Shown here: positions 1-64,000 of the stretch, piece by piece
Numbering within the stretch: the first letter of the stretch is position 1
Layout: each line of letters starts with the position of its first letter
DNA from: Methylococcus geothermalis
GTDB lineage: Bacteria > Pseudomonadota > Gammaproteobacteria > Methylococcales > Methylococcaceae
Length of the DNA stretch: 64,000 nt
NCBI RefSeq assembly: GCF_012769535.1
Contig: NZ_CP046565.1
Coordinates: 3,253,501 to 3,317,500, forward strand
Reading direction: 5' to 3'
Program-made: the position numbers and the translations under genes
Notes under the pieces: generated by a model
Database searches by the model: none
What the model was told of the DNA's origin: nothing
What the model saw: only the letters and a program-made list of their open reading frames with translations

Positions 1-2
1 TC

Positions 3-185
3 CAGGACTGCGAGACGGCACCGCGGCGATCCGGCATCCACGCGCACTACGATCAGCTTTGCGGACTTCCGGCGCCGATCCGGAAAAAAATGTGGCTATA
101 CCACTACCAAGACGGGCCCCTGCCCGACGCGGCCGGCGCGGGTTTCCACGGCTTCGTCCGGCAGGGGCAGGTTTTCGAGTTCTGA
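3..185 (+). CDS. C-terminal end of an MBL-fold metallohydrolase-like protein (partial)
   Basis: The reading frame is open from the left edge of the window and stops at TGA 183-185, so only about 60 C-terminal residues are present. The tail contains IHAHYDQLCGLPAPIR, KMWLYHYQDG and GFVRQGQVFEF. This is the style of ending seen in MBL-fold hydrolases related to class II cyclic-nucleotide phosphodiesterases; I recognise the tail only by resemblance. No metal-binding motif is inside the window. The response regulator on the opposite strand ends convergently 22 bases downstream. If it is a phosphodiesterase, it would sit beside two cyclase genes. That functional link is inference. Confidence 0.5.
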   Translation, partial: QDCETAPRRSGIHAHYDQLCGLPAPIRKKMWLYHYQDGPLPDAAGAGFHGFVRQGQVFEF

Positions 186-206
186 ACTCCAAAAGCCGGG
201 TGACGG

Positions 207-578
207 TCAGGTCCGCGGAACGAGCAGGGCTTCGATCTTGGCCAGCAGGCGGTCGAATTCGACCGGCTTGGTGTCGTAATCGTCGCAACCGGCTTCAATG
301 GCCTTGTCGCGGTCGCCGGACATGGCGTGGGCGGTCAGTGCGATGACCGGAATGCCGCGGGTCGCTTCTTCGGCCTTCAGTTTCCTGGTCGCCTCCCATC
401 CGTCCATGACCGGCAGGCTCATGTCCATCAGGACGACATCCGGCATTTCGGCCTGGGCCACCGCCACGCCTTCCGCGCCATCGACCGCAATGACCAGCTC
501 GTAGCCGCGCCGCAGCAGACGCCGGCTGAGCATGTCCCGATTCATCTCGTTGTCTTCCACCAGCAATATCTTCGCCAT
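207..578 (-). CDS. Single-domain response regulator (CheY-like)
   Basis: A 123-residue stand-alone receiver domain that begins MAKILLVEDNEMNRDML. The acidic pair (ED), the phospho-accepting Asp in DVVLMDMSLPVMDGW, the conserved Ala/Thr region (VIALTAHAM) and the Lys in DTKPVEFDRL are all present. There is no output domain, so it probably acts by protein contact or as a phosphorelay intermediate. The start at 578 is preferred because translation upstream runs through the neighbouring kinase gene and the receiver fold begins exactly there. The hybrid kinase gene ends 12 bases upstream on the same strand, so the two are likely cotranscribed and form a signalling pair. Confidence 0.9.
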   Translation of the reverse strand: MAKILLVEDNEMNRDMLSRRLLRRGYELVIAVDGAEGVAVAQAEMPDVVLMDMSLPVMDGWEATRKLKAEEATRGIPVIALTAHAMSGDRDKAIEAGCDDYDTKPVEFDRLLAKIEALLVPRT

Positions 579-589
579 GGCCGATTCTC

Positions 590-2686
590 CTAGGCTGTGA
601 TCCCAAGGCACGCACTGACCCGGTCGCCGAGCTCCTGCAGCAGCTCCTCCCTTCCCCGCGTCCCTTTGTTGACCACGTATTCTACGTAGCCGTTCAGGCG
701 CTGGCGATCTTCGGCGGTGAGATCCTTGGCGGTGACGACGATCACGGGTATCGAGCGCCAGGCTTCCTGCTGGCGCAATTCCTCCAGGAAACTGAAGCCA
801 TCCATTTCCGGCATCATCAGGTCCAGGACGATCAGTTCGGGACGGTTTTCCGCCACCCGTTCGAGCGCCACCAGCCCGTTTTCGGCTTCCTCGACCACCC
901 AGCCCTCGTGCTCCAGCATGCGCCGCATCAGCTCCCGGAGGTCGGCATGGTCTTCCACCAGCAGCACGGGACAAGGCGGATCGGCGCAGCGATACTTCTG
1001 CAACACCTTGGCCAGGTAGTCCCGGTCGATGGGCTTGGTCAGAAAATCGGTGGCGCCGAGGGCGAATCCCAGATTCCTCTCGTCCAGAAAGGTGGCCATG
1101 ATAACCGGAATCGGCGCCAGTTCCGGATCGGCCTTCAGCGCCGTCAATACCGCCCAGCCGTCCATTCCCGGCATCATGACGTCGAGAATGATCGCCCCCG
1201 GCCTCAGTTCCCTGGCGAGTTTCAGCCCTTTCTGACCGCTGTCCGCCTCCGCCGTGCGCAGGCCCTGCCGATCCAGGAAGCGCCGCATCAGGTCGCGCGC
1301 CGCCGGATCGTCGTCGATCACCAGCACGGTGGGAATCCCCTTGGCCAAAGCCGATCCAGGCTCCGCGGCCGGCCCCTTTTCCGGCACGCCGCCGTCGACG
1401 GGCAGGTGAATCGTGAAGGTCGAGCCGATCCCCGCCTCGCTCTCCACGGTGATGTCCCCGCCCATCATCTGGCAGAAACGGCGGCTCAGGACCAGCCCCA
1501 GGCCGGTGCCGCCGAAATTCCGCGTGGTCGACGCATCGGCCTGCGAAAACGCCTGGAAGAGGCGAGTCATCTGTTCCGGGGTGATGCCGATCCCGGTGTC
1601 GCGGACCGCGAAATGCAGCCAGTCCCTTCCAGCGACGCTTTCCCTGTCGACGGCCAGGGTGATGACACCGTCGCGGGTGAATTTGGAGGCATTGCTCAGC
1701 AGGTTGAACAGAGCCTGCCGCACCTTGGTCAAATCGGCCCGGATCGAGCCCGTGCCTTTGGCGTACTGGACCTCGAGGCGGTTGTTGTTCTTGGCGACCA
1801 CCGGCGCAATGGTCGCCACCACGTCGTCGAGCATGGGAACCACCTCGAAGGTCTCCAGGTAGACCTCCATTTTTCCCGCTTCGATCTTCGAAAGATCCAG
1901 CACGTCGTTGATCAGGGCCAGCAGATGCTTGCCGGACGCGCGGATCTTGTTCAGGTCGGCCAGTTCCTCTTCGCGCCCCGCATCCTCGGCATCTTCCGCC
2001 AGGATCTCGCTGTAGCCGATGATGGCGTTGAGCGGCGTGCGCAGCTCATGCGACATGTTGGCGAGGAATTCCGATTTGAGCCGCGTCGCTTCGAGGGCGG
2101 CATCGCGCGCTTCCGCCAGCTCGATGTGGGCGGCCTCCAGTTGCGACTTCCGCTGTTCCGACAGTTTCACCGCCTCGACGAGGCTCAGGACCTTGGGAAC
2201 CTGCAAGGGCAACACCAGCGCGGTAGCGACCGATACCACGGCAGTCAGGAGCTTGGTGTATCCGGACAGCCAGTAGCTCGCATTCCAGATCGTCCATGCC
2301 CCCATGAAATGGGTGACCGCGCAGGCGATGATGAACAGTCCGAAGGCCAGGAATATCCAGGAAAACGGTATGTCGCGGCGGGCCCGATGGATGAGATAGA
2401 CCAGGGTCGCCGAGATGCAGACGTAGGAAAGCCCGATCAGGAGATCGGTGCTCAGATGCAGCCACCACAGTTGCGGCACCCAAAGGTAGCACATGCCGTG
2501 CGGCATGAAGGACTGGCCGCTGACGCCGGTCGCAAACAGGTTCGCCGCCAGTTTCGGCCAGGAAAACAACACCATTGCGGCTATCGCCACGAGCACGAGC
2601 CCGTAGGAGAACCAGCGCAGCTGCGAGACCTGCTCGATACTCTCCGGATTGGGCGGACTTGCCGGGGAAATCTCTCGACTTGACAT
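590..2686 (-). CDS. Hybrid histidine kinase with ethylene-receptor-like N-terminal domain
   Basis: A 698-residue membrane sensor kinase. The start at 2686 is preferred because GGAGAG lies about eight bases upstream. Residues 24-43 form a first membrane helix. Residues 66-165 hold three more helices matching the ethylene-binding domain of plant ETR1 and cyanobacterial Etr1: an Asp (D81) in HLSTDLLIG, a Tyr seven residues later (Y88), and C122/H126 in ACAVTHFMGAW. These correspond to Asp25, Tyr32 and the copper ligands Cys65 and His69 of ETR1. HisKA follows (H213 in MSHELRTPLN), then an HATPase domain and two receiver domains (LDVMMPGMDGW, LDLMMPEMDGF). In the second receiver the usual KP is replaced by NKG. 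The family links such domains to ethylene or small-olefin sensing through bound copper; the ligand here is inferred. The single-domain regulator directly downstream is the likely partner. Confidence 0.9.
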   Translation of the reverse strand: MSSREISPASPPNPESIEQVSQLRWFSYGLVLVAIAAMVLFSWPKLAANLFATGVSGQSFMPHGMCYLWVPQLWWLHLSTDLLIGLSYVCISATLVYLIHRARRDIPFSWIFLAFGLFIIACAVTHFMGAWTIWNASYWLSGYTKLLTAVVSVATALVLPLQVPKVLSLVEAVKLSEQRKSQLEAAHIELAEARDAALEATRLKSEFLANMSHELRTPLNAIIGYSEILAEDAEDAGREEELADLNKIRASGKHLLALINDVLDLSKIEAGKMEVYLETFEVVPMLDDVVATIAPVVAKNNNRLEVQYAKGTGSIRADLTKVRQALFNLLSNASKFTRDGVITLAVDRESVAGRDWLHFAVRDTGIGITPEQMTRLFQAFSQADASTTRNFGGTGLGLVLSRRFCQMMGGDITVESEAGIGSTFTIHLPVDGGVPEKGPAAEPGSALAKGIPTVLVIDDDPAARDLMRRFLDRQGLRTAEADSGQKGLKLARELRPGAIILDVMMPGMDGWAVLTALKADPELAPIPVIMATFLDERNLGFALGATDFLTKPIDRDYLAKVLQKYRCADPPCPVLLVEDHADLRELMRRMLEHEGWVVEEAENGLVALERVAENRPELIVLDLMMPEMDGFSFLEELRQQEAWRSIPVIVVTAKDLTAEDRQRLNGYVEYVVNKGTRGREELLQELGDRVSACLGITA

Positions 2687-2775
2687 GATCAGCTCTCCGA
2701 TGGGCATTGACCGGGGCACGGCGCACAGAGCCCGGCGGCCTGCCCCTGTTGACAGCGTTTACGGAAATCGGTGGA

Positions 2776-4548
2776 ATGTCAAGGCGCCTTCCAGAGACCA
2801 GTCTGGCGGAATCGGTAGGGATATCCGACCTGCGCCGGACGGCAATGAGGTCGCTCGAAACCCCTTCGAAGCCTGAGCGGGCATGGATTTTCGAAGCCGA
2901 CCCTCAAGTCTTTGCGAGGCACCATGGACCACACGGACTCGACGCCGATTCATCGGCCGCCCGCGCCATGACCGGCACGACGGCGACGTCTCCCGACAAC
3001 CGGGGGAAACTCGGCCTGGCCAAGATCCGCCATGGCCTGCGGACGCCCATCAACCATATCATCGGCTATGCCGAAATCCTCCGGGAGGAAGCCGCCGACA
3101 CCCTGCCCGCCGCTTTCGTCACAGACCTGGAAAAGATCCACAGCAGCGGCTACATCCTGCTGGCGCTGATCAACCGGCATCTGGGCGAGGACTGCACGCC
3201 CAACGCGGAACCCGATATCCACGCCCTCAGCCATGAGCTTCGCACCCCGGTGAATCACATCATCGGCTACGGCGAACTGCTGGCCGAACAGTGCGACGAA
3301 CTGGGTCAACCGGAACTCAAGCCCGACCTCGCCCGGATCGTTTCCGCCGCCCACACCTGGCTGGAGATGATGGAGGAACATTTCGGCAAGCATTCGAATC
3401 CGCCTCCCGAACCACCCTCGAACCCACCACCTCCGGCCGCGAATTCCCCGAGCCTGCGGGACCACTGGGTCAGCATCCCTCCCACCGAAGCCCCCTCCCG
3501 CAACCTTTGCACCGGTCATCTATTGCTGGCGGACGACGACGAACCCAATCGCGACCTGCTGCGCAGAAGGCTGGAAAAGCTGGGCTACCGCATCACGACG
3601 TGCGGGGACGGCCGGGAAGCGCTGGCGCTGGTCCGCGACACCCTGCCGGACTTGGTGCTGCTGGACATGCTGATGCCCGAACTCAATGGCGACGAAGTCC
3701 TGGTCCGCATCAAATCCGACGAAACCCTGAGCCACGTGCCAGTCATCATGATCTCGGCGTTGGACCAGGTGGAGGGCATCGCCCATTGCATCGAGCTCGG
3801 TGCGGAAGACTACCTCGCCAAGCCCTTCAATCCGATCGTCCTGCGCGCGCGCATCGGCGCCGTGCTGGAGAAAAAGCGGCTGCGCGACCTCGAGCAGGTT
3901 TACCTGAAGCAGATCGACGGGGAACGGGCGCGTTCCGACCGGCTGCTGCTGAACATCCTCCCTCAGCCCATCGCCGACCGGCTGAAAAAGGGCGAAGGCC
4001 ATATCGTGAACACCTTCGACGAGGTCACGGTGATGTTCGCGGATCTGGCGGGCTTCACCGCCTTGTCCGCGGCGATGCCGCCCACCCAGCTGGTGCGCCT
4101 GCTCGACCGGATTTTTTCAGCCTTCGACGAACTGGCGGACCGGCACGGCCTGGAGAAGATCAAGACCATCGGCGACGCCTACATGGCTGCCGCCGGCCTG
4201 CCGTTCCCGCACCAGGACCACGCGGCCGCCGCCGCCCGCATGGCCTTGGACATGCACCGGACCATCGACCGGATCGGCGCCCAGTGCCCGGCCGAACTGA
4301 AAATGCGGATCGGCATCTGCACCGGTCCCGTCATCGCCGGCACGATCGGCCAGAAGAAGTTTATTTACGACCTCTGGGGCGATACCGTCAACACGGCGAG
4401 CCGCATGGAGTCGCACGGCCTGCCCGGCCGTACGCAGGTCGCCGCCAGCACCTACGGACTGCTCCGCGGCCGTTTCGAGTTCGAAGAACGCGGCACCATC
4501 GACATCCGGGGTAAAGGCCCGATGAAGGCTTATCTCCTTACCTCATGA
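2776..4548 (+). CDS. HisKA-like / receiver / class III adenylate cyclase
   Basis: About 590 residues. It starts divergently from the hybrid kinase. The start is uncertain: ATG at 2776 is used, with ATG 2845 and 2968 as alternatives, none with a strong ribosome site. Two HisKA-like dimerisation helices come first, one degenerate (IRHGLRTPINHIIGYAEIL) and one with a regular H-box (SHELRTPVNHIIGYGELL), but there is no HATPase domain. A proline-rich linker leads to a full receiver domain (LLADDDEPNRDLL, VLLDMLMPELNG, KPFNP). The C-terminal 180 residues are a class III cyclase with metal-binding Asp residues in FADLAGFT and TIGDAYMA. Lys in KKFIYDLWGDTVNTA and the Asp after it favour ATP over GTP. 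It is likely a cytosolic cAMP synthase switched by phosphorylation of its receiver, possibly by a neighbouring kinase. Confidence 0.88.
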   Translation: MSRRLPETSLAESVGISDLRRTAMRSLETPSKPERAWIFEADPQVFARHHGPHGLDADSSAARAMTGTTATSPDNRGKLGLAKIRHGLRTPINHIIGYAEILREEAADTLPAAFVTDLEKIHSSGYILLALINRHLGEDCTPNAEPDIHALSHELRTPVNHIIGYGELLAEQCDELGQPELKPDLARIVSAAHTWLEMMEEHFGKHSNPPPEPPSNPPPPAANSPSLRDHWVSIPPTEAPSRNLCTGHLLLADDDEPNRDLLRRRLEKLGYRITTCGDGREALALVRDTLPDLVLLDMLMPELNGDEVLVRIKSDETLSHVPVIMISALDQVEGIAHCIELGAEDYLAKPFNPIVLRARIGAVLEKKRLRDLEQVYLKQIDGERARSDRLLLNILPQPIADRLKKGEGHIVNTFDEVTVMFADLAGFTALSAAMPPTQLVRLLDRIFSAFDELADRHGLEKIKTIGDAYMAAAGLPFPHQDHAAAAARMALDMHRTIDRIGAQCPAELKMRIGICTGPVIAGTIGQKKFIYDLWGDTVNTASRMESHGLPGRTQVAASTYGLLRGRFEFEERGTIDIRGKGPMKAYLLTS

Positions 4549-4601
4549 AGAACGCCTTCCTTCAGCCTATCGGCCGGTGCCCCAAAGACGAGTGAACCCG
4601 T

Positions 4602-5588
4602 ATGCCTAAGGTCACGTATTTTCATGAAATCACTTTCGAGGACATCCCGGAAGGACAGACCTTGCTCGATGTTTCGATCCATCACAGGATTCCCCATCTT
4701 CACCAGTGCGGCGGCCAGGCGCGCTGCACCACTTGCCGAATTCAGATTCTCGATGGACTTTCCAATGTCTCGCCGCCCAGCCCTCTGGAGAAAAAAGTGG
4801 CGTCCGAACGCGGGTGGGACGAATTCACCCGGCTGGCCTGTCAGACCCATGTGCACGGGGATGTGGTCGTTCGGCGGCTGCTCGACAACTCCCAGGACAT
4901 CATCGTGCTCGACCTGGAAGAACTTCACGGGGGAAGCGCCGGCGAAGGCAAGGAACTCGATTTGGCCGTGCTTTTCTCCGACATTCGGGACTTTACGACC
5001 CACAGCGAACAAAACCTGCCCTACGACATCGTGCATATGCTGAACCGCTATTTCACCGCGGCGGCCGAACCGGTGCTCAACAACAACGGCTTTATCGACA
5101 AGTACATCGGAGACGGCATCCTGGCGGCGTTCGGCACCCGCGACGAATCCCCGGAAACCGCCTGCCGGAATGCGGTCCGCGCAGCGCTTGGAATGCTGGA
5201 GGCCGCACGCCGGCTTGCCCCGACGCTCGAACAGCAGTTCCATGTTCCCTTGCATATCGGCATCGGCATCCATTTCGGAACCGTCATCCTGGGCCGCATC
5301 GGCCACCCCGGCAAGCGGCAGATCACGGTGATCGGCGATACGGTCAACACGGCGAGCCGGATCGAGAGCATGACCAAAGAGTTTGCGACCCCGATCCTGC
5401 TCAGCGACAGCGTGGTCAGCCAGCAGGGATACGGCGTCAGCCGTATCGATTACGACAAGTTGTTGCGCGTGCTGATCGGAACCCTGGAGGAATTCCTCGC
5501 CGAGGAATTCACGCCGGAAGTCCAGCATGCCTGGAGAACCGTATACGGCATGATCGCGGAAACGATGATCGAAGCCGCCGAAAACTGA
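4602..5588 (+). CDS. [2Fe-2S] ferredoxin-class III cyclase fusion
   Basis: A 328-residue protein that joins an N-terminal plant-type ferredoxin domain (about residues 1-95) to a class III nucleotide cyclase (about 118-300). The cluster ligands are visible as C36, C42, C45 and C80. The cyclase has the metal Asp residues D127 (LFSDIRDFT) and D171 (KYIGDGILAAF) and the motif GDTVNTASRIES. The known family pattern suggests cAMP output regulated by cluster redox state or oxygen. The gene starts 53 bases after the receiver-cyclase and runs in the same direction, so the two may form one transcript. There is no membrane segment. Whether it makes cAMP or cGMP cannot be settled by eye; Lys in KRQITVIGDTVN favours ATP. 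Confidence 0.9.
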   Translation: MPKVTYFHEITFEDIPEGQTLLDVSIHHRIPHLHQCGGQARCTTCRIQILDGLSNVSPPSPLEKKVASERGWDEFTRLACQTHVHGDVVVRRLLDNSQDIIVLDLEELHGGSAGEGKELDLAVLFSDIRDFTTHSEQNLPYDIVHMLNRYFTAAAEPVLNNNGFIDKYIGDGILAAFGTRDESPETACRNAVRAALGMLEAARRLAPTLEQQFHVPLHIGIGIHFGTVILGRIGHPGKRQITVIGDTVNTASRIESMTKEFATPILLSDSVVSQQGYGVSRIDYDKLLRVLIGTLEEFLAEEFTPEVQHAWRTVYGMIAETMIEAAEN

Positions 5589-5692
5589 AGCGAATCGACG
5601 GCATCGGCGTAACCGTCTGGCCTCCGGAGCCGGCGGATCTCAAGCAAAAGAATGCCTCGAACGCATCCACCCAGAGCAGCCGAGAAGAGCAG

Positions 5693-7774
5693 ATGAAAAG
5701 CCCAGCGGAACATATCGACACCCAGCGCGTCATGGTCGGGACCGACAGGTCCGAAACGGCGGATCAGGCGGTCCGATGGGCCGCATCGTTCGCCGAACGG
5801 TACGGCGCCGAACTCTTCGTGGCGCAGGTGATTTCGCCCAGGAATCCGGCGTCCACGGAATACGGCGCCGCCGAACGAACCCAGGCCGCGCTGGCGGGCG
5901 ACGAACTCGCTGCCTACGCCCGCCAGCTCGCCGGTGCGCGCGGCCACGGAGTGGTCCTCATCGACCCGGATCCCGCCGCGGCGATCGTCCGCGCGGCCGA
6001 GCAGGAGAATATCGACGTGCTCGTCGTCGGCAACCTGGGCATGGCCGGTCGGAAGGAATTCCTGCTGGGCAACGTGCCGAACCGCATCAGCCACAACGCC
6101 CGCTGCACGGTGGTGATCGTGAATACCATGCCGACCGGTGACCAGCCATCCAAACCCTCCCAGACTTTCGTCCGAGGCAGAGAGCCGGCGCCCACCGAGC
6201 CCCGTCTGATGGCGCGGGGCGGCCAGATCGCGGCAGTGATGGCAAAGCACGGATTGAAGGAACTGTTCGGACGCCCGGACGAGGAAGGATCGACCGGCCG
6301 GCGGCGGCAGGCCAAACGGCTGCGCTCGGCGCTCGAGGAACTCGGCCCCACCTTTTCCAAGCTCGGCCAAATCCTGTCGACTCGGCCCGACCTGCTGCCC
6401 CCCGAGTACATCGAGGAACTGGAGAAGCTGCAGGACCACGTGCCGCCGCTGACCGAGCGGGAAGTCGTCGGGGTGTTCGAGCGGGAACTCGGCGTGCCCT
6501 GGGAGGACGTGTTCGAGTCGATCGAGCCGAAACCGCTGGCTGCCGGCACCATCGCCCAGGTTCACCGCGCCACGCTGGTGGGGGGAAGCCGGATCGTGGT
6601 CAAGGTGCAGCGGCCCAACGCCCGGGAGGAGATCGAACAGGACCTCGCCCTGCTGGAGGTGTTCGCCGAAAAGGTCGGGGAGCGCCCGGCCCTGAAGAAA
6701 GTCATCGACATGGAGGCGGTCTTCAAGCACCTCTCCTCATCGCTGCACCGCGAACTCGACTTCCGGCAGGAGGCCGAGAACATCGCGCGGATGCGGGAGG
6801 TCCTCATGGGCTACGACCGTCTCAGCGTCCCCGCGATCTATAACGACTTGTCGACCTCGCGCATCCTGGTGATGGAAGAAATCCAGGGCGTGCCGGTGGT
6901 GGAAGCGCCGGAAGGCCCCGAGCGGTCGAAGGCCGCCCGGCAACTGCTGGAAAGCTATTACAAGCAGATTCTCGTCGACGGCTTCTTCCACGCCGACCCG
7001 CACCCCGGCAACCTGAAATGGTGGAACGAGCGGATCTATTTTCTCGATTTCGGGATGGTCGGGGACGTCGGCCCCGAGGTCCGCGAAAATCTCATGCTGC
7101 TGCTGATGGCGTTCTGGCAGGGCGATGCCGTGTTCCTCAGCGAAGTCACGCTGATGCTGGCTGGCGCCACCGACCGAAGCGATCTGGACATCGCCCGCTT
7201 CCAGGCCGAAATCGGCGAGCTGATGGCGAAATACCGGACCGCGGCGCTGGCGGACATGCAGATCGGCGTGATTCTCCAGGAAATGTGCGAGATCGCGCTG
7301 CGTTACGAGGTCCCCATGCCGGCTTCACTGACGCTGATCGGCAAGGCGCTGGCCCAGGTCCAGATGGCCACGGCGCGGCTGGACCCCACGCTCGATCCTT
7401 TCGACATCGCCGGCCATTTCCTGATGCGGTCGATGTTCAAGGGCATGCGTTCCCGGCTCGATCCGAAGGCTCTGATTTACCAATCCCAGAAGCTGCAGGT
7501 GCGGGCCACACGGGTGATCGACGCGCTGGAACGCCTGGTCGGCGCCCGGCCGGGACCCAAGCTCGAGGTGAAATTCCGCGCCAACACGCTCGAAGACGCC
7601 GTGCGCCGAACCGGGCACCGCGTGGCCTTGGGGCTGACGGCCGCCGCCAGCGTGCTTGCCGCCGGACTCACGGCCGGCTCGGCGGCGGTCGCTGAATGGA
7701 TATCCGCGGGCTTTGGCGTCAGCGGCGCTGTGCTGACCCTCGGTTTGATCGCCGATGCGATGCGCCGGCGCTGA
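5693..7774 (+). CDS. Universal stress protein fused to UbiB/ABC1-family kinase
   Basis: A 693-residue protein. Residues about 10-145 are a UspA domain, with MVGTDRSETADQAVRWA at its start and the nucleotide loop GNLGMAGRKEFLLGN. Residues about 200-600 are a UbiB/ADCK-type atypical kinase: the KxGQ motif (FSKLGQILSTRPDLLP), the catalytic loop DGFFHADPHPGNL, and the metal-binding LDFGMVGD. The last 60 residues hold two hydrophobic helices, as in other membrane-associated UbiB proteins. The start at 5693 follows GAGAAGAGC. UbiB family members support ubiquinone biosynthesis; a covalently attached Usp domain suggests stress- or ATP-responsive control, which is inference. It is 104 bases downstream of the ferredoxin-cyclase. 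Confidence 0.9.
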   Translation: MKSPAEHIDTQRVMVGTDRSETADQAVRWAASFAERYGAELFVAQVISPRNPASTEYGAAERTQAALAGDELAAYARQLAGARGHGVVLIDPDPAAAIVRAAEQENIDVLVVGNLGMAGRKEFLLGNVPNRISHNARCTVVIVNTMPTGDQPSKPSQTFVRGREPAPTEPRLMARGGQIAAVMAKHGLKELFGRPDEEGSTGRRRQAKRLRSALEELGPTFSKLGQILSTRPDLLPPEYIEELEKLQDHVPPLTEREVVGVFERELGVPWEDVFESIEPKPLAAGTIAQVHRATLVGGSRIVVKVQRPNAREEIEQDLALLEVFAEKVGERPALKKVIDMEAVFKHLSSSLHRELDFRQEAENIARMREVLMGYDRLSVPAIYNDLSTSRILVMEEIQGVPVVEAPEGPERSKAARQLLESYYKQILVDGFFHADPHPGNLKWWNERIYFLDFGMVGDVGPEVRENLMLLLMAFWQGDAVFLSEVTLMLAGATDRSDLDIARFQAEIGELMAKYRTAALADMQIGVILQEMCEIALRYEVPMPASLTLIGKALAQVQMATARLDPTLDPFDIAGHFLMRSMFKGMRSRLDPKALIYQSQKLQVRATRVIDALERLVGARPGPKLEVKFRANTLEDAVRRTGHRVALGLTAAASVLAAGLTAGSAAVAEWISAGFGVSGAVLTLGLIADAMRRR

Positions 7775-7826
7775 GTCCCGAGGAGCGATCATGATGCACC
7801 GGATCGGTTTGCCCAAACCGGCCGGT

Positions 7827-7985
7827 TCAAAGTTCTGATGCGTCGCAGGACGGGCTCTTGGCACCGCCGCTGCGGATCGAACGCAGGATGGATTTCTCGA
7901 GCCCGTAAGCCATGATGGCCATGACCAGCCCGACCAGCCGTCGCTCCAGCCGCTGAAAGAAAGATCTCCGAGATCGACCGTTCAT
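7827..7985 (-). CDS. Small basic hydrophobic protein (52 aa)
   Basis: A short frame with a good ribosome site (GGAGAGAAGGC before ATG). The product begins MNGRSRRSFFQRLERRL, followed by a hydrophobic stretch LVGLVMAIMAYGLE and a basic tail ending SCDASEL. It looks like a single amphipathic or membrane-anchored helix flanked by Arg-rich ends. It is convergent with the Usp-UbiB gene. I do not recognise a family. The rest of the 7775-8039 gap shows nothing else. Confidence 0.5.
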   Translation of the reverse strand: MNGRSRRSFFQRLERRLVGLVMAIMAYGLEKSILRSIRSGGAKSPSCDASEL

Positions 7986-8039
7986 GCCTTCTCTCCCGCC
8001 CGATGGGCAAACCCAAGGCGCTGCCTAAACGGCGAGTCC

Positions 8040-8528
8040 TCAGGGAATGTCAAACTCCCGCTCATCCTCCGGCGTGCCGGACCCTTGAAAGAAGTCCGGA
8101 CCGAGTTCGGAAACCGGAGCGCCCTTGCAGCGGAAATTCGCGATGAGCTTGCCGCCCTTGTCGACGACGACGCCGTCCTTTTTCCAGCCCTTGCCGCTGC
8201 CGGTATAGACCACGTAGTTGTACTCGCCCTTGCTGAAGCGCAGAAAGGCGCCGCCGCCACCGGAATACATCAGGGTTTCGCCCTTGACGGAATTCGCCGG
8301 ATGGGCGGCCGGATCGGGCAACTTGATTTCCGGATGGCCTTCCGGGCCGAACCGATACTGGATGGAACCCGCCGTCGGCGACAGCTCCTTCGACGCGCAG
8401 ACCGACACGATCTTCTCGCCCACACTGCAAGAGAACACCGTTTTCTCCTCGGCGGTACAGTGGCTGGCCGCTGCGTGTGAAACAGCCGGGACCAGGCCGA
8501 GCGCCAACAAACCCGCAATGCTTTTCAT
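8040..8528 (-). CDS. Exported hypothetical protein
   Basis: 162 residues with a clear signal peptide (MKSIAGLLALGLVPAVSHAA). The mature part has four Cys residues (SHCTAEE, SCSVGEK, SVCASKE, NFRCKG), which could form two disulfides in the periplasm. A Gly-rich GGGGAFLRFSKGEYNYVVYTG stretch suggests a small beta-barrel or lysozyme-inhibitor-like fold. That fold is a guess. The gene lies alone between the Usp-UbiB region and a toxin remnant, with no operon partner. Confidence 0.75.
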   Translation of the reverse strand: MKSIAGLLALGLVPAVSHAAASHCTAEEKTVFSCSVGEKIVSVCASKELSPTAGSIQYRFGPEGHPEIKLPDPAAHPANSVKGETLMYSGGGGAFLRFSKGEYNYVVYTGSGKGWKKDGVVVDKGGKLIANFRCKGAPVSELGPDFFQGSGTPEDEREFDIP

Positions 8529-8564
8529 TTGCCCCCCTGACGAGCCGGAAAGGCCGATCTTACT

Positions 8565-8939
8565 TCAATGACCGCCTCCCGGGATACAAACGGCTTGTTG
8601 GGGGCAGCGACCGTCCTCGTAAAAACATTCGGCGTCACGCCTCAACAAAGGGATTCCGAGAATAGCCGCGTGTGCCCCGATAAAGAAGTCCGGCAGGACG
8701 CCCTGCTTGGTGCCTTTTTGCCGGCGATATTGGAGAAAGGCCTTTCCCGCCAGGAACAGGGCTTCCCGCGGGATCGACTCGACGATCAAACTGGCTTCGG
8801 CCAGCATGGCTTCCAGTTCCTCGATGCGATGGAACGCGATCGACAACTCGGCGTAAACGACGGGGTTGCGGCTCCGCGGAGGGGGCAAACCGGCTTGCGG
8901 GCCGCTTGGTTTCGTATGACCTCGCGGGACGCGGCGCAA
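8565..8939 (-). pseudogene. Truncated PIN-domain (VapC-like) toxin remnant
   Basis: The frame contains NPVVYAELSIAF and LPDFFIGAHAAILGIPLL, which match the middle and C-terminal half of PIN-domain endonucleases (catalytic Glu in AELS, Asp in LPDFF). The expected N-terminal strand with the first catalytic Asp (DTN-type motif) is missing; the first 30 residues are unlike a PIN domain. The end (FYEDGRCPQQ) has also lost the usual YFP-type finish. No antitoxin is visible next to it. It is most simply a decayed toxin gene. Confidence 0.6.
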
Positions 8940-9131
8940 GGGGCCGGGCCGAATAGCCCGGCATGAAGGGACAACGGACTACCACTTCATGCCAGCGAAC
9001 CGTATCTTCTGCCTCATTTCGATGCGCCGTGTTCCACAATTGCACTTCCTCCCGTCAGAAGCGCTTCTGCTCCGCGCCTCCTTCGACTCACCGCCAATTT
9101 GAAATCAATAGCCTATGCATGCTAGACACCC

Positions 9132-9149
9132 TTGGCATAGGTAATGCTT
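9132..9149 (+). promoter_or_regulatory. Sigma-54 (-24/-12) promoter of the nitrate operon
   Basis: The sequence TTGGCATAGGTAATGCTT has GG at 9134-9135 and GC at 9146-9147, the exact 12-base offset of RpoN promoters. Transcription would start near 9159, just before the first leader hairpin. The same arrangement recurs before the porin gene at 20355. An NtrC-type activator site is expected upstream but I could not define one. The remaining bases of the 8940-9305 gap contain no gene. Confidence 0.75.
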
Positions 9150-9163
9150 GAATCCTTCTGAAA

Positions 9164-9250
9164 CCTGCGCCAACGGCGGCGCGGCACCAGGACAAAGGCG
9201 TCTTGGGCTTTGTGGACTAGCTTCCGCGAAGCCTAAGACGCTTTTTTTTG
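9164..9250 (+). ncRNA. NasT/ANTAR antitermination leader upstream of the nitrate transporter
   Basis: Two adjacent hairpins each carry a six-base loop with A at position 1 and G at position 4, the ANTAR recognition rule. P1 pairs 9167-9171 with 9178-9182 around loop AACGGC. P2 pairs CCAGGAC (9187-9193) with GTCTTGG (9200-9206) around loop AAAGGC. The 3' arm of P2 overlaps the 5' arm of the terminator that follows, so the two are mutually exclusive. NasT, encoded at 19183, is the expected binding protein; NasS would sequester it when nitrate is absent. Confidence 0.88.
9198..9249 (+). terminator. Intrinsic terminator of the nitrate leader
   Basis: GCGTCTTGGGCTT (9198-9210) pairs with AAGCCTAAGACGC (9229-9241), a 13-bp stem with one G-T wobble, followed directly by eight T residues (9242-9249). 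It lies between the promoter and the transporter gene, so it acts as an attenuator that NasT bound to P1/P2 would prevent. Confidence 0.9.
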
Positions 9251-9305
9251 CTTCAAGACCAACCCCGACGTGGCAAGGCAAGACCCCAAACCCGGAGCAA
9301 CAGTC

Positions 9306-10580
9306 ATGAACTTAAAAGAATTCAAGCAGGCCGGACATTGGCCGACCCTGCTTTCCGCCTTTCTCTATTTCGACGTGTCCTTCATGGTCTGGGTGATGCT
9401 CGGACCGCTTTCCCTCTATATCACCAAGGACCTGGCGCTGCCGCTCGAGGAGAAGTTCACCATCGTCGCCATACCCATCCTCTCCGGCGCGGTGTTCCGC
9501 ATCATCCTGGGTTCCATGGCCGACCATATCGGCCCCAAGCTGACCGGCATCCTGGCCCAGCTGCTGGTGATCCTGGGCCTCGCCTATGTGTTCGTGTTCG
9601 GCCTGCACTCCAAGCTGGAGGTCGAAATCCTGGGGCTGCTGCTGGGCGTGGCCGGCGCCAGCTTCGCCGTGGCCTTGCCGCAGGCCAGCCGCTGGTATCC
9701 GCCCAAGTTCCAGGGCGTGGTGATGGGCATCGCCGGCGCCGGCAACATGGGCGTGGTACTGGATTCCATGATCGTGCCCTGGCTGGCCGAGAAGTTCGGC
9801 TGGCAGGCGGTGTTTGGCTTCCTGCTCATCCCATTGGTGATCGTCCTGATCGTCTACGCGGTGCTGGTGAAGGATGCCCCGGACAAGCGCACGCCGGTCA
9901 CCCTGGCGAACTATGCCGCAGTGATGAAAGACCCGGACGCCTGGTGGTTCATGTTCTTCTATTCCATCACCTTCGGAGGCTTCGTCGGTCTCGGCAATGC
10001 CCTGCCGCTGTACTTCACCAACTGGTATCACGTCTCCGGCATCGCGGCCGGCATGATGGTCGCCATCGTGGTGTTCGCCGGCTCGATGTTCCGCCCGGTC
10101 GGCGGCTACCTGGCCGACCGCATCGGCGGCATCCGCGCCCTCCAGGTCCTGTTCGTGGTGGTGTCCCTGTCCTATCTGGCGATCTCGTTCATGCCGGAAG
10201 GCCCGGTGCCGCAAGGGCTGGGCAACGCCAAGGTGGCCGGCTGGGGCCTGTGGGAACTGCCGGCGGAAGGCTGGGGTGCGGTCGCCATCTTCTTCGCCGG
10301 CACCCTGGCGCTGGGCATGGGCAACGGTTCGGTGTTCCAGCTGGTGCCGCTGCGCTTCCGCAAGGAAATCGGGGTGGTCACCGGCCTGGTGGGTTGCGCC
10401 GGCGGCGTGGGCGGCTTCTTCCTGGCGAAGACCCTGGGGCTGTCGTGGGAAATACAGCACGGCTTCGCGCTCGGGTTCAGCGTGTTCGCCGTCCTCCCGC
10501 TGCTCGGCCTAGGCGGGCTGGTGATGGTGAGGAAACGCTGGCGCACGACCTGGGGCGCGGTTTCCGGAGCACAGGTCTGA
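9306..10580 (+). CDS. narK: Nitrate/nitrite MFS transporter (NNP family)
   Basis: About 424 residues and 12 predicted membrane helices. Start ATG 9306 has GGAG nine bases upstream. Family signatures of nitrate porters are visible: an Arg in the second helix region (GAVFRIILGSMADHIG), the Gly-rich helix GIAGAGNMGVVLDS, a second basic site in FAGSMFRPVGGYLADRIGG, and the later glycine motif GLVGCAGGVGGFF. It imports nitrate across the inner membrane as the first step of the assimilation pathway encoded downstream. It is the first gene after the sigma-54 promoter and NasT-controlled terminator. It is followed after 25 bases by the PP2C-kinase gene. Confidence 0.93.
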   Translation: MNLKEFKQAGHWPTLLSAFLYFDVSFMVWVMLGPLSLYITKDLALPLEEKFTIVAIPILSGAVFRIILGSMADHIGPKLTGILAQLLVILGLAYVFVFGLHSKLEVEILGLLLGVAGASFAVALPQASRWYPPKFQGVVMGIAGAGNMGVVLDSMIVPWLAEKFGWQAVFGFLLIPLVIVLIVYAVLVKDAPDKRTPVTLANYAAVMKDPDAWWFMFFYSITFGGFVGLGNALPLYFTNWYHVSGIAAGMMVAIVVFAGSMFRPVGGYLADRIGGIRALQVLFVVVSLSYLAISFMPEGPVPQGLGNAKVAGWGLWELPAEGWGAVAIFFAGTLALGMGNGSVFQLVPLRFRKEIGVVTGLVGCAGGVGGFFLAKTLGLSWEIQHGFALGFSVFAVLPLLGLGGLVMVRKRWRTTWGAVSGAQV

Positions 10581-10605
10581 CCGCGATCCGCCTCCCGATA
10601 GCGCC

Positions 10606-12393
10606 ATGACCGTTCCCGGCCAACCCGTCCTCCGCGCCGCCTTCGTCTCCCTGCAGGGGCGGCGCGAAGACAACCAGGACTTCGCCGGCGTCGCCGAGCC
10701 GCCGCCGCGGGATGCCGCCGCGCGCGGCTTCGTGGCGGCCGTGGCCGATGGCATCGGCGGCGCCCGTGGCGGCCGGGTCGCGGCGGAAGTGTCGGTGCGC
10801 AGCTTCATGGAAGCCTACTACGGCCTGTCCGAAACCTTAGGCATGGAACAGCTGCTGGACCGTTGCCTGGGCTCGGTCAACCGCTGGGTGCACGCCATGG
10901 GCCGACGCGATCCCGAGCTGGCGCACATGGGCACCACCTTCAGCGGATTGATCTTCCGGGGCCGCCGCGTCTATCTGGTGCATGTGGGCGATTCCCGGAT
11001 TTACCGCCTGCGCGGCGACGAACCGGAGCTGCTGACCTCGGATCACACCCTGAGTGGGCCGGGGCTGGATCATGTCCTGTACCGCGCGGTCGGACTCGAT
11101 CCCGGCCTCCGGATCGATTACAGCGTGTATCCGCTGGAACCGCACGACCGTTTTCTGCTCTGCAGCGACGGCCTGCACGGCAGCCTCGAACAGGAACAGA
11201 TCAGGGAGATCCTGCAGGAACGGGCCACCCCCGAAACCACGGCCGAGGCGCTGGCGCTCCGGGCATTCGAGCAGGGCAGCCAGGACAATATCACCGCCTT
11301 GGTGGTGGACGTCATCGCCCTCCCGCCCGCGGAGAAGCAGTCGCTGCGCCTCGCCATCGAAGCCCTGCCGCTGCTGGATCTGCCGGAGGTGGGCGACGAG
11401 GTGGACGGTTTCAGGCTGGAACGCCTGCTGTCCTCGGGGCGCTACAGCGCGCTGTTCCTCGCGGCCGACACTCTGGGGCAGGACAAGCCGGTGGTGGTGA
11501 AGTTTCCGCATCCTCGCGTCGCCAGCGAACGGGAATACTACGATGCCTTCGTGCGCGAGGCCTGGATCGGCGCGCGGGTGAAAAGCCCCTGGGTCGGCGA
11601 GATCCTCGAACAGGCTCCCGGACGCCAGAGCCGGCTCTATTCGGTCATGCCTTTCTATCCCGGCGCCTCCCTGGAGCACGAGCTGGCGCGCCGGCCGCTC
11701 ATCGCCCTGGAAGCCGGCATCGATCTCGCCTTGAAGCTGTGCAAGGCGGTGCATGCGCTGCACCGCCAGCAGATCGTCCACCGCGACATCAAGCCGGACA
11801 ACGTCCTGCTGGACCCGGAAGGCGGCCTCAAGCTGCTGGACCTCGGCATCGCCCGGCTGCCGGCCTGGGACGAGGATCGGGCCGATCCCATCCCCGGCAC
11901 CCCCAGCTACATGGCGCCGGAAATGTTCCAGGGCGAACGCGGCAGCATCGCCACCGACGTGTTCGCGCTCGGCGTGACCCTGTACCGGATGTTCGCCGGC
12001 GGCGCCTACCCCTATGGCGAGATCGAGCCGTTCTGCACGCCGCGCTTCGGCAGCCCGAAACCGCTGACCGCCCACCGCCCGGACCTCCCGGCTTGGCTGG
12101 ACGCGGTGCTGGCCCGCGCCATCGCGGCCGATCCGGCACAGCGCCCGGCCGATGCCGTGGAACTGGCTTACGAACTGGAGGCCGGACTGGAAAAAGGCGG
12201 GGGCAGGCGCACGCCGCGCCGGCCCCCGCCGCTGTACGAGCGCAATCCCCTGCTGTTCTGGAAGGCCGTCGCGGCGCTGCTGCTGGGCCTCCTGGCCGTG
12301 GCCGGCCTACGCCTGCCGGCGCCCTCCTGCCCGCCTTCGGAAGCGGCATCCCGCAACAACCCCTTGATTCACGATAACGGAGACTCGCGATGA
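10606..12393 (+). CDS. PP2C phosphatase-Ser/Thr protein kinase fusion with C-terminal membrane anchor
   Basis: 595 residues. The N-terminal 240 residues are a PP2C phosphatase (RREDNQD, VADGIGGARGG, VGDSRIYRL, CSDGL, QDNITALVV). Residues about 265-525 are a eukaryotic-type kinase with Lys in PVVVKFPHP, Glu in FVREAWIG, catalytic HRDIKPDNVLLD, LDLGIAR (DLG in place of DFG) and PSYMAPE. A single hydrophobic helix near residue 555 (FWKAVAALLLGLLAVAGL) probably anchors it. It sits inside the nas operon and its stop overlaps the nirB start (ATGA), so it is translated with the reductase genes. Such bifunctional proteins recur in nitrate assimilation operons; the substrate is unknown. Confidence 0.92.
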   Translation: MTVPGQPVLRAAFVSLQGRREDNQDFAGVAEPPPRDAAARGFVAAVADGIGGARGGRVAAEVSVRSFMEAYYGLSETLGMEQLLDRCLGSVNRWVHAMGRRDPELAHMGTTFSGLIFRGRRVYLVHVGDSRIYRLRGDEPELLTSDHTLSGPGLDHVLYRAVGLDPGLRIDYSVYPLEPHDRFLLCSDGLHGSLEQEQIREILQERATPETTAEALALRAFEQGSQDNITALVVDVIALPPAEKQSLRLAIEALPLLDLPEVGDEVDGFRLERLLSSGRYSALFLAADTLGQDKPVVVKFPHPRVASEREYYDAFVREAWIGARVKSPWVGEILEQAPGRQSRLYSVMPFYPGASLEHELARRPLIALEAGIDLALKLCKAVHALHRQQIVHRDIKPDNVLLDPEGGLKLLDLGIARLPAWDEDRADPIPGTPSYMAPEMFQGERGSIATDVFALGVTLYRMFAGGAYPYGEIEPFCTPRFGSPKPLTAHRPDLPAWLDAVLARAIAADPAQRPADAVELAYELEAGLEKGGGRRTPRRPPPLYERNPLLFWKAVAALLLGLLAVAGLRLPAPSCPPSEAASRNNPLIHDNGDSR

Positions 12394-14852
12394 GCAAACC
12401 CAAACTCGTCCTCATCGGCAACGGCATGGCCGGCGTCCGCACGCTGGAGGAGCTGCTGAAGCTGGCGCCCGGCAAGTACGACATCACCGTGTTCGGCGCC
12501 GAACCCCATCCCAACTACAACCGCATCCTGCTCTCGCCGGTCCTCGCCGGCGAGAAGAAACTGGAAGACATCATCCTCAACGACGAGGCGTGGTACGCCG
12601 AACACGGCATCACCTTGCACAAGGGCAAAAAAGTCGTCGCCATCGACCGCGTCCGCCGCTGCGTCCGCACCGAAGACGGGACTGAAGCTGGCTACGACCG
12701 GCTGCTGCTGGCGACCGGCTCGGCGCCCTTCATCCTGCCGGTGCCGGGCAAGGACCTGGAAGGCGTGGTCGGCTTCCGCGATATCCGCGACGTCGAGCTG
12801 ATGCTGGAAGCCTCGGAAAAGCACCGTCACGCCGTCGTCATCGGCGGCGGCCTGCTGGGGCTCGAAGCCGCCAACGGCCTCAAGAAGCGCGGCATGGACG
12901 TCACCGTGGTGCACCTGCTCGACACCCTGATGGAACGGCAGCTCGACAAACCGGCCGCGGCCCTGCTGCAACGGGCCCTGGAAGACAGCGGCCTGGACTT
13001 CAAGCTGGAAGCCCAGACCGAGGCGCTGCTGGGCGAAGGCCGGGTCCGCGCGGTCCGCTTCAAGGACGGCTCGGAAGTACCCGCCGACCTGGTGGTCATG
13101 GCGGTGGGCATCCGCCCCAACATCGAGCTGGCCAAGGCATCCGGCATCCATTGCGAGCGCGGCATCCTGGTCAGCGACACGATGCAGACCTTCGATCCCC
13201 AGGTCTACGCGGTCGGCGAATGCGTGCAGCACCGCGGCGAGCTGTTCGGCCTGGTCGCACCGCTGTTCGAGCAGGCTAAAGTCTGCGCCAACCACCTGGC
13301 GGAATTCGGCATCGCCCGCTACGAAGGATCGGTCACCTCGACCAAGCTCAAGGTCACCGGCATCGACCTCTTCTCCGCCGGGGAATACCAGGGCGGCGCC
13401 GGCTGCGAGGAACTGCTGTTCCAGGACCCCTCGCGCGGCGTCTACAAGAAACTGGTGGTCCGCGACAACAAGGTCGCCGGCGCGGTGCTGTACGGCGACA
13501 CCGTGGACGGCGCCTGGTATTTCCAGATGATGCGGGACGGCACCGACATCTCCGCCTTCCGCGAGAACATCCTGTTCGGCCAGGCCCACATGGGCGATTC
13601 CGGCCACGGTGCCGAAAGCCACGCCGCCCGGCTGCCGGAAGACGCCGAGGTCTGCGGCTGCAACGGCGTCTGCAAGAAAACCATCGTCGATGCCATCGTC
13701 CAGAAGAAGCTCTTCACGCTGGACGAAGTGCGCGCCCACACCAAGGCCTCGGCCTCCTGCGGTTCCTGCACCGGCCTGGTCGAACAGATACTGCAGAGCA
13801 CCCTGGGCAGCGATTACTCGGTCAGTCCGGCCAAAAAGCCTCTGTGCAAATGCACGGACCTCACCCACGAAGAGGTGCGGGAAGCCGTCCGCATCCAGGG
13901 CTTGAAAACCATTCCGGAACTCATGGGTTCGCTGGGCTGGCGAACGCCGGACGGCTGCCATGCCTGCCGCCCGGCGCTCAATTACTACCTGCTGTGCCAA
14001 TGGCCGAACGAGTACCGGGACGACCCGCAATCCCGCTTCATCAACGAGCGGGTTCATGCCAACATCCAGAAGGACGGCACCTATTCCGTGGTTCCCCGCA
14101 TCTGGGGCGGCGTGACCAATCCGCGCGAACTGCGGGCGATCGCCGACGTGGCGGAAAAGTTCCAGGTCCCCTGCGTCAAGATCACCGGCGGCCAGCGCAT
14201 CGACCTCCTGGGCGTGCCCAAGGCGCAGCTGCCGGCCATCTGGGCGGAGCTGGGCAAGCACGGCCTCATGTCCGGCCATGCCTACGGCAAGTCGCTGCGG
14301 ACGGTGAAGACCTGTGTCGGCAAGGAATGGTGCCGCTTCGGCACGCAGGATTCGACCACCCTGGGCATCGAGCTGGAGAAGATGACCTGGGGCTCGTGGA
14401 CGCCGGCCAAGGTCAAGATGGCGGTGTCCGGCTGCCCGCGCAATTGCGCCGAAGCCACGATCAAGGATTTCGGGGTGGTGGCCGTGGATTCCGGCTGGGA
14501 ACTGCACGTCGGTGGCAACGGCGGCGTGAAGGTGCGCGCGACCGACTTTCTTTGCAAGGTGCAGACGGATGAGGAAGTCATGGAATACGCCGCGGCCTAC
14601 ATGCAGCTCTACCGCGAGGAGGCCCGCTACCTGGAACGCACCGCGCACTGGATCGAACGGGTCGGACTGCCGTACCTGCAAAGCCGCATCGTCGACGATG
14701 CCGCTGGCCGCAGGGCGCTCTGCGCGCGCTTCCTGGAGTCGCAGCGCAAGGCGCAGATCGATCCCTGGGCCGAACGCGCGCAAGGGGCGGAAAAACACGA
14801 GTTCGAACCGTTGACGCCCGCGGAGCGGAAAGCGCATGCCTGCATCGCCTGA
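12390..14852 (+). CDS. nirB: Assimilatory nitrite reductase [NAD(P)H], large subunit
   Basis: 820 residues, the usual length. An FAD/NAD(P)H pyridine oxidoreductase module comes first (VLIGNGMAGVRTLEELL, VVIGGGLLGLEAANGL). Two BFD-like [2Fe-2S] segments follow (CGCNGVCKKTIVDAI with CGSCTGLVEQ; LCKCTDLTHEEV with CHACRPAL). The C-terminal half is the siroheme/[4Fe-4S] part with Cys pairs in TCVGKEWCRFGTQD and GCPRNCAEATIKDFGVV. It reduces nitrite to ammonium in the cytosol together with NirD. It overlaps the kinase gene by four bases and is followed by nirD after 10 bases. Confidence 0.96.
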   Translation: MSKPKLVLIGNGMAGVRTLEELLKLAPGKYDITVFGAEPHPNYNRILLSPVLAGEKKLEDIILNDEAWYAEHGITLHKGKKVVAIDRVRRCVRTEDGTEAGYDRLLLATGSAPFILPVPGKDLEGVVGFRDIRDVELMLEASEKHRHAVVIGGGLLGLEAANGLKKRGMDVTVVHLLDTLMERQLDKPAAALLQRALEDSGLDFKLEAQTEALLGEGRVRAVRFKDGSEVPADLVVMAVGIRPNIELAKASGIHCERGILVSDTMQTFDPQVYAVGECVQHRGELFGLVAPLFEQAKVCANHLAEFGIARYEGSVTSTKLKVTGIDLFSAGEYQGGAGCEELLFQDPSRGVYKKLVVRDNKVAGAVLYGDTVDGAWYFQMMRDGTDISAFRENILFGQAHMGDSGHGAESHAARLPEDAEVCGCNGVCKKTIVDAIVQKKLFTLDEVRAHTKASASCGSCTGLVEQILQSTLGSDYSVSPAKKPLCKCTDLTHEEVREAVRIQGLKTIPELMGSLGWRTPDGCHACRPALNYYLLCQWPNEYRDDPQSRFINERVHANIQKDGTYSVVPRIWGGVTNPRELRAIADVAEKFQVPCVKITGGQRIDLLGVPKAQLPAIWAELGKHGLMSGHAYGKSLRTVKTCVGKEWCRFGTQDSTTLGIELEKMTWGSWTPAKVKMAVSGCPRNCAEATIKDFGVVAVDSGWELHVGGNGGVKVRATDFLCKVQTDEEVMEYAAAYMQLYREEARYLERTAHWIERVGLPYLQSRIVDDAAGRRALCARFLESQRKAQIDPWAERAQGAEKHEFEPLTPAERKAHACIA

Positions 14853-14862
14853 GGAAAACGCC

Positions 14863-15192
14863 ATGAGCCACTGGACCCCCATCGCCCGCCTGGAAGACAT
14901 TCCGCGCCAGGGCGCCCGCGTCGTCGCGTCGCCGCAAGGCAAGGTCGCCGTCTTCCGCACCGTCGACGACCGGGTTTTTGCCCTGCTCGACCGCTGTCCG
15001 CACAAGGGCGGACCGCTGTCCGAGGGCATCGTTCACGGCGCGCGCGTCGCCTGCCCATTGCACAACTGGGTGATCGAGCTGGATTCGGGCCAGGCGGTCG
15101 CACCCGACGAAGGCTGCGTCCGCCGTTTCGACGTGCGCCTGGAGGATGGCATGGTCGCCATCGCCCTGGCGGGCGGACCGACAGGACGCTGA
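14863..15192 (+). CDS. nirD: Assimilatory nitrite reductase small subunit (Rieske-type)
   Basis: 109 residues; ATG 14863 has GAGG upstream. The Rieske cluster ligands are visible as CPHKGGPLSEG and CPLHNWVIELDSG. NirD carries electrons to, or stabilises, NirB. It is followed by nasA after a single base, so translation is tightly coupled. Confidence 0.94.
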   Translation: MSHWTPIARLEDIPRQGARVVASPQGKVAVFRTVDDRVFALLDRCPHKGGPLSEGIVHGARVACPLHNWVIELDSGQAVAPDEGCVRRFDVRLEDGMVAIALAGGPTGR

Positions 15193-15193
15193 C

Positions 15194-17842
15194 ATGAGTC
15201 CCATCGTGCAGCGGACCGTCCGTACCACCTGTCCCTACTGCGGCGTGGGTTGCGGCGTGCTGGCCACGGTCACGGATGCGGGCGTGGCGATCCAGGGCGA
15301 TCCGGACCATCCGGCCAACTTCGGCCGGCTGTGCTCGAAAGGCTCCGCTCTGGGGGAAACCCTCTCGCTCGACAGCCGCCTGCTGCATCCCGAAATCGGC
15401 GGAATCCGGGCGAGCTGGGACGAAGCCCTGGACACGGTCGCCGGCCGCTTCCGCGAGACCATCGAGCGGCACGGCCCCGATTCGGTCGCCTTCTACGTGT
15501 CCGGCCAGTTGCTGACCGAAGACTATTACGTGGCCAACAAGCTGATGAAGGGCTTCATCGGCTCGGCCAACATCGACACCAACTCCCGGCTGTGCATGTC
15601 CTCCACCGTCGCGGGCCACAAGCGCGCCTTCGGCGAGGACCTGGTGCCGGGCTGCTACGAGGACCTCGAACGGGCCGATCTCGTGGTGCTGGTCGGCTCG
15701 AACACGGCCTGGTGCCACCCCGTGCTGTTCCAGCGCCTCCTGGCGGCGCGCCGCGCCGACCCCAAACGCCGCATCGTCTGCATCGACCCGCGCCGGACGG
15801 CGACCGCCGAGTCCGCCGACCTGCACCTAGCGATCCGGCCGGGCAGCGACGTGCTGCTGTTCAACGGATTGCTGCACTATCTGCGGCACAACGACCGCCT
15901 CGACTTCGACTTCATCGAACGGCATACCGAAGGCTACGCCGCAGCGTTGGGCACGGCGAGGGAAACCGCGCCCACCCTTCCGGCCGTGGCCGCCGGCTGC
16001 GGGCTTGCGGAAAGCGACGTGGCCCAGTTCTACCGGCTGTTCGCCGCGACCGAACGGACGGTGACCCTGTGGTCGCAGGGCGTCAACCAGTCGACCAGCG
16101 GCACCGACAAGGTCAACGCCATCCTCAACGCGCATCTCGCCACCGGTCGCATCGGCAAGCCCGGAGCCGGCCCGTTCTCGCTGACCGGCCAGCCCAACGC
16201 CATGGGCGGCCGCGAGGTCGGCGGACTGGCCAATCAGCTCGCCGCCCATCTCGACCTCGACGACCCCCGCCATCGCCGGCAAGTCCAGGCATTCTGGCGC
16301 TCCCCCCGCATCGCCGACCGGCCCGGCCACCTGGCCGTCGACCTGTTCCGGGCCATCGGCGAAGGCAAGATACGCGCGGTCTGGATCATGGCGACCAACC
16401 CCGCGGTAAGCCTCCCCGACGCCAACGCCGTGCGCAGCGCCTTGAGCGCTTGCCCCTTCGTCGTGGTGTCCGACTGCGAGCGCGACACCGATCTGGCCCG
16501 CTTCGCCCATGTCCAGCTTCCCGCGCTGGCCTGGGGCGAGAAGGACGGCACCGTGACCAATTCGGAACGGCGCATCTCGCGCCAGCGCGCCTTTCTCGGT
16601 GCGCCCGGCGAGGCCCGGCCGGACTGGTGGATCATCGCCGAAGTAGCCCGCCGCATGGGCTTCGGCGCCGCGTTCGGCTACCGGAGCCCGGCGGAAATCT
16701 TCGCCGAACACGTTGCGCTCTCCGGAATCGCCGGCGCCGAAAAACGCCGCTTCGACCTGTCCGGGCTTCAAACCGCATACGATGATTTGACGCCGACCCA
16801 GTGGCCGGTCAACGCCGGGCATCCGCAAGGCACGCCACGGCTCGCCTTCGACGGCGGGAGCGGCAAGCTGAAATTCGTCGCCGTCCGTCCCCGCCTCCCG
16901 GTCAACGCACCCGACGCCGACTATCCGCTGATCCTCAACACCGGCCGCATTCGCGACCAATGGCACACCATGACCCGGACCGGCAAGACCCCGCGCCTCA
17001 CCGCGCACATTCCCGAGCCCTTCGCCGAGATCCACCCCGCCGACGGCGAACGCCTGGCACTCGCCGATGGTGCCCTGGCCCGGCTCGACAGCCGCTATGG
17101 CAGCGCCCTGGCCCGGGTCCGGTTCAGCGCCGGCCAGCGGCCGGGCACGGTGTTCGTCCCCATGCACTGGAGCGAGGGCAACAGTCGGCAGGGCTTGGCG
17201 AACGCCCTGGTCAATCCGGCGGTCGACCCGGTATCCGGCGAACCCGAATTCAAACACACGCCGGTGCGGGTTGCGCCCTATAGGCCAACATGGTATGGAT
17301 TCGCCATCGCTCGGCGGCGGCTCGCATTTCCCGATGCGGCCTACCGAGTCTTGGTTCCGGGTGGGGGCTGCTGGCGCTACGAGCTGGCCGGCGAATCGCC
17401 CCGCGAGGACTGGCGCCAATGGGCACGGCAAAAGGCTGGCCTTGACGGTGACTCCCTGGATGGCTGGCTGGAATTCGCCGACCCGCGTGCCGGCCGCTAC
17501 CGTTGCGCGTGGATCGCAGGGGAGCGGATCGAGTTCGCCTTGTTCGTGAGCCCCAGCCACGAACTGCCGCCACGCGACTGGCTCGCGGGCCTGTTCGCCC
17601 AGGATGCATTGTCCGATGCGGCGCGCGCCAGCCTGTTGGCGGGACGGCCGCTTTCCGCCGAAGATGATCAGGGCAGGATCGTCTGCGCCTGTTTCGCCGT
17701 CGGCGAAAAAACGCTCCGTCGCGCCATCGATGCAGAAGGCATGACGACGGCGGAACAGGTCGGAACCCGCCTGAAAGCCGGCACCAACTGCGGCTCCTGC
17801 GTGCCGGAAATCCGCACCCTCCTTGCGGAAACACGGCGCTGA
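15194..17842 (+). CDS. nasA: Assimilatory nitrate reductase catalytic subunit
   Basis: 882 residues. The N-terminal [4Fe-4S] site reads CPYCGVGCGV and LCSKGS, followed by a molybdopterin (MoCo-bis-MGD) domain (SNTAWCHPVLFQRL, ATNPAVSLPDAN, GEKDGTVTNSERRISRQ, LNTGRIRDQWHTMTRTG). The C-terminal extension holds a BFD-like [2Fe-2S] domain (CACFAVGEKTLRRAI and CGSCVPEIRTLL), typical of NasA proteins that take electrons from a separate reductase or ferredoxin. It reduces nitrate to nitrite in the cytosol. No dedicated flavoprotein NasB is encoded in the operon. It is the last reductase gene before nasS, 39 bases downstream. Confidence 0.95.
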   Translation: MSPIVQRTVRTTCPYCGVGCGVLATVTDAGVAIQGDPDHPANFGRLCSKGSALGETLSLDSRLLHPEIGGIRASWDEALDTVAGRFRETIERHGPDSVAFYVSGQLLTEDYYVANKLMKGFIGSANIDTNSRLCMSSTVAGHKRAFGEDLVPGCYEDLERADLVVLVGSNTAWCHPVLFQRLLAARRADPKRRIVCIDPRRTATAESADLHLAIRPGSDVLLFNGLLHYLRHNDRLDFDFIERHTEGYAAALGTARETAPTLPAVAAGCGLAESDVAQFYRLFAATERTVTLWSQGVNQSTSGTDKVNAILNAHLATGRIGKPGAGPFSLTGQPNAMGGREVGGLANQLAAHLDLDDPRHRRQVQAFWRSPRIADRPGHLAVDLFRAIGEGKIRAVWIMATNPAVSLPDANAVRSALSACPFVVVSDCERDTDLARFAHVQLPALAWGEKDGTVTNSERRISRQRAFLGAPGEARPDWWIIAEVARRMGFGAAFGYRSPAEIFAEHVALSGIAGAEKRRFDLSGLQTAYDDLTPTQWPVNAGHPQGTPRLAFDGGSGKLKFVAVRPRLPVNAPDADYPLILNTGRIRDQWHTMTRTGKTPRLTAHIPEPFAEIHPADGERLALADGALARLDSRYGSALARVRFSAGQRPGTVFVPMHWSEGNSRQGLANALVNPAVDPVSGEPEFKHTPVRVAPYRPTWYGFAIARRRLAFPDAAYRVLVPGGGCWRYELAGESPREDWRQWARQKAGLDGDSLDGWLEFADPRAGRYRCAWIAGERIEFALFVSPSHELPPRDWLAGLFAQDALSDAARASLLAGRPLSAEDDQGRIVCACFAVGEKTLRRAIDAEGMTTAEQVGTRLKAGTNCGSCVPEIRTLLAETRR

Positions 17843-17881
17843 CGGGCAGGATATCCGCGGCTATCGCTTCGATCGAATCGT

Positions 17882-19186
17882 ATGGACCACTCTCAAGAAA
17901 CGGCCGCCGGCAACCTCATCGAGAAACCCCGGCTGACACTGGGCTTCATTCCGCTCACGGACTGCGCCCCTTTCGTCATCGCCCTGGAAAAGGGCCACTT
18001 CCGCCGGCACGGTCTGGACGTCGCGCTGTCGCGCCAGCCGTCCTGGGCAGCCATCCGCGACAAGGTCGCGGCCGGCATGCTGGACGGCGCCCACATGCTG
18101 GCGCCGATGCCGATCGCCACCACTCTCGGCCTGGGCGGCGTGCGCAAGGCTACCATCGCGCCGATGTCGCTCGATCTCAACGGCAATGCCGTGACGGTAT
18201 CCAACGCCCTGTACCGGCGGCTTACGGCCGTGGCCGCCGCAGAACCGTCACAGCGGCCGGTCTCGGCCCGCAGCCTTCGGCGGTTGCTGGAACTGGACGC
18301 CGGCGGCGAAGCCGTGCGGTTCGCCACGGTATTCCCCTTCTCCTCGCACAACTACCTGCTGCGCTACTGGCTGGCGGCCGCCGGCGTGGACCCGGACCGC
18401 CACATCGGCATGACGGTCATTCCGCCGCCGCAGATGCCCCGTTGCCTGGCGGCTGGGGAAATTTCCGGCTACTGCGCCGGCGAACCCTGGAATGCCTATG
18501 CGGTGGCGCACGGGATCGGGCGGGTCCTGATCACCGATTATGAAATCTGGAACAACAGTCCCGAGAAGGTTTTGGGCGTCAACCTGGACTGGGCCGAACG
18601 CCATCCCAATACCCTGCGGGCCCTCCTGATGGCCTTGCTGGAGGCCGCGCAATGGCTCGACCAGCCCGGGAACCGCATGGAAGCCGCCGCCCTCCTCGCG
18701 AGTCCCGACTATGTCGGCGTTCCGGCGGACATCCTCCAGATGTCCATGACGGGTTCGTTTCAATATGCGGCGGACGAAGCGGCCGTGTCCCTGCCCGACT
18801 TCAACGTATTCCACCGCTATGCCGCGACCTTCCCCTGGCGCTCCCACGCCCTGTGGTTCCTGACCCAGATGCTGCGCTGGGGGCAGATCGCCGAACCCGT
18901 CGACCTGCATGCGGTCGCGGAACAGGTGTACCGTCCCGACCTGTGGCGGGAAGCCTCGGCTGCCCTCGGGATGCCCTGCCCGTCCGGCGATCACAAGGGC
19001 GAGGGCGTCCATGCCCGGCCATGGACGCTGGATACCGGCGCCTCGCCCTTGGTCATGGGGCCGGACCTGTTCTTCGATGGAACCGCCTTCGACCCGGCCG
19101 ATCCCATCGCCTATCTCGCCGGCTTCGAACTCCACCACAGGCGGGTGAAGCTCGACGATCTCGCACGAGCGGGGAACTCGCCGTGA
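17882..19186 (+). CDS. nasS: Nitrate sensor NasS (NrtA-like, cytosolic)
   Basis: 434 residues related to the periplasmic nitrate-binding NrtA family, but without a signal peptide, as expected for NasS. Typical segments are LGFIPLTDCAPFVIALEKG, DGAHMLAPMPIATTLG, FPFSSHNYLLRYWL and CAGEPWNAYAV. In the known system NasS binds NasT without nitrate and releases it when nitrate or nitrite binds, allowing antitermination. The 3' end overlaps the nasT start (GTGA), supporting stoichiometric production of the pair. Confidence 0.92.
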   Translation: MDHSQETAAGNLIEKPRLTLGFIPLTDCAPFVIALEKGHFRRHGLDVALSRQPSWAAIRDKVAAGMLDGAHMLAPMPIATTLGLGGVRKATIAPMSLDLNGNAVTVSNALYRRLTAVAAAEPSQRPVSARSLRRLLELDAGGEAVRFATVFPFSSHNYLLRYWLAAAGVDPDRHIGMTVIPPPQMPRCLAAGEISGYCAGEPWNAYAVAHGIGRVLITDYEIWNNSPEKVLGVNLDWAERHPNTLRALLMALLEAAQWLDQPGNRMEAAALLASPDYVGVPADILQMSMTGSFQYAADEAAVSLPDFNVFHRYAATFPWRSHALWFLTQMLRWGQIAEPVDLHAVAEQVYRPDLWREASAALGMPCPSGDHKGEGVHARPWTLDTGASPLVMGPDLFFDGTAFDPADPIAYLAGFELHHRRVKLDDLARAGNSP

Positions 19187-19758
19187 GCTTTCGCATCATG
19201 CTGGTCGACGAGGACGACGACCGCAGCGCCGTCCTGCAGCAGGCGCTGGCCGAAGCAGGCTACCGCGTCGTGGCACGCTTGCGAAACGAGCAGAACCTTG
19301 CGCTCGCGGTCGGCGAACACAAACCGGACATGGTGATCATCGACATGGAAGCCCCCGGCCGCGACACCCTGGAACAGATGCGCGAGGTCAGCCGGGACAA
19401 CCCCAAGCCTATCGTGCTGTTTTCCAACAACCGCGACAGCGAATACATCCGCCAGGCGGTACAAGCGGGCGTCAGCGCCTACGTCGTCGACGGACTGAGC
19501 CGGGAACGGATACTCCCCATCGTCGAGGTCGCCATGGCCCGCTTCAGCGAGTTCCAGGTGCTCCGGCGGGAACTCGAAGACACCCGCGCCCAGCTCGCCG
19601 ACCGCAAGCTGGTGGAGAAAGCCAAGGGCCTGCTGATGAAGCATCGCGGGCTCAGCGAAGACGAGGCCTACCAGTCGCTGCGCAAGACCGCGATGGCGAG
19701 GAACCAGCGTATCGCCGACGTCGCCCGCACTTTGCTGGCGCTGGAAGATTTTCTCTGA
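19183..19758 (+). CDS. nasT: ANTAR-domain response regulator NasT (transcription antiterminator)
   Basis: 191 residues, starting at GTG 19183 inside the nasS stop. Residues 1-120 are a pseudo-receiver fold (RIMLVDEDDDRSAVL, DMVIIDMEAPGRDTL). Residues about 130-188 are the ANTAR RNA-binding three-helix unit (LVEKAKGLLMKHRGLSEDEAYQSLRKTAM, then IADVARTLL). It should bind the two-hexaloop leaders at 9164 and 20400 and block their terminators. Control is by NasS rather than phosphorylation, which is known for the family. Confidence 0.94.
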   Translation: MSFRIMLVDEDDDRSAVLQQALAEAGYRVVARLRNEQNLALAVGEHKPDMVIIDMEAPGRDTLEQMREVSRDNPKPIVLFSNNRDSEYIRQAVQAGVSAYVVDGLSRERILPIVEVAMARFSEFQVLRRELEDTRAQLADRKLVEKAKGLLMKHRGLSEDEAYQSLRKTAMARNQRIADVARTLLALEDFL

Positions 19759-19842
19759 CACCTACGGCCGCTCGCGTGCCCGGCGGTCGGCCCCGGAACC
19801 GCCCCATGCTAAACTGCGGTTTCCGAATTCCCGGGCACGACC

Positions 19843-20152
19843 ATGAGCGTAGCGCTAAGACTTTACGAACAACTGACCGAGGCGGGCGAGGATCGAGGAT
19901 AAGACACGCGCGAAACTGATCGCGGAAGCCTTCGAGCATCTGGAGGACCGCTATCCCCCGTTGAAGGACGTGGCGACCCAGGGACAGGTGCGTGAAACCG
20001 AATTGCGGCTGCAGAAGGAGATCAAGGAGGTGGAAGTGCGTCTGACGCAGGCCATCCATCGCCAGACGCTGTGGGTAGTCGGTTCCGTCGGTGCCGTGGT
20101 GGGATTGATCCGGCTGATGGAATGGTTTCTCACCCATCTGCCAACCCCCTAG
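19843..20152 (+). pseudogene. Coiled-coil DUF1640-like protein, broken by a 7-bp duplication
   Basis: The frame begins MSVALRLYEQLTEAGED and stops after 19 codons at TAA. The missing continuation is in the next frame: DKTRAKLIAEAFEHLEDRYP, then a coiled coil (RETELRLQKEIKEVEVRLTQ) and a C-terminal membrane helix (LWVVGSVGAVVGLIRLMEW). At the junction GAGGATC is followed directly by GAGGATA. A 7-base tandem duplication therefore explains the frameshift. The intact family resembles small CCDC90/DUF1640 membrane coiled-coil proteins. A sequencing error cannot be excluded from one read of the sequence. Confidence 0.7.
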
Positions 20153-20354
20153 CGGGGATATCCCCTCTGAGCTTCCGCTTCCGCTTCCACCTGCGCGGAA
20201 CCGCCAGCAACAAGAGACCATTCCCTGTTCTGGGGACGGTGATCGCCACAAATGGCGGCGCGACGCCCCGATATCGTGCTCCGATCACGCACCGCGATGC
20301 CGTCCCGCCACTCTCGGTCCTTAAGAAACAGATACTTGCATCTCGTCGACTCCA

Positions 20355-20372
20355 TTGGCATCGATAGTGCTT
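20355..20372 (+). promoter_or_regulatory. Sigma-54 (-24/-12) promoter of the porin gene
   Basis: TTGGCATCGATAGTGCTT has GG at 20357-20358 and GC at 20369-20370 with the required 12-base offset. The predicted start is near 20382, about 18 bases before the first leader hairpin. Layout and spacing match the promoter at 9132. Bases 20153-20354 hold nothing I can support. Confidence 0.75.
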
Positions 20373-20399
20373 TGGTAATGACTGGATAAAGCGGTATCC

Positions 20400-20484
20400 C
20401 GCGCCAACGGCGGCGCGGACCTTTGAGACAAAGGCGTCTCGTGGTTTTCGGAATGTTCCGGAAAGCGCGGACGCCTTATTTTTT
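20400..20484 (+). ncRNA. Second NasT/ANTAR antitermination leader with terminator
   Basis: P1: CGCGCC (20400-20405), loop AACGGC, GGCGCG (20412-20417). P2: GAGAC (20425-20429), loop AAAGGC, GTCTC (20436-20440). Both loops are identical to those of the leader at 9164 and obey the A1/G4 rule. The competing terminator pairs AAGGCGTC (20431-20438) with GACGCCTT (20470-20477), with an inner stem around 20444-20465, then six T residues (20479-20484). P2 and the terminator share bases, so they cannot coexist. The leader places the porin in the NasT regulon. Confidence 0.88.
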
Positions 20485-20522
20485 GCGCGAACGTAAAGCA
20501 ACCAGTCCGGGGGGACACGAAA

Positions 20523-22091
20523 ATGGCTCAGATGAATGCGAACCAGGACCAGACCAAGGCAGCGCCCCTATCTTCCGGCGCCATCGCCCGCCGGTCGAAG
20601 ACCGCCGGCACGGTCCTTTTCAGTACCTTGCTGGCTTTGTCCGAGGCCGCTTGGGGAGCGGAGGCGGACAAACAGACCAAGCCCTCGAGCGCCTTGCCCA
20701 CAGAATGGGCCGGGCCGGCGGACACCAGGATCAAACTGGAAGTGTTCGACCGCGCCCGTGGCGAATTCGCCGACTGGTTCGGCAATCCCCTGGTCAAGGG
20801 AAAGCCGGTGCCCAAGGACTACAACTACAGCTTCGTGGGCAACAAGTTCCAGTTGGGCCTGCGGGTGAGCGGAGAGCCCTTCGAGGCCTTCGCCCAGTTC
20901 CAGGACACTTACATTGGCGGACTGCCGACCAATGGCGTCGGCATAGGCGCCGCCTACTATGCCAGCACGCCGTTGAGCACCCAGAACGGTGCCTTCCTGC
21001 GGCAGGGCTGGCTGCGGCTGAAGGACATGTTCGGCGTCAACGGCCTGTATCTCAACGGCGGCCGCCAACTGTTTTCCGACGGCCAGCAGGGCCTCGCCCG
21101 CCACAAAAACCTGCGCTGGATCCAGGACTACCGCATCGCCCAGCGTCTTATCGGCCCGTTCGAGTACACCCACGCCGGCCGCAGCTTCGACGGTGGCAGC
21201 GTCGGCTACCTGACGGACGACCTGGAGGCGGTCGGCTTCGGCTTCATGCCCACCTTCGGCGGCTTCGAATCCAACGGCATGCCGACGATCGGCAAGGTCA
21301 ACGTGGCGGGCGCGAGCCTCAGCCTCCGGGATTCGGAAAACGTCGGCCATACCATCGGGCGCCTGTCCTGGTACTACTACTCGGACGACCGGGACATCCT
21401 GTTCGTCGACAACCGCCCCCTCGCGGCGCGCAAAAAAGCGGTGGGCCAAGGCTCGGCGATCCACACCATCGGCGGGCACTTGGCACATGTCGAGGACATC
21501 GGCCCCGGCGTGGCGGACGGGACGGTCTACGCCTTCGGCCAGGTCGGCAACTGGCAGAACCAGAATCAGGCGGCGTGGGCCTTCGGGGTCGAGGCCGGCT
21601 ACCAGTTCAGGGAGGTCTGGGCCGCCCCCTGGCTGCGGGCTGGCATCAACAGCGGCTCGGGCGACGACAACCCGAACGACAATACCCACGGCACCTTCTT
21701 CCAGATGCTGCCCACGGCCTGGCTGTACGCCCAGTTCCCGTTCTACAACATGATGAACAACCAGGACGTCTTCGTGCAGGGCATCCTGACGCCCGACCCC
21801 AAGCTCAGCCTGAGGCTGGATTTCCACGCCTTGCGGGTCAACGCTGCCCAAGACTTCGTGTATTCAGGCTCGGGCGCGACCAACGACACCGTTTTCGGCT
21901 ATGTGGGCACGCCGACGGGCGGTGCCAGCAACCTGGCCTATCTCACCCACGTGATGATCAACATGAAGCCGATCGACCATCTGGCCTTCAACCTGTTTTA
22001 CGGCCATGCTTTCGGCCAGAGCATCATCAACAACCAGTACGACGGCAAACAGGGCAATTACGGTTTCCTGGAGGCCATCGTATCGTTCTAA
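20523..22091 (+). CDS. Outer-membrane porin, alginate-export family
   Basis: 522 residues. A long N-terminal region with a late signal sequence (TAGTVLFSTLLALSEAAWGAEA) precedes a beta-barrel that ends in the outer-membrane signature Phe (GFLEAIVSF). Alternating aromatic strands such as FQLGLRVSGEPFEAFAQFQ and GVEAGYQFREVWAAPWLRAG are typical of the alginate-export porin family. Control by the same sigma-54/NasT elements as the nitrate operon suggests that it admits nitrate or nitrite into the periplasm, not alginate. That substrate is inferred from regulation only. Confidence 0.85.
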   Translation: MAQMNANQDQTKAAPLSSGAIARRSKTAGTVLFSTLLALSEAAWGAEADKQTKPSSALPTEWAGPADTRIKLEVFDRARGEFADWFGNPLVKGKPVPKDYNYSFVGNKFQLGLRVSGEPFEAFAQFQDTYIGGLPTNGVGIGAAYYASTPLSTQNGAFLRQGWLRLKDMFGVNGLYLNGGRQLFSDGQQGLARHKNLRWIQDYRIAQRLIGPFEYTHAGRSFDGGSVGYLTDDLEAVGFGFMPTFGGFESNGMPTIGKVNVAGASLSLRDSENVGHTIGRLSWYYYSDDRDILFVDNRPLAARKKAVGQGSAIHTIGGHLAHVEDIGPGVADGTVYAFGQVGNWQNQNQAAWAFGVEAGYQFREVWAAPWLRAGINSGSGDDNPNDNTHGTFFQMLPTAWLYAQFPFYNMMNNQDVFVQGILTPDPKLSLRLDFHALRVNAAQDFVYSGSGATNDTVFGYVGTPTGGASNLAYLTHVMINMKPIDHLAFNLFYGHAFGQSIINNQYDGKQGNYGFLEAIVSF

Positions 22092-22103
22092 GCGTCAGCA
22101 CCC

Positions 22104-22505
22104 ATGACTCTCGAATCCCTCCTGACCTGCCCGCGGTGCGGCTTTGCCAAACTCGAAACCATGCCGACCGATGCCTGCCTGGACGTCTACGCATGCGCCG
22201 GCCGCGCGACAGTGCTCCGCCCGGAACCGGAGGATTGCTGCGTATTCTGTTCCTACGGTTCGGTCAAATGCCCGCCGATGCAGGACCAGGAGGGGGCGGT
22301 TGCTGCTCACCCTCCCGACACATCCACCTGCACCATGCCGTTCTCGATCCGCATGGGATATTCCTTCATGCACCAGCCGGCAGGCTGCAGGCTCTGGCCG
22401 CTACGGCCGTCGAAAACCCAGCCGTGGGCGATGCAGTCAAGAATCCGGCCGTTGAAGTCCCCGCGCCCCAGCGACACTCCCTCGTGGGGGCAGCGGGCAT
22501 CGTAA
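22104..22505 (+). CDS. Small Cys-rich GDCCVxC-type protein, 3' end uncertain
   Basis: The first 58 residues match a small zinc-ribbon-like family: LTCPRCGFAKLETMPTDACL, then a DCCVFCSYGSVKCPPMQ core. One expected Cys of the central pair is replaced (YACAGRAT). After the core the frame runs on for 75 residues of low-complexity sequence that lies antisense to the Rieske gene. A run of G residues near 22288-22292 is a likely site of frameshift, because the next frame reads GGGCCSPS, a more usual Cys-Cys ending. The real protein may therefore end near 22330. Function unknown; perhaps metal-related. Confidence 0.5.
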   Translation: MTLESLLTCPRCGFAKLETMPTDACLDVYACAGRATVLRPEPEDCCVFCSYGSVKCPPMQDQEGAVAAHPPDTSTCTMPFSIRMGYSFMHQPAGCRLWPLRPSKTQPWAMQSRIRPLKSPRPSDTPSWGQRAS

Positions 22506-22621
22506 GCCTTCGGTTCCCCGCCGTCGGGCCACAGAATGACGATTTCCTTCTTGCCCACGGTCAAGGGCACCAGTTCGCCCTCGCCGAGCAGGCTTTGTTT
22601 GCAGACGTCTTCGAATGCCAT
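22307..22621 (-). CDS. Rieske [2Fe-2S] ferredoxin
   Basis: 104 residues with cluster ligands CPHEGVSLGRG and CIAHGWVFDGRSG. Small soluble Rieske ferredoxins of this type serve multicomponent monooxygenases (TmoC/BphA3-like), but no oxygenase genes are adjacent, so the partner is unknown. Its 3' end overlaps the tail of the frame on the other strand. Bases 22622-22789 hold no gene. Confidence 0.85.
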   Translation of the reverse strand: MAFEDVCKQSLLGEGELVPLTVGKKEIVILWPDGGEPKAYDARCPHEGVSLGRGDFNGRILDCIAHGWVFDGRSGQSLQPAGWCMKEYPMRIENGMVQVDVSGG

Positions 22622-22789
22622 TGCGTTTGTCTCTCATTTGCCTGGGTCAATTTCCGGGCTTCGCTTCGCAGGGCGACGGCCACGGCGCGAGCCGGCGCTT
22701 CGATGAGCCAGGCCCCGGAGGGGAGTCCGCCGAGGTTGGAGCGACGCGCAGCAGATCCAGCAGCGTTTCGATGCGCTCGGGGCGCCCTC

Positions 22790-24304
22790 TCATGAGGAAC
22801 AGCTCACCTCGATGTTGCGCATGTAATCCGGCGGCTCGGTGGCATAGCTTTCCTTTTCCGGCTGCTCGTCGTAGGGCCGGCGCAGCAGCTCTGCCAGGGT
22901 AGCGACCTCCGAGTAGTCGCCCAGTTGAGCCTTGTCTATCGCGATCTGCGCCAAGTGGTTGCGCAGCACGTATTTCGGATTGATCCGGTTCATGCGCCTG
23001 GCCCGCGCCTCGTCGTCCGTGTTCTGCTCGCTCCGTAGCCGGGCACGGTAATCGGCGGCCCAGGCATCGAAGGACTGGATGTCGGCGAACTCCTCCCGCA
23101 CGCCTTTGGCGGGCGCATCGCTGCTGGTGCGGATGCGGGCGAGCAACCGGAAGCCGCGGGTGAAATCGCCCCGGCTTCTCTGCAGCAACCCCAAGAATTC
23201 GTTGACCAGTTTGCCGTCGGCTTCGCGTAGCTCCCTGAGCCCGAGCTTATCCGCCCAGCCGCGCATCACCGACTGGTGATAAGCCGGCGCGTAGCGCTGG
23301 AGGATATCCTTTCCGATCTCGGCGGCCTGTTCCGGGCCATCCGCCAGCAGCGGCGATACGGCCTGCAGCAAGCGTTCGCAGTTCCAGCGGCCGATCTCGG
23401 GCTGGGCGCTGTAGGCGTAGCGCCCTTCGTAATCGGAATGGTTGCAGACGTGGTATTGGCGGAACCGATCCATGAAGCCGAATGGGCCGTAATCCAGGGT
23501 CAACCCGAGCACGGAAAAATTGTCGGTGTTCATCACCCCGTGGCAAAAGCCCAGCAACTGCCATTGCGCGATCAGCCGCGCCGTGCGCTCGACCACTTCC
23601 CCCAGCCAGGCGGCGTAGCGGTCCGGCCGGCCCTGCAGATGCGGAAAATGCTCGGAGATCACGTGGTCCGCCAGCCGCGCCATCGGCCCTGTCCGGCCTT
23701 GGCCGGCAAAATATTCGAACTGCCCGAAACGCACGAAGCTGGCCGCAGTCCGGCACACCACGGCGGCATTCTCCACGGTTTCACGCACGACCGGCTGGGA
23801 CGATGCGACCAAGCTGAGGCAGCGGGTGGTCGGCACCCCGAGCGCGTGCATGGCCTCCGACCCCAGGTATTCGCGGATCGACGAACGCAATACGGCGCGG
23901 CCGTCCAGCCCCCGCGAATACGGCGTCGGCCCCGCGCCTTTGAGTTGCAGCTCGATGCGCTGCCCGGCCGGCGTCCGCACCTCGGCGATCAGCAGTGCGC
24001 GACCGTCGCCCAGTTGCGGCACCCAGTGACCGAACTGATGGCCGGCGTAGACGGAAGCCGAAGACGCATATCCCGGCCAAGGCTGACTGCCGGCCAGAAT
24101 CTCGACGAATTCGAGACCGCATTCCGAATCGACACCCAGTTCGCTGGCCAAAGCGGCATTGAAATGAACCATTCTCGGCTCGGGCAGGGGCGTGGCCGCC
24201 ACCGGCTGGTGGAAAGGCGCCCCGAGCCGCGCATAGGCGGGCGCGAGCGGCAGGTCGGCGGGCTCCAACGGACGAGATTGCGGCGGCTGCATCATGGCGG
24301 ACAT
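22790..24304 (-). CDS. selO: Protein adenylyltransferase SelO (YdiU)
   Basis: 504 residues. ATG 24304 is chosen because GGAGGG lies seven bases upstream and the start is next to the stop of the preceding gene. SelO hallmarks are present: YAGHQFGHWVPQLGDGRA, LQLKGAGPTPYSRGLDGRAV, RSSIREYLGSEAM, HGVMNTDNFSVLGLTLDYGPFGF and MNRINPKYVLRNHL. SelO is a pseudokinase that transfers AMP to protein hydroxyl groups and has a redox-active C-terminal residue. Here the C-terminus is VSCSS, with Cys at the position where eukaryotic SelO has selenocysteine. It is probably cotranscribed with the NRDE gene upstream. Confidence 0.95.
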   Translation of the reverse strand: MSAMMQPPQSRPLEPADLPLAPAYARLGAPFHQPVAATPLPEPRMVHFNAALASELGVDSECGLEFVEILAGSQPWPGYASSASVYAGHQFGHWVPQLGDGRALLIAEVRTPAGQRIELQLKGAGPTPYSRGLDGRAVLRSSIREYLGSEAMHALGVPTTRCLSLVASSQPVVRETVENAAVVCRTAASFVRFGQFEYFAGQGRTGPMARLADHVISEHFPHLQGRPDRYAAWLGEVVERTARLIAQWQLLGFCHGVMNTDNFSVLGLTLDYGPFGFMDRFRQYHVCNHSDYEGRYAYSAQPEIGRWNCERLLQAVSPLLADGPEQAAEIGKDILQRYAPAYHQSVMRGWADKLGLRELREADGKLVNEFLGLLQRSRGDFTRGFRLLARIRTSSDAPAKGVREEFADIQSFDAWAADYRARLRSEQNTDDEARARRMNRINPKYVLRNHLAQIAIDKAQLGDYSEVATLAELLRRPYDEQPEKESYATEPPDYMRNIEVSCSS

Positions 24305-24308
24305 GAGA

Positions 24309-25202
24309 TCAGCCCTCCGCGCCGCCGGAAAAAACCGCGGGGTCCATGTCCCATTCCTCGAGGACTCGGCCCGTTTCGGCACCGCCGCCGTCGAAGCTGC
24401 GCTCCTCGAAGCGGACATGGCCGTCACGCCCCATCACCAGCACCGTGCTGGAGCGCGTGCCATACTCTCCGCCCGCCACGAAGCAGGCAGAGAGACGTTC
24501 CTCCTCTTCCGGCCCGATGCCGGTGTCCGGTAAACCTCGGCTATACGTGGTGCGATCGGCCAGCAACGCGAAACCGGCAGCGGCGAAATCCTCGGCGCTC
24601 AGGCAAGAGCCGGCCGGCCTCGGCAGCTCGGCGGCGCCATGCGCCTTGATCTTGGCCAGCTCGGTGTGGCCATCGAGCAACATCTTGAAACCGCCATGAC
24701 TCAGGATGTAGCCGCCGAACAAGGTATTGAGCCAAGTACACTTGGGCCAGGGCTCGTCGAGCAGTCCGTTGGACAAGGTGTGGATGCCCGGCGTGAGAGC
24801 GATCGGCAGGCGCGAGCGGGTACCGGCATAGAACACTTGGCGGGGCGAACCCAGCAGCAGGTTGTAAGGCGCGTGATCGCCCTTGGAGCGGATGAAGCGC
24901 CGCGCATGCACCGTGGGATCTTCGCCGGATTCAAGATAATCCAGCGGCAGCCGGCCGCGTGAAGGCGCGCCGGGTGCCGGCGACGAACCGTCACGGTATC
25001 CGGTCACCAGAGAGAAACGTCCCTCGCGCGTGACCGCCAACCAGGTACCGCCGTGCACCTGGTCTTCGCCGGCCAGACACTCCGGCTCGCGCGTCCACCA
25101 GCCGGCCGCCGAGGTGGGGCGGTCATACCGCTCGTCGCGATTGGCGATCAACGCCAGGGGAAAGTCGGGGTGGGCGCCCCAGGCGATTGCGGTCACGCTC
25201 AT
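24309..25202 (-). CDS. NRDE/TANGO2-family protein
   Basis: 297 residues with the family signature PLALIANRDERYDRPTS near the N-terminus, followed by GGTWLAVTREGRFSLVTGYR and NGLLDEPWPKC. The usual second-residue Cys (MCxxxF start) is replaced here by MSVTAIAWG. Family members have been linked to haem handling and lipid metabolism, but no reaction is agreed. The stop is four bases from the selO start, so the two form an operon. Confidence 0.88.
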   Translation of the reverse strand: MSVTAIAWGAHPDFPLALIANRDERYDRPTSAAGWWTREPECLAGEDQVHGGTWLAVTREGRFSLVTGYRDGSSPAPGAPSRGRLPLDYLESGEDPTVHARRFIRSKGDHAPYNLLLGSPRQVFYAGTRSRLPIALTPGIHTLSNGLLDEPWPKCTWLNTLFGGYILSHGGFKMLLDGHTELAKIKAHGAAELPRPAGSCLSAEDFAAAGFALLADRTTYSRGLPDTGIGPEEEERLSACFVAGGEYGTRSSTVLVMGRDGHVRFEERSFDGGGAETGRVLEEWDMDPAVFSGGAEG

Positions 25203-25375
25203 CGAGTATTCGCTTCCGGAAATGGTGGACGGGATGACACCTCTGAAGCGATTTGCGTGCCAAGGGAAAAGCGCCCCTTGCCCATTGATTTTGCGGGGAA
25301 TTCACAGCGATATCTTGTCCTAAACCGGACAAGGAGGCCGATTCGGCCGACACCCCCTTGGTCGTGTTCGCGCGG

Positions 25376-25921
25376 CTAGCTTCCCGATGCTCCTGGGACG
25401 ACACCTTCGATTTGGAGCATCCTGGCCTTGGTCGCGATGCCGCCGTGAGCGGAAAATCCGCCGAGCTTCCCGCTCGCCCCCAGAATCCTGTGGCAGGGAA
25501 TGATGAGCGGGACAGGGTTGCGTCCCAGCGCCTGGCCCACGGCACGGGCCGCCGCAGGCCGTTTCAAGACACGAGCCAATTCGCCGTAACTGCGGACCTG
25601 GCCGGCAGGGATGTTCCGGGCAGCCGCGTAAACGGCCAGGGCAAACGGCCCCGCGCCTTCCGGCTCCACCCGAACCTCGCTGAAATCCTGCAGATCGCCC
25701 CGGAAATGTCGCCTGATCTTCTCGATCACCTCCGCGATCACCGGCGGCGGGGCGGCCGCTCCCTCCGCCCTTGTCAGCTCGGCAAGGGTTGACTCGGTCT
25801 CCGCCGCCGTGGCCTCCGGAAGCTGAAACCGGGTGACGGCAGGCACCGCATCGGCACCATCGGCCTCGCGCCAAGCGATCCCGCAGACGCCGAAAGCCGT
25901 GTCGAACAAACAGTAAGTCAT
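25376..25921 (-). CDS. ogt: Methylated-DNA-protein-cysteine methyltransferase
   Basis: About 181 residues. The active-site motif IPCHRILGASGKLGGFSAHGG is present, preceded by the recognition helix region YGELARVLKRPAAARAVGQALGRNPVP. The N-terminal domain (MTYCLFDTAFGVCGIAW) is of the Ogt type. It removes alkyl groups from O6-alkylguanine by irreversible transfer to the Cys. ATG 25921 is preferred; ATG 25954 in the same frame is possible. The gap 25203-25375 holds no gene. Confidence 0.9.
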   Translation of the reverse strand: MTYCLFDTAFGVCGIAWREADGADAVPAVTRFQLPEATAAETESTLAELTRAEGAAAPPPVIAEVIEKIRRHFRGDLQDFSEVRVEPEGAGPFALAVYAAARNIPAGQVRSYGELARVLKRPAAARAVGQALGRNPVPLIIPCHRILGASGKLGGFSAHGGIATKARMLQIEGVVPGASGS

Positions 25922-25955
25922 GGGCTTCGCGAACTTGGACCCGACGGCGCGCATC

Positions 25956-26171
25956 CTATGTCGTTTCCTTCAACCGGTTCCCCTTCAGCACCCGCCGGAC
26001 AGCACCGTTGCTGCTGGGGCAACGACCGGGATCGCTGTCGGCGTATTCCTTCGTATGGCGCCGGATGGAACCGTTCGCCACGGCGAGCCAATCGACGTCT
26101 CGCCAGCCATTGCCGCCGACCTCCGCTGGCAATGGCAGACAGGCCAGAGTCAAGGCGAGCGGGTATTTCAC
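25956..26171 (-). CDS. Hypothetical small exported protein
   Basis: A 71-residue frame with a GTG start and a short hydrophobic N-terminus (MKYPLALTLACLPLPAEV) that could be a signal peptide. The rest (WLAVANGSIRRHTKEYADSD) shows no recognised domain. It lies between the CBS-domain gene and ogt in the same direction. It may be spurious. Confidence 0.3.
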   Translation of the reverse strand: MKYPLALTLACLPLPAEVGGNGWRDVDWLAVANGSIRRHTKEYADSDPGRCPSSNGAVRRVLKGNRLKETT

Positions 26172-26198
26172 GTGTCGAGCCCGAACTCCGGCACGCGG

Positions 26199-26651
26199 TC
26201 AGGAGCCGCGTGTCCGCTCTTCCCGCCCCTTTTCCCGGCCGAGCAACTTGGCCAGCTCTCCCAGTTCGGTGGAAAGGATTTCCAGATAGTCGTCGGCGCT
26301 GACGATTCCGACCAAAACGCCCCGATCATCGACGACGGGAATCCGCCGAACCCCGTTCACGCGCATGCGTTGCAGCGTTTCCCACAACCCGTCCTGTTCG
26401 CGCGCGGTCACGAGTTCGAAGCTCATGACATCGCCGACCGTCACCGCTTCGGGGGCTACTTCCTTCGCCAGGATCTCGACCACCAGATCCCGGTCGGTCA
26501 AGATCCCGACAGGCTTGCAGCCGTGCTCGGACTCTTCCACCACCACGACACTGCCGACATGATGCTGGCGCATCACCTTGGCGGCTTCCACGATCGTGTC
26601 ACCCTTCCCGACGATCACGGTATCTCGAATGCAGAACTGACCGATGGACAT
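26199..26651 (-). CDS. Tandem CBS-domain protein
   Basis: 150 residues with two CBS domains (about 8-62 and 73-130). Typical endings are VGILTDRDLVVEIL and VGIVSADDYLEIL. CBS pairs bind adenosyl nucleotides; stand-alone pairs often act as cytosolic energy sensors. No partner enzyme is adjacent. The charged tail (GREKGREERTRGS) is probably unstructured. Confidence 0.88.
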   Translation of the reverse strand: MSIGQFCIRDTVIVGKGDTIVEAAKVMRQHHVGSVVVVEESEHGCKPVGILTDRDLVVEILAKEVAPEAVTVGDVMSFELVTAREQDGLWETLQRMRVNGVRRIPVVDDRGVLVGIVSADDYLEILSTELGELAKLLGREKGREERTRGS

Positions 26652-26857
26652 GTTTGCTCCTCGCTGAATTGCTGTCGTGAAACTGCTCGGACGTCGAGCA
26701 CCGGGCCGCTGGCCATGATCTCACCTGCCCCTGCTTCCGTATTCGATTGTCGGCTATTCCGATCCGGGGCGGCAACCCTCGGATAGAGCCAAGACGGCAT
26801 ACATCCTGCTTGTTCATGTCGATACCGGACATCCGGATCGTCAAGCAAAGGTGTAAT

Positions 26858-27142
26858 ATGGACACAATCAAAACAGCAAGTTACGTCATAAACCGGAAGA
26901 AAAGCCGCGGTCTTCCCCCCGATCCCCATGCGGCAAATGCCCCTTCGGCCCTCCCCGGCGCAACCGCTTTCGGCGACACCAGCCTGTCTCGGGTGATCGA
27001 AGATTCTTTGTCCGATCTGACGGAAGCGGTCAGCCCTGTATCTTCGGTAACACTGAATGCCGAGACCGCAGCGTCTGCCGGACCCTTGCCAAAAACGCGA
27101 GCAGGCGCCGAATCAGTGAAGTGTTGCGACACATTGAGTTAG
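26858..27142 (+). CDS. Hypothetical protein (94 aa)
   Basis: It starts at ATG 26858 after AAAGGTGTAAT, a reasonable ribosome site. The product begins MDTIKTASYVINRKKSRGLP and is rich in Ala, Ser and Pro, with no recognised domain. The region to the right is toxin debris, so this may be an isolated or decaying frame. Confidence 0.35.
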   Translation: MDTIKTASYVINRKKSRGLPPDPHAANAPSALPGATAFGDTSLSRVIEDSLSDLTEAVSPVSSVTLNAETAASAGPLPKTRAGAESVKCCDTLS

Positions 27143-27181
27143 CGTGATCGCGGCATCCCGGCGGTCAAGAAACGGCTGCGG

Positions 27182-27522
27182 TCATGCCAGCCCATCGTCC
27201 AGCGTCAAACCGGGGATGCGGGCGAATTCCCCGGTGCCATACCGTGAGGCCGGGCAAGGGCGTCGATTTGCAGATCGTACGGACCGATCGGCGTGCCTTG
27301 GCTCGCCAGGAAAGCGCGTATCTTGCCGACATGATCGGCGCCATCGCCGGCGAGAGGGAGACTCGGCAACCATGACAACGAGGCCAGCAATCGCTCACGG
27401 TTCTCCTCCGGCCTCCCGCTCTTGCAGACGCCGAGCCACAATTTCCGCCTCCACCGGAGCACAGCGGAAACCGGCCAAAATTCCCGATGTCGCTTGATCA
27501 GCCAGAAATCGCCCGTCGGCAC
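27182..27522 (-). pseudogene. VapC-type PIN toxin remnant with frameshift
   Basis: One frame gives LWLGVCKSGRPEENRERLL and IRAFLASQGTPIGPYDLQID, the middle of a tRNA(fMet)-specific VapC endonuclease. The C-terminal segment (GEFARIPGLTLDDGLA) continues in a different frame, so at least one frameshift separates them. The N-terminal strand with the first catalytic Asp is not found upstream. No antitoxin gene accompanies it. Confidence 0.65.
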
Positions 27523-27565
27523 GAGATGTGCCTAAAATCACAAAGGGGAATTTGGAGGTGCCGAG

Positions 27566-27757
27566 ATGTTGACTCGAAACACCATCACAGGGGACGAGTT
27601 CATGCTCTCTCTGACCACAACATTTGAGAGATCGCCCTAGGGGCTGCCCGTTGTAGCCACCAAGGAGGGCAAGGCGCTAGATCCGACTTCGTTCGCTCAG
27701 CATCACATCATCGAAGCCAATGCGTTTGAAGTTGAAGATCTGCGGCTAGGCGGATAG
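27566..27757 (+). pseudogene. Short frame interrupted by an in-frame TAG, unknown
   Basis: A strong ribosome site (GGAGGTGCCGAG) precedes ATG 27566. The frame reads MLTRNTITGDEFMLSLTTTF, meets TAG after 24 codons, and then continues open (LPVVATKEGKALDPTSF) to TAG at 27755. The good start and open downstream frame suggest a recently broken small gene. No family recognised. Confidence 0.3.
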
Positions 27758-27846
27758 CCGATGAGGTGGGCGGAAGCGGCGATGCCACACGGAGCGGCCA
27801 TCACGTTCGTTCATCTGGAAGCTTTCCAAAACAGCCTCCGACGGGC

Positions 27847-28416
27847 TCATCTGGTGCATTGCAATATCTTGATGCGTGCCAAAGAAAACGCCCAGAAGTC
27901 TTGAGCTTCCAAGCTCAGCCGGTGTCCCGCATCGGTGAGATCCATCGCCCAGTCGTCACGCGGTGCCTCATACGAACTGCCGTTAGGGAACTCGACGCGC
28001 ACGCCACCGGCTAACTTCTCAACTTTCAAGGCGCGGGCAAACTCTTCTCCGCTCATGTCGTTCCTCGGCTCATCGCTATAAGCCAAGACATCCCATCGAT
28101 GTCCTGAGTCCAAAAGCGTAGTCAAGATTTCGTAATAGGGAAGAGTCAGCAGGCGGAGTGCGTCTCTCCGAACGAACCCATGCCGTGCCCCTTTCCGGGA
28201 GGCTTGTTGTTGGCAAGCAAGCCGGCCTGGAGTTCGTCGGGTACTTCGCCTCGCATGTTGCTCTTTGTGTCTGCGGACATTTCGGCAGTTTCCTGCCTTC
28301 CATCCTTTGACGCACGCTATCTGCACGGCCTCGTTTTCGGAGACAGTCCAGGGCCTCCGGCGAGTCCATCCGTTTCGCTGCATCCGTTTGCCGCTTAGCT
28401 GCGTAATAAAGGTCAA
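27847..28416 (-). pseudogene. Unknown remnant with one conserved-looking segment
   Basis: The downstream two thirds of this frame reads like a real protein (PYYEILTTLLDSGHRWDVLAY, GEEFARALKVEKLAGGVRVE, WAMDLTDAGHRLSLEAQDFW). The upstream third is Arg-rich shadow-like sequence, so the true start is unclear, perhaps near 28140. The rest of 27143-28503 has no gene I can support; its short broken frames suggest an old insertion or deletion hotspot. Confidence 0.3.
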
Positions 28417-28503
28417 GCACGGCTTCCGGCGCAGGATCCGAATGTGGCCGAGCCTATGCGAGACGGCTTCGATTCACCAATTCAGCGTTATGAGGAACGA
28501 CCT

Positions 28504-30030
28504 ATGACCATCCGATTTGAGTTTGCCCTTGCGGCCTGCCTTGTGGGAGGGATCGGCTCCGGCGCCCAGGCGGCCAGCCACCGAGAGGCTCCGCTGATCG
28601 CCCTGGATCCCGCTGCCGACCTGACCGATGTCTATGCCTTCGTTAGTTACGATCCGGCCAATATGAATCGTGCGCCCCAGGATCGGCGCGTGACCTTCAT
28701 CATGAATGTCAATCCCGGCCAGAATCCGGCCGACGGGCCCAACTATTTCAATTTTGCCGATGACGTGACCTATCGCTTCAACCTCGACAACGATCGGGAC
28801 GGCAAAGCGGGGGACATCGTTTATGAATTTCGCTTCAAGACGGAGGACAGACCCATCGGAGGGAAGGGGGGGCTGACATCCCCCGTTCCTTATCTGGGCA
28901 ATCCAGCGATATCTGCCGCCCTGCCTTTGCAAGGCATCACGGCCCTGGACGGCCCCGGCTCGGAAGGGCTCACCCGGCGTCAGACCTACACCGTCACGGA
29001 AAATCGCAGGGGGAGGAAAACGGTCCTGTTTCGGGGGCTGGTTGCTGTACCGTCCAACGCGGGCCCTGCCACCATGCCCGATTATGAGAGCCTGGCCGCT
29101 CAGGGGATGTATACGGATGCCGGGAAGGGCATCCGGGTGTTCGCCGGCCAGCGGGCGGAAACGTTCTATATCGATCTTGGCGCCACCTTCGACACTTTGA
29201 ATCTGCGCCGCTCTCCGCCCGTGCTGCCGGGGACCGATGACGGCGATAACGTCAACCCCTTCGGGATCAATCGCTTTGCCGGCGCCAATATCAGCACCAT
29301 CGCCCTGGAAGTGCCGATCAGCCGCATTACCAGCGACGGGCAGGCTGCGAACGATGCCAACAAGTACCTGGGACTCTACGCCAGCACCAGCCGGCAAAAG
29401 ACGCGTGTCCTGCGCAGCCGGGGAATGCCCAGGAATTCCGGCGACCAGGTGCAAGTGGCCAGGCTCGCCAATCCCTTGATCAACGAACTGATCATCAACA
29501 CGCCGGCCAAGGATTTCTGGAATGCCCAGGAGCCGGAAAAGGAAGTCCAGTTCCAGGAGTTCTACAAAGCGCCTGTCGTCGCTGCCGCTTTCGACCTGGT
29601 ATTCGGCAGCTTCGGTGTCAAAGCGCCGGCCACGCCACGCGTGGACCTGCTGCAAGTGTTTCTCAAATATCCCGGCCAAGCCGTGGCCGGCAACGATTGC
29701 GGCAGCCCCTGCTCCGAACTGCTGCGCCTCGATTTGTCCGTGCCGCCCACCCCTCCGCTCGGGCAACGCCGGCTGGGCGCCGCGCTGGGCGGCGATCCGG
29801 CCGGTTTTCCCAACGGCCGCCGTCCCAACGACGATGTGACGGACATCGCCATCCGGGTGGTGGGCGGGGCGGACTACGTCGCCATCAAGGCAGGGGACGG
29901 CGTGAACTTCCTTGAGGGAGCGCCGGGCGCGGGCCTACCGCAGGGCCCGGGAAATCACCTGGGCACCACCGCGACCGGCATCGCGAGCGAGTTTCCTTTC
30001 CTGCCCACGCCCTATCCCGGCCGCAGCTAG
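28504..30030 (+). CDS. DUF4331-family exported protein
   Basis: 508 residues with a signal peptide (FALAACLVGGIGSGAQA) and the family opening ASHREAPLIALDPAADLTDVYAF. Further signatures are TFIMNVNPGQNPADGPNYF and RPNDDVTDIAIRVVGG near the C-terminus. It is periplasmic or extracellular with no known reaction. It leads a three-gene operon with a TPR protein (12 bases on) and a HupE-like membrane protein. This trio is a recurrent set. Confidence 0.88.
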   Translation: MTIRFEFALAACLVGGIGSGAQAASHREAPLIALDPAADLTDVYAFVSYDPANMNRAPQDRRVTFIMNVNPGQNPADGPNYFNFADDVTYRFNLDNDRDGKAGDIVYEFRFKTEDRPIGGKGGLTSPVPYLGNPAISAALPLQGITALDGPGSEGLTRRQTYTVTENRRGRKTVLFRGLVAVPSNAGPATMPDYESLAAQGMYTDAGKGIRVFAGQRAETFYIDLGATFDTLNLRRSPPVLPGTDDGDNVNPFGINRFAGANISTIALEVPISRITSDGQAANDANKYLGLYASTSRQKTRVLRSRGMPRNSGDQVQVARLANPLINELIINTPAKDFWNAQEPEKEVQFQEFYKAPVVAAAFDLVFGSFGVKAPATPRVDLLQVFLKYPGQAVAGNDCGSPCSELLRLDLSVPPTPPLGQRRLGAALGGDPAGFPNGRRPNDDVTDIAIRVVGGADYVAIKAGDGVNFLEGAPGAGLPQGPGNHLGTTATGIASEFPFLPTPYPGRS

Positions 30031-30041
30031 AGGACGACGGC

Positions 30042-31265
30042 ATGTTTGGCTCGGGACGCGTAACAGACCGGATTTTGGCGGCTGCCTGGCTCCTGATGGT
30101 GGCTACGGGAGTTTGCGCGGAAGAATCCAAGGTCGCGGACGAAACGGTTCGGAGCCTGGCAAGTTCTCTCCTCGCTCGCCCGGACGATCCGCGTCCCATG
30201 CTGAACCTTGCACAAGCCTTGCTACAAGGTCTGCGTGCCAGCCGCGATGCGGGGGAGGCCGCCCGTGCGGAGGCCTTGATCCAGCGGGCGCTGACTCTGG
30301 CGCCCCGTGACTCGCGCGCTTGGGCGCTCAAGGCATGGGACGAGATGAACCGGCACCGCTTTCGGGAAGCCCTGGTTTCCGTCCGTCAGGCCCATGGTCT
30401 GGGCGTTCCTTCGGCCATGACGCTAGGGCTGGAGTCGGACGCCCTGGTCGAACTAGGCCGTTACGAGGATGCGCTGGCGGTGACACAAAAGCTGCTGGAT
30501 GCCTTTCCCGGCCTTCCTGCCTATTCCCGCGCCGCTCATCTGCGTTTTCTCCATGGCGATATAGAGGGCGCCGTCGGTCTTCTCAACGAGAGTCTCGCCG
30601 TGGCGCCGCCGGGTTCCGAGGCTCATGCCTGGGCATTTGTGCAACTGGCCGAACTCCACCTGAATGGTGGGCAGTTCGAGCGAGCAGAAAACGCACTGGC
30701 CAGGGCGGAAACTCTTTTTCCCGGCCGGCCGGACTACCCGGCCCTCCGGGCCCGCGTGCGGGAAGCACAGGGTAAGCGGGAGGAAGCGCTGGCGCTGCTC
30801 CGGGAAGCGCTGGATCAATACCCCAGCCCCGACGACGCCGTCATGGCTTGGCGGCTGGCGCGCTCCGTGGGCGATCATGAGGCCATGCGCCGGTTGGCGC
30901 TGCTGCTGGACGGCATGGCACGGCTGGACGAAGCCGGAGACAAGCTGTTTCGCCGCGCCTTTGCCGAATACTACGCACTTCAAGGCCACCGCTACGGCGA
31001 GGCGGAACGTCTCGCCCGCGAGGAATGCCTGAGGCGGCCGGATATCTACGGTCATGCGCTGCTCGCCTTTGTGCTGAGGCAGGCGGGAAAGCATCGAGAG
31101 GCGGACCGGCATGGCCAAACCGCGCTCAGGCTGGGTACGGCGGACAGGCGCCTCGAACGGTGGGCCCGACCACCACGGGCAGCAAGGACGCCCACCGTGG
31201 CGGCGAAGCGTTCCATCGCGGACGACGACGGCATTGCTCCGTTCAATCCCGAGGAGGCGCCATGA
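30042..31265 (+). CDS. TPR-repeat exported protein
   Basis: 407 residues with an N-terminal signal (ILAAAWLLMVATGVCAEE). Several tetratricopeptide repeats follow, for example DDPRPMLNLAQALLQGL, ARAEALIQRALTLAPRD, GQFERAENALARAETLFPG and KREEALALLREALDQYP. TPR proteins are scaffolds; the position between the DUF4331 and HupE genes suggests that it assembles or matures the DUF4331 protein. The stop overlaps the next start (ATGA). Confidence 0.85.
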   Translation: MFGSGRVTDRILAAAWLLMVATGVCAEESKVADETVRSLASSLLARPDDPRPMLNLAQALLQGLRASRDAGEAARAEALIQRALTLAPRDSRAWALKAWDEMNRHRFREALVSVRQAHGLGVPSAMTLGLESDALVELGRYEDALAVTQKLLDAFPGLPAYSRAAHLRFLHGDIEGAVGLLNESLAVAPPGSEAHAWAFVQLAELHLNGGQFERAENALARAETLFPGRPDYPALRARVREAQGKREEALALLREALDQYPSPDDAVMAWRLARSVGDHEAMRRLALLLDGMARLDEAGDKLFRRAFAEYYALQGHRYGEAERLAREECLRRPDIYGHALLAFVLRQAGKHREADRHGQTALRLGTADRRLERWARPPRAARTPTVAAKRSIADDDGIAPFNPEEAP

Positions 31266-32530
31266 GTCGATTCCGGCTTTTCCTGGGTCTGCTCGTAGTC
31301 GTCGCCGAGGCGGCCGTCGCCCATCCCCTCGGCAACAACACGGTCAACCGCCAAGCGGTGATTGCCATTTCTCCGGAAGAAACGAGAGTTACTTACCACT
31401 TGGATCTGGCCGAGATCCCCACCCTGGCCGAGGGCATCGCCGCGGACGCCGATCGCGACGGCCAGACCTCCGATGCCGAATGGGACGGCTGGGCCCGGCG
31501 CAGGGCAGAGGACATCAGGCCACTGCTCGATCTGAAGCTCGGTGATCAGGCATTGGCTCTGCGAGTGGACGGGCTGGCGTGGCATCTTGCGCCCGGCGAT
31601 GCGGGGCTGCCCATCCTGCGCATGCGCATACGCTACGCCGCTTCCCCGGCGGCGCCGCCAATGCGGGTCAGTTTCAGGTATCAGGATCGCTACGAAACCG
31701 CCCGACCGGGCTGGAAAGAAATCTGCCTCTCCGGGCTGGAGGGCGTGGTTGTCACCGCTTCCAACGTACCGGACAGAGACCGCAGCCGGAGCCTCACCGA
31801 CTTCGGGCTTCCGTTCGGTTTAAGCGCGCCGCAGGAGCTTTCCGCCTCGGCCGAACTGATCTTTTCCGCCGGGACGGCGGGCCCTGGGCAAGATCCGCTT
31901 GCTGGGGAAAATTCCGCTGGATTTCCCGCGGCATCCGACGGAACTTTCCATGCCGTTCGGAACGGTGGATGGCGGGAGGCCTGGGCATTCTTTAGGCTGG
32001 GCATGCACCATATTGCCATGGGGTTCGACCATCTGGCCTTCCTGTTCGGGCTGCTGCTGTTATCCTCTCGCCTTGGGGATGTGGTCAAGGTAGTCACCGC
32101 CTTCACCCTCGCCCACAGCGCCACGCTGGGCTTGGCCGCCCATGGCTGGGTGACGGCGCCCGGCGAGGTGATCGAACCGGCGATCGCCTTGACCATAGTC
32201 TACGTCGGAGCGCTCGGTGCCTGGCGTCGACACCTCGGGCATGGCGTGTGGCTGGCCTTCGGCTTCGGTCTGGTGCACGGGTTCGGCTTTGCTGGAGCCC
32301 TTTCCGAGAGTCTCGCCTCCCGCTCCGATGGCGGCGGTAACTGGCTACTGAATCTTGCCAGTTTCAATTTGGGCATAGAAACATTGCAATTGCTCCTGGT
32401 CAGTCTTGCTTTCCCCTTGTTGCGCTTCTCCGAACGTTTCGCCTGGGCGCATCGGGCGGAAATCGCGGCTTCCCTTAGCGTCATGGCGGCGGGTTTGGGT
32501 TGGCTCATACTGCGTTTGGCAGGTGTTTGA
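31262..32530 (+). CDS. HupE/UreJ-like membrane protein
   Basis: 422 residues. A signal peptide precedes an exported N-terminal domain that contains a calcium-like loop (DADRDGQTSDAEW). The C-terminal half has about six membrane helices with the His-rich family motif LGMHHIAMGFDHLAFLFGLLLL, then FTLAHSATLGLA and GLVHGFGFAGALSE. HupE/UreJ relatives are thought to carry nickel or related metal ions; the substrate here is unknown. It is translationally coupled to the TPR gene. Confidence 0.85.
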   Translation: MSRFRLFLGLLVVVAEAAVAHPLGNNTVNRQAVIAISPEETRVTYHLDLAEIPTLAEGIAADADRDGQTSDAEWDGWARRRAEDIRPLLDLKLGDQALALRVDGLAWHLAPGDAGLPILRMRIRYAASPAAPPMRVSFRYQDRYETARPGWKEICLSGLEGVVVTASNVPDRDRSRSLTDFGLPFGLSAPQELSASAELIFSAGTAGPGQDPLAGENSAGFPAASDGTFHAVRNGGWREAWAFFRLGMHHIAMGFDHLAFLFGLLLLSSRLGDVVKVVTAFTLAHSATLGLAAHGWVTAPGEVIEPAIALTIVYVGALGAWRRHLGHGVWLAFGFGLVHGFGFAGALSESLASRSDGGGNWLLNLASFNLGIETLQLLLVSLAFPLLRFSERFAWAHRAEIAASLSVMAAGLGWLILRLAGV

Positions 32531-32591
32531 AGCGTGGATCCCCCACCGCCGAAGCTTCATCTATTCGGTCGAGGCCGACTGCCGGCTGAAC

Positions 32592-32777
32592 ATGTCTTTC
32601 GAAGTGGGCTTCACCTTCAAGGCCGCGATCACGGATGGCGGCGAGCAGATCGATTTTGTCGAGACCGATCCAGGAACGGCGTTGCTGGTCAAGGCCAAAC
32701 GGACTTGCCACCCGATCCACTTAGGTCCGGACGGGGCCATGCCAATGGCTACCGGTGTGTGGAACCGCCGCACTTGA
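32592..32777 (+). CDS. Hypothetical protein (61 aa)
   Basis: The frame begins MSFEVGFTFKAAITDGGEQI and ends GAMPMATGVWNRRT. The composition looks like coding sequence but no family is recognised and the ribosome site is weak. It may be a fragment at the 3' edge of the DUF4331 operon, convergent with the ChrR-like gene 8 bases away. Confidence 0.35.
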   Translation: MSFEVGFTFKAAITDGGEQIDFVETDPGTALLVKAKRTCHPIHLGPDGAMPMATGVWNRRT

Positions 32778-32784
32778 TTCAGCC

Positions 32785-33621
32785 TCAGTCATCCCGGGCC
32801 CCGCGCACGAATAGGGTGGCACCGACATCGCTATAAACTTCACCGTGCCGACTGCCGACCGGAGCCAGTTGGTACTCCCCGGCGCGCAACAGGATATCTC
32901 CCAAAAATACCTCACCCTCCAGCATCATGCACTCCTCGTCTTGCAGGTGAGAATGGCCGGGAACCTTGGCCCCAGGCTCCAGCCGGTAGAAACGGGATGC
33001 CAACGTCCCGTCGGAGCATAGCTCCTTTTTCATCACCCCCTCCCCCACTTCGACCCAATCGTCCTTTTTGCCGGCAAAAACCGTTGCCGACGCCGGGCCG
33101 GCGAAAGGCAGCCATCCTCCCATCAATTCGCGCAGGACCGATGATTTGCTGCCAAGGGAGGTTCCGCGCAGATACGCCAGCGCACCTTGGCGGGAACGAA
33201 TGGATTCGTGGCGACTGCCGGCGGGGGATACGTGATAGTCGAGCGGTCCCAGGTCCAATGAACCCATCTGCAGGCCACCCCGCAACACGATGCCCTCCTC
33301 CATCCAGTTGTGCCGATGCGCCGGCAGCGACGCGCCTGGGGCAAATTCGATCAATACCGAACTCCCCGCCGGTCCGGTCCACAGCGGCTTGAAACGGACG
33401 CCTCTCCTGAGGGTTTGCCACGCGCCGTCCTTGAGCCGCACAGTCAACAATCCCGCGTGTTCGGCGACACTGCGAGCGATTCGTTCCATCAGGCCAGCCC
33501 GCAAGGCTGCCCTCGTTCCGGAGGAGAGTTCTATCGGAGCCAGATTTTCCGCCAAAAGCTCGTTCAGCTCGGTTTGCTCCGATTCTGCGGGAAGATTCGG
33601 GAATTCTGGTCGGGTGCTCAT
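32785..33621 (-). CDS. ChrR-like double-cupin anti-sigma factor
   Basis: 278 residues. Two cupin domains are seen: the first with PAHRHNWMEEGIVLRGGL, the second with VPGHSHLQDEECMMLEGE and a late His in VGSRHGEVY. ChrR proteins pair an N-terminal zinc-binding anti-sigma domain (His and CxxC ligands) with a cupin. Here the first 70 residues have no Cys and no such motif, so sigma binding, if it occurs, is zinc-independent. The start at 33621 leaves a 4-base gap after the sigma gene. It probably senses singlet oxygen, metal or another small ligand through the cupins. Confidence 0.8.
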   Translation of the reverse strand: MSTRPEFPNLPAESEQTELNELLAENLAPIELSSGTRAALRAGLMERIARSVAEHAGLLTVRLKDGAWQTLRRGVRFKPLWTGPAGSSVLIEFAPGASLPAHRHNWMEEGIVLRGGLQMGSLDLGPLDYHVSPAGSRHESIRSRQGALAYLRGTSLGSKSSVLRELMGGWLPFAGPASATVFAGKKDDWVEVGEGVMKKELCSDGTLASRFYRLEPGAKVPGHSHLQDEECMMLEGEVFLGDILLRAGEYQLAPVGSRHGEVYSDVGATLFVRGARDD

Positions 33622-33625
33622 ATTT

Positions 33626-34351
33626 TCAAAGCCTTGAATTGGCATCGGGAGCCAGTCTTTGCCGCAACGCGATCAACGCTCGCCGGATATGGGATTTGAC
33701 CGTGCCCAGAGGCAGGCCGGCATACCCGGCAATCTCGTCGTGGCTGAGCCCGCGGAAGAATGCCAAGGACACCAGCTGTCGCGGCACCGGATCCAGGCTC
33801 GCCAGGGCGGCGTGCAGGACATGCCCATCCTGGACCGCCGCCAGCAAGTCCGGGGGAGCATCCTCGCCGGGGCATTCCAACCGGTCCAGTATTTCCGGGT
33901 CGAGTTCGCATTCGTTCGTCTCGATTCGGCGAAGGGCGTCCAGCGCCCGGCTGCGGGCGATGGTCATGATCCAGGCCAGGGCAGTACCTCTTTCCGGGTC
34001 GAACCGGGGGGCCTGACGCCAGATTTGCCAGAAGGTGTCCTGAGCCACCTCTTCGGCCAGCGGGGCGCGCTGTGTGATCCGTAAGGCCAAGCCGTAGACC
34101 CGTCCGACCAGCGCATCGTACAGCGCGGCCAGCGCATTCGCATCGCGGTCCACCACACGGGCGATCCAATCCCCCAGTTGGCGTTCGTCGGGGGCGGAGC
34201 GCCCGCTTTGGCTCGGCGGACAAAGAGCGGCGTCCGCAGCAACGTCATCCGATACCCCGCCCGGTTCCATTCGGTCGGGACTTTCAACCGCCGATGTCGG
34301 CACTTCGTCCGCGTCGCCGCCGTCTGTTCTGTTCATGGAGGTGCCATCCAT
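33626..34351 (-). CDS. ECF-type sigma factor
   Basis: About 241 residues. An acidic, low-complexity N-terminal extension precedes region 2 (LYDALVGRVYGLALRITQ, EEVAQDTFWQIWRQAPRFD, ALAWIMTIARSRALDALRR) and region 4 (LVSLAFFRGLSHDEIAGYAG, LGTVKSHIRRALIALRQRL). It is followed by the cupin ChrR-like gene, the usual sigma/anti-sigma order. ATG 34351 is used, but TTG 34405 and ATG 34336 are possible. The divergent or nearby DUF4331 operon is a plausible target by context only. Confidence 0.9.
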   Translation of the reverse strand: MDGTSMNRTDGGDADEVPTSAVESPDRMEPGGVSDDVAADAALCPPSQSGRSAPDERQLGDWIARVVDRDANALAALYDALVGRVYGLALRITQRAPLAEEVAQDTFWQIWRQAPRFDPERGTALAWIMTIARSRALDALRRIETNECELDPEILDRLECPGEDAPPDLLAAVQDGHVLHAALASLDPVPRQLVSLAFFRGLSHDEIAGYAGLPLGTVKSHIRRALIALRQRLAPDANSRL

Positions 34352-34610
34352 CGTTGATACGCGGTAAACGGCGGCCTGGATGCCGATGCCGGTTTCGGAA
34401 ACCAAGTTGTGTAGATTCCACTCCGCGCTTCAAGCGAGGCATGTCGCAAATACGGGATACTTATTTCCACCTCGACGGTCTCAAAGAAATGGCAAATCGG
34501 CCCCCTCATCGCCGTCAATGCTCAGCGGTACGGCTGCGTGAACCGCAAAGACCACGCCCCCCGCCGTCTGCGCCCGCCTACAAGCCCAGGCATCCCAAGG
34601 CCAGCCCCGC

Positions 34611-34811
34611 ATGGCCGCGATCGACGACATTCTGCCGCGTTACAAGCGTCATCTGTCGAACCTGAAAGACTCGCTGAAGCAGGACATCGACCGCGCGGCG
34701 CTGGCGGAAATCTTGGGAGGGATTGGGATCGTTCCCGAAGGGGACGCGATCTATGCCGAAAGGGACGAACCCGGCATGCACATTCTCACGCGCATGCCGA
34801 GCCGTATCTAG
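34611..34811 (+). CDS. Hypothetical protein (66 aa)
   Basis: A helical, charged frame that begins MAAIDDILPRYKRHLSNLKD and ends GMHILTRMPSRI. No domain recognised. It ends two bases before the proposed left attachment site, so it may be a truncated gene whose 3' part was displaced by the island. Confidence 0.35.
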   Translation: MAAIDDILPRYKRHLSNLKDSLKQDIDRAALAEILGGIGIVPEGDAIYAERDEPGMHILTRMPSRI

Positions 34812-34813
34812 AA

Positions 34814-34827
34814 TGGTAGCGGGGGCA
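34814..34827. other. Left attachment site (attL-like)
   Basis: The 14-base sequence matches 13 of 14 bases of the tRNA-fMet 3' end at 45098-45111. It lies exactly where the chromosomal context ends and element genes begin. The single mismatch (A for G) means that the repeat is imperfect or has drifted. Confidence 0.55.
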
Positions 34828-34891
34828 TCTACCGAACAACACGGCGTAAATGGCGCAGTTACTCGGGTTGTCGGCTGGATGCAGGATGAGT

Positions 34892-34910
34892 TACTGACAA
34901 AGTTACTGTC
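34892..34910 (+). promoter_or_regulatory. Integrase arm-type binding sites, left end
   Basis: GTTACTG occurs at 34890 and again within AAGTTACTGTC (34900-34910). The same 11-base word occurs at 44973-44983 near the integrase start, with further GTTACTG-like words there (GGTGTTACTGCC on the minus strand at 44935-44946). Repeats of one word near both ends of an integrative element are the usual pattern of arm-type integrase sites. Confidence 0.5.
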
Positions 34911-35008
34911 ATGGGAGTAGTGCTGCCTACTGACTAAGCAAAGCGATGCGAGATATAGCGAGGATTATTTGAGCATGGCAACGTCCAACAACGTATGGAG
35001 TTGCCCGA

Positions 35009-35239
35009 ATGCATCAACTTACCGAAACCGGCTTTCTGCGCATCCATCAGATCGTAGGAGATCGAAAAGCCAACCCTCCCATTCCCCCTATCATTCCTGT
35101 CTCCCGCTCAACCTGGTGGGCGGGCGTCAAAGACGGTAGATACCCCAAGCCTATAAAGATTGGGCCGCGCACCACCGTCTGGACCGTAGAAGACATCCGG
35201 GAGCTGGTAAACCGCATCCGGCGCGGGGAGTCAGCATGA
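35009..35239 (+). CDS. AlpA-family transcriptional regulator
   Basis: 76 residues with a winged helix-turn-helix of the AlpA/MerR type (LRIHQIV, VSRSTWWAGVKDGRYPKPIK, RTTVWTVEDIRELVNRI). AlpA proteins in P4-like elements activate excision or late genes. The stop overlaps the start of the replication gene by four bases. Confidence 0.88.
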   Translation: MHQLTETGFLRIHQIVGDRKANPPIPPIIPVSRSTWWAGVKDGRYPKPIKIGPRTTVWTVEDIRELVNRIRRGESA

Positions 35240-37737
35240 ATCAGGCGGTGGCGACGGTGAAGGCCGGGCGGTGGGTGAAGCCACGGTGGAGGGTTAAACA
35301 GTACCGCAGCCCATTTGAGGCGTATGTCCGCTATGGCGGGTGGCGTTTGTGTGAGATTAAACCTGGCACCAAGGCGCCGGCTGGAAAAGGCTGGAACCGG
35401 AGGGAGGCTGCGATCGACGATCCGGCGCGGGCTGGGCGGCTTGAGGCGGCTGGACTGCTGCACGCTTGGTCAGGCACGGCGGCCCTCGACGTGGATGACT
35501 TTGAGGAGGCGGACCGATGGCTTGAGGCACGCGGGATCAATTTGTCCGCGTTGCTGGGCTCGGGTGATGCAGTTCAGATCACCTCTGGCCGACCCGGCAA
35601 GGCGAAACTTCTCTACCGGCTGGCAGAGCCGAGGCCAAGTGTAAAAGTGGTAGACGATGCGGGCCAAGTGGTCTTGGAGCTGCGATGCGGCGCGGCTGGA
35701 GGACTTAGCGTACAGGATGTTTTGCCTCCTTCGGTCCATCCAGACACGGGTAACCCCTACGCCTGGGGCGGCTCAGGCAGGTGGTGGCGGCTGCCCGACA
35801 TGCCGGCGGCGCTGCTCAAAGTGTGGGACGAGCTGGCGGCGCCTTCGCACAGGCCGGATGAGGTCGCGAAGGCCGAGGCGGCGGCGGCGGTGCTGGATGC
35901 CGGGCAGCTTGCCGACCTGCGTGAGGCGCTTTTTTTTATACCAGCGGATGCATATGACACCTGGATCAAGATCGGCCTTGCCTTGGCCGGGCTGGGCGAT
36001 GCCGGGCGGGCGCTTTGGCTTGCCTGGTCTGCCACTTCGAGCAAGTTCGAGCCGGCGGCAGCCGCAAGAAAATGGGAGAGCTTCGCGGGCGCGGCGGCAG
36101 ATCATCGGGCTGTCTTTGCCGAGGCCGCGCGACGCGGGTGGACTAACCCAGCGAAGGAGCGGGCGGTGAGGGAGAGGCTGGCGGCGCAATCCTTGGCCGA
36201 GGCCGGCGGGCCGGCGGCGGCTGGCAAGCGCGAAGAGGTGCAGGCCGTTCCGGCGGTTGAAGTCGGAGGCGCGGGATGGCCGGAGCCGATGATACCGGAG
36301 GGCGTGGACGTTCCGAATATTCCGGACATTGTTTTACCGGGCTGGGTCGGCGCGATGGCCGAGGCGGTCTCGGTCAGTTGTCAGACGCCGAGCGCGGCTG
36401 CCGTCGCCGTGGCGCTGGCGGCGTTGGCGACTTGCTGTCAGAGGCGGTGGCAGGTGGCGCCGCACGCGTCTGGATATGTGGAGCCCCTCGCATTATGGAC
36501 TATAACCGCGATGCCGCCGGGCAGCCGCAAAAGCGCCGTGCTTGCGGCTTTGGCCGCGCCGTTGATCCGGTGGGAAAAACTTCAGAGGGATCGGCTTCGC
36601 CCCGAAATCGCCCGGCGGACAGCGGCGCGAGAAGTTGCGGCCAAAAGGATCGAGGGCTTGAAAAAGCGGGCGCTGCGGGTGGAGGACGCTGAGTCGCGGG
36701 CCGAGTTGGTCGCGGCGATCCAGTCGGAGTCTGAATTTATGCCGGCGGAGCTGATCCCCCCGCGCCTATTCACCGGAGACTGCACGCCGGAGAGGTTGCA
36801 GGGGCTTCTTGTGGAGCACGGGGAGGCGATGTCAGTGCTGAGCGACGAAGGCGGCATCTTCCAAGTTTTGTCGGGAGCATATTCCGGCGGGATGGCTAAT
36901 TTGGATGTGTTTTTGCAAGGGCACGCGGGCTCAGCCATGCGAGTAGACCGTGGCGGGCGGTGTGCCCACATAGATCGGCCGGCGCTAAGTTTGGGCCTGA
37001 TGATGCAGCCGGGCGTTCTGGCCGAGGTAGGCAAAAACAAAAGATTCAGGGACTCGGGATTGCTTGGCCGGTGCCTCTTTGTTGTGCCCAAGAGCAACGT
37101 TGGCGCGCGCGATGTTAGACAACACCTCGACGTGCCGGAGTACATCAAAGAGGACTGGGAGGCCGGGTTATTTCGGCTTCTGGATGGTCGCCTTGAGCCG
37201 GTGGAGGCGCCGAGGACGTTGATTTTTGGGCCAGAGGCGCGTGAGTGTTGGCTAAATTTCTCGGCTGAGATCGAGCGTAAGCAAGGCGACGGCGGGCCGC
37301 TGGGACATGTGGCCGACTGGTCGGCCAAGCTTCCTGGCGCCGTGGCTAGGATTGCAGGCTTGCTGCACCTTGCCACGCGCGGCGGCGCGGTGGAGGTGAT
37401 CGGGCGCGATGCGGTCGAGCGGGCGGTTGAGCTAGGCAAGCTTCTTATTCCTCACGCTCTCGCCGCGTTTGGGCTGATGGGGCGGGCGCCGGTTGAGGAC
37501 GACGCGCATGCGCTGTTGGCGTGGATTCGAGCCGGGCGGCGGCTGACGTTCACCGCCCGTGAAGCTCAGAGAGCGATGCGTGTTCGCTTCCCATCTCGCC
37601 CAAAGCTCGACCAGGCCCTTGCGTTTCTCGGCGATTGGAAAGTGGTGGTGGGTGCCCGGCAGACGGTGGCGGGTGGAGGGGCTGGCAGGCCCACAACCAC
37701 GTACATCGTAAATGAGCGGATTTTTGATGCAGCCTGA
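35236..37737 (+). CDS. DUF3987/YfjI-type replication protein (primase-helicase-like)
   Basis: 833 residues. The N-terminal 200 residues resemble a prim-pol-type domain (APAGKGWNRREAAIDDP, ALDVDDFEEADRWL, LLYRLAEPRP, PPSVHPDTGNPYAWGG). A primase-associated helical segment follows (ADAYDTWIKIGLALAGLG). The C-terminal 450 residues are DUF3987 (LWTITAMPPGSRKSAVLAAL, SDEGGIFQVLSGAYSGGMAN, DVFLQGHAGSAMRVDRGG, LGRCLFVVPKS). The Walker-like PPGSRKS suggests NTP binding. Such proteins replicate mobile elements; iterons begin four bases after the stop, so this is the likely initiator. Confidence 0.85.
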   Translation: MNQAVATVKAGRWVKPRWRVKQYRSPFEAYVRYGGWRLCEIKPGTKAPAGKGWNRREAAIDDPARAGRLEAAGLLHAWSGTAALDVDDFEEADRWLEARGINLSALLGSGDAVQITSGRPGKAKLLYRLAEPRPSVKVVDDAGQVVLELRCGAAGGLSVQDVLPPSVHPDTGNPYAWGGSGRWWRLPDMPAALLKVWDELAAPSHRPDEVAKAEAAAAVLDAGQLADLREALFFIPADAYDTWIKIGLALAGLGDAGRALWLAWSATSSKFEPAAAARKWESFAGAAADHRAVFAEAARRGWTNPAKERAVRERLAAQSLAEAGGPAAAGKREEVQAVPAVEVGGAGWPEPMIPEGVDVPNIPDIVLPGWVGAMAEAVSVSCQTPSAAAVAVALAALATCCQRRWQVAPHASGYVEPLALWTITAMPPGSRKSAVLAALAAPLIRWEKLQRDRLRPEIARRTAAREVAAKRIEGLKKRALRVEDAESRAELVAAIQSESEFMPAELIPPRLFTGDCTPERLQGLLVEHGEAMSVLSDEGGIFQVLSGAYSGGMANLDVFLQGHAGSAMRVDRGGRCAHIDRPALSLGLMMQPGVLAEVGKNKRFRDSGLLGRCLFVVPKSNVGARDVRQHLDVPEYIKEDWEAGLFRLLDGRLEPVEAPRTLIFGPEARECWLNFSAEIERKQGDGGPLGHVADWSAKLPGAVARIAGLLHLATRGGAVEVIGRDAVERAVELGKLLIPHALAAFGLMGRAPVEDDAHALLAWIRAGRRLTFTAREAQRAMRVRFPSRPKLDQALAFLGDWKVVVGARQTVAGGGAGRPTTTYIVNERIFDAA

Positions 37738-37740
37738 GCC

Positions 37741-38031
37741 GGAATTTTGTCCCACAGGCGGGCGGACACAATGGGACAAAATGCCAAAATTCGGCGGATT
37801 TTTAATTTTGTCCCATTCTGTCACCAAGGGTTTGGGACAAAATTCCGGCGATTTGCACACGATCGAACAACAATCGGGCGAATTTTGTCACACCGTCATT
37901 TTCGTCCTAAAGGTTTTTTTAACCTTAAAAATCATATACATACATGCAAAATGCGCATCCGGGCCGGAAATCGTGGGACAAAATGCCAAAATTCAAAAAG
38001 CGTGGCGGCGAATTTTGTCATTTTGTCCCAT
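37741..38031. repeat. Iteron array with AT-rich core, candidate replication origin
   Basis: At least seven copies of TGGGACAAAAT(T/G)C occur in both orientations: about 37741-37755(-), 37773-37790(+), 37804-37816(-), 37833-37847(+), 37880-37893(-), 37974-37994(+) and 38009-38031(-, two half units). Several extend into a shared CCGGCG or GGCGG flank. Between copies five and six lies an AT-rich segment (37898-37952) with the inverted repeat AAGGTT/AACCTT around five T residues. Iterons plus an AT-rich unwinding region directly after a replication gene are typical of an origin. They could also be operators. Confidence 0.75.
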
Positions 38032-38149
38032 GTCCTGGGGGTGAAGTTTGATTTTTGAGATTGGCCGGCGTAGTCCGGCCTTGGCGTCCGGCCATATGGC
38101 CGGGCGAGATCGTGCCGGGAGGCACAACAATCGCGATGGAGCGAAAACA

Positions 38150-38365
38150 ATGAGTGACAGAAATCATATACCGGAGCATTGCAGGGGCGACGAGACACAC
38201 CACGAGTGGCTCATGAGGTCGCCTAAATGGGTCCTCGTCATGGCCATCGAAACGAAGGAAATGTATCTTCACGTCCTCCTCGAAGACATTGGCAAACTTA
38301 AAACCCGTGTCGCCGAACTTGAGGCCGAGCTGTCCGATATAACGGGTGGTAATAAAAAGCAGTGA
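38150..38365 (+). CDS. Small coiled-coil protein (71 aa)
   Basis: It starts at ATG 38150 after GGAGCGAAAACA. The product has a His-rich start (MSDRNHIPEHCRGDETHHEW), a hydrophobic helix (KWVLVMAIETKEMYL) and a C-terminal coiled coil (IGKLKTRVAELEAELSDI). No family recognised. It is the first gene after the proposed origin. Confidence 0.6.
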   Translation: MSDRNHIPEHCRGDETHHEWLMRSPKWVLVMAIETKEMYLHVLLEDIGKLKTRVAELEAELSDITGGNKKQ

Positions 38366-38380
38366 TGTTATAACGTAACA
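38366..38380. promoter_or_regulatory. Palindromic operator-like site
   Basis: TGTTATAACGTAACA has inverted ends TGTTA/TAACA and an inner GTTATAAC palindrome. It lies in the 67-base gap before the gene at 38433 and may bind a dimeric regulator. No binding protein is identified. Confidence 0.35.
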
Positions 38381-38432
38381 TTTCCTAGTTTTGCGGAGGG
38401 GGGTTCCCTTCCGGCAACCATAAGGTGAAAAA

Positions 38433-38909
38433 ATGTCTGATGATTCAATCGTTTACAACGAAGAGCTGATCGAGGCCGACCTGGCCGACCTGCAGGAGCG
38501 TATCGAAGATGCTACCGCCGAACTGGCGGAGCGGGGTGAGCGGGTGCGGCAATGGGCGGCGGCGCTGAGCCCGTGCCTTCACACCGCCGACGGCATACAG
38601 CATCGGCTGTCCGTGGCGCGGCGGCGGCGGGGTGAGCTGCTGTTCAAATACTTTGAGTCCGGCGACGAGGCGATGAAGCATGAAATCGAGGCCCTGAGTG
38701 AGGAAATCAGGTTCATCCAAGACTGGAGCCCCGAATTCATTGGCCGTGTGCTGACGGAGCATGAAAAATGGGCCGCCCGCACGGAGCTATTCCGGTCTAG
38801 GTACGAGGATCGAGCGGCGGACCTCAAAGCCCGTCGTAACCTGGCGCCGGCGCATGTCCTGAGCCAGCGCGAAACGACGATGTACGGCCGTCCGATCCGG
38901 GCGGCTTGA
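38433..38909 (+). CDS. Coiled-coil hypothetical protein of the element (158 aa)
   Basis: A strongly helical, charged protein: LIEADLADLQERIEDATAEL, then basic RLSVARRRRGELLFKYFES, then RTELFRSRYEDRAADLKARR. It resembles small phage scaffolding- or accessory-type proteins, but no family is recognised. Cys and enzyme motifs are absent. It follows the palindromic site and is in the same direction as its neighbours. Confidence 0.65.
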   Translation: MSDDSIVYNEELIEADLADLQERIEDATAELAERGERVRQWAAALSPCLHTADGIQHRLSVARRRRGELLFKYFESGDEAMKHEIEALSEEIRFIQDWSPEFIGRVLTEHEKWAARTELFRSRYEDRAADLKARRNLAPAHVLSQRETTMYGRPIRAA

Positions 38910-38967
38910 TTCTACCCACACACCCTGCCCGATCCGGCGGGCAGGGCTTCCCGATGGCGAGGCTGGC

Positions 38968-39177
38968 ATGAAGACAGAGGTTATTGAGGCTATCCGGCTG
39001 CTCAAACACTCAAAGCAACTCGACCAGGCGGCGCAGGCGGCGCGGCGGGAGGCGGCGTGGCTTCTTGCAGCCTGCACCGAAAGGGATATATGCCATGCGG
39101 CGAAGCGCACAGGCTGGACGCCAACGGGTTTGATATGCCTGGCGAGGGCCGTAACGGGCACTCATATAGCTGATTGA
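38968..39177 (+). CDS. Hypothetical helical protein (69 aa)
   Basis: MKTEVIEAIRLLKHSKQLDQ starts the product, followed by Ala/Arg-rich helix (AAQAARREAAWLLAAC) and RTGWTPTGLICLARAVTG. The last half could be a small helix-turn-helix. Family unknown. The AGGCTGGC before ATG is a weak ribosome site. Confidence 0.5.
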   Translation: MKTEVIEAIRLLKHSKQLDQAAQAARREAAWLLAACTERDICHAAKRTGWTPTGLICLARAVTGTHIAD

Positions 39178-39205
39178 TCTAACAAACCATGATGGAGATA
39201 ACACG

Positions 39206-39880
39206 ATGGGCGGTGGTGGCGGGTCTTTGACCCCTCAGATTACGGCGCAGGAGCTGGAATACGCGAATGTGCTGCAGAATGTGCTGCAGTCGTCGAACGC
39301 GCTGACGGCGCCGGTGGAGAAGTTCGCGGTCCGCAACATGAAGGCGATGAACACGCCTCTGGCCTACGACGCGGCGGGCGGCCTGGGGCTGAGTTCGGCC
39401 TTGCAGCAGTGGGACCCGCTGCGGCAGCAGACGATGTACCAGACGATGGCCAGCGGTGCGGCGCCGGGCAGTGGGCGGTTCCTGGCCACCGAGACGCAGT
39501 TGGACCAGGCCAACGCGCAGGCACGGGCACGCGGGGCGATGCAGGGGCGCATGGGCAATCTGGATGCGCGGCTCGGGCTGATGAACGCGGCCATCGGCGC
39601 CGGGCGGCAGCGGCTGGGATCGGCGGTGGATACGTTCTCCAACCTTTCCAGGAAATCCAGCGACTGGGAGCGCAACCGGGCGGCGTTGGCGAGCGAGATG
39701 GAGGCGGACAACGCCAAGGGCATCGGCAAGATGGCCGGTATGGTGGGCGGCGCGGCGCTGGGGCTGATGACCGGCGGGCTGGGCTTCAGTCTGACGGGCG
39801 CGGCCTTGGCGTCGGCAGGGGCGACCGGGGCGGCCTTGGGCGGTAGCCTGGGTTCGGGCCTGGCCAGCGGGATGCGGTGA
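39206..39880 (+). CDS. Possible phage virion / DNA-ejection-type protein (224 aa)
   Basis: A Gly-rich start (MGGGGGSLTPQITAQELEYA) is followed by a long helical region (DQANAQARARGAMQGRMGNL) and a C-terminal Gly/Ala membrane-active stretch (MAGMVGGAALGLMTGGLGFS, then GATGAALGGSLGSGL). This overall design is like internal virion or ejection proteins of podovirus-type phages. No capsid or portal gene is nearby, so it may decorate a helper's particles or be a relic. Assignment rests on composition and layout only. Confidence 0.5.
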   Translation: MGGGGGSLTPQITAQELEYANVLQNVLQSSNALTAPVEKFAVRNMKAMNTPLAYDAAGGLGLSSALQQWDPLRQQTMYQTMASGAAPGSGRFLATETQLDQANAQARARGAMQGRMGNLDARLGLMNAAIGAGRQRLGSAVDTFSNLSRKSSDWERNRAALASEMEADNAKGIGKMAGMVGGAALGLMTGGLGFSLTGAALASAGATGAALGGSLGSGLASGMR

Positions 39881-39881
39881 T

Positions 39882-40081
39882 CTCGCGGTACTCGCCCCGC
39901 GAGTGGCGGCGGGAGGTATGGCGGACGCCGGCATGAATCCGACGTCCTTCCCAGATCCTCGCGGTACGTGCCCCGCGAGTGGCGTTTGTTTCCTCGCAGT
40001 ACTCGCCCCGCGAGTGGCGCTTGTTCGACCGTTCTCGACCAAGCCGTAAAACAGCTCGCAGTACTCGCCCCGCGAGTGGCG
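39882..40081. repeat. Cluster of four 27-bp palindromic repeats
   Basis: Copies lie at 39882-39908, 39958-39984, 39993-40019 and 40055-40081. The core ACTCGCCCCGCGAGT can fold as ACTCGC/GCGAGT with a CCC loop and is preceded by CTCGCrGT and followed by GGCG. The second copy differs (ACGTGCCCC). Single copies are at 42339-42365, 42496-42522 and, inverted, at 43711-43737. The repeats fill the gap between the virion-like gene and the antisense RNA locus. Confidence 0.85.
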
Positions 40082-40129
40082 TGACCTTATTGTAACCATA
40101 CGCCGGCGGGCTGTGCTACACTTTCAACT

Positions 40130-40352
40130 GTCCCCGGACGGTTCCGGGGCCGGGCGTGGAAACCCGATAGCACAAAGGCGCACCCTCGCGCCCTGACCGG
40201 CGCTTTTTTATGCCGGTCGGCTTCCCATGACGGGCGGTGCGAGGCACGGTACGTCCGTGGCCGGTTCCTTTGTGCCGGTTTTCCACCCTCGCATCGTCCG
40301 TCACCCTTGCACTGTGGAAAGTGCTGGTGACGGTTTCCAAGCAACACAAAGG
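40130..40352 (+). ncRNA. C4-like antisense RNA and its target leader
   Basis: The segment 40156-40178 contains GTGGAAA and GCACAAAGG. The segment 40267-40286 contains their complements CCTTTGTGC and TTTCCAC in the matching order, 90 bases downstream on the same strand. CCTTTGTG (40267-40274) is also complementary to CACAAAGG (40345-40352), which includes the ribosome site of the next gene. This is the layout of the C4 immunity RNA of phages P1/P7 and P4 relatives, where a processed antisense RNA and its target lie on one transcript. A hairpin GACCGGC/GCCGGTC (about 40195-40218) sits between. A possible -10 TACACT is at about 40115-40120. Confidence 0.6.
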
Positions 40353-40362
40353 AGCCAACACC

Positions 40363-40662
40363 ATGACATCCCCTACCACGGGCGCACACCGCCCGATCAT
40401 TTCCCTATCCCATGCGCATCGGCTCGATGGCGATGTGCGACGGCTTGCCGATGAGCTGGAACACCTGGCACTGATTTGCGATGACTGGGTAAACCAGTGC
40501 CACAAAACCGAAGCGCTGCGTGAAGTCGCCCGCTGCGTCCGGGCCGCCAGCCGGGCCATGTCCAAGGCCAAGAACCCGGCCAGACAAGTCTGGATCGAGG
40601 CGCACGCGGAGGAAGGTTCGGCCACGGTCACCGGCGACCAGGAGGAGCCCAGCCATGATTGA
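40363..40662 (+). CDS. Element protein under the C4-like leader (99 aa)
   Basis: ATG 40363 follows AAAGGAGCCAACACC, a strong ribosome site. The product begins MTSPTTGAHRPIISLSHAHR and has a helical middle (GDVRRLADELEHLALICDDW, then EALREVARCVRAASRAM). The frame is open upstream to 40237, giving a leader peptide-like region LALWKVLVTVSKQHKGANTM. Icd/Ash-type genes of P4-like elements show a similar layout, with translation through the antisense target. By position it may be an anti-immunity or host-targeting protein. Function unknown. Confidence 0.65.
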   Translation: MTSPTTGAHRPIISLSHAHRLDGDVRRLADELEHLALICDDWVNQCHKTEALREVARCVRAASRAMSKAKNPARQVWIEAHAEEGSATVTGDQEEPSHD

Positions 40663-40759
40663 GCAAATCAAAACGACCCTGGCGGCGCTGGGCATGGCCG
40701 ACGTGATTTTTTCCATTGCAAACATGCTGGCCGGCTGGCTGGCGGGAGGTGGACTATGA
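40655..40759 (+). CDS. 34-residue hydrophobic microprotein
   Basis: The frame reads MIEQIKTTLAALGMADVIFS followed by IANMLAGWLAGGGL. GGAGGAGCCC lies just upstream, the start overlaps the previous gene by eight bases, and the stop overlaps the next start (ATGA). Such tight packing argues for translation. It is probably a single membrane-associated helix. Confidence 0.55.
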   Translation: MIEQIKTTLAALGMADVIFSIANMLAGWLAGGGL

Positions 40760-41013
40760 AAGACGCGAACGCGGTTGAACGGATGAACGGGGCACTGCAA
40801 ACGGCAGGCATGGCGGCCCGATCGGTGGCGGCGGGGCTGGTGCTGCTGCGTATGAACCGCAGCGAAGACCCTGGGCTGAACGACGATGAGTACGAGGCGT
40901 TCTGCTGGAGTCTGGAGCAATCGGTCATGGAGGTGGCCGAGGTGCTGGATATGGCCATGCACATGCTACGCACCCAGGCCGAGGAGACGGCGCGTGACCC
41001 GGCGCAGCGGTAG
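40756..41013 (+). CDS. Hypothetical element protein (85 aa)
   Basis: An alpha-helical, acidic protein beginning MKDANAVERMNGALQTAGMA, with DDEYEAFCWSLEQSVMEVAE in the second half. No domain recognised. It overlaps the microprotein before it and the RepA-like gene after it (starting at 40994), so all belong to one operon led from the C4-like leader. Confidence 0.6.
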   Translation: MKDANAVERMNGALQTAGMAARSVAAGLVLLRMNRSEDPGLNDDEYEAFCWSLEQSVMEVAEVLDMAMHMLRTQAEETARDPAQR

Positions 41014-42196
41014 GCCGGTGGCGGTGGGGAACCTCGCGCTGCGGGTGGCCGAGATGGCGGCGCGGGCACGGGAGGCGCCGAGGCCTTCGGCTCCGCCGGT
41101 GACGCCGAGGCCTTCGGCTTCACCCGTGCCGCCCAGGCCTTCGGCTTCTTCGGTGGCGCAGTGTGGCCGGGTGACGCTGGGGGTGAACCTGTTGCAGGGC
41201 GCCAGCGTGCAGCCTGAGCCGGTCCGCTGGCTGTGGCCGGGCTGGCTGGCGAAAGGCAAGCTGCACGTCATCGCCGGGCAGCCCGGCACGGGCAAGACCA
41301 GTCTTGCGCTTTCCCTAGCGGCGACGCTGACGGCGGGCGGACGCTGGCCGGACGGCACGCCGGCGGCGCCGGGCAACGTGCTGATCTGGTCCGGCGAGGA
41401 CGACGTGAGGGATACCCTGATGCCGCGCCTTCTGTCCTGCGGGGCGGATCCGAAACGCTGCTTCTTCATCACCGACGTGCAGGCCGAAGACGGGCGGCGC
41501 CCGTTCGACCCAGCCCGCGACATGCCCGCCCTGCTGCGTGCGGCGCGGGAGGTGGGCGAGGTGCGGTTGCTGCTGGTCGATCCGATCGTGTCGGCGGTGG
41601 CGGCGGACAGCCACAAGAACGCCGAGGTGCGGCGCGGGCTGGCCCCGCTGGTGACGCTGGCCGAGCGTCTTGATTGCGCCTTGCTGGGCATCTCGCACTT
41701 CTCCAAGGGCTCGGCGGGCCGTGATCCGCTGGAGCGGGTGACCGGTTCGCTGGCGTTCGGGGCGCTGGCCCGGATCGTGTTCGCGGCCTTCAAGCGCTCG
41801 GAGGAGGACGGCGGCGGTCGCTGCCTGGCGCGGGTGAAGTCGAACCTCGGGCCGGACGAGGGCGGCTTTCTCTACGAGCTGGTTCTCGATGCGCTGGCCG
41901 AGCACCCAGGCGTGACGGCGACACGGGTCGACTGGGGCACGGCGGTAGCCGGTTCGGCAAGGGCGCTGCTGGCGCGTGCGGAGGCCGCGTGTGATCCGGA
42001 AGCCATGTCGGCGCTGGACGAAGCCTGCGCGTTTCTTCAGGAGCTGTTGGCGGCTGGGCCTGTGGCGGCGGCGGAAGTGAAGATGGAGGCCGAGGCGGCG
42101 GGTGTTTCGGAAAGGACGCTGAAACGAGCAAGGAAGAAACTGGCGCTGACCGTGACCAAAACAGGCATGGAGGGCGGCTGGGTCTGGGCTCTGTAA
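40994..42196 (+). CDS. RepA-like hexameric helicase / AAA ATPase
   Basis: About 400 residues from GTG 40994, which has GGAG seven bases upstream. An Ala/Pro-rich repeat-like linker (RPSAPPVTPRPSASPVPPRP) precedes a RecA-fold ATPase: Walker A in IAGQPGTGKTSLALSLA, GNVLIWSGEDDVRDTL, Walker B in VRLLLVDPIVSAV, and the sensor motif ALLGISHFSKGSAGRDPLERV. This is the RSF1010 RepA-type helicase family. A C-terminal winged-helix-like region (AGVSERTLKRARKKLAL) may bind DNA. A second iteron-like array begins 19 bases after its stop. Confidence 0.88.
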   Translation: MTRRSGRPVAVGNLALRVAEMAARAREAPRPSAPPVTPRPSASPVPPRPSASSVAQCGRVTLGVNLLQGASVQPEPVRWLWPGWLAKGKLHVIAGQPGTGKTSLALSLAATLTAGGRWPDGTPAAPGNVLIWSGEDDVRDTLMPRLLSCGADPKRCFFITDVQAEDGRRPFDPARDMPALLRAAREVGEVRLLLVDPIVSAVAADSHKNAEVRRGLAPLVTLAERLDCALLGISHFSKGSAGRDPLERVTGSLAFGALARIVFAAFKRSEEDGGGRCLARVKSNLGPDEGGFLYELVLDALAEHPGVTATRVDWGTAVAGSARALLARAEAACDPEAMSALDEACAFLQELLAAGPVAAAEVKMEAEAAGVSERTLKRARKKLALTVTKTGMEGGWVWAL

Positions 42197-42214
42197 CCCA
42201 AAGGGGGCCAAGAC

Positions 42215-42298
42215 TTGGCACTCTTCGAAGGGTGCCAAATATCCCGAAGGGTGCCAAACATTTGCTTGGCACTCTTCGGCGGTGTTTGGCCCTCTTCG
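42215..42298. repeat. Second iteron-like array after the helicase gene
   Basis: Five copies of the 13-base word TTGGCACTCTTCG or its near-complement CGAAGGGTGCCAA occur at 42215-42227(+), 42226-42238(-), 42245-42257(-), 42265-42277(+) and 42286-42298(+, with CCC for CAC). The first two overlap to form a near-perfect palindrome. The word is unrelated to the first iteron set. It could be a helicase-loading or replication control site, or an operator cluster. Confidence 0.7.
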
Positions 42299-42338
42299 TC
42301 GGCTTCGGAAAGGACTCCATCTCCTTGTGGGGTCTTCG

Positions 42339-42650
42339 CTCGCAGTACTCGCCCCGCGAGTGGCGTGCCGACATTTTACCCATAGGGCGCCACACCCCAA
42401 ACGGTCCAATCACCCGGCTGTGGCCGTGACGCGATGCAGGCCGGCGGTGGGCTGGACCTCCAGCCGTGGCCGACATCCAGGCCGTGCCTGATCCTCTCGC
42501 AGTACTCGCCCCGCGAGTGGCGTGATTTCATTTTACCCATTAGGCGCCACACCTCAAACGGTCCAATCATTCGACGGTGCCGGCGCTGGCGGCGGGCTGG
42601 ACCTCCAGCCTTGGCCGACCTCCAGCCCGTGCCGGGCCCCGAGGCCTTGG
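42339..42650. repeat. Segmental duplication of about 155 bp, each copy led by the palindromic repeat
   Basis: The block 42339-42495 is repeated at 42496-42650. Both start with the 27-bp palindromic repeat, continue with ATTTTACCCAT, GGCGCCACAC and AAACGGTCCAATCA, and end in a GGGCTGGACCTCCAGCC segment that leads into the 36-bp minisatellite. The copies differ by scattered substitutions, so the duplication is not recent. Confidence 0.75.
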
Positions 42651-42934
42651 CCGACCTCCAGGCCGTGCCGGGCCCCGAGGCCTTGGCCGACCTCCAACCC
42701 GTGCCGGGCCCCGAGGCGGTGGCCGACCTCCAGGCCGTGCCGGGCCCCGAGGCGGTGGCCGACCTCCAGCCCGTGCCGGGCCCCGAGGCGGTGGCCGACC
42801 TCCAGGCCGTGCCGGGCCCCGAGGCGGTGGCCGACCTCCAGGCCGTGCCGGGCCCCGAGGCGGTGGCCGACCCCCAGGCCGTGCCGGGCCCCGAGGCGGT
42901 GGCCGACCTCCAGGCCGTGCCGGGCCCCGAGGCC
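42611..42934. repeat. Nine tandem 36-bp units (minisatellite)
   Basis: Exact 36-bp period from 42611 to 42934, with the shared core GACCTCCAGGCCGTGCC and a GGGCCCCGAGGC end. Units vary at the start (TTGG or GTGG) and at one internal position (CAGCCC, CAGGCC or CAACCC). Because 36 is a multiple of three, all frames stay open; one would encode ADLQAVPGPEAV repeats. I regard it as noncoding. It lies just before the res-like region of the resolvase. Confidence 0.9.
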
Positions 42935-42974
42935 TTCGCCGATCCTTTCCCGAGTCTATCATTTTGTATACACA

Positions 42975-43082
42975 TGATAGACGTGATAGACCGGGCTGGA
43001 AGCCGCATTTCACCGTCGATCAAAAGTTTGTTTTTCGACTTTTGATAGACAGATGGAAACTCTTTTAAGACTTATGATAGAC
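42975..43082. other. res-like recombination site of the resolvase
   Basis: TGATAGAC occurs four times (42975, 42984, 43043, 43075). GTCGATCAAAAG (43015-43026) and CTTTTGATAGAC (43039-43050) form a 12-12-12 dyad with one mismatch, the size of a resolvase subsite. The region is AT-rich relative to its surroundings and ends 42 bases before the resolvase start. This arrangement matches res sites where the enzyme also represses its own gene. Confidence 0.6.
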
Positions 43083-43124
43083 TTATGATCGTGTTCCATT
43101 CGTCATTTTTGGGAGGTCGTCATC

Positions 43125-43700
43125 ATGAAGCACCAGGTGGTGGGTTACATCCGGGTCAGCTCGGTAGGACAGAACACGGACCGGCAATTGGCGGGCGTGG
43201 CGCTGGATCGGGTCTTCGAGGAGAAGGCGAGCGCGAAGACCGTCACGGCCCGGCCCGTGCTGGCGGAATGCCTGGCCTACGTGCGGGCCGGGGATACGCT
43301 GGTCTGCCATTCATTGGACCGGCTGGCGCGGAACACGGCGGAGCTGTTGGGCTTGGTCCGGGAGATCACGGGTAAGGGCGTGACGGTCCGGTTTCTGAAG
43401 GAGAACCTCACCTTTTCAGGGTCCGACGATGACCCGTTCAAGAATCTGATGCTGAGCATGCTAGCCGCGTTCGGCCAGTTCGAGCGGGAGCTGATCAACG
43501 AGCGGCGGCGCGAAGGCGTGGCGGCGGCACGGGCGCGGGGTCGGAAGTTCGGGGCGCCGGCCAAGCTGACCCCGGAGCTGTGCGCGAAGATCGACGCGCT
43601 TTTGGCGTCCGGGGCCAGTAAGAGGACGACGGCAAGGGCGGTCGGGATTGGGGAGGCTACTCTTTATAGGTATCTGCACGTCGCGGCCACAGCCGGATGA
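43125..43700 (+). CDS. Serine recombinase (resolvase/invertase family)
   Basis: 191 residues. The catalytic Ser is in GYIRVSSVGQNTDRQL; the Arg residues of the active site are in SLDRLARNTAELL. The E-helix (DPFKNLMLSMLAAFGQFERELINERRREG) and a C-terminal helix-turn-helix (SKRTTARAVGIGEATLYRYL) complete the fold. It probably resolves multimers of the excised, replicating element at the res-like site upstream, which would explain its presence beside replication genes. Confidence 0.92.
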   Translation: MKHQVVGYIRVSSVGQNTDRQLAGVALDRVFEEKASAKTVTARPVLAECLAYVRAGDTLVCHSLDRLARNTAELLGLVREITGKGVTVRFLKENLTFSGSDDDPFKNLMLSMLAAFGQFERELINERRREGVAAARARGRKFGAPAKLTPELCAKIDALLASGASKRTTARAVGIGEATLYRYLHVAATAG

Positions 43701-43707
43701 AATGAAA

Positions 43708-44934
43708 TCACGCCGCTCGCGGGGCGAGTACCGCGAGGCGGCCCGCGTCCTTTTTCAGCCCGTCCAGGTAATCTGCCCATGCCTGCATCATCTTCCGGCG
43801 TTCGGGCAGGTGCGCCGTGCGGTTATAGGCTCGCCCGTTGGGATCGCGCACGGCATGCGCTAACTGATGCTCGATGTAATCGGGCCGGAATCCAAGTACT
43901 TCATCCAGCACGGTACGCGCCAGCGCCCGGAAGCCGTGAACGGTCATTTCGTCCTTGCCGAACCCCATGCGCCGCAGTGCGGCCAGCAGGGCCACGTCAG
44001 ACATGGGCCGGGAACCGTTCGGTGTTCTCGCGGAAGGGAACACATAGCGCCCGCGTCCGGTCAGCGCATAAAGCGCACGCAGGATGTCCACGGCTTGGGT
44101 TGCCAGGGGAACGATGTGCGGCGTGCCGGTCTTGGTCACGGTGTAGCGCCATTCTGCCGCGTTCAGGTCGATATGTGCCCATTCCGCTTTCCGTAGCTCG
44201 CCAGGGCGCACAAACACCAGCGGGGCCAGCTTCAAGGCGCATTGCACAGTGAACGTTCCCTGGTAGGCGTCAATCGCTCGCAGCAATTCCGCCGCGCGTG
44301 ATGGTTCGGTCATGGCCGCGAAATTCCCGCCCTTCACCGGCGGAAGCGCCCCTTTCAGATCGCCGGAAGGATCACGGTCCGCCCTTCCGGTCGCCACGGC
44401 ATAGCGGAAAATCTGGCCGCAGTTCTGCAATGCCCGGTGCGCCGTTTCCACCGCGCCACGCGCTTCGATTCGCCGCAGCGCCGCCAACAATTCGGTGGCG
44501 TTGATTTCGGCGATTGGCCGCCCGCCCAGCCAGGGGAAAATATCCCGCTCCAGCCGGCGAATAATCCGGTCGCCGTGGCTCCCTGCCCAGGAAGGTGCTT
44601 GCTTGGCGTACCACTCCCGCGCCACCACTTCAAAGCTGTTCGCGGATCGGTCGGCTTGCGCCGCCTTCATCGCCTTGCGGCTCTCGCCGGGGTCGACGCC
44701 TTGGGCGATTTGCCTCCGGGCTTGGTCGCGCCGTTCGCGGGCATCCTTCAGGCTCACTTCAGGGTAAGTTCCCATAGAAAGAGTCTTGCGCTTGCCGTCA
44801 AACCGGTAATCCAGCCTCCACCACTTACCTCCAGAAGGCACGATGAGCAGGTACAGACCTTTTTCGTCGGATAGCCTGGAATTCTTGTCGCCTCTGGGTT
44901 TGGCGTTGCGGATTACGGCATCGGTCAGCGGCAT
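43708..44934 (-). CDS. P4-type tyrosine integrase
   Basis: 408 residues. The N-terminal arm-binding domain is typical (LTDAVIRNAKPRGDKNSRLS, LYLLIVPSGGKWWRLDYRF, KTLSMGTYPEVSLKDARERR). The catalytic residues are visible as Arg in FVRPGELRKAEW, His/Arg in VHGFRALARTVL, His in EHQLAHAV, and Tyr in GRAYNRTAHL. The gene starts about 165 bases from the tRNA-fMet and runs away from it, the standard layout. Its last residues (LAVLAPRAA) are encoded by a copy of the 27-bp palindromic repeat, so the C-terminus appears to have been replaced or extended by repeat DNA. Confidence 0.94.
   Translation of the reverse strand: MPLTDAVIRNAKPRGDKNSRLSDEKGLYLLIVPSGGKWWRLDYRFDGKRKTLSMGTYPEVSLKDARERRDQARRQIAQGVDPGESRKAMKAAQADRSANSFEVVAREWYAKQAPSWAGSHGDRIIRRLERDIFPWLGGRPIAEINATELLAALRRIEARGAVETAHRALQNCGQIFRYAVATGRADRDPSGDLKGALPPVKGGNFAAMTEPSRAAELLRAIDAYQGTFTVQCALKLAPLVFVRPGELRKAEWAHIDLNAAEWRYTVTKTGTPHIVPLATQAVDILRALYALTGRGRYVFPSARTPNGSRPMSDVALLAALRRMGFGKDEMTVHGFRALARTVLDEVLGFRPDYIEHQLAHAVRDPNGRAYNRTAHLPERRKMMQAWADYLDGLKKDAGRLAVLAPRAA
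43711..43737 (-). repeat. Palindromic repeat copy forming the integrase 3' end
   Basis: This inverted copy of the 27-bp repeat has one change (GCTCGC for ACTCGC). Its flank AAATGAAATCACGCC matches the flank of the copy at 42496 (GGCGTGATTTCATTT), showing that they descend from a longer shared block. It codes for the last residues of the integrase. Confidence 0.8.
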
Positions 44935-44983
44935 GGCAGTAACACCTATGGCTGTTGGTGTGGCTACTGTCGAAGTTACTGTC
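44934..44983. promoter_or_regulatory. Integrase arm-type binding sites, right end
   Basis: AAGTTACTGTC (44973-44983) repeats the left-end word exactly. Related words are GCTACTGTC just before it and GGTGTTACTGCC (minus strand, 44935-44946). They overlap the integrase start region, so the integrase may also repress its own gene. Confidence 0.5.
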
Positions 44984-45038
44984 TTTTGACGGTAGATGTT
45001 GCGGGACGGTATGCGACAACACTGGACGGAGTATAAAC

Positions 45039-45063
45039 GAAAAAGCCCGCGTGGCGCGGGCTT
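45039..45063 (-). terminator. Intrinsic terminator downstream of tRNA-fMet
   Basis: On the minus strand GCCCGCG and CGCGGGC (45045-45051 and 45055-45061) form a 7-bp stem with a 3-base loop followed by five T residues. It would end the tRNA transcript. It lies inside the proposed element boundary and so may have been brought in with it. Confidence 0.8.
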
Positions 45064-45097
45064 CGTGGGCTATATCGGTTGTTGCTGGATGGTTGAT

Positions 45098-45174
<77 letters not shown>

Positions 45175-45226
45175 ATTGAGAGCGGAAATTATAACCTCGA
45201 TTTCCAGATTTGCAAGCCCAAGCCTT

Positions 45227-46617
45227 GTCCAATGACACATGAGCCTGAAGGGAGGGCCGTGTTTCCAGTGTGAGGTGAGCCTGGAGGCGGCGAAGTTGGG
45301 ATCATGGAGAGGTGATCGTGACTTTGCAGACCGCAGGACTTCAAACCCTGGCGCAGGTACGCGCCTTCGTGGAGGGCAATGAGCCCGTTTCTTTCACTCT
45401 CACCGACCGCACCGTCGCCCATCTGTGGATGACGGACACGCTCAAGCGCTTTCGCTACATGCACTGCACACGGACCGATAAGGGCCTGCTGCGCCGCTAC
45501 CTGGCCAAGGTGACCGGGCTGTCCCGAGCCCAGCTGACCCGCGCCATCACTCTGTTCTGCCGCGCGGGTGTCATCGAGGATCGCCGCCGAGCTCCCGCCA
45601 AGCCCTTTGCGCGGCGCTACACGGCGGACGATATTCGCCTGCTGGCCGAGACGGATGCGCTGCATGGCACGCTCTCGGGCCCCGCGACACGCAAGCTGTG
45701 CGAGCGCATGCACCAGGTCTTCGGCGACGCCCGCTTCGAACGGTTGGCGCGAATCTCAAACGGCCACCTCTACAACCTGCGCCAGCACAAGACCTACCGG
45801 ACTCAGCGCGGCAGCTTCGACAAGACCCGCCCGGTTCATGTCCAGATCGGCGAACGGCGCAAGCCCACACCCCAAGGCAAGCCCGGCTATCTGCGCATCG
45901 ATTCGGTCCATCAGGGCGATCTGGACGGCATCAAGGGGCTGTATCTGATCCACGCGGTGGATGAAGTCACCCCGTTCCCGGCCGTCTTTGCCACGGCCAA
46001 GATCAGCGAGCACTTCCTGGTGCCGGTGCTCACCCAACTCCTCAACAGCTTCCCCTTCACCATCCAGGGGTTCCACACCGACAACGGCTCGGAGTACATC
46101 AACAAGAAAGTCGCCAAACTGCTCGAAAAGCTCCGTATCGAACAGACCAAGTCCCGCGCTCGAAAGACCAACGATAATGCCCTGGTCGAATCCAAAAACG
46201 GCTCCACCCTCCGCAAACACCTCGGCTACAGCCATATCCCCGGCCGCTTCGCCGAGGCGGTCAATCGCTTCACCAGCGGCATGCTCACCGAGTATCTCAA
46301 CTTCCACAGGCCCTGCCACTTCCCCACCGAATCGGTCGATGCCAAAGCTAAGCTTCGCAAACACTACCGCTACCAGGACATGATGACGCCCTACGAGAAA
46401 TGGAAATCCTTGCCCCAAGCCTCCGAATACCTCAAGCCCGGCATCACCTTCCAACCACCTGGATGCCATCGCCAACCAATACAGCGATAATGAAGCCGCC
46501 CAACGCTTGAATCAGGCTCGGGCTGAACTCTTTCAACTCATCAACCAATCCCAAACCAACGCCGCCTGAACCGCTGCTTCCTCAACCCTCCTTCAGGCTC
46601 ATCTCTGGATTGGAAAG
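45227..46617. mobile_element. Insertion sequence with rve-type transposase
   Basis: Terminal inverted repeats share ATGAGCCTGAAGG (45239-45251 and inverted at about 46590-46602) with a further partial match (TCCAAT) outside them. The left end is 52 bases from tRNA-fMet. No clear target duplication could be identified, so the exact ends are approximate. Confidence 0.65.
45312..46490 (+). CDS. DDE (rve) transposase, C-terminal frameshift
   Basis: 392 residues from GTG. An N-terminal helix-turn-helix (TDKGLLRRYLAKVTGLSRAQ) precedes the integrase core with D, D and E in LRIDSVHQGDLDG, GFHTDNGSEYINK and NDNALVESKNGS. It resembles IS481/ISNCY-type transposases. After GITFQ the frame turns into GCHRQPIQR. 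The expected tail LDAIANQYSDNEAAQRLNQA is in another frame and ends at 46569, so the gene is probably frameshifted at about 46455. Confidence 0.75.
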   Translation: MIVTLQTAGLQTLAQVRAFVEGNEPVSFTLTDRTVAHLWMTDTLKRFRYMHCTRTDKGLLRRYLAKVTGLSRAQLTRAITLFCRAGVIEDRRRAPAKPFARRYTADDIRLLAETDALHGTLSGPATRKLCERMHQVFGDARFERLARISNGHLYNLRQHKTYRTQRGSFDKTRPVHVQIGERRKPTPQGKPGYLRIDSVHQGDLDGIKGLYLIHAVDEVTPFPAVFATAKISEHFLVPVLTQLLNSFPFTIQGFHTDNGSEYINKKVAKLLEKLRIEQTKSRARKTNDNALVESKNGSTLRKHLGYSHIPGRFAEAVNRFTSGMLTEYLNFHRPCHFPTESVDAKAKLRKHYRYQDMMTPYEKWKSLPQASEYLKPGITFQPPGCHRQPIQR

Positions 46618-46656
46618 GACTCCCATAAACATCCCAACGTGAGAGATGGGCTAGGC

Positions 46657-46919
46657 AAGCATCCACGTTTTCATCTGCACTTTACGCCGACGTCAGCATC
46701 CTGGGTGAATCTGGTGGGGTGGAGCGTTTCTTCCGCGACCTCACCGAGGAACGCATCCGTCGTGGCGTCTTTCGTAGCGTTGAGGAACTGAAGACCGCCA
46801 TCATGGAGTACTTGGAGCACCACAATGCCAATCCAAAGCCGTACCATTGGACTGCTAAGCCCGACGCGATTTTGGCAAAAGTCGCCAAAGCTAAAGTGAC
46901 GTTGGGGACGTTACACTAG
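46657..46919 (+). pseudogene. IS630-family transposase C-terminal fragment
   Basis: Two frames give the pieces HPRFHLHFTPTSASWVNLV and VERFFRDLTEERIRRGVFRS followed by LEHHNANPKPYHWTAKPDAI. These are the end of an IS630 DDE transposase with the catalytic Glu region. A frameshift near 46715 separates them and the N-terminal two thirds are missing. Confidence 0.8.
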
Positions 46920-46946
46920 GAGTAACGATTTTATGCGGGTCGCGGG

Positions 46947-47075
46947 GTGGAGAGTTTTTTTTACTCGCTGAAGGTCGAGCAGATTCACGGAACCTGCTAC
47001 GCCACCGGGCAGGCGACGAAGGCCGATGTGGCCGGGTACCTCAAGTCTTACTACAACCGGAAACGGCGGCATTAG
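46947..47075 (+). pseudogene. IS3-family transposase C-terminal fragment
   Basis: The frame VESFFYSLKVEQIHGTCYAT continues to VAGYLKSYYNRKRRH and a TAG. This is the last part of an IS3 OrfB, starting at the catalytic Glu region. Nothing upstream belongs to it. The IS1380 element begins 32 bases later. Confidence 0.75.
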
Positions 47076-47107
47076 ACGCTCAACCCCCTGTCACCCTGTG
47101 ACTTTAA

Positions 47108-48667
47108 CCCAAATTGTCCATTAGCCATTTTGCAGCCCCGGGATGAAGGGGGGAGCGGAGGCATTGGCCCAGAGGCCGGCGAACCAGGCGCGTTTTTTAC
47201 GTGGCACGGACAGCATCAAACGATGCTGGCTGGTATCGTGATGCCACGCGCCACCGATGGCCAGCACCAGGCCATGCAGGGTGGACAGTGTGTGCTGAAT
47301 CCGGGAGCGCAAGACGGCCTGTCGAAACAGGCTCATCAGGTTGTAGGCGAGCATGGCAAAGCCCAGTGCGGCTTCCGTGGCCCAAAAGTCGCGCATGTTG
47401 AACGCATCCAGTCCGAAGTCGGTTTTCAGTTCCTTGATCCGGTTCTGTGCGGCTGCGCCGCATCCCTCGCTACGCTCGGGACCGCCACGGCGTGGCGTCC
47501 TGCGCCCTACGGGCTGGTCACAGTCAGCTCGTCCCCGATAGGTGCGCCAGACCTCCACCATCGGCAGATCAAGCGTGGTCACGAAGGCTCCATAGCGCCA
47601 GCCCTGAATGTCCGGATCGTCGGCGAACAACGACAGCGTCTTGCCCGGCGCCGTTTTGCGCTTGACCGATTGACGCACCACGATCAAGCGCCGTTCACTC
47701 TGCCAGCCTGCCGCGTGGTAGCGCAGTTCGGTCAGTTCCAGCCCCGTTTCCAGCGCCCACCAGCCGGTGGCCTGATAGATCGTCCGTTGCAGCGGCTGGG
47801 TCAGCCGGGCTGCGATGATGTAGGGAATCCGTTTGCCTTCCAGGGCCGACAGGATGGCCTCGTCGAAGAAGCCGCTATCGGCACGCAGCAGGCCAACGGC
47901 CTTGTCGCCCAGATGGTGCAGGGTCGATTCGAGAAATGGCAGGATGTTGTTGGCGCTGTGCGCATTGCCCGGCCGCAGCCAGAAGTTGGCCACCATGCGC
48001 GCTTCGGCAACAAAGGCCAGCAGCGGGTGATGGCTGGCCCGACCGTGCCGGTTGGGATTGTAGCCACGCGCCGCCCCTTCCTGCTCGCCGTTGCGGGTGA
48101 TGACCGTCGAATCCACGTCGAGCGTCACCTGCTTCAAGGCGCTGATCTTGCCAAAGAACCAGCGGTAGGCCTCGGCCTGCACCCGTTCGTTGGTGAGCAT
48201 GTCAAAGCGGCCAAACAGGCGCATGATGGCCTTGTGGCCAGCAGCACGTGCCCAGCCAAACAGCCGCACCAGCGTGCTGTCCATGCGCACCGTTTCGGCA
48301 TGCGCGAAGCGGCAGGCGCCGCACCAGATCGAGACGATGAACTGCTCGATCAGTTGCAGCGGCGCATAGCCCCGGTTCGACTTCGGCTCGGGCAATCCCC
48401 AGCGCGCCGCTGCTTCCCGAAATCCCATGCTGTCAAGCATCTGCTTGAACAGCGCCAAACCACCCCAGGCCGTCACCTCACGGTGGCTGAAACTGACCGA
48501 AAATCCCTCTCCCTGTAGCACAGAACCTGCCATGCGCACCCCCTATCCCAATGATCCACAAAAGATTTCTCTAATGACCGCCATTAGAAACCGTCTCGCC
48601 CAAACGCCGATACGCCCGCCAATAGCTTGCATCAAAATCAGGAAAAATGGCTAATGGATTATTTGGG
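47108..48667. mobile_element. IS1380-family insertion sequence with target duplication
   Basis: Inverted ends CCCAAATTGTCCATTAGCC (from 47108) and its complement ending at 48667 differ at two or three positions. The five bases TTTAA flank both ends (47103-47107 and 48668-48672), a target duplication of the expected length. The 1560-bp size suits the family. Confidence 0.9.
47121..48539 (-). CDS. IS1380-family transposase with a 25-residue in-frame insert
   Basis: 472 residues. DDE motif regions are TLDVDSTVITRNGEQEGAAR, LLRADSGFFDEAIL and the late NRIKELKTDFGLDAFNMRDF. Between YRGRADC and NRIKELK, which are normally almost adjacent, lies an extra Gly/Arg-rich stretch (DQPVGRRTPRRGGPERSEGC plus GAAAQ). 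The extra DNA (about 47446-47520) is palindrome-rich and keeps the frame. Whether the enzyme is still active is unknown. Confidence 0.88.
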   Translation of the reverse strand: MRMAGSVLQGEGFSVSFSHREVTAWGGLALFKQMLDSMGFREAAARWGLPEPKSNRGYAPLQLIEQFIVSIWCGACRFAHAETVRMDSTLVRLFGWARAAGHKAIMRLFGRFDMLTNERVQAEAYRWFFGKISALKQVTLDVDSTVITRNGEQEGAARGYNPNRHGRASHHPLLAFVAEARMVANFWLRPGNAHSANNILPFLESTLHHLGDKAVGLLRADSGFFDEAILSALEGKRIPYIIAARLTQPLQRTIYQATGWWALETGLELTELRYHAAGWQSERRLIVVRQSVKRKTAPGKTLSLFADDPDIQGWRYGAFVTTLDLPMVEVWRTYRGRADCDQPVGRRTPRRGGPERSEGCGAAAQNRIKELKTDFGLDAFNMRDFWATEAALGFAMLAYNLMSLFRQAVLRSRIQHTLSTLHGLVLAIGGAWHHDTSQHRLMLSVPRKKRAWFAGLWANASAPPFIPGLQNG

Positions 48668-48733
48668 TTTAAAGCTCGGATGGCCACTTCGCGGGGACGG
48701 GGTTCACAAAAAGGTTGCAAGATCACCCCACCA

Positions 48734-49501
48734 TCACGACCTGCTGAGCACTGTCACATATCCCAGCGTCACCGTGGACTCTTCGTCACCCTCGCCGCCT
48801 CCATGCTGCATCCTCCGAGACCAGAGGGCGATATAAAACAGCTGCGGGAGAATGATCGTCAAATAAACGACAGGATTGTAGGGATGTAACAATGGCAGAC
48901 GTAACCTTCCAGCGAGCCATTGCCAAAGCCGTACCCACGGAAACTGCATGAACAACAGTGCAAAAGCCCAGAATCCACCCTTAGGGGCGATGGATTCGAC
49001 ACGCAAGCCAACGCGCTGTCCCATGTAGCGAAGGGCGAATGGAGTATAGCGGAAGTAGTCATGAGGAATCTCGTGCAAGGGAACTAGCAAAGGCGTGGTC
49101 AGGAACAGCTTGCCGTTCTCCTTCAGGACCCGTCGGCATTCCTCGAGTGCTTGAACTGGCTCGGGGATATGTTCCAGAACCTCTGTCAACAGCACACAGT
49201 CGAAAAAGCCATCGCGGAAGGGGAGCTGCAGGATGGACGCGGTCACATCAACGGAGGTAATATCGTGGGGCGACCATGGAACATCCACGCTGTAAGTCGA
49301 TGAAAAGTAGTTTCTGTAAACTGGGAAATAGGGGAGGGATCCTGAGCCCACATCCAACAACCTTCCACTACCTTTTTTGAAGTTTTCGTGAAGAAACTGG
49401 ATCAACTTCCGCAATATAATCTCGTTGGTGAGAAGAGTGGCTGGCCTCTGCCCCTGATCTACGCTAAACTTCCCCCGTCTGAATACTACATAGCTACTCA
49501 T
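48734..49501 (-). CDS. SAM-dependent class I methyltransferase
   Basis: 255 residues. The SAM-binding motif GRLLDVGSGSLPYFPVY and later FFDCVLLTEVLEHIPEPVQA and LKENGKLFLTTPLLVPLHEI are typical of class I methyltransferases of the SAM-dependent type 11/UbiE group. A hydrophobic C-terminal stretch (YNPVVYLTIILPQLFYIAL) may attach it to the membrane. It overlaps the glycosyltransferase gene by eight bases and likely modifies a glycan or lipid carrier. Confidence 0.88.
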   Translation of the reverse strand: MSSYVVFRRGKFSVDQGQRPATLLTNEIILRKLIQFLHENFKKGSGRLLDVGSGSLPYFPVYRNYFSSTYSVDVPWSPHDITSVDVTASILQLPFRDGFFDCVLLTEVLEHIPEPVQALEECRRVLKENGKLFLTTPLLVPLHEIPHDYFRYTPFALRYMGQRVGLRVESIAPKGGFWAFALLFMQFPWVRLWQWLAGRLRLPLLHPYNPVVYLTIILPQLFYIALWSRRMQHGGGEGDEESTVTLGYVTVLSRS

Positions 49502-50750
49502 GGTGCGTCCCGATTCCACTGCAAGAAAATTCTTCCTTTTCGCCCACCGATGACTTCTGCGACGGCCGATTACGCCCCCATTCCAGCTCGTCCTTCGGTT
49601 TCAATGTCCTCATCAGATAGTCTTCGAAGGCCGCCACCATGGCATCGGCCCCAAAGACCTCCGCCCGATGCAGACCAGCCTGAATCAATGACTCTCGACG
49701 CTCGCGATCACCGAGAAGAACTAGACAGCGATCCGCCATCGCGCCCCAGTCACCGACAGGAACGAGAAAACCGCTTTCTCCGTCGACGATGATCTCCCCC
49801 GGCCCGGACGGGCAATCGGAAGCAACCACTGGAACTCCGAGCGCCATCGCCTCCACAATAACATTGCCGAAACCTTCGAAAAAGGATGACAGCACAAACA
49901 CATCAGCTTGAACTAGATAAGGAAAGGGATTCTCCTGAAAGCCGGTCAGGACGATATTACCTAGGATTCCCAAGTCCGAAGCCATTTTCGTTACTTCGTC
50001 ACGGAGCTCCCCATCTCCTACCAGAATAAGTTTGGCTGGCTTTACGGAAAGGATCACCTTGAAGGCTGCCAACAGCGTGCGGAAATCCTTCTGCATGCTG
50101 AACCGACAAGCAGAGACGATCCACGGAAGATCCTTGACGGCAGGGAGCAAAATATCCTCTCGTGCCATCCGTCGGCAGCGATCGATATCCACGCCGTTAT
50201 GAATGACTCGAAGCTTTTCTTCCAAAGCGCCGTGGTTTTTGATGAGATCATCCCTAACACCGCAAGATGGCGTGATGACACCGCTCGGACTCCGCAAGCA
50301 ACGGCGCACAATCCAGCGCTCCCGCAAAAACGGCGCGCGGTCCAAAGCGGCAAAATATGCGGATACATTCCCGAGTATCGTCCCGACGACCGGCACGCCG
50401 AGAAAGAAAATATCTTTCGCCATCGACGCAAATAGCGTTCCATTATGCATTAAGGCAAGGACAAGTTGGCTCTTTTCCCGCCGGGCGACGGTTCTCACGG
50501 CCCACGCATAGCGTACGATGTTGCGATATGTGAACTCGTAAGGACTCGAAGCACCAAACTCGTCGAAACAATGGATTGGTATAGATAAATTATCATAAAA
50601 GCCACTGATGGACGCATGTGTCAAGAGAGCGCGGTCGAACGCACGTAATCCTTTCAAGAGATTATAGGTACGGGTTTCAGCTCCACCGATCACATTTGCG
50701 GGTAGGACGACCAGTAACCTCGGTTTTTTCTCCGGAGTTTTAACCTTCAT
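49494..50750 (-). CDS. GT4-family glycosyltransferase
   Basis: 418 residues from ATG 50750, overlapping the preceding stop by three bases. GT-B features are PANVIGGAETRTYNLLKGL at the N-terminus, RVIHNGVDIDRC, LVGDGELRDEV, and the donor-binding SSFFEGFGNVIVEAMALGVPVV then DGESGFLVPVGD. It transfers an activated sugar onto a growing surface glycan. It is followed by the methyltransferase. Confidence 0.92.
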   Translation of the reverse strand: MKVKTPEKKPRLLVVLPANVIGGAETRTYNLLKGLRAFDRALLTHASISGFYDNLSIPIHCFDEFGASSPYEFTYRNIVRYAWAVRTVARREKSQLVLALMHNGTLFASMAKDIFFLGVPVVGTILGNVSAYFAALDRAPFLRERWIVRRCLRSPSGVITPSCGVRDDLIKNHGALEEKLRVIHNGVDIDRCRRMAREDILLPAVKDLPWIVSACRFSMQKDFRTLLAAFKVILSVKPAKLILVGDGELRDEVTKMASDLGILGNIVLTGFQENPFPYLVQADVFVLSSFFEGFGNVIVEAMALGVPVVASDCPSGPGEIIVDGESGFLVPVGDWGAMADRCLVLLGDRERRESLIQAGLHRAEVFGADAMVAAFEDYLMRTLKPKDELEWGRNRPSQKSSVGEKEEFSCSGIGTHHE

Positions 50751-52117
50751 AGGAAATCGGTATCTCCCATCATGAACCACCAGCGATCCTGAAGTTCTTC
50801 GAAACGTGGCCCTTCGGTCCACACATTAGTCGGAATCGGAATCTCGGTACCCGTCTTGTAGACGCCAGGACTGCGGAAAAAGCCGGCATAGGTGGCCGAA
50901 ACCCAAGCGGTAAGCACCGGCAATCCCCAGCGCGTCACTTGGCGGCGCGCATGATCGATCAACAACGGAATCTCCCTGAGGGGCGCCACCAAGTCCACTA
51001 GCTTGCACTCATCTCTTTCCCGACGCAGTACGATCAGACCGCGGAGACGTCCTCCCAGACGGTTCGCGACCACCAGTACAACGTAATCGAAACAAGGGTG
51101 CTCGAAATAACGATAGTGCAAATAATTCGAATCTCTCATCACGAGGATTCCAGCGGCCAAATCTCGCTTCATTTTGGACCAAAGGTCACCAAGAGAACGT
51201 TCTTCCTCTCGAACGCGCCAAAGCCGCCGCAGCACAGTGGCAACATGGGGACGGTACGGGAGCGCTGGCCAACGAATCTCCACTACGCGGCCCACCTCAG
51301 CATATAGTTGAAGTTTTTCAGCGACCCGCATTGCTCTCTCATTAGGGAAACCATAAGCGAGAAGATGGTCGTTCTCGTAGCCGAAATACGATTCCAGAAA
51401 AGCGCTGGCCACTTGGAAAAATACCCCCCTTCGGGTCATCACCCCGCGCTCCTTCGGGTCAACCATGACATCACATATCTGCAAAGCCTGCGTTTCTTGT
51501 CCTAGGAAGGATATGCGTCGGGTCGTTGCGCCATAGTGAGCCACCACTTCCTTGCCGCGGCAAGCAATCATGGCTCTTCCACGCCCGTCCCCATACTTCC
51601 AGGCCCAGAGTTCGCGGCTCATCTCGGTACCGAAGACCTTATGAAACAGGGACAAGCATCCTTCGGTGTGAGTCACATTGAGGGGGACCAACCGCCAGCG
51701 TGAAGCACCGGACTTCCGGAACGCTACGATGCGGCGTGGAAACCCTAAGCACGTCGGGTCGCAAACGCGGAATCCATGGTGCTCGGCCAGCGACCGCAAG
51801 TAGAACATCTTGCGCATGCGAAGTTCTTCATTCACATCCCGCGCGATCGAGATGGCTAGGAAACCACCTTCGCTGAGGAACTGGTGTGCCCGATCGAAGA
51901 GAAGGGATGGCTGAACCATCGCCCACTCAAACGTAACAAGGATGGCCGAAGCTGGGCCGACAAATGAACCATCGTCGCGCGGGGCTTGGGCGAGGAACTC
52001 CTCCAGGGAAAAATGAATGGCGACATAGTCTGCGATCCGTTCCCCAAGAAACCCCCACTCTCCCTCGGCACCAACTAGACATAGGGAGCCATGGCCTACC
52101 CATACGCATTCGCACAT
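50747..52117 (-). CDS. Methyltransferase-like / GNAT acetyltransferase two-domain protein
   Basis: About 456 residues from ATG 52117 (GGGGACTCT upstream). The first 160 residues resemble the second half of a class I methyltransferase (ILVTFEWAMVQPSLLFDRAH, FLSEGGFLAISIARDVNEEL, EHHGFRVCDPTCLGFPRRIV) but lack a clear SAM-binding glycine loop. Residues about 170-450 form a GNAT fold (AMIACRGKEVVAHYGATTRR, ICDVMVDPKERGVMTRRGVF, FGYENDHLLAYGFPNERAMR). GNAT enzymes of glycan loci N-acylate amino sugars. The pairing of the two parts is unusual. Confidence 0.75.
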   Translation of the reverse strand: MCECVWVGHGSLCLVGAEGEWGFLGERIADYVAIHFSLEEFLAQAPRDDGSFVGPASAILVTFEWAMVQPSLLFDRAHQFLSEGGFLAISIARDVNEELRMRKMFYLRSLAEHHGFRVCDPTCLGFPRRIVAFRKSGASRWRLVPLNVTHTEGCLSLFHKVFGTEMSRELWAWKYGDGRGRAMIACRGKEVVAHYGATTRRISFLGQETQALQICDVMVDPKERGVMTRRGVFFQVASAFLESYFGYENDHLLAYGFPNERAMRVAEKLQLYAEVGRVVEIRWPALPYRPHVATVLRRLWRVREEERSLGDLWSKMKRDLAAGILVMRDSNYLHYRYFEHPCFDYVVLVVANRLGGRLRGLIVLRRERDECKLVDLVAPLREIPLLIDHARRQVTRWGLPVLTAWVSATYAGFFRSPGVYKTGTEIPIPTNVWTEGPRFEELQDRWWFMMGDTDFL

Positions 52118-52196
52118 AGAGTCCCCGCTAGAGCACGAAGAAATCAGTCGCGAACGGGGGGCGTTGCGATCCCGACTTCCGATCGACGTCGATCCT

Positions 52197-53432
52197 TCAC
52201 ATCTGCTGGCTGATCTGGGAAAAATCCCGTTTCGGTTTGGCAAACGACCACTCCCGTGGGAGAGTTACCACGCCCCGCTCCAGTCCCTTTTGCACCACCC
52301 GGAGTTCGGCCACGCGTTCAGCACGATCGTAAATATGAATACTGTTCTCGCAAAGCAGGAAAACGTTTACCCAATAATTTCCCTTAAGCAGCGGCAGGCG
52401 GGGAAATGTCAAGCAGACTTCCCCCTGGCCGTATTCGTTCCTTTCGGGTATCACTCGATCGTTCTCCGTGGAGGCGCTGGTCACCGCCCACCCGTTGGCG
52501 TCGAGGATCGTCACGGCCACGTTTGGCGGCGGGAGTGCCGGGTCCGACTCAAAACTGACACCGATACCCAAATCAGTACCGCCGGTTTCAATGCTCAACT
52601 CATGCCCGGCAATACCGTCTGCGCTCACCTCTACCTTAGTCAGCCTCCCCGAACCCTCTATCAGCGAAAACGGCGACACCCGCCCCCCCCCGTCGCCAAT
52701 GTCGCATTCGATCGATTTCAGAAACTCCACGTAGGCAGCGGTCACACGAGCCGGTTCCCCATCCATGATGAGTCGCCCCCGATCCAACCAGATGACGCGA
52801 TTGCAAATTGCTTCCACTTGGTACAAGTTATGCGAACAAAACAGGATAGTCTTGCCAGCTTTCTTGTATCCAGTGATCCGGTCGAAGGACTTTCTGGCAA
52901 AGGCACCGTCCCCCACCGACAATGTCTCATCCAAGATCAGGATGTCCGGATCGACAGCAGTGGCAACAGCGAATGCCAGGCGCGCATACATACCCGAAGA
53001 ATACGTCTTAACAGGCTGGTCCATAAAGCCTTCAAGCCCGGCGAAATTGACGATCTCACTATAGAGCTGCTCCATCCGCGACGCTGGCAACCCCATCACC
53101 GAGCCACCCAGATAAACGTTTTCGCGCCCACTCATATCCGGATGAAAGCCTGCGCCCAGTTCCAACAGCGCGGCAACCTGTCCACGGACGCGAATCTCAC
53201 CGCTCGACGGGATTAGAGTGCCGGCAATCAGCTTGAGCAACGTACTTTTCCCTGCCCCGTTTGTACCGATGATCCCGACCACTTGGCCGTTGGGAATCTT
53301 CAATGTCAACGGGTGTAAGGCAATCCACTCCCGAACTTTCTTCTTCTTGGTGATGATTTCCCATAGCACATCCCGCGCATATCCATACGAGCGGTAGCTT
53401 TTGCCAACGTCTTGTAAATCAACCGCGATCAC
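52197..53432 (-). CDS. wzt: Polysaccharide ABC transporter ATPase with Wzt-type C-terminal domain
   Basis: 411 residues. Walker A is IIGTNGAGKSTLLKLIAG, the signature is YSSGMYARLAFAVA, and Walker B is DILILDETLSVGDGAFA. Residues about 260-395 are a beta-sandwich Wzt C-terminal domain, which recognises the modified end of the exported O-polysaccharide. The terminal group may be made by the methyltransferase or GNAT proteins encoded downstream. It overlaps the permease gene by four bases. Confidence 0.94.
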   Translation of the reverse strand: MIAVDLQDVGKSYRSYGYARDVLWEIITKKKKVREWIALHPLTLKIPNGQVVGIIGTNGAGKSTLLKLIAGTLIPSSGEIRVRGQVAALLELGAGFHPDMSGRENVYLGGSVMGLPASRMEQLYSEIVNFAGLEGFMDQPVKTYSSGMYARLAFAVATAVDPDILILDETLSVGDGAFARKSFDRITGYKKAGKTILFCSHNLYQVEAICNRVIWLDRGRLIMDGEPARVTAAYVEFLKSIECDIGDGGGRVSPFSLIEGSGRLTKVEVSADGIAGHELSIETGGTDLGIGVSFESDPALPPPNVAVTILDANGWAVTSASTENDRVIPERNEYGQGEVCLTFPRLPLLKGNYWVNVFLLCENSIHIYDRAERVAELRVVQKGLERGVVTLPREWSFAKPKRDFSQISQQM

Positions 53433-54256
53433 AAAACTTCACGCATGTATGGTTCCGCACGATGATACAAAACCCAAGCCGGTGCCAATAGTAAAACCCA
53501 GTACAGCCCGGGTCGCAAAAAATTTCCAGTGGTAATAGGCATATCTTGGAGTAACCCATGAATCAATGCCATCACGTCAGCCACCGGATTCAAGCTCAAG
53601 GCTGATCGAAAATCTGAAGGCAGCATTTCTGGAGGATACAAAATCGGCGTCAAGTAAAAAATCATTGTCAACACAAACGGGAAGACCTGCCGCAAATCTT
53701 TCAAAAAACAACCGAGCACCGCCAGCAAATAACCGAAGGGAATCAACCATACCCATAGAGCAATCAGGACCACAACCGCCTTGATCGCACCTTCTGGGCC
53801 TATCAGGAATCCGGCCACCACAATAAACACGGGGAGGTAAACGATCCCGGCAACCAACGCTGGAAGAAGAGGTAACGCCTTGAGGGGAAATACCGTCTTT
53901 TTATAGAGCATATTGAACTCGTTCATCACGGAGAGATTCCGTAGCAGAACTTCACTCACGAACAACCACGGCAACATGCCGGTCAGGAAATAATCGACGA
54001 ACGCCACTTTGCCAGGGACCTTGATTCGCAATACGAAATCTAGCAGGAACCAGAACGCAAGGATTTGCAAACCGGGCTGCAAGAGCAGCCAGACCCCTCC
54101 CAAAAGAGTGCCGCTGGTGCGTGCGACGATTTCGCGGCGAAGCAGCAGATACAGAAGTTCCCTTTCTTGCACCAATACCCTGAGCGGCCCCAGAAAACCA
54201 GCTGCTGACGCTTCAGGAAAACGGGATATTACCCGGAGGAAAAAACGCGATGTCAT
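53429..54256 (-). CDS. wzm: Polysaccharide ABC transporter permease
   Basis: 275 residues and six predicted helices of the ABC-2 type. Signatures are LYLLLRREIVARTSGTLLGG near the N-terminus and FYLTPILYPPEMLPSDFRSA before the last helices. It exports a lipid-linked glycan across the inner membrane with Wzt. It is the first gene of the transcript. The IS5-type element sits five bases upstream of its start and has probably separated it from its own promoter. Confidence 0.93.
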   Translation of the reverse strand: MTSRFFLRVISRFPEASAAGFLGPLRVLVQERELLYLLLRREIVARTSGTLLGGVWLLLQPGLQILAFWFLLDFVLRIKVPGKVAFVDYFLTGMLPWLFVSEVLLRNLSVMNEFNMLYKKTVFPLKALPLLPALVAGIVYLPVFIVVAGFLIGPEGAIKAVVVLIALWVWLIPFGYLLAVLGCFLKDLRQVFPFVLTMIFYLTPILYPPEMLPSDFRSALSLNPVADVMALIHGLLQDMPITTGNFLRPGLYWVLLLAPAWVLYHRAEPYMREVL

Positions 54257-54261
54257 GTATT

Positions 54262-55302
54262 AGAGTTGCTTCCAATGATAACCAGATGATCACAAAGACA
54301 TTTTTAGATTCCAAAGGCCAGCGGCAAGGCCGAAAAACCCATAGATGAATATGTCGAGTCGGTTTCTAATCCGATGCATCAAGCAGTGAAAGGTCTTCAT
54401 TCCTCCAATGGAGTGCTCGACTGAGATTCGGGTTCGTGCTTGCTTTTTATTCTCTCGTATTGGTTGATCTGTCAACGCGGCATGAGGATTGTTCTTGGAT
54501 GCCCTGGGTTTCTTGTGAGGAAGGTGAATTCTGGCTTTATTCCCATCATCGGCAGTGGCACCAAAGAACCCCAAATCTAACCAGACATCGGCGCCGTCAA
54601 ACCACGGTAATGCAGGATCGAACAGTTGCTTCATCAGCGCATCATCATGAACGCTGCCGGCCACAACACCTCCAACGAATAGAATTTGCCGCTCAAGGGT
54701 CGAAATGACTAAGGTTTTAACCGTATGTCGTTTTTTTTGCCGCTATAGCGGGCTTTTTGCTGATCGTCATCCTGCGGCCTGACGCAACCGCATTCCACTC
54801 CGTCAATGATGATATCGCCATGTTTTTCAATCAGTTTCATCATCTCTCCCGGTGTCGTCAGCGCCCGCTCTGGCAGCAGATCGAGTTTCGCCAAGCTGCG
54901 CCGCAACACGGGCTGAAGTTGTTCCACATGTCGATGCGCATGCCCCGAACTCAAGCCAAAATGGAAGCCCAGGACATCGAAGGTACAGTAGGTCTTGAGG
55001 TAATACAAAATGAAGAACAGCTTCTTATCCATCCGATCGAGATAGCCAACATGACCTCCTTTTTGTACCCGTTTTATTTCGCCTTGCCTAACACGTTCTT
55101 GCTGAATCTCCGCATAGGCCTCTTCAAAGATAGGGTAGAGCTTGGCGAATTGAGCCTTGTTCATTCCGATCAGGGCTCTGACAGTACGTTCGCTGGTTTC
55201 TTCCATGAACTTTCCAAAAATCACTGACTGACACCATTCGATTGTTGTTAATGGGTATATTTATACCACAATAAATCCATTTTTATCATCGGAAGCAACT
55301 CT
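54262..55302. mobile_element. IS5-family insertion sequence
   Basis: Inverted ends AGAGTTGCTTCCAATGATAA (54262-54281) and the complement ending at 55302 match at 19 of 20 positions. ATT is present on both sides (54259-54261 and 55303-55305), a 3-base target duplication. Length 1041 bp. The transposase is read on the minus strand. Confidence 0.88.
54290..55224 (-). CDS. IS5-family transposase, two frames joined by a -1 slippery site
   Basis: The first frame (55224 down to 54709, 171 residues) carries the N-terminal helices (DKKLFFILYYLKTYCTFDVL) and the first catalytic Asp (GDIIIDGVECGCVRPQ). It ends KKNDIRLKP. The second frame (to 54290) continues RHTVKTLVISTLERQILFVG and carries DGADVWLDLGFFGA and the Glu of ISVEHSIGGMKTF. 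The junction is eight A residues followed by C, which contains the classic heptamer A AAA AAC in the right phase. A -1 shift would give a full-length transposase. Confidence 0.82.
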
Positions 55303-55341
55303 ATTATTCGACACGATAATCAATCAATGTCGACCCATAGT

Positions 55342-55800
55342 TTATTCATCCTCCGCTTGGTCAGTCGCTTTCGCGTCGCCCGCCGTCTTGACACTTTTTC
55401 CGTGGTACCAGCTCCCCTGGACGAAAGTCCAGTGATCCTTCTTTGGCGGTCCGCCAAAGCTCTTCCCTTGCAAACCCGGCATGGTAAGTTCGGTCTCCAC
55501 GATGATCTCCGCCGAATCCCCGTCGATCTTGAACTCCTTGAATTTGTAGCCGACCACCCGAAGGCGCTGGAATCGCGCCTGCTGCATTTGATCTGGCGTC
55601 ATTTTGCCTTCGACCCTGGCCGTCTCCATCTGGTAAACGGTATGGAGGTCATTCGCACGCCAAGCCTCCCAGTAGGCAGTAGCCCGTTCCCGCAGAGCTT
55701 CGTCTCGGCGCTGGTCTCCGGCGTACGCCACGGCAGCCGCCATTAGCTCGCCGAAGAGTACCCAGCTACAAAATATCGTCTTTGCGTCCTTCATTTTCAT
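55342..55800 (-). CDS. Exported NTF2/SnoaL-like hypothetical protein
   Basis: 152 residues from ATG 55800 (AAGGGGATGAAA upstream), with a signal peptide (FCSWVLFGELMAAAVAYAG). The mature part (LRERATAYWEAWRANDLHTV and later SAEIIVETELTMPG and WTFVQGSWYHGKSV) resembles a small cone-shaped NTF2-like fold, by pattern only. It follows the SurA-like gene in the same direction, 64 bases on, and may share its transcript. Confidence 0.75.
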   Translation of the reverse strand: MKMKDAKTIFCSWVLFGELMAAAVAYAGDQRRDEALRERATAYWEAWRANDLHTVYQMETARVEGKMTPDQMQQARFQRLRVVGYKFKEFKIDGDSAEIIVETELTMPGLQGKSFGGPPKKDHWTFVQGSWYHGKSVKTAGDAKATDQAEDE

Positions 55801-55864
55801 CCCCTTCGCTCGTTCATTTTGCCGGCTAAGCCGGACCATTCCGAAAGCCCAAGCCGCTTGCCGA

Positions 55865-56836
55865 TCAGGGAAAGACGCCGCGTGGGAAAAGGGTCTTCAG
55901 CTCGTCCTGCACGACCTCGATCTTGGCATGTTTGGCCAGCTCCCGCACGTAAGCATCGCGTTGTTTAGCCTGTCCCTCGAGCCGCATGCGCTGGATCACC
56001 TTTTCTCGCACATTGGGATAGGGAGAAACCAAGGACGGGCGTATATCTGTCAACTTAAGGATTTCAAACCCGACGGACGATTCAACGACCTGGGTATGTT
56101 CGCCCACCTTCAAGTTCTTGATAGCCGCCGATAGCCATGGATCGCCTTCCCGTGCCATAAAACCGAGATCCCCCTGCGTAACCTTAGCCCTCGGATTCTC
56201 CGTGAGTTCGCCGGCAAGTTTGGCAAAGGGTTCACCCGCATCGAGGCGCTTGAGCACTTCATCGGCGCGTTTTCGAACCTGCATCTTCTGCTCTTCGCTC
56301 GCTTTCTCAGGGAAACGAAACTGGATTTGGCTGACGCGCACCATCTCCGGTATCCCGTACTCGTTTTGGTGATCAAGGTAGAACTGATAAGCCGCTTTCT
56401 CATCGGGAGGAGGCGGCAGTGGAAAATGTTCTTCGGCTAATTTTTCGTAGGCCTTGTTCAATGCTGCCTTGGCCTTTTCCGGATCCTTGGGTAAGAGTCC
56501 TTTACGCACCATGTCGCCTCGTAACAACTGGCTGCTGACCATAGCACGCAGTGCCTCCGCTTGGCCGGCCGGCGTCATGGAGGTGGCGATATACGATTGG
56601 TTACGTTGTAGAAAATTGACGTAATCCTGGACGGTGATTTCTTCGCCGTCGACTTTCAACATAACTACTTTGACAGGTTGCGCTGGAGCCACGTGTTCCC
56701 CTGCGACCGGTCGTTCCGTCGCTGATTCTTTCTTCGCCGCTGCCTCCGGTTTGGCCATGCTTGCCACGGAAAATCCGCAGAGCATGACCAACCCCAACAC
56801 TGCGACTACAGAACGTTTCACTTGTTGCATTTCCAC
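55865..56836 (-). CDS. SurA/PrsA-like periplasmic peptidyl-prolyl isomerase
   Basis: 323 residues with a signal peptide (VVAVLGLVMLCGFSVASMA). An N-terminal chaperone-like helical part (ITVQDYVNFLQRNQSYIA) precedes one parvulin domain at about 165-265 (RVSQIQFRFPEKASEEQKMQ, VTQGDLGFMAREGDPW, VVESSVGFEILKLTD). It probably helps folding of exported proteins, perhaps the products of the adjacent genes. The VCBS lipoprotein gene ends four bases upstream, so they are cotranscribed. Confidence 0.9.
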   Translation of the reverse strand: MEMQQVKRSVVAVLGLVMLCGFSVASMAKPEAAAKKESATERPVAGEHVAPAQPVKVVMLKVDGEEITVQDYVNFLQRNQSYIATSMTPAGQAEALRAMVSSQLLRGDMVRKGLLPKDPEKAKAALNKAYEKLAEEHFPLPPPPDEKAAYQFYLDHQNEYGIPEMVRVSQIQFRFPEKASEEQKMQVRKRADEVLKRLDAGEPFAKLAGELTENPRAKVTQGDLGFMAREGDPWLSAAIKNLKVGEHTQVVESSVGFEILKLTDIRPSLVSPYPNVREKVIQRMRLEGQAKQRDAYVRELAKHAKIEVVQDELKTLFPRGVFP

Positions 56837-56840
56837 TCCT

Positions 56841-58055
56841 TCATCTTAATACGAATTGTCCGGCGGCGAGATCTTCGAAGTGCTGCCACAACGGACCATA
56901 GACGATCCAAACCCCATTTCCGCCTTTCCCACGCCCTAGAACCCCATCGAGCCAACCATCGCCGTCGATATCCCGAAGGAGCAATATCTGGCTCCCCTCA
57001 TTCCTCGCCATCGGTACAGACCGCATGGGCACTGCGGCATGGCCATCCCATGACGGGGGGAATCGATAGATCGCCAATGCTCCGTATCCCACGGCCATGA
57101 GGCACGTCGCGTCATCCCGGTCTTGGCCAACGGCTACTTGTCGTATCCCCATCGTGGTCGGGAATGACAGCGGTGCCGCATCCTTGAAGGCACCCTGGCC
57201 TTCGTTAATAAGCACATGGATATGAAACGGCTGAGACTGATTCGGGATGAGCAGATCGGGGGCCTTGTTGCCGTCGAGATCGGCGACTGCAACTTGGTTC
57301 GGGGCACCCCTGACGAAGTCACGTACCTGGATCGGTGTGACGGTATCGTCGATCTTTTCCGGATGACGGATCATCCAAAGGGAATGGTTCTGCTGAATCG
57401 TGAACAAGAGTTCCTCGATGCCGTCGCCATCGATGTCCACCGGGACGATACGGTCCGCCCTCCGGATCGATTTTTTCTGCGGCTGCTCGCGGAGCGGCAC
57501 GGCGATACGGCCTACCGCTTTTCCAGTGACTGGGTCGAAGCCCTTCCATAAGGACACCTCATCCTCGTGGAACGAGCTGACAGCGAGGCTCGTTCCCCAA
57601 TCTGGCCAACGGAACACCGAAAGGTGACGCGGCGCAGTCTCCGGCACTCGGTTCCGCACCCGGAATCCGCCTGCCAGCGTCGGTTCCAAGACGATCAATT
57701 GATTTACGCCTTCGGCGGCCGCCGCATAGAGGCGCTCTTTGGAAGGCAAGCGCACGAAGTCGCCCGGGTGGAAACCCACTTCCGGGACAGTCGGGCCCGG
57801 TGAAAAGACCCGCGGCTCCTTTTGAAAGAAAGCCTGGGCGTAATTTCCGCCGTGAGCAACTGCAATCACATCGAGTCTGCCGTCTCCATCGACGTCATCT
57901 GTCGCCACATGAAACGGAGGGGCATCGAAAGGCAAGGACTGTTGCAGCGATGCGACATCCTCACTCAATGCATGCAAGGACGGCGACGGTGATCGACAGG
58001 CAGCCAGCGCGACCGAAGACAGCGCAGCCAACACGATCCAATAAAAGTAGTTCAT
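56841..58055 (-). CDS. VCBS/FG-GAP repeat lipoprotein
   Basis: 404 residues from ATG 58055. The N-terminus MNYFYWIVLAALSSVALAAC is a lipoprotein signal with lipobox LAAC. The rest is a beta-propeller with calcium-type loops DDVDGDGRLDVI, DIDGDGIEELLFT, DLDGNKAPDLLIP and DIDGDGWLDGVLG. Such propellers usually mediate surface contacts. It leads a transcript with the SurA-like isomerase. Confidence 0.87.
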   Translation of the reverse strand: MNYFYWIVLAALSSVALAACRSPSPSLHALSEDVASLQQSLPFDAPPFHVATDDVDGDGRLDVIAVAHGGNYAQAFFQKEPRVFSPGPTVPEVGFHPGDFVRLPSKERLYAAAAEGVNQLIVLEPTLAGGFRVRNRVPETAPRHLSVFRWPDWGTSLAVSSFHEDEVSLWKGFDPVTGKAVGRIAVPLREQPQKKSIRRADRIVPVDIDGDGIEELLFTIQQNHSLWMIRHPEKIDDTVTPIQVRDFVRGAPNQVAVADLDGNKAPDLLIPNQSQPFHIHVLINEGQGAFKDAAPLSFPTTMGIRQVAVGQDRDDATCLMAVGYGALAIYRFPPSWDGHAAVPMRSVPMARNEGSQILLLRDIDGDGWLDGVLGRGKGGNGVWIVYGPLWQHFEDLAAGQFVLR

Positions 58056-58276
58056 GGGTTCAACGAGGGTAGTCACTAAGCCATGGGCATCACTTAGCCC
58101 CCACAGTAGCTGCTGCTGGTGAGGCGGTGGCCAAATCTCATCCGGCAACCTTTTCACGAGCACTCTGGAGGCAAAGCCGGCTCAGTCAAATCATTCTTCA
58201 ATCATCTGAACGGAACAGGACTGCGAATGCGCCCTGTTGGGAGAACGGCCCGAATTCAACCGACCGCTTCCACCGC

Positions 58277-58310
58277 AAGAAAAGACGGCGTGGGTATCAA
58301 CCCACGCCGT
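58277..58310 (-). terminator. Intrinsic terminator of the exported-protein gene at 58343
   Basis: ACGGCGTGGGT (58285-58295) and ACCCACGCCGT (58300-58310) form a perfect 11-bp stem with a 4-base loop. On the minus strand it is followed by CTTTTCTT. It begins 33 bases after the stop codon. Confidence 0.9.
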
Positions 58311-58342
58311 CCCGCCGCCGATAGAATCAGCGGCATCCGCTA

Positions 58343-59644
58343 TTACGGAGTGAAGGAACCACGATCATGCCCAAGCGCGGTTTCCATCGGGATCACGGTA
58401 GCCCCGACGGGCACGCCGGCATCGAAGTTGACCTGGTATTGCAAGGGAATGCTGAAGGCCATCATCGCAGCCTCCGGCGCACCGATACCGGTGTCAATCA
58501 GCTCTGGCAGCATCAGCTTAATGAAGCCGCCCTGGAGCAGCTTGGACAGGATAGCCGCTGGATCCAGACCGGGTTCGTTAGCGATCGGCGGGACGCAGAA
58601 AGGTCGAGCCTGACCGTAGGCCTGGATGAAACTCGGCACGGGGTAGGCTGCACTCACGTCCGTCTGCGCCCAGACTACGTTCAGCTGATTGGGCAGGCTG
58701 ATGGTATCGGAGCAGGGTTCCTCGTTGTCGTTGTAGATAACCACACCGAGATTCGACCACGCTGCGTCCGCATTCCGGTCGTTCCATACCACGAACAGAG
58801 TCGGGATTTGGAACGGATTGGTGACGTTACCCACCGTGATTGACCGGTTGCCCAGCGTCAGGTCGACGATCTTAAGATCCGGAACGACCGAACCGTCCGA
58901 CCAAGTGGTCGGTATGCCGCTGATCAACGGCGATGCAATTGGATTGCCGTTCACGCCGATCTCGATGACCTGATTGGCCACCGACACCTTCTTGTTGGGC
59001 GGCGAATCCGCGCCGTCCGCCATCGGCAGCACCGGGATCTTGGCATCCAGGAGACCGATGGTGCCGCCGCCGTTCTGAGACTCGAAATCAGCTCCCGTGA
59101 TCAGCCAAGCTTCGGCAAAAAAGCTGAAATCGGCCGCCTTGCCGAGCCAGCCTTGCTCGGTGGTCAGCAAAAGATAACCGGGAACACCGTTCAGCGCGGT
59201 CTGGTAACCGCCCCTACGAATGGTGTCACCCCAATCGATGATCGCCACATCGTCGGGCGTCACATTGATGGTACCGTTCGCTCTATGGACACTGCGCTGA
59301 TTGAGGAAAGCCCAATGGATCTGCTTGATATCCGGATCCGCCGGGGCTTCTGGACCGACCGGTGCAGGAAAGCTCCCATTGGTAGGCGTGCTGTGCTGCG
59401 CCGTCCAGACATTCGGGATGGTCTTGTTGCCCACGGACATCGGCACCGTGATCTTCACCACGGTGTTGATGCTGAAGGGGCCATCGGTAGGCGGACCCAC
59501 GATTTGATCGTCCCATATTACAAACGGAACGAGGTTGGCTTCGCCCGCATCGCCCTCAATAATTGCGTGTGCCGACATGCTCGTCGCGGCCAGAGCCGTG
59601 AACATGCCCGCTGCGATTGCGGTCTTTTTGAAGTTCATACTCAT
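58343..59644 (-). CDS. Exported protein of unknown function (433 aa)
   Basis: It starts at ATG 59644 with GGGAGA upstream. A signal peptide (FKKTAIAAGMFTALAATSMSAHA) precedes a beta-rich mature part: LVPFVIWDDQIVGPPTDGPF, NVTPDDVAIIDWGDTIRRGG, ITVGNVTNPFQIPTLFVVWN. Two Cys residues late in the protein (EPCSDTISL and PFCVPPIANE) could form a disulfide. The strong terminator and single-gene unit suggest high expression. It may be a surface or secreted structural protein; no family is recognised. Confidence 0.8.
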   Translation of the reverse strand: MSMNFKKTAIAAGMFTALAATSMSAHAIIEGDAGEANLVPFVIWDDQIVGPPTDGPFSINTVVKITVPMSVGNKTIPNVWTAQHSTPTNGSFPAPVGPEAPADPDIKQIHWAFLNQRSVHRANGTINVTPDDVAIIDWGDTIRRGGYQTALNGVPGYLLLTTEQGWLGKAADFSFFAEAWLITGADFESQNGGGTIGLLDAKIPVLPMADGADSPPNKKVSVANQVIEIGVNGNPIASPLISGIPTTWSDGSVVPDLKIVDLTLGNRSITVGNVTNPFQIPTLFVVWNDRNADAAWSNLGVVIYNDNEEPCSDTISLPNQLNVVWAQTDVSAAYPVPSFIQAYGQARPFCVPPIANEPGLDPAAILSKLLQGGFIKLMLPELIDTGIGAPEAAMMAFSIPLQYQVNFDAGVPVGATVIPMETALGHDRGSFTP

Positions 59645-60473
59645 GAGAAGATCTCCCTTTGAAGTCGACAGTTAACCCAGGAAATGGAGCACCCCAATCC
59701 TTTGCCCTAAAACTGCGTGAGACCAGGGCCAAGCCAGACGCCCAAGACGTCCTCCGGGAATTATGAACGTTTCGCCGCTGTTTGCCAAACGCAACAAGGG
59801 CTCACGCATTCCCGCAGCTCCATGCGGGGGATAAGCTAAGCCGCGCCGCGAGCGGTGTCAAGCATTTTTGTCGCTAAACTATGACTGTTTTGTTGTAAAA
59901 ACGAGATGAGCGGCGTGGCATCGCCGCATCAGGCGGCAATTCGACGCTCTGATGGCGAACCCATGCCCGGCGGTCCGCCCGATCGTCACCCCGGGGGCCA
60001 GACCGCCGGTCGAGGCGGCCCCGGGAAATCGCCTCATCCAATAGGTCGACCTTGTTGGGATTTTCATGGATGCAACGCCGGATGTCGCGACAGGAGTGCG
60101 CCGCAAGAACGGCACCAAGCGCCGCGTCGGATCGCCATATCCGCGTGACGGGCGGAAGACTCACCGCCCCTCGGCGAGTCAAAGAGACTCGCGGTGTCAA
60201 GCGCATGAACGCCATAGGGACAGGGCCGATGGCCGCGCTTCGCGGCGCGGGGACTTCAGCTCCCTGGCAACCGGAGCACACCGCCCTAACAGCCTGAAAG
60301 TCCGCCGCTTTCATACTCTATAGAGGAACGACCCAATTTCAAGACATCGTCCGAAATGCTAGCATTCGTTGACGCCACGGGAATGGCGTCATGCCCCCTG
60401 ACCCTCGGAACCGGCGTGTCGGCGTGCCCGCCCTCTGATTAAGATGCGATCCCAACCCATCCCTATCTAGTTC
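59645..60473. other. Intergenic region without a supported gene
   Basis: 829 bases between divergently read genes. The left part probably holds the promoter and leader of the exported-protein gene. A 146-codon minus-strand frame at 59874-60314 is open, but its composition is Arg-rich and shadow-like. I see no terminator, repeat or RNA gene. A promoter for the gene at 60474 is expected but not identified. Confidence 0.5.
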
Positions 60474-62708
60474 ATGCAATCCAGCGAGCAAGACTTTCTC
60501 CCCTATGCGGCAATTTCCTTCATTGGGCCAGGTCCGGCCATCGTTTTTGCCCCCCACCCCGACGACGAGGTGTTTGGCTGCGGCGGCGCCATCATGCGCC
60601 ACATCTCGGCCGGCGATTCCGTTCGGGTCATCGTTGTCACCGATGGCGCGTACGGTTCCGCGGCAGATTTCGAGGAATATGCGCTGACGCGGCAACGGGA
60701 AAGCATCCTGGCGGCGGAGATTTTGGGATACGGCGTTCCCGAATTCTGGAACCTCCCCGATCGGGGGCTGGAATATGGCGAACGCCTGATCCAGCGCATT
60801 CTGGCCAGCATAGAAGCATGCGCCGCAGAACTCGTCTACGCCCCCTCCTGGTGGGAAATTCATCCCGATCACCGTGTCCTGGCGCTTGCGACTGCCGAAG
60901 CAGTGCGACGCAGCCCACGGCCGATCCGCCTGGCCATGTATGAGGTTGGCGTGCCGTTGCAACCCAATGCGCTTCTGGACATCACCGACCTGACCGAGCG
61001 CAAGGCCGCAGCCGTGGCCTGCTTCTCCAGCCAACTGGCGCAACAGAATTACGACAAGCAGATCGCGGCGCTCAACCGATTCCGCACCTATACGCTGCCT
61101 CGGACCATCGAGGCTGCCGAAGGCTATCTCGTCCTGGCCGCGGAAGAGCTCAGAGGCGGCATGCCCAGCCTTATGACTCGCAAGGACCGTCTGGCCGTGC
61201 GCGGTGAAAACGGCCCCGCACCGGCCAGCCCCCTCGTTTCCGTCATCATACGCAGCATGGACAGAGCCCAACTGAGAGAAGCCCTCGACTCCGTTGCACT
61301 GCAAACCTATCCCCGCATTGAAGTCATCGTGGTGAATGCCAAAGGGGACGGCCATACTCCGCTGGCACCGTGGTGCGGCCGCTTCCCTCTTCGGTTCATT
61401 CCCTCGAATGTCCCACTGTCACGCAGCCGGACCGCCAATATCGGGCTCGATCGCGCCGATGGCGAGTACCTCATTGTTCTCGACGACGATCACTTCTTTC
61501 AACCAGACCACATCGCTTGTCTAGTCGAAGCCCTCCAAGGCCAGAGCGCAGTCCGCTGCGCCTACGCCGGCACGCGGCTAGAGCTTTTTTCGACAGAACC
61601 CCAGCCAGGCGAAAGCGTTTTCCATGAACCGCCCCAGGCGGAAAAACCGTGGAAACCCGACGCCCTCCCGCTCCACGCGATCCTGTTTCATCGGTCGCTG
61701 CTCGACCTGCAATGCCGTTTCGACGAAAATTTGAACATGCTGGAAGATTGGGATTTCTTGCTTCAGGCGATGCGGCACACGGCTTTTATCCATGTCGACA
61801 AAGTCGGTCTCCGTCATCGCAATCACAAGAGCTCCGGTTTCGAAGAAAAAGCCGACGGGTGTCCTTCGGAGGCAGTCACAGCGACCGCTTTCGGCAACAG
61901 AGAGAATGACCGGAAGGAAATCGATGAGGCCGATACGTTATTGGCCCGGGACATGCCGTTGACACAAAACGTCCCATCGTCGAATACCGTTGAAAATGGT
62001 TTCAACGGTCACGCAAGTACGACGAATCTTTCCGGCAGCCACCCGCCCGGAAGGGATGCCGAACTCGATCGACTTCGCGACCGCCTGTCCAAATGCGAAG
62101 CCGAGCTTGCGAACCACCAGTCCCTGGTTGAAGCAAAAAATGCTGATAGAGAAGTACGCAACGTCGAACTCGATCGCCTGCGACGGTCGATACACGAGCT
62201 CCTGGCTGCTCAGCTCAAGACTCAGGGAAAATTGAACCCAGCCACCACATCAGCCAACCGGTCGCGGCTTGGCTGCGATGCTGTCCACGAATCGCCATCA
62301 TGGGCCAGTTCGGCACCGTTACGCTTTGGCGCCCGCTTGGTTCGAGGACGATACGGGAAAGCATGGGACTCGTTGCGCCACGGCATCCGGCCGGCGGGAC
62401 GGACAATATACAAGACCCTGCCACGCCATTTAGCCGATCCTTTAATTCGCATTATCTATCGTCATTTCGGACCGATGTTCGCCGGATTTGATGATTATGA
62501 ACGCTGGAGACGTGAACTTGGCATCACCCCGAAAGAAACATACGAACATCACCCGAGAGAGAGACGGACAACCATCGACAGCGTTTCGATCCCGGATGAT
62601 CAGATGCAGGGGCGCATCACCGCTCATGGACATTTCTCTTACTCGGGTCTCGCTAAAGAAAAGGCGAAATATCTGTTCCGGCTCACTTCCCGCTGGCCAT
62701 GTTCGTGA
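60474..62708 (+). CDS. PIG-L deacetylase-GT2 glycosyltransferase fusion, 3' end degraded
   Basis: 744 residues. Residues about 20-230 are a PIG-L/LmbE zinc deacetylase (VFAPHPDDEVFGCGGAIM, WWEIHPDHRVLAL). Residues about 250-450 are a GT-A family 2 domain (VSVIIRSMDRAQLREALDSV, RTANIGLDRADGEYLIVLDD with a DDD metal site, FDENLNMLEDWDFLLQAM). A coiled coil follows (AELDRLRDRLSKCEAELANH). The last 90 residues resemble the start of an RgpF-type rhamnan synthesis domain, then shift out of frame. It would deacetylate and extend an amino-sugar-containing surface glycan. Confidence 0.85.
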   Translation: MQSSEQDFLPYAAISFIGPGPAIVFAPHPDDEVFGCGGAIMRHISAGDSVRVIVVTDGAYGSAADFEEYALTRQRESILAAEILGYGVPEFWNLPDRGLEYGERLIQRILASIEACAAELVYAPSWWEIHPDHRVLALATAEAVRRSPRPIRLAMYEVGVPLQPNALLDITDLTERKAAAVACFSSQLAQQNYDKQIAALNRFRTYTLPRTIEAAEGYLVLAAEELRGGMPSLMTRKDRLAVRGENGPAPASPLVSVIIRSMDRAQLREALDSVALQTYPRIEVIVVNAKGDGHTPLAPWCGRFPLRFIPSNVPLSRSRTANIGLDRADGEYLIVLDDDHFFQPDHIACLVEALQGQSAVRCAYAGTRLELFSTEPQPGESVFHEPPQAEKPWKPDALPLHAILFHRSLLDLQCRFDENLNMLEDWDFLLQAMRHTAFIHVDKVGLRHRNHKSSGFEEKADGCPSEAVTATAFGNRENDRKEIDEADTLLARDMPLTQNVPSSNTVENGFNGHASTTNLSGSHPPGRDAELDRLRDRLSKCEAELANHQSLVEAKNADREVRNVELDRLRRSIHELLAAQLKTQGKLNPATTSANRSRLGCDAVHESPSWASSAPLRFGARLVRGRYGKAWDSLRHGIRPAGRTIYKTLPRHLADPLIRIIYRHFGPMFAGFDDYERWRRELGITPKETYEHHPRERRTTIDSVSIPDDQMQGRITAHGHFSYSGLAKEKAKYLFRLTSRWPCS

Positions 62709-62823
62709 CTGTGGAATCGCACACCGATGACAAAGCCTGCCGCGATGTGCTGACGGAACTGCCGCGGCTTGAAACGCATGCAAACTCCGTCGCGCCTAAT
62801 CGGGACAAGGCTGTCCAATGCTG
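62640..62823 (+). pseudogene. Remnant of an RgpF-like glycosyltransferase domain
   Basis: Past a frameshift near 62690 the sequence continues FVTVESHTDDKACRDVLTEL and ANSVAPNRDKAVQC before a TGA. RgpF-type proteins have FVSVPS-like and VPNRGRD-like motifs in this spacing, so this is the continuation of the fusion gene upstream. It breaks off at the VPNR motif, so the rest of the domain is deleted. Confidence 0.55.
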
Positions 62824-63309
62824 ACAGACCCCGATACGGCAGAAGGCTGGCTAGTGAAGACAACTGGCCGGTGGAACCGCGGTTCATTCTGCGCCCGCAT
62901 CATCATTATTGTTAGGTCACTTGTTACCCAACCGAAGCCAGAACAACCGCATCATCTCCTCGGCCGGAAAATTTCTCCTTCTTGCCAAGAATCTTGCCAC
63001 ACCTATCGCTGAAAATCTCCTCCGCACCGACACGCCTTAAATTAAATAAATAGCAATGTCCTGCAAAAAATGCCCAATGCCTCTCCAGGCAGCCTTTACA
63101 TCACTTCGAGCCAACAATTACTTTTTATCTCTTCAAAGCCAGAACTGTAACAATCATTACGCAATGGGCATGACGAATATTGCCACGATACACCCTAGGC
63201 CACTCAACGATAGAGCTCCGACATATCAGGGATCGCCCATTGGCGTCAATCCCATCCACGAAACACCGATCTATTTTTGATATATTGATTTCCGACCAGC
63301 AAAAGCAGA
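62824..63309 (+). other. AT-richer intergenic region
   Basis: 486 bases with lower GC than the surroundings and only short broken frames. No repeat, RNA gene or terminator stands out. The composition change and the truncated gene on its left suggest the scar of a deletion or an insertion. It presumably holds the promoter of the GT2 gene at 63310. Confidence 0.4.
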
Positions 63310-64000
63310 ATGAACAATACTCCTGTTGACCCGACTCACCCGAGCGCTGAGAAGCCATTGGTCTCAGTAGTGATCCGAACGAAAGATCGCCCCAAGCGCC
63401 TTGTGGAAGCGGTAAGAAGCGTAAGCGAGCAGACTTACAGGCCGTTGGAGGTGATCGTTGTCAACGACGGCGGATGGACATTATCAGAGGAAACGCTCAA
63501 GGAACATGCCGGTGATGTCGAGCTTGTCCTGATTCAACTTGAGCAGAACCAAGGCCGGGCCAAATCGGCCAATACGGGCTTGCAAGCGGCAACAGGGCGG
63601 TATCTATGTTTTCTCGATGATGACGATCGATTCCTGCCTGACCATATAGAGCTTCTGTCCTCTTGCCTCGAGCACATTGAGCATCGGGTCTGCTATTCGG
63701 ATGCAGAGCTGTGCTGGCAGGTTTACAACGTAGAAGCAGGCGAGTTTGAGATCGTCAATCGTCAGGAATTCGGCTCCAGAGACTTCAACCTCGCTGAATT
63801 GCTCTGCGGCAATTATATTCCGCTCAACACCCTGCTTTTTGATCGCCAAGTGCTGCTGGAGGTCGGGGGATTCGATCCCCAGTTTGATATCTACGAGGAC
63901 TGGGACCTTCTGCTGCGCGTCGGCAGCCGTTATCCTTTCTATCACCTGCCTCGTGTGACCGCCCAGTACAACCAGTGGAGCAGGGATCATCAAAATTTTT
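63310..64000 (+). CDS. GT2-family glycosyltransferase (partial, runs off the window)
   Basis: The first 230 residues are visible from ATG 63310. GT-A features: PLVSVVIRTKDRPKRLVEAV, LEVIVVNDGGW, RAKSANTGLQAATGRYLCFL, DDDD metal site, and FDPQFDIYEDWDLLLRVGSR near the catalytic base. The sequence resembles the GT2 half of the fusion gene upstream. It belongs to the surface polysaccharide locus. The C-terminal part lies outside the window. Confidence 0.92.
   Translation, partial: MNNTPVDPTHPSAEKPLVSVVIRTKDRPKRLVEAVRSVSEQTYRPLEVIVVNDGGWTLSEETLKEHAGDVELVLIQLEQNQGRAKSANTGLQAATGRYLCFLDDDDRFLPDHIELLSSCLEHIEHRVCYSDAELCWQVYNVEAGEFEIVNRQEFGSRDFNLAELLCGNYIPLNTLLFDRQVLLEVGGFDPQFDIYEDWDLLLRVGSRYPFYHLPRVTAQYNQWSRDHQNF

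Follow-up and report, generated by a model that had tools for sequence, protein, structure and literature searches.

In the tested origins of PICIs and SaPIs, an AT-rich region lies between two sets of iterons, immediately 3' to the rep gene (PMC6092414, PMC7581432), and an origin with such a layout has been proven functional in Gram-negative PICIs (PMC6092414). In SaPI Rep and in Cch2 of SCC, the C-terminal domain recognizes short repeats located directly downstream of the respective gene (PMC7581432). The prim gene of PICMI115 is required for full replication (PMC10803314), and Kazlauskas et al. predicted that DUF3987 represents a family of helicases found in mobile elements (PMC5862659); iterons are not mentioned in either of these two papers. 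Among the papers outside subscription journals that name DUF3987, none is about origins, judging by title or abstract. DUF3987 (YfjI) is a widespread domain of 'unknown function' in satellites, prophages and integrative elements.

Here we analyze an array of short repeated words at positions 37741-38031 of a 64-kb stretch of the Methylococcus geothermalis chromosome (hereafter, the window). Very probably, the array serves an integrative element of 10.3 kb as its replication origin; the element would replicate with its own PrimPol-DUF3987 initiator. As in SaPIs and PICIs (initiators Rep and Pri-Rep), the array is located directly 3' of the initiator gene, and int, alpA and a primase are encoded in the element (PMC6092414); unlike in these systems, the initiator is a DUF3987 protein (PF13148) and the inverted tandem sets step by 9 bp (8 bp in the window). 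The design shared with Cch and Cch2 of SCCmec consists of a replicative helicase, a C-terminal DNA-binding domain and short repeats just downstream (PMC7581432), with the binding being predicted in our case. However, the domains are DUF927 in Cch and a Primase_Cterm/D5-type domain in Cch2, neither protein has DUF3987, and the Cch2 repeats, AAGTG direct repeats within 23 bp, are unlike the window array. PICMI satellites carry the same trio of genes, int, alpA and a DUF3987/DUF5906 primase, but differ in the host, in the attachment site (fis rather than tRNA-Met) and in that no iterons are reported for them (PMC10803314). The gene order is also the same in CP4-57 of E. coli K-12 (intA-alpA-yfjI), which encodes a DUF3987 protein; yfjI, unlike the window gene, lacks a downstream array, and the C-terminus of its product is divergent.

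The integrated element

The array belongs to an integrated element (34814-45111) with attachment sites in tRNA-Met, an AlpA gene, an integrase gene and a C4 antisense RNA; int, alpA and the primase, the gene trio of PICIs and PICMIs, are thus found together in one att-flanked element. The two attachment sites are 14 bp long and differ by a single mismatch: TGGTAGCGGGGGCA at the left end (34814-34827) and TGGTGGCGGGGGCA at the right end (45098-45111), the latter in the 3' end of the tRNA-Met gene. In five congeners, the 3' end of tRNA-Met contains the left, chromosomal version, and similarity to the window stops at 45097, which fits insertion of the element 34814-45111. As the congeners do not share the left flank, the left border is placed solely by the att repeat.

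A gene for an AlpA-family regulator or excisionase (35009-35239, plus strand) overlaps the start of the initiator gene by 4 bp. Downstream of the array are a gene for a 224-aa protein of the function-unassigned family PHROG 611 (39206-39880); a C4 antisense RNA (Rfam RF01695, 68 bits; 40223-40308, plus strand), as in P1/P4-type immunity, located upstream of the gene for an AAA_25 (RepA/DnaB-like) ATPase (40886-42196, plus strand); a serine resolvase/invertase gene (43125-43700, plus strand); and a tyrosine integrase gene (43708-44934, minus strand). The element of the congener G011 has the same replication genes, the array, the phrog_611 gene, here next to that for a PHROG 596 protein, the AAA ATPase gene and the C4 RNA. 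C4 RNA was also detected at two other loci, L021 (15227-15310) and L026 (6168-6250), in the latter upstream of a DUF3987 gene. On the basis of the C4 and int-alpA RNAs found in relatives, these elements group with those of the P4/PICI-like type.

The putative initiator protein

The putative initiator gene (35236-37737, plus strand) encodes an 833-aa protein consisting of PrimPol, PriCT_2, DUF3987 (an MCM-like AAA+ domain) and a C-terminal winged helix. The match to DUF3987 (PF13148) scores 314 bits against a Pfam cut-off of 27 and covers positions 1-363 of the 364 in the model; this is the only DUF3987 gene in the whole genome. Two other assignments were rejected. A Rep_3 iteron plasmid replicon does not fit, the gene matching only Prim-Pol, PriCT_2 and DUF3987 in Pfam; the term 'iteron' of the initial annotation is kept here with the qualification that the array is not a Rep_3-type plasmid origin. 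For a P4-type origin, an alpha-type initiator with a D5/poxvirus-like helicase domain would be expected; the helicase domain here is DUF3987 in Pfam.

In sequence comparisons with solved structures, the DUF3987 helicase showed no detectable relation. The AlphaFold2 model of the DUF3987 region is confident (pLDDT 91.5), with a winged helix at the C-terminus, and the structures most similar to the predicted core are MCM helicases (best match 6mii_B, Z 17.9, rmsd 3.7 over 273 residues). For the predicted winged helix alone, its counterpart in MCM4 is the nearest match (Z 9.1, rmsd 1.8 over 68 residues), with many winged helices scoring close. The archaeal and eukaryotic MCM helicases are therefore matched, by prediction, in the same order of AAA+ domain and winged helix, but the window protein differs in having a fused N-terminal primase and a winged helix that seems to read sequence. 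The winged helix is encoded by 37474-37734 (plus strand) and is proposed, from the predicted fold and the covariation described below, to be the iteron-binding domain. By the same two lines of evidence, the initiator helicase is predicted to possess a C-terminal dsDNA-binding domain as in PICIs and SaPIs.

Organization of the array

The initial annotation had placed the repeated words directly after the replication gene, and its boundaries, 37741-38031, are correct: the initiator gene ends at 37737 (stop codon 37735-37737), the array begins 3 bp further, and the first iteron is at 37744. Exact copies of the iteron TGGGACAAAAT are present at 37744-37754 (minus strand), 37772-37782 (plus), 37805-37815 (minus), 37833-37843 (plus), 37974-37984 (plus) and 38020-38030 (minus), and the variant TGTGACAAAAT, with one mismatch, at 37882-37892 (minus). 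Hence, four copies are on the minus strand and three on the plus strand. The initial annotation counted seven or more words in both orientations; both orientations are indeed represented, but the exact copies number six, the seventh being the variant, and a higher count is reached if half-units are included. Such partial iterons lie in register, 8 bp away, at 37783 (GCCAAAATTC, so that the plus-strand pair spans 37772-37792), at 37985 (GCCAAAAT) and at 38012-38019 on the minus strand (GACAAAAT). The last two extend the exact copies into an inverted pair, with the left arm TGGGACAAAATGCCAAAATTC at 37974-37994 (plus) and the right arm TGGGACAAAATGACAAAATTC, comprising two units, at 38010-38030 (minus).

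Counting copies with at most one mismatch, the region has seven, whereas 2000 dinucleotide shuffles of it averaged 0.04 and never exceeded 2. The entire genome of 3,371,031 bp contains seven exact copies of TGGGACAAAAT, six of them in this array and the seventh inside a chromosomal gene (C1:3016), and no copies of the reversed control word. Comparison of the array DNA with plasmids by sequence similarity yielded chance matches only.

Five iteron copies precede and two (plus half units) follow an AT-rich core (37894-37953), the likely melting region, which is partly conserved in G011 and G014. In computed stability, the core ranks third from the bottom among the 60-bp stretches of the 64-kb window (-69.6 kcal/mol, compared to a mean of -92.0 and sd of 6.0), and it includes an inverted repeat with 6-bp arms, AAGGTT-TTTTT-AACCTT (37910-37926); both the AT-rich core and the short inverted repeat were thus correctly recognized at the outset.

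The inverted copies raise the question of whether the repeats act as RNA, either terminating transcription of the initiator operon or giving it a structured 3' UTR. The array RNA folds far better than shuffled sequences (z -7.1), and there is one weak terminator-like site at 38020-38047. The fold strength, however, results from the inverted copies; a hairpin requires neither tandem 9-bp direct repeats nor isolated single copies; terminator-like sites occur close to chance (6 vs 4.0 +/- 2.2); and it is a DNA-binding domain with which the word covaries, all of which makes a role as RNA highly improbable.

Arrays downstream of DUF3987 genes in other genomes and viruses

Using alignment-based searches, we identified 80 loci from genomes and 16 from viruses as relatives. 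The single window protein as a query produced no matches against the genome contigs or viral contigs, so that an alignment query was needed, and a class-wide genome sample added no further relatives. An array was scored as one locus-specific 9-mer repeated on both strands within the 465 bp past the DUF3987 stop codon. At least five copies were found at 60 of the 96 loci and at least six at 42, whereas in eight other intervals of the same loci, taken as controls, at least six copies were present in 0-4 of 82-102 and at least five in 5-19%. The remaining 36 of the 96 relatives have no clear array by the five-copy criterion, and none follows the YfjI gene of E. coli K-12. Among the same-strand spacings below 40 bp, 162 of about 200 are exactly 9 bp.

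Relatives from the same family have their own words after the stop codon: TACACAAAACC (G011 and G014), TCGACAAAACC (G017), TTCACAAAACC (G004), GGGAAAAAA (G025) and GATAAAAAT (G027). In G011 and G014, the word has changed and the AT-rich core is partly retained (CCTTAAAGGTTTTTTTAAC vs CCTAAAGGTTTTTTTAACC). The typical betaproteobacterial layout consists of single sites near the stop codon, an AT-rich core, tandem 9-bp units, a spacer and the same units inverted. In a circular 18.5-kb Streptomyces plasmid, an array of TGACAGAA(CC) lies exactly in the 300 bp that separate the YfjI/DUF3987 gene from the one following it. Arrays follow genes for DUF3987 proteins with a PrimPol, with a RepB_primase or with no recognized primase part, which indicates that they go with the helicase and the winged helix regardless of the N-terminal part. 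At many betaproteobacterial loci (L047-L086), an iteron resembling TTTTGTCGACA extends over the 3' terminus of the DUF3987 gene, so that its final codons spell ...LST or ...LSS.

Centromeres, too, can be iteron arrays next to the gene of a DNA-binding protein, and the array might accordingly serve as a partition or packaging site of the element instead of an origin. We consider this very unlikely, given that the nine element proteins scanned include none with a ParA, ParB, ParR or small-terminase family as its main match and that the array position after the primase-helicase gene is conserved across phyla.

A search of viral contigs by array pattern alone returned mostly chance stretches, with 1 of 120, 1 of 94 and 1 of 16 located no more than 700 bp past a DUF3987 stop codon. 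Some viral contigs contain similar GTGACAAAA arrays without an adjoining DUF3987 gene. Arrays of this kind that are inverted, have an AT-rich core and are not placed directly behind a DUF3987 gene were observed in L373 (2812-2916), L380 (1756-1860), L388 (3940-4044), L385 (11458-11622; about 0.7 kb upstream of a DUF3987 gene) and L384 (4961; 182 bp past a VapE-like primase-helicase gene). The presence of GTGACAAAA arrays away from DUF3987, one of them after a VapE-like gene, suggests that the layout is probably common to other initiator families.

Covariation of the iteron with the winged helix

The word sequence varies by lineage and tracks the C-terminal winged helix of the DUF3987 protein. 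To quantify this relationship, 53 arrays with clean 9-bp tandems were collected and their iterons aligned by their own sequence, without the use of the protein, and the nine iteron positions were scanned against about 430 protein columns across 38 non-redundant loci. The top pair combines iteron base 3 with column 423, which corresponds to residue 775 of the window protein (z 15.4; next pair, 10.6); the same column also ranked first in an earlier, label-based scan. The winged-helix domain is overrepresented among the top 1% of pairs (16 of 39, with about 7 expected).

This set was then extended to 69 loci, by addition of 16 loci and correction of one, with the registers set by hand. Base 3 is C with Arg at residue 775 in 48 loci, A with a residue other than Arg (Ser, Pro, Thr, Gln or Gly) in 18, and C with a residue other than Arg in three (L061, L081 and L125, the exceptions to the rule); A never occurs with Arg, so that 66 of the 69 loci fit. 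The window protein has Arg775 (codon 37558-37560, plus strand), and its word has the C (GACAAAAT). On a tree built from the helicase only, base 3 changed at least eight times. All five supported independent pairs agree; the sign test gives p = 0.0625, the smallest value that five pairs allow, because few supported switches exist. In the predicted model, residue 775 sits where helix 2 of the winged helix begins, outside the canonical recognition helix. Judging from the sequence covariation, residue 775 would contact base pair 3 of the iteron. We found no description of such base-residue covariation in the literature searched.

These observations bear on the identity of the binding protein. The initial annotation had named either the DUF3987 protein or AlpA, and the covariation with the winged helix favors the former. 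The best reading of the sequences is that the origin would be bound by the DUF3987 protein itself and not by AlpA. The array could, in principle, be a group of operators through which AlpA or the initiator, as a transcriptional regulator, controls the downstream genes, with no role as an origin: the AlpA gene is in the same operon as the initiator gene, plus-strand genes begin about 120 bp downstream of the array, and initiators often autoregulate. Yet the array is 3' of the gene, contains an unstable AT core and has a word that tracks the DUF3987 winged helix, and a search of 34800-38500 for sigma-70-like promoters, the only type sought, found none. A purely regulatory function is hence quite unlikely.

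A model for origin recognition

The PICI/SaPI-like anatomy, the recurrence of arrays after DUF3987 genes and the covariation of the iteron with the winged helix together make an origin, as proposed in the initial annotation, the best-supported reading of the array. In the mechanism that we envisage, the element-encoded PrimPol-DUF3987 protein would act as the initiator, with its C-terminal winged helix binding the words that flank the AT-rich core on either side, as the covariation suggests. By analogy with SaPI Rep and SCC Cch2, the MCM-like AAA+ part may assemble as one ring or as two opposed rings, upon which the AT-rich core would melt and the fused PrimPol domain would prime synthesis. 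The origin and the initiator would coevolve as a matched pair, which could explain why each lineage has its own word; the lineage-specific words probably keep the replicons from cross-reacting.

The class of origin is already known, and its DUF3987 version, with the residue-base covariation, appears to be new. On balance, the data lean towards DUF3987 initiators being an MCM-like family of self-recognizing starters, in which the winged helix has a readable 9-bp iteron code, with residue 775 setting base 3. If this recognition code holds, origin words would be predictable from the protein sequence and would have switched repeatedly in evolution. DUF3987 would then have a concrete job, that of an origin-specific initiator helicase, with origins that can be found by sequence and one residue-base pair that is open to direct testing. 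Fast and repeated change of origin specificity also bears on how mobile elements avoid mutual interference.

Other repeats in and near the element

Several additional repeats were observed. GTTACTG/GTTACTGTC repeats are located near both ends of the element (34890-34910 and 44965-44983) and are possibly arm-type integrase sites. A tandem array inside the element, at 42612-42933, consists of about nine copies of a 36-bp unit with 96% matches, and an interspersed repeat, CGCCACTCGCGGGGCGAG, flanks element genes in five copies (39891, 40002, 40064, 42348 and 42505). Outside the element, starting 46 bp past tRNA-Met, the segment 45221-45320 is repeated multiple times in the genome and is apparently the end of an insertion sequence.

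Follow-up and report, generated by a model that had tools for sequence, protein, structure and literature searches.

Upstream of a small open reading frame (ORF) that starts at position 40363 of a 64,000-nucleotide stretch of the Methylococcus geothermalis genome (the window), short segments can pair with one another in more than one way, which raises the question of whether this locus encodes an antisense RNA of the C4 type and, if so, what this RNA controls and how. All positions given below refer to the plus strand of the window unless stated otherwise. The initial annotation had proposed a C4-like antisense RNA, together with a covariance search with the C4 family model as a check, and this search bears the proposal out: Rfam model RF01695 matches positions 40223-40308 over its full length (1-87) with 68 bits (E 4.4e-11), the gathering cut-off being 45 bits. 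As a single sequence the segment folds alone with -48.5 kcal/mol, its minimum free energy (MFE) structure has three stems with the a' and b' arms in place, and the fold persists within a longer RNA. Moreover, when 32 C4 loci of this bacterial family are aligned, 17 of the 22 consensus pairs exhibit compensatory changes. Judged by its sequence, 40223-40308 is a genuine C4 antisense RNA of the P1/P4 kind. Its b' antisense element forms the loop of stem P3 (40265-40274, TTCCTTTGTG) and is followed by the a' arm (40279-40286, TTTTCCAC). The 3' strand of stem P1 (40298-40305) is also complementary to GGTGACGG at 40326-40333, i.e. it could alternatively form a hairpin d; across loci both helices covary (z 14.9 for P1 and 9.9 for hairpin d).

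The elements around this RNA follow the full P1-type layout, i.e. a leader with the targets a1 and b1, a terminator, the C4 RNA, a2, b2 at the Shine-Dalgarno site, and finally the ORF. Target a1 (GTGGAAAC, 40156-40163) lies in the loop of a hairpin spanning 40151-40166 and is complementary to a', whereas b1 (GCACAAAGG, 40170-40178), complementary to b', overlaps the 5' arm of the antiterminator described below by 2 nt. Downstream of C4, a2 (GTGGAAAG, 40314-40321) sits in the loop that closes a small hairpin (40309-40324), and b2 (CACAAAGGAG, 40345-40354) includes the Shine-Dalgarno sequence of the ATG at 40363. The complementary segments a1, b1, a', b' and b2 had all been placed correctly to within 1 nt by the initial annotation, including the complementarity of the b' word to the ribosome site of the gene at 40363. 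Its picture of three alternatively pairing segments holds insofar as these pairings covary with a' and b' in 70 loci, but it has to be extended, as there are two target pairs, a1/b1 and a2/b2, and a2 had been missed. With a' and b' fixed, the summed complementarity at the four sites was reached by none of 3000 dinucleotide-shuffled flanks, while the single sites were reached in 226 (a1), 10 (b1), 112 (a2) and 6 (b2) of the 3000. A C4:target helix is absent from the cofold MFE structure, which counts neither for nor against the pairing because the program cannot draw loop-loop contacts.

Further evidence on these pairings comes from related loci. There are three C4 loci in the genome of the window, and at least one is found in 18 of 38 genomes of the family, with a maximum of 13 per genome. 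For 70 C4 loci from this family each a' and b' was scored against its own flanks and those of the other loci. At all four sites the cognate complementarity was above all 5000 permutations, with covariation z values of 24.7 (b'-downstream), 17.0 (a'-downstream), 16.3 (b'-upstream) and 17.0 (a'-upstream), in a test that ignores the relatedness of the 70 loci. The antisense elements are highly diverse, as there are 61 distinct versions of b', each fitting its own targets, and 48 of a'. In seven pairs of loci with near-identical scaffolds, 85 of 258 positions differ in b1/b'/b2 as compared to 66 of 1404 elsewhere, a sevenfold excess; the pairs were chosen for differing b', so that the share of b' itself arises by construction, but the matching changes in b1 and b2 do not. 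As these close pairs carry different, yet matching letters on nearly the same scaffold, shared ancestry is ruled out as source of the covariation.

The same behavior is found within the genome of the window. In its second copy (L003) a1 and a2 read GTCGAAA with a' being TTTTCGAC, whereas the window has GTGGAAA and TTTTCCAC; likewise, b1 is CTACGGG, b2 CTACGG and b' TTTCCCGTAG, i.e. the b'/target words are CCCGTAG/CTACGG in the second copy and CCTTTGTG/CACAAAGG in the window. The concerted change of the letters of a1/a'/a2 and b1/b'/b2 points to selection. In the third copy (L002) the leader is lost and the helicase gene broken, yet b' and b2 of the third C4 locus (L004 8099-8260) still match (TCCTTGG/CCAAGGA). 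The second copy also contains an int-alpA RNA (RF02996) between the integrase and alpA genes (L005 1861-1931); in the window copy no int-alpA RNA scored above the cut-off.

How could binding to the leader affect expression? A probable extended -10 promoter element (TGCTACACT, 40114-40122), identified by its match to the consensus, places the expected transcription start near 40129. A clear -35 element was not found at this promoter; -10-like elements lie about 97-113 nt before C4, as here, in many related loci, several with a TTGACA at -35 as well. The predicted leader RNA of about 81 nt (40129-40209) resembles IsrK and seqA, shares its layout with related loci and ends at an intrinsic terminator. 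It scores 31.4 bits with isrK (RF01394, cut-off 50) and 27.4 bits with c4-a1b1 (RF03163, cut-off 46.7), and because both scores are below the cut-offs we class it as similar to, rather than as a member of, these families. Among the relatives, one leader scores 46.9 bits with c4-a1b1 (L082), and two score 55.1 and 53.3 bits with isrK (L077 and L078). The first leader hairpin (CCCCGGA-CGGT-TCCGGGG, 40132-40149), evident from sequence and MFE fold, has its counterpart in hairpin 1 of the c4-a1b1 model. Behind b1 lies an antiterminator hairpin (GGCGC-N6-GCGCC, 40177-40192), the 3' arm of which is identical to the 5' arm of the terminator (GCGCC-N6-GGCGC and TTTTTT, 40188-40209). A competing helix is present in 64 of 68 scored loci, in 56 of which the 5' arm overlaps b1, and the helix occurs in compensatory versions, e.g. 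GACGC/GCGTC, GCGGC/GCCGC and AGGCG/CGCCT.

In partition-function folding the terminator of the window leader has a computed probability of 0.23 in the free state and of 0.99 once b1 is blocked. For 67 loci the mean increases from 0.53 to 0.80 (39 up, 2 down), and control blocks of equal length elsewhere give a mean of 0.51 (Wilcoxon p 3e-9, 67 loci). These values describe equilibrium, not co-transcriptional, folding, and as the b1 block changes the terminator probability only little in 26 of the 67 loci, the attenuator step is a tendency rather than a rule. The computation suggests that b1 binding may work through the terminator/antiterminator switch, and, given the rise in terminator probability, C4 therefore probably acts twice, i.e. 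by promoting termination in the leader and by blocking translation at b2.

The first gene of the controlled operon (40363-40662) encodes a helical protein of 99 aa. The initial annotation had described it as being of unknown function, and indeed it matches neither Pfam nor PHROG at E<=0.001; as a family it has only weak matches to PHROG (best 0.002) and Pfam. Single-sequence searches of the genome and viral contig collections detected no relative of the protein, a DNA search of phage and plasmid collections gave no match, and the alignment of the protein lacks any stretch of sufficient conservation for a scan. A whole-genome search identified 15 members of the family in 38 genomes, 14 of which are located directly behind a C4 RNA, 13 of these 14 being sequences from which the family model was built. 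Single-sequence structure prediction yields a three-helix model (pLDDT 75, pTM 0.51), and short bundles of this kind match too many folds to be diagnostic. Shortly 3' of the start codon a hairpin (CGGGCG-CACAC-CGCCCG, 40379-40395) is present that was reached by none of 200 codon shuffles; 30 of 68 loci are at <=10/200. Hairpins of differing sequence, about 15-25 nt past the start codon, occur in C4-controlled ORFs encoding unrelated proteins at many related loci. The operon continues with a hydrophobic ORF of 34 aa (MIEQIKTTLAALGMADVIFSIANMLAGWLAGGGL, 40655-40759), the peptide of which is nearly identical in the second copy and could be a Kil-like membrane peptide, an 85-aa ORF that has no family match (40756-41013), and an AAA_25/RepA-type helicase of 400 aa (40994-42196; Pfam PF13481, E 7e-40; phrog_10729, DNA polymerase/primase). 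Elsewhere in the bacterial family C4 RNAs precede, and would control, antirepressor-type proteins (Bro-N, KilA-N, AntA, pRha, ORF6N, P22_AR_N). One genome harbors three tandem cassettes (L074 5900-8536), each consisting of a C4 RNA and its own antirepressor-like ORF, and two of the three have a nearly identical scaffold yet different b letters. On a Sedimenticola contig C4 and c4-a1b1 both score over their cut-offs, and a homologous helicase gene lies about 1 kb downstream.

The operon is part of an integrated element that encodes AlpA and a Prim-Pol/DUF3987 primase upstream, and a resolvase and an integrase downstream, followed by tRNA-Met. Directly upstream of the C4 promoter a genome pattern search located four 24-bp iterons (39882-40078, minus strand) with the palindromic sequence CACTCGCGGGGCGAGTACYGCGAG, and further copies are found in the window at 42339-42362, 42496-42519 and 43714-43737. 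The genome contains 16 copies (<=2 mismatches), none of them outside the three elements that carry C4, whereas the reversed pattern, used as a control, has 0 copies; they may serve replication, as the P4 iterons do. Integrase by a tRNA, AlpA, primase/helicase, a CI-type RNA and iterons, the traits expected of a P4-like satellite, are all present in or near the element, which accordingly resembles a replicating satellite of the P4 type. But the orientation of its integrase differs from that in the second copy, neither the ends of the element nor a repeat of the tRNA end (att repeat) were found for the window copy, and there is no capsid or portal protein among the ten element proteins scanned. 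In another part of the window (9134-9204) there is a match to the Rfam narK RNA (RF03032, 47.5 bits, cut-off 43.2).

We favor, with a probability of about 0.88, that the locus serves a small, P4-like integrated element as an immunity switch based on an antisense RNA of the C4/CI type. As the matches are short and the sequence is G+C-rich, one might attribute the complementarity to chance or shared ancestry, yet this reading is refuted by the shuffles, by the permutations at each site, by the close pairs and by the Rfam match, and its probability is negligible. That the element is defective and its C4 RNA a decayed relic no longer regulating anything that matters would be in line with the degraded third copy and with the lack of a detected tRNA-end repeat and of capsid or portal proteins among those scanned; nevertheless, we regard this as improbable, as the four pairings, the terminator, the antiterminator and the ORFs of the window copy are all intact and the concerted changes in the second copy argue for selection.

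Even less probable in our view is a mechanism acting solely in cis, in which C4, being part of a long leader, pairs intramolecularly with b2 as a mask and b1 competes, no free antisense RNA being made. All segments do reside on one transcript, the conserved hairpin d uses one strand of C4 stem P1, and alternative structures on a single mRNA are found for IsrK of prophage Gifsy-1 (PMC4825925). But C4 is very stable on its own and keeps its fold in a longer RNA, this fold is conserved through compensatory changes, and in P1/P7 the C4 RNA exists in free form after cleavage by RNase P (PMC5320573). Thus, of the competition with a ribosome-site mask that had been put forward in the initial annotation, the position of b2 at the Shine-Dalgarno sequence stands, but the evidence favors a separate, folded antisense RNA that addresses both target pairs, plus a b1 attenuator, over a mainly cis-acting mask.

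For the immunity switch the C4 fold, the four targets, the overlap of terminator and antiterminator, and the order of the operon can be read directly from the DNA, whereas we infer expression, RNase P processing, repression and immunity at this locus by analogy to P1, P4 and Gifsy-1. A single promoter (around 40114-40122) would give rise to a leader carrying a1 and b1. When free, this leader would tend toward the antiterminator hairpin, so that part of the transcription may extend past the terminator into C4 and the genes of the operon. The RNA segment of C4 would then fold and probably be excised by RNase P, the processed form in the C4 family being ~77 nt long. Acting in trans, free C4 may pair with a1/b1 of newly made leaders, removing an arm of the antiterminator and thereby causing termination at 40209, and with a2/b2 on read-through transcripts, covering the ribosome site in front of the 40363 ORF. 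The outcome would be a dormant operon, i.e. neither the small protein nor the two short ORFs nor the RepA-type helicase would be expressed, and incoming elements that share its pairing letters would likely be excluded. The short leader RNA with a1/b1 may additionally serve as a decoy that relieves repression, just as the short IsrK RNA does.

More tentatively, with the odds somewhat against it, the C4 loci of this family may be regarded as a hypervariable recognition system, in which a1/a'/a2 and b1/b'/b2 switch in concert on a nearly constant scaffold and provide co-resident elements or tandem antirepressor cassettes with private codes, pairing at b1 throwing a leader attenuator in each case. 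Cross-talk is no lower within one genome (mean 0.67) than between genomes (0.68), and active avoidance of shared codes is thus unsupported. What could be new is that the pairing letters change in concert and in a localised manner; a literature search of incomplete coverage found no report of this, and thus counts only weakly as evidence of absence. If the hypervariable reading is true, these loci make testable how three separated sites change together. C4 RNAs as such are already known, but in related bacteria their pairing letters changed in concert many times, so that the 70 relatives constitute a natural compensatory-mutation test of the entire P1/P4 pairing scheme. Near-identical scaffolds with different codes, sometimes in the same genome, would allow direct tests of how RNA-immunity specificities arise and stay separate, and the window itself provides a clean C4 system outside enterobacterial phages that is tied to a replication-type operon.

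The arms, targets and RNase P cut of C4 RNAs have been described (PMC5320573), and, as in the window, C4 of P1/P7 is a three-stem RNA with a' and b', a1/b1 upstream and a2/b2 downstream, b2 lying at a small ORF's ribosome site. The RF01695 scores are virtually the same (P1 68.8 bits, window 68), and P1, too, has a terminator and a competing helix beside b1, the terminator probability rising from 0.61 to 0.89 upon blocking b1 in the same computation. However, C4 of P1 controls icd-ant, i.e. an antirepressor, whereas in the window operon an unrelated 99-aa protein comes first and a helicase is part of the operon, and the window leader scores under the c4-a1b1 cut-off. The IsrK - STnc1160 - orf45 - anrP region of Gifsy-1 resembles the window locus in that its leader ends at an intrinsic terminator and read-through yields a processed RNA of about 80 nt and extends into a small ORF (PMC4825925). 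In Gifsy-1 an antirepressor is activated by the short leader RNA, which relieves the antirepressor mRNA, but the target protein of the window locus is unrelated and its leader stays below the isrK cut-off (31.4 vs 50 bits). In satellite phage P4 the CI RNA, which has seqA and seqC as targets and scores 74.9 bits with RF01695, brings transcription of the replication genes to an early end (PMC4825925), and the attenuator effect computed here, as a tendency, agrees with this role. The helicase and primase families differ between the window element and P4, and none of the P4 genes for exploiting a helper was recognised among the window-element proteins scanned. Nevertheless, a1/b1, terminator, a2/b2 and hairpin d are readable in the P4 sequence and match the window, and, like P4, the window locus combines a replication helicase in the controlled operon with an element that carries AlpA, primase and iterons.
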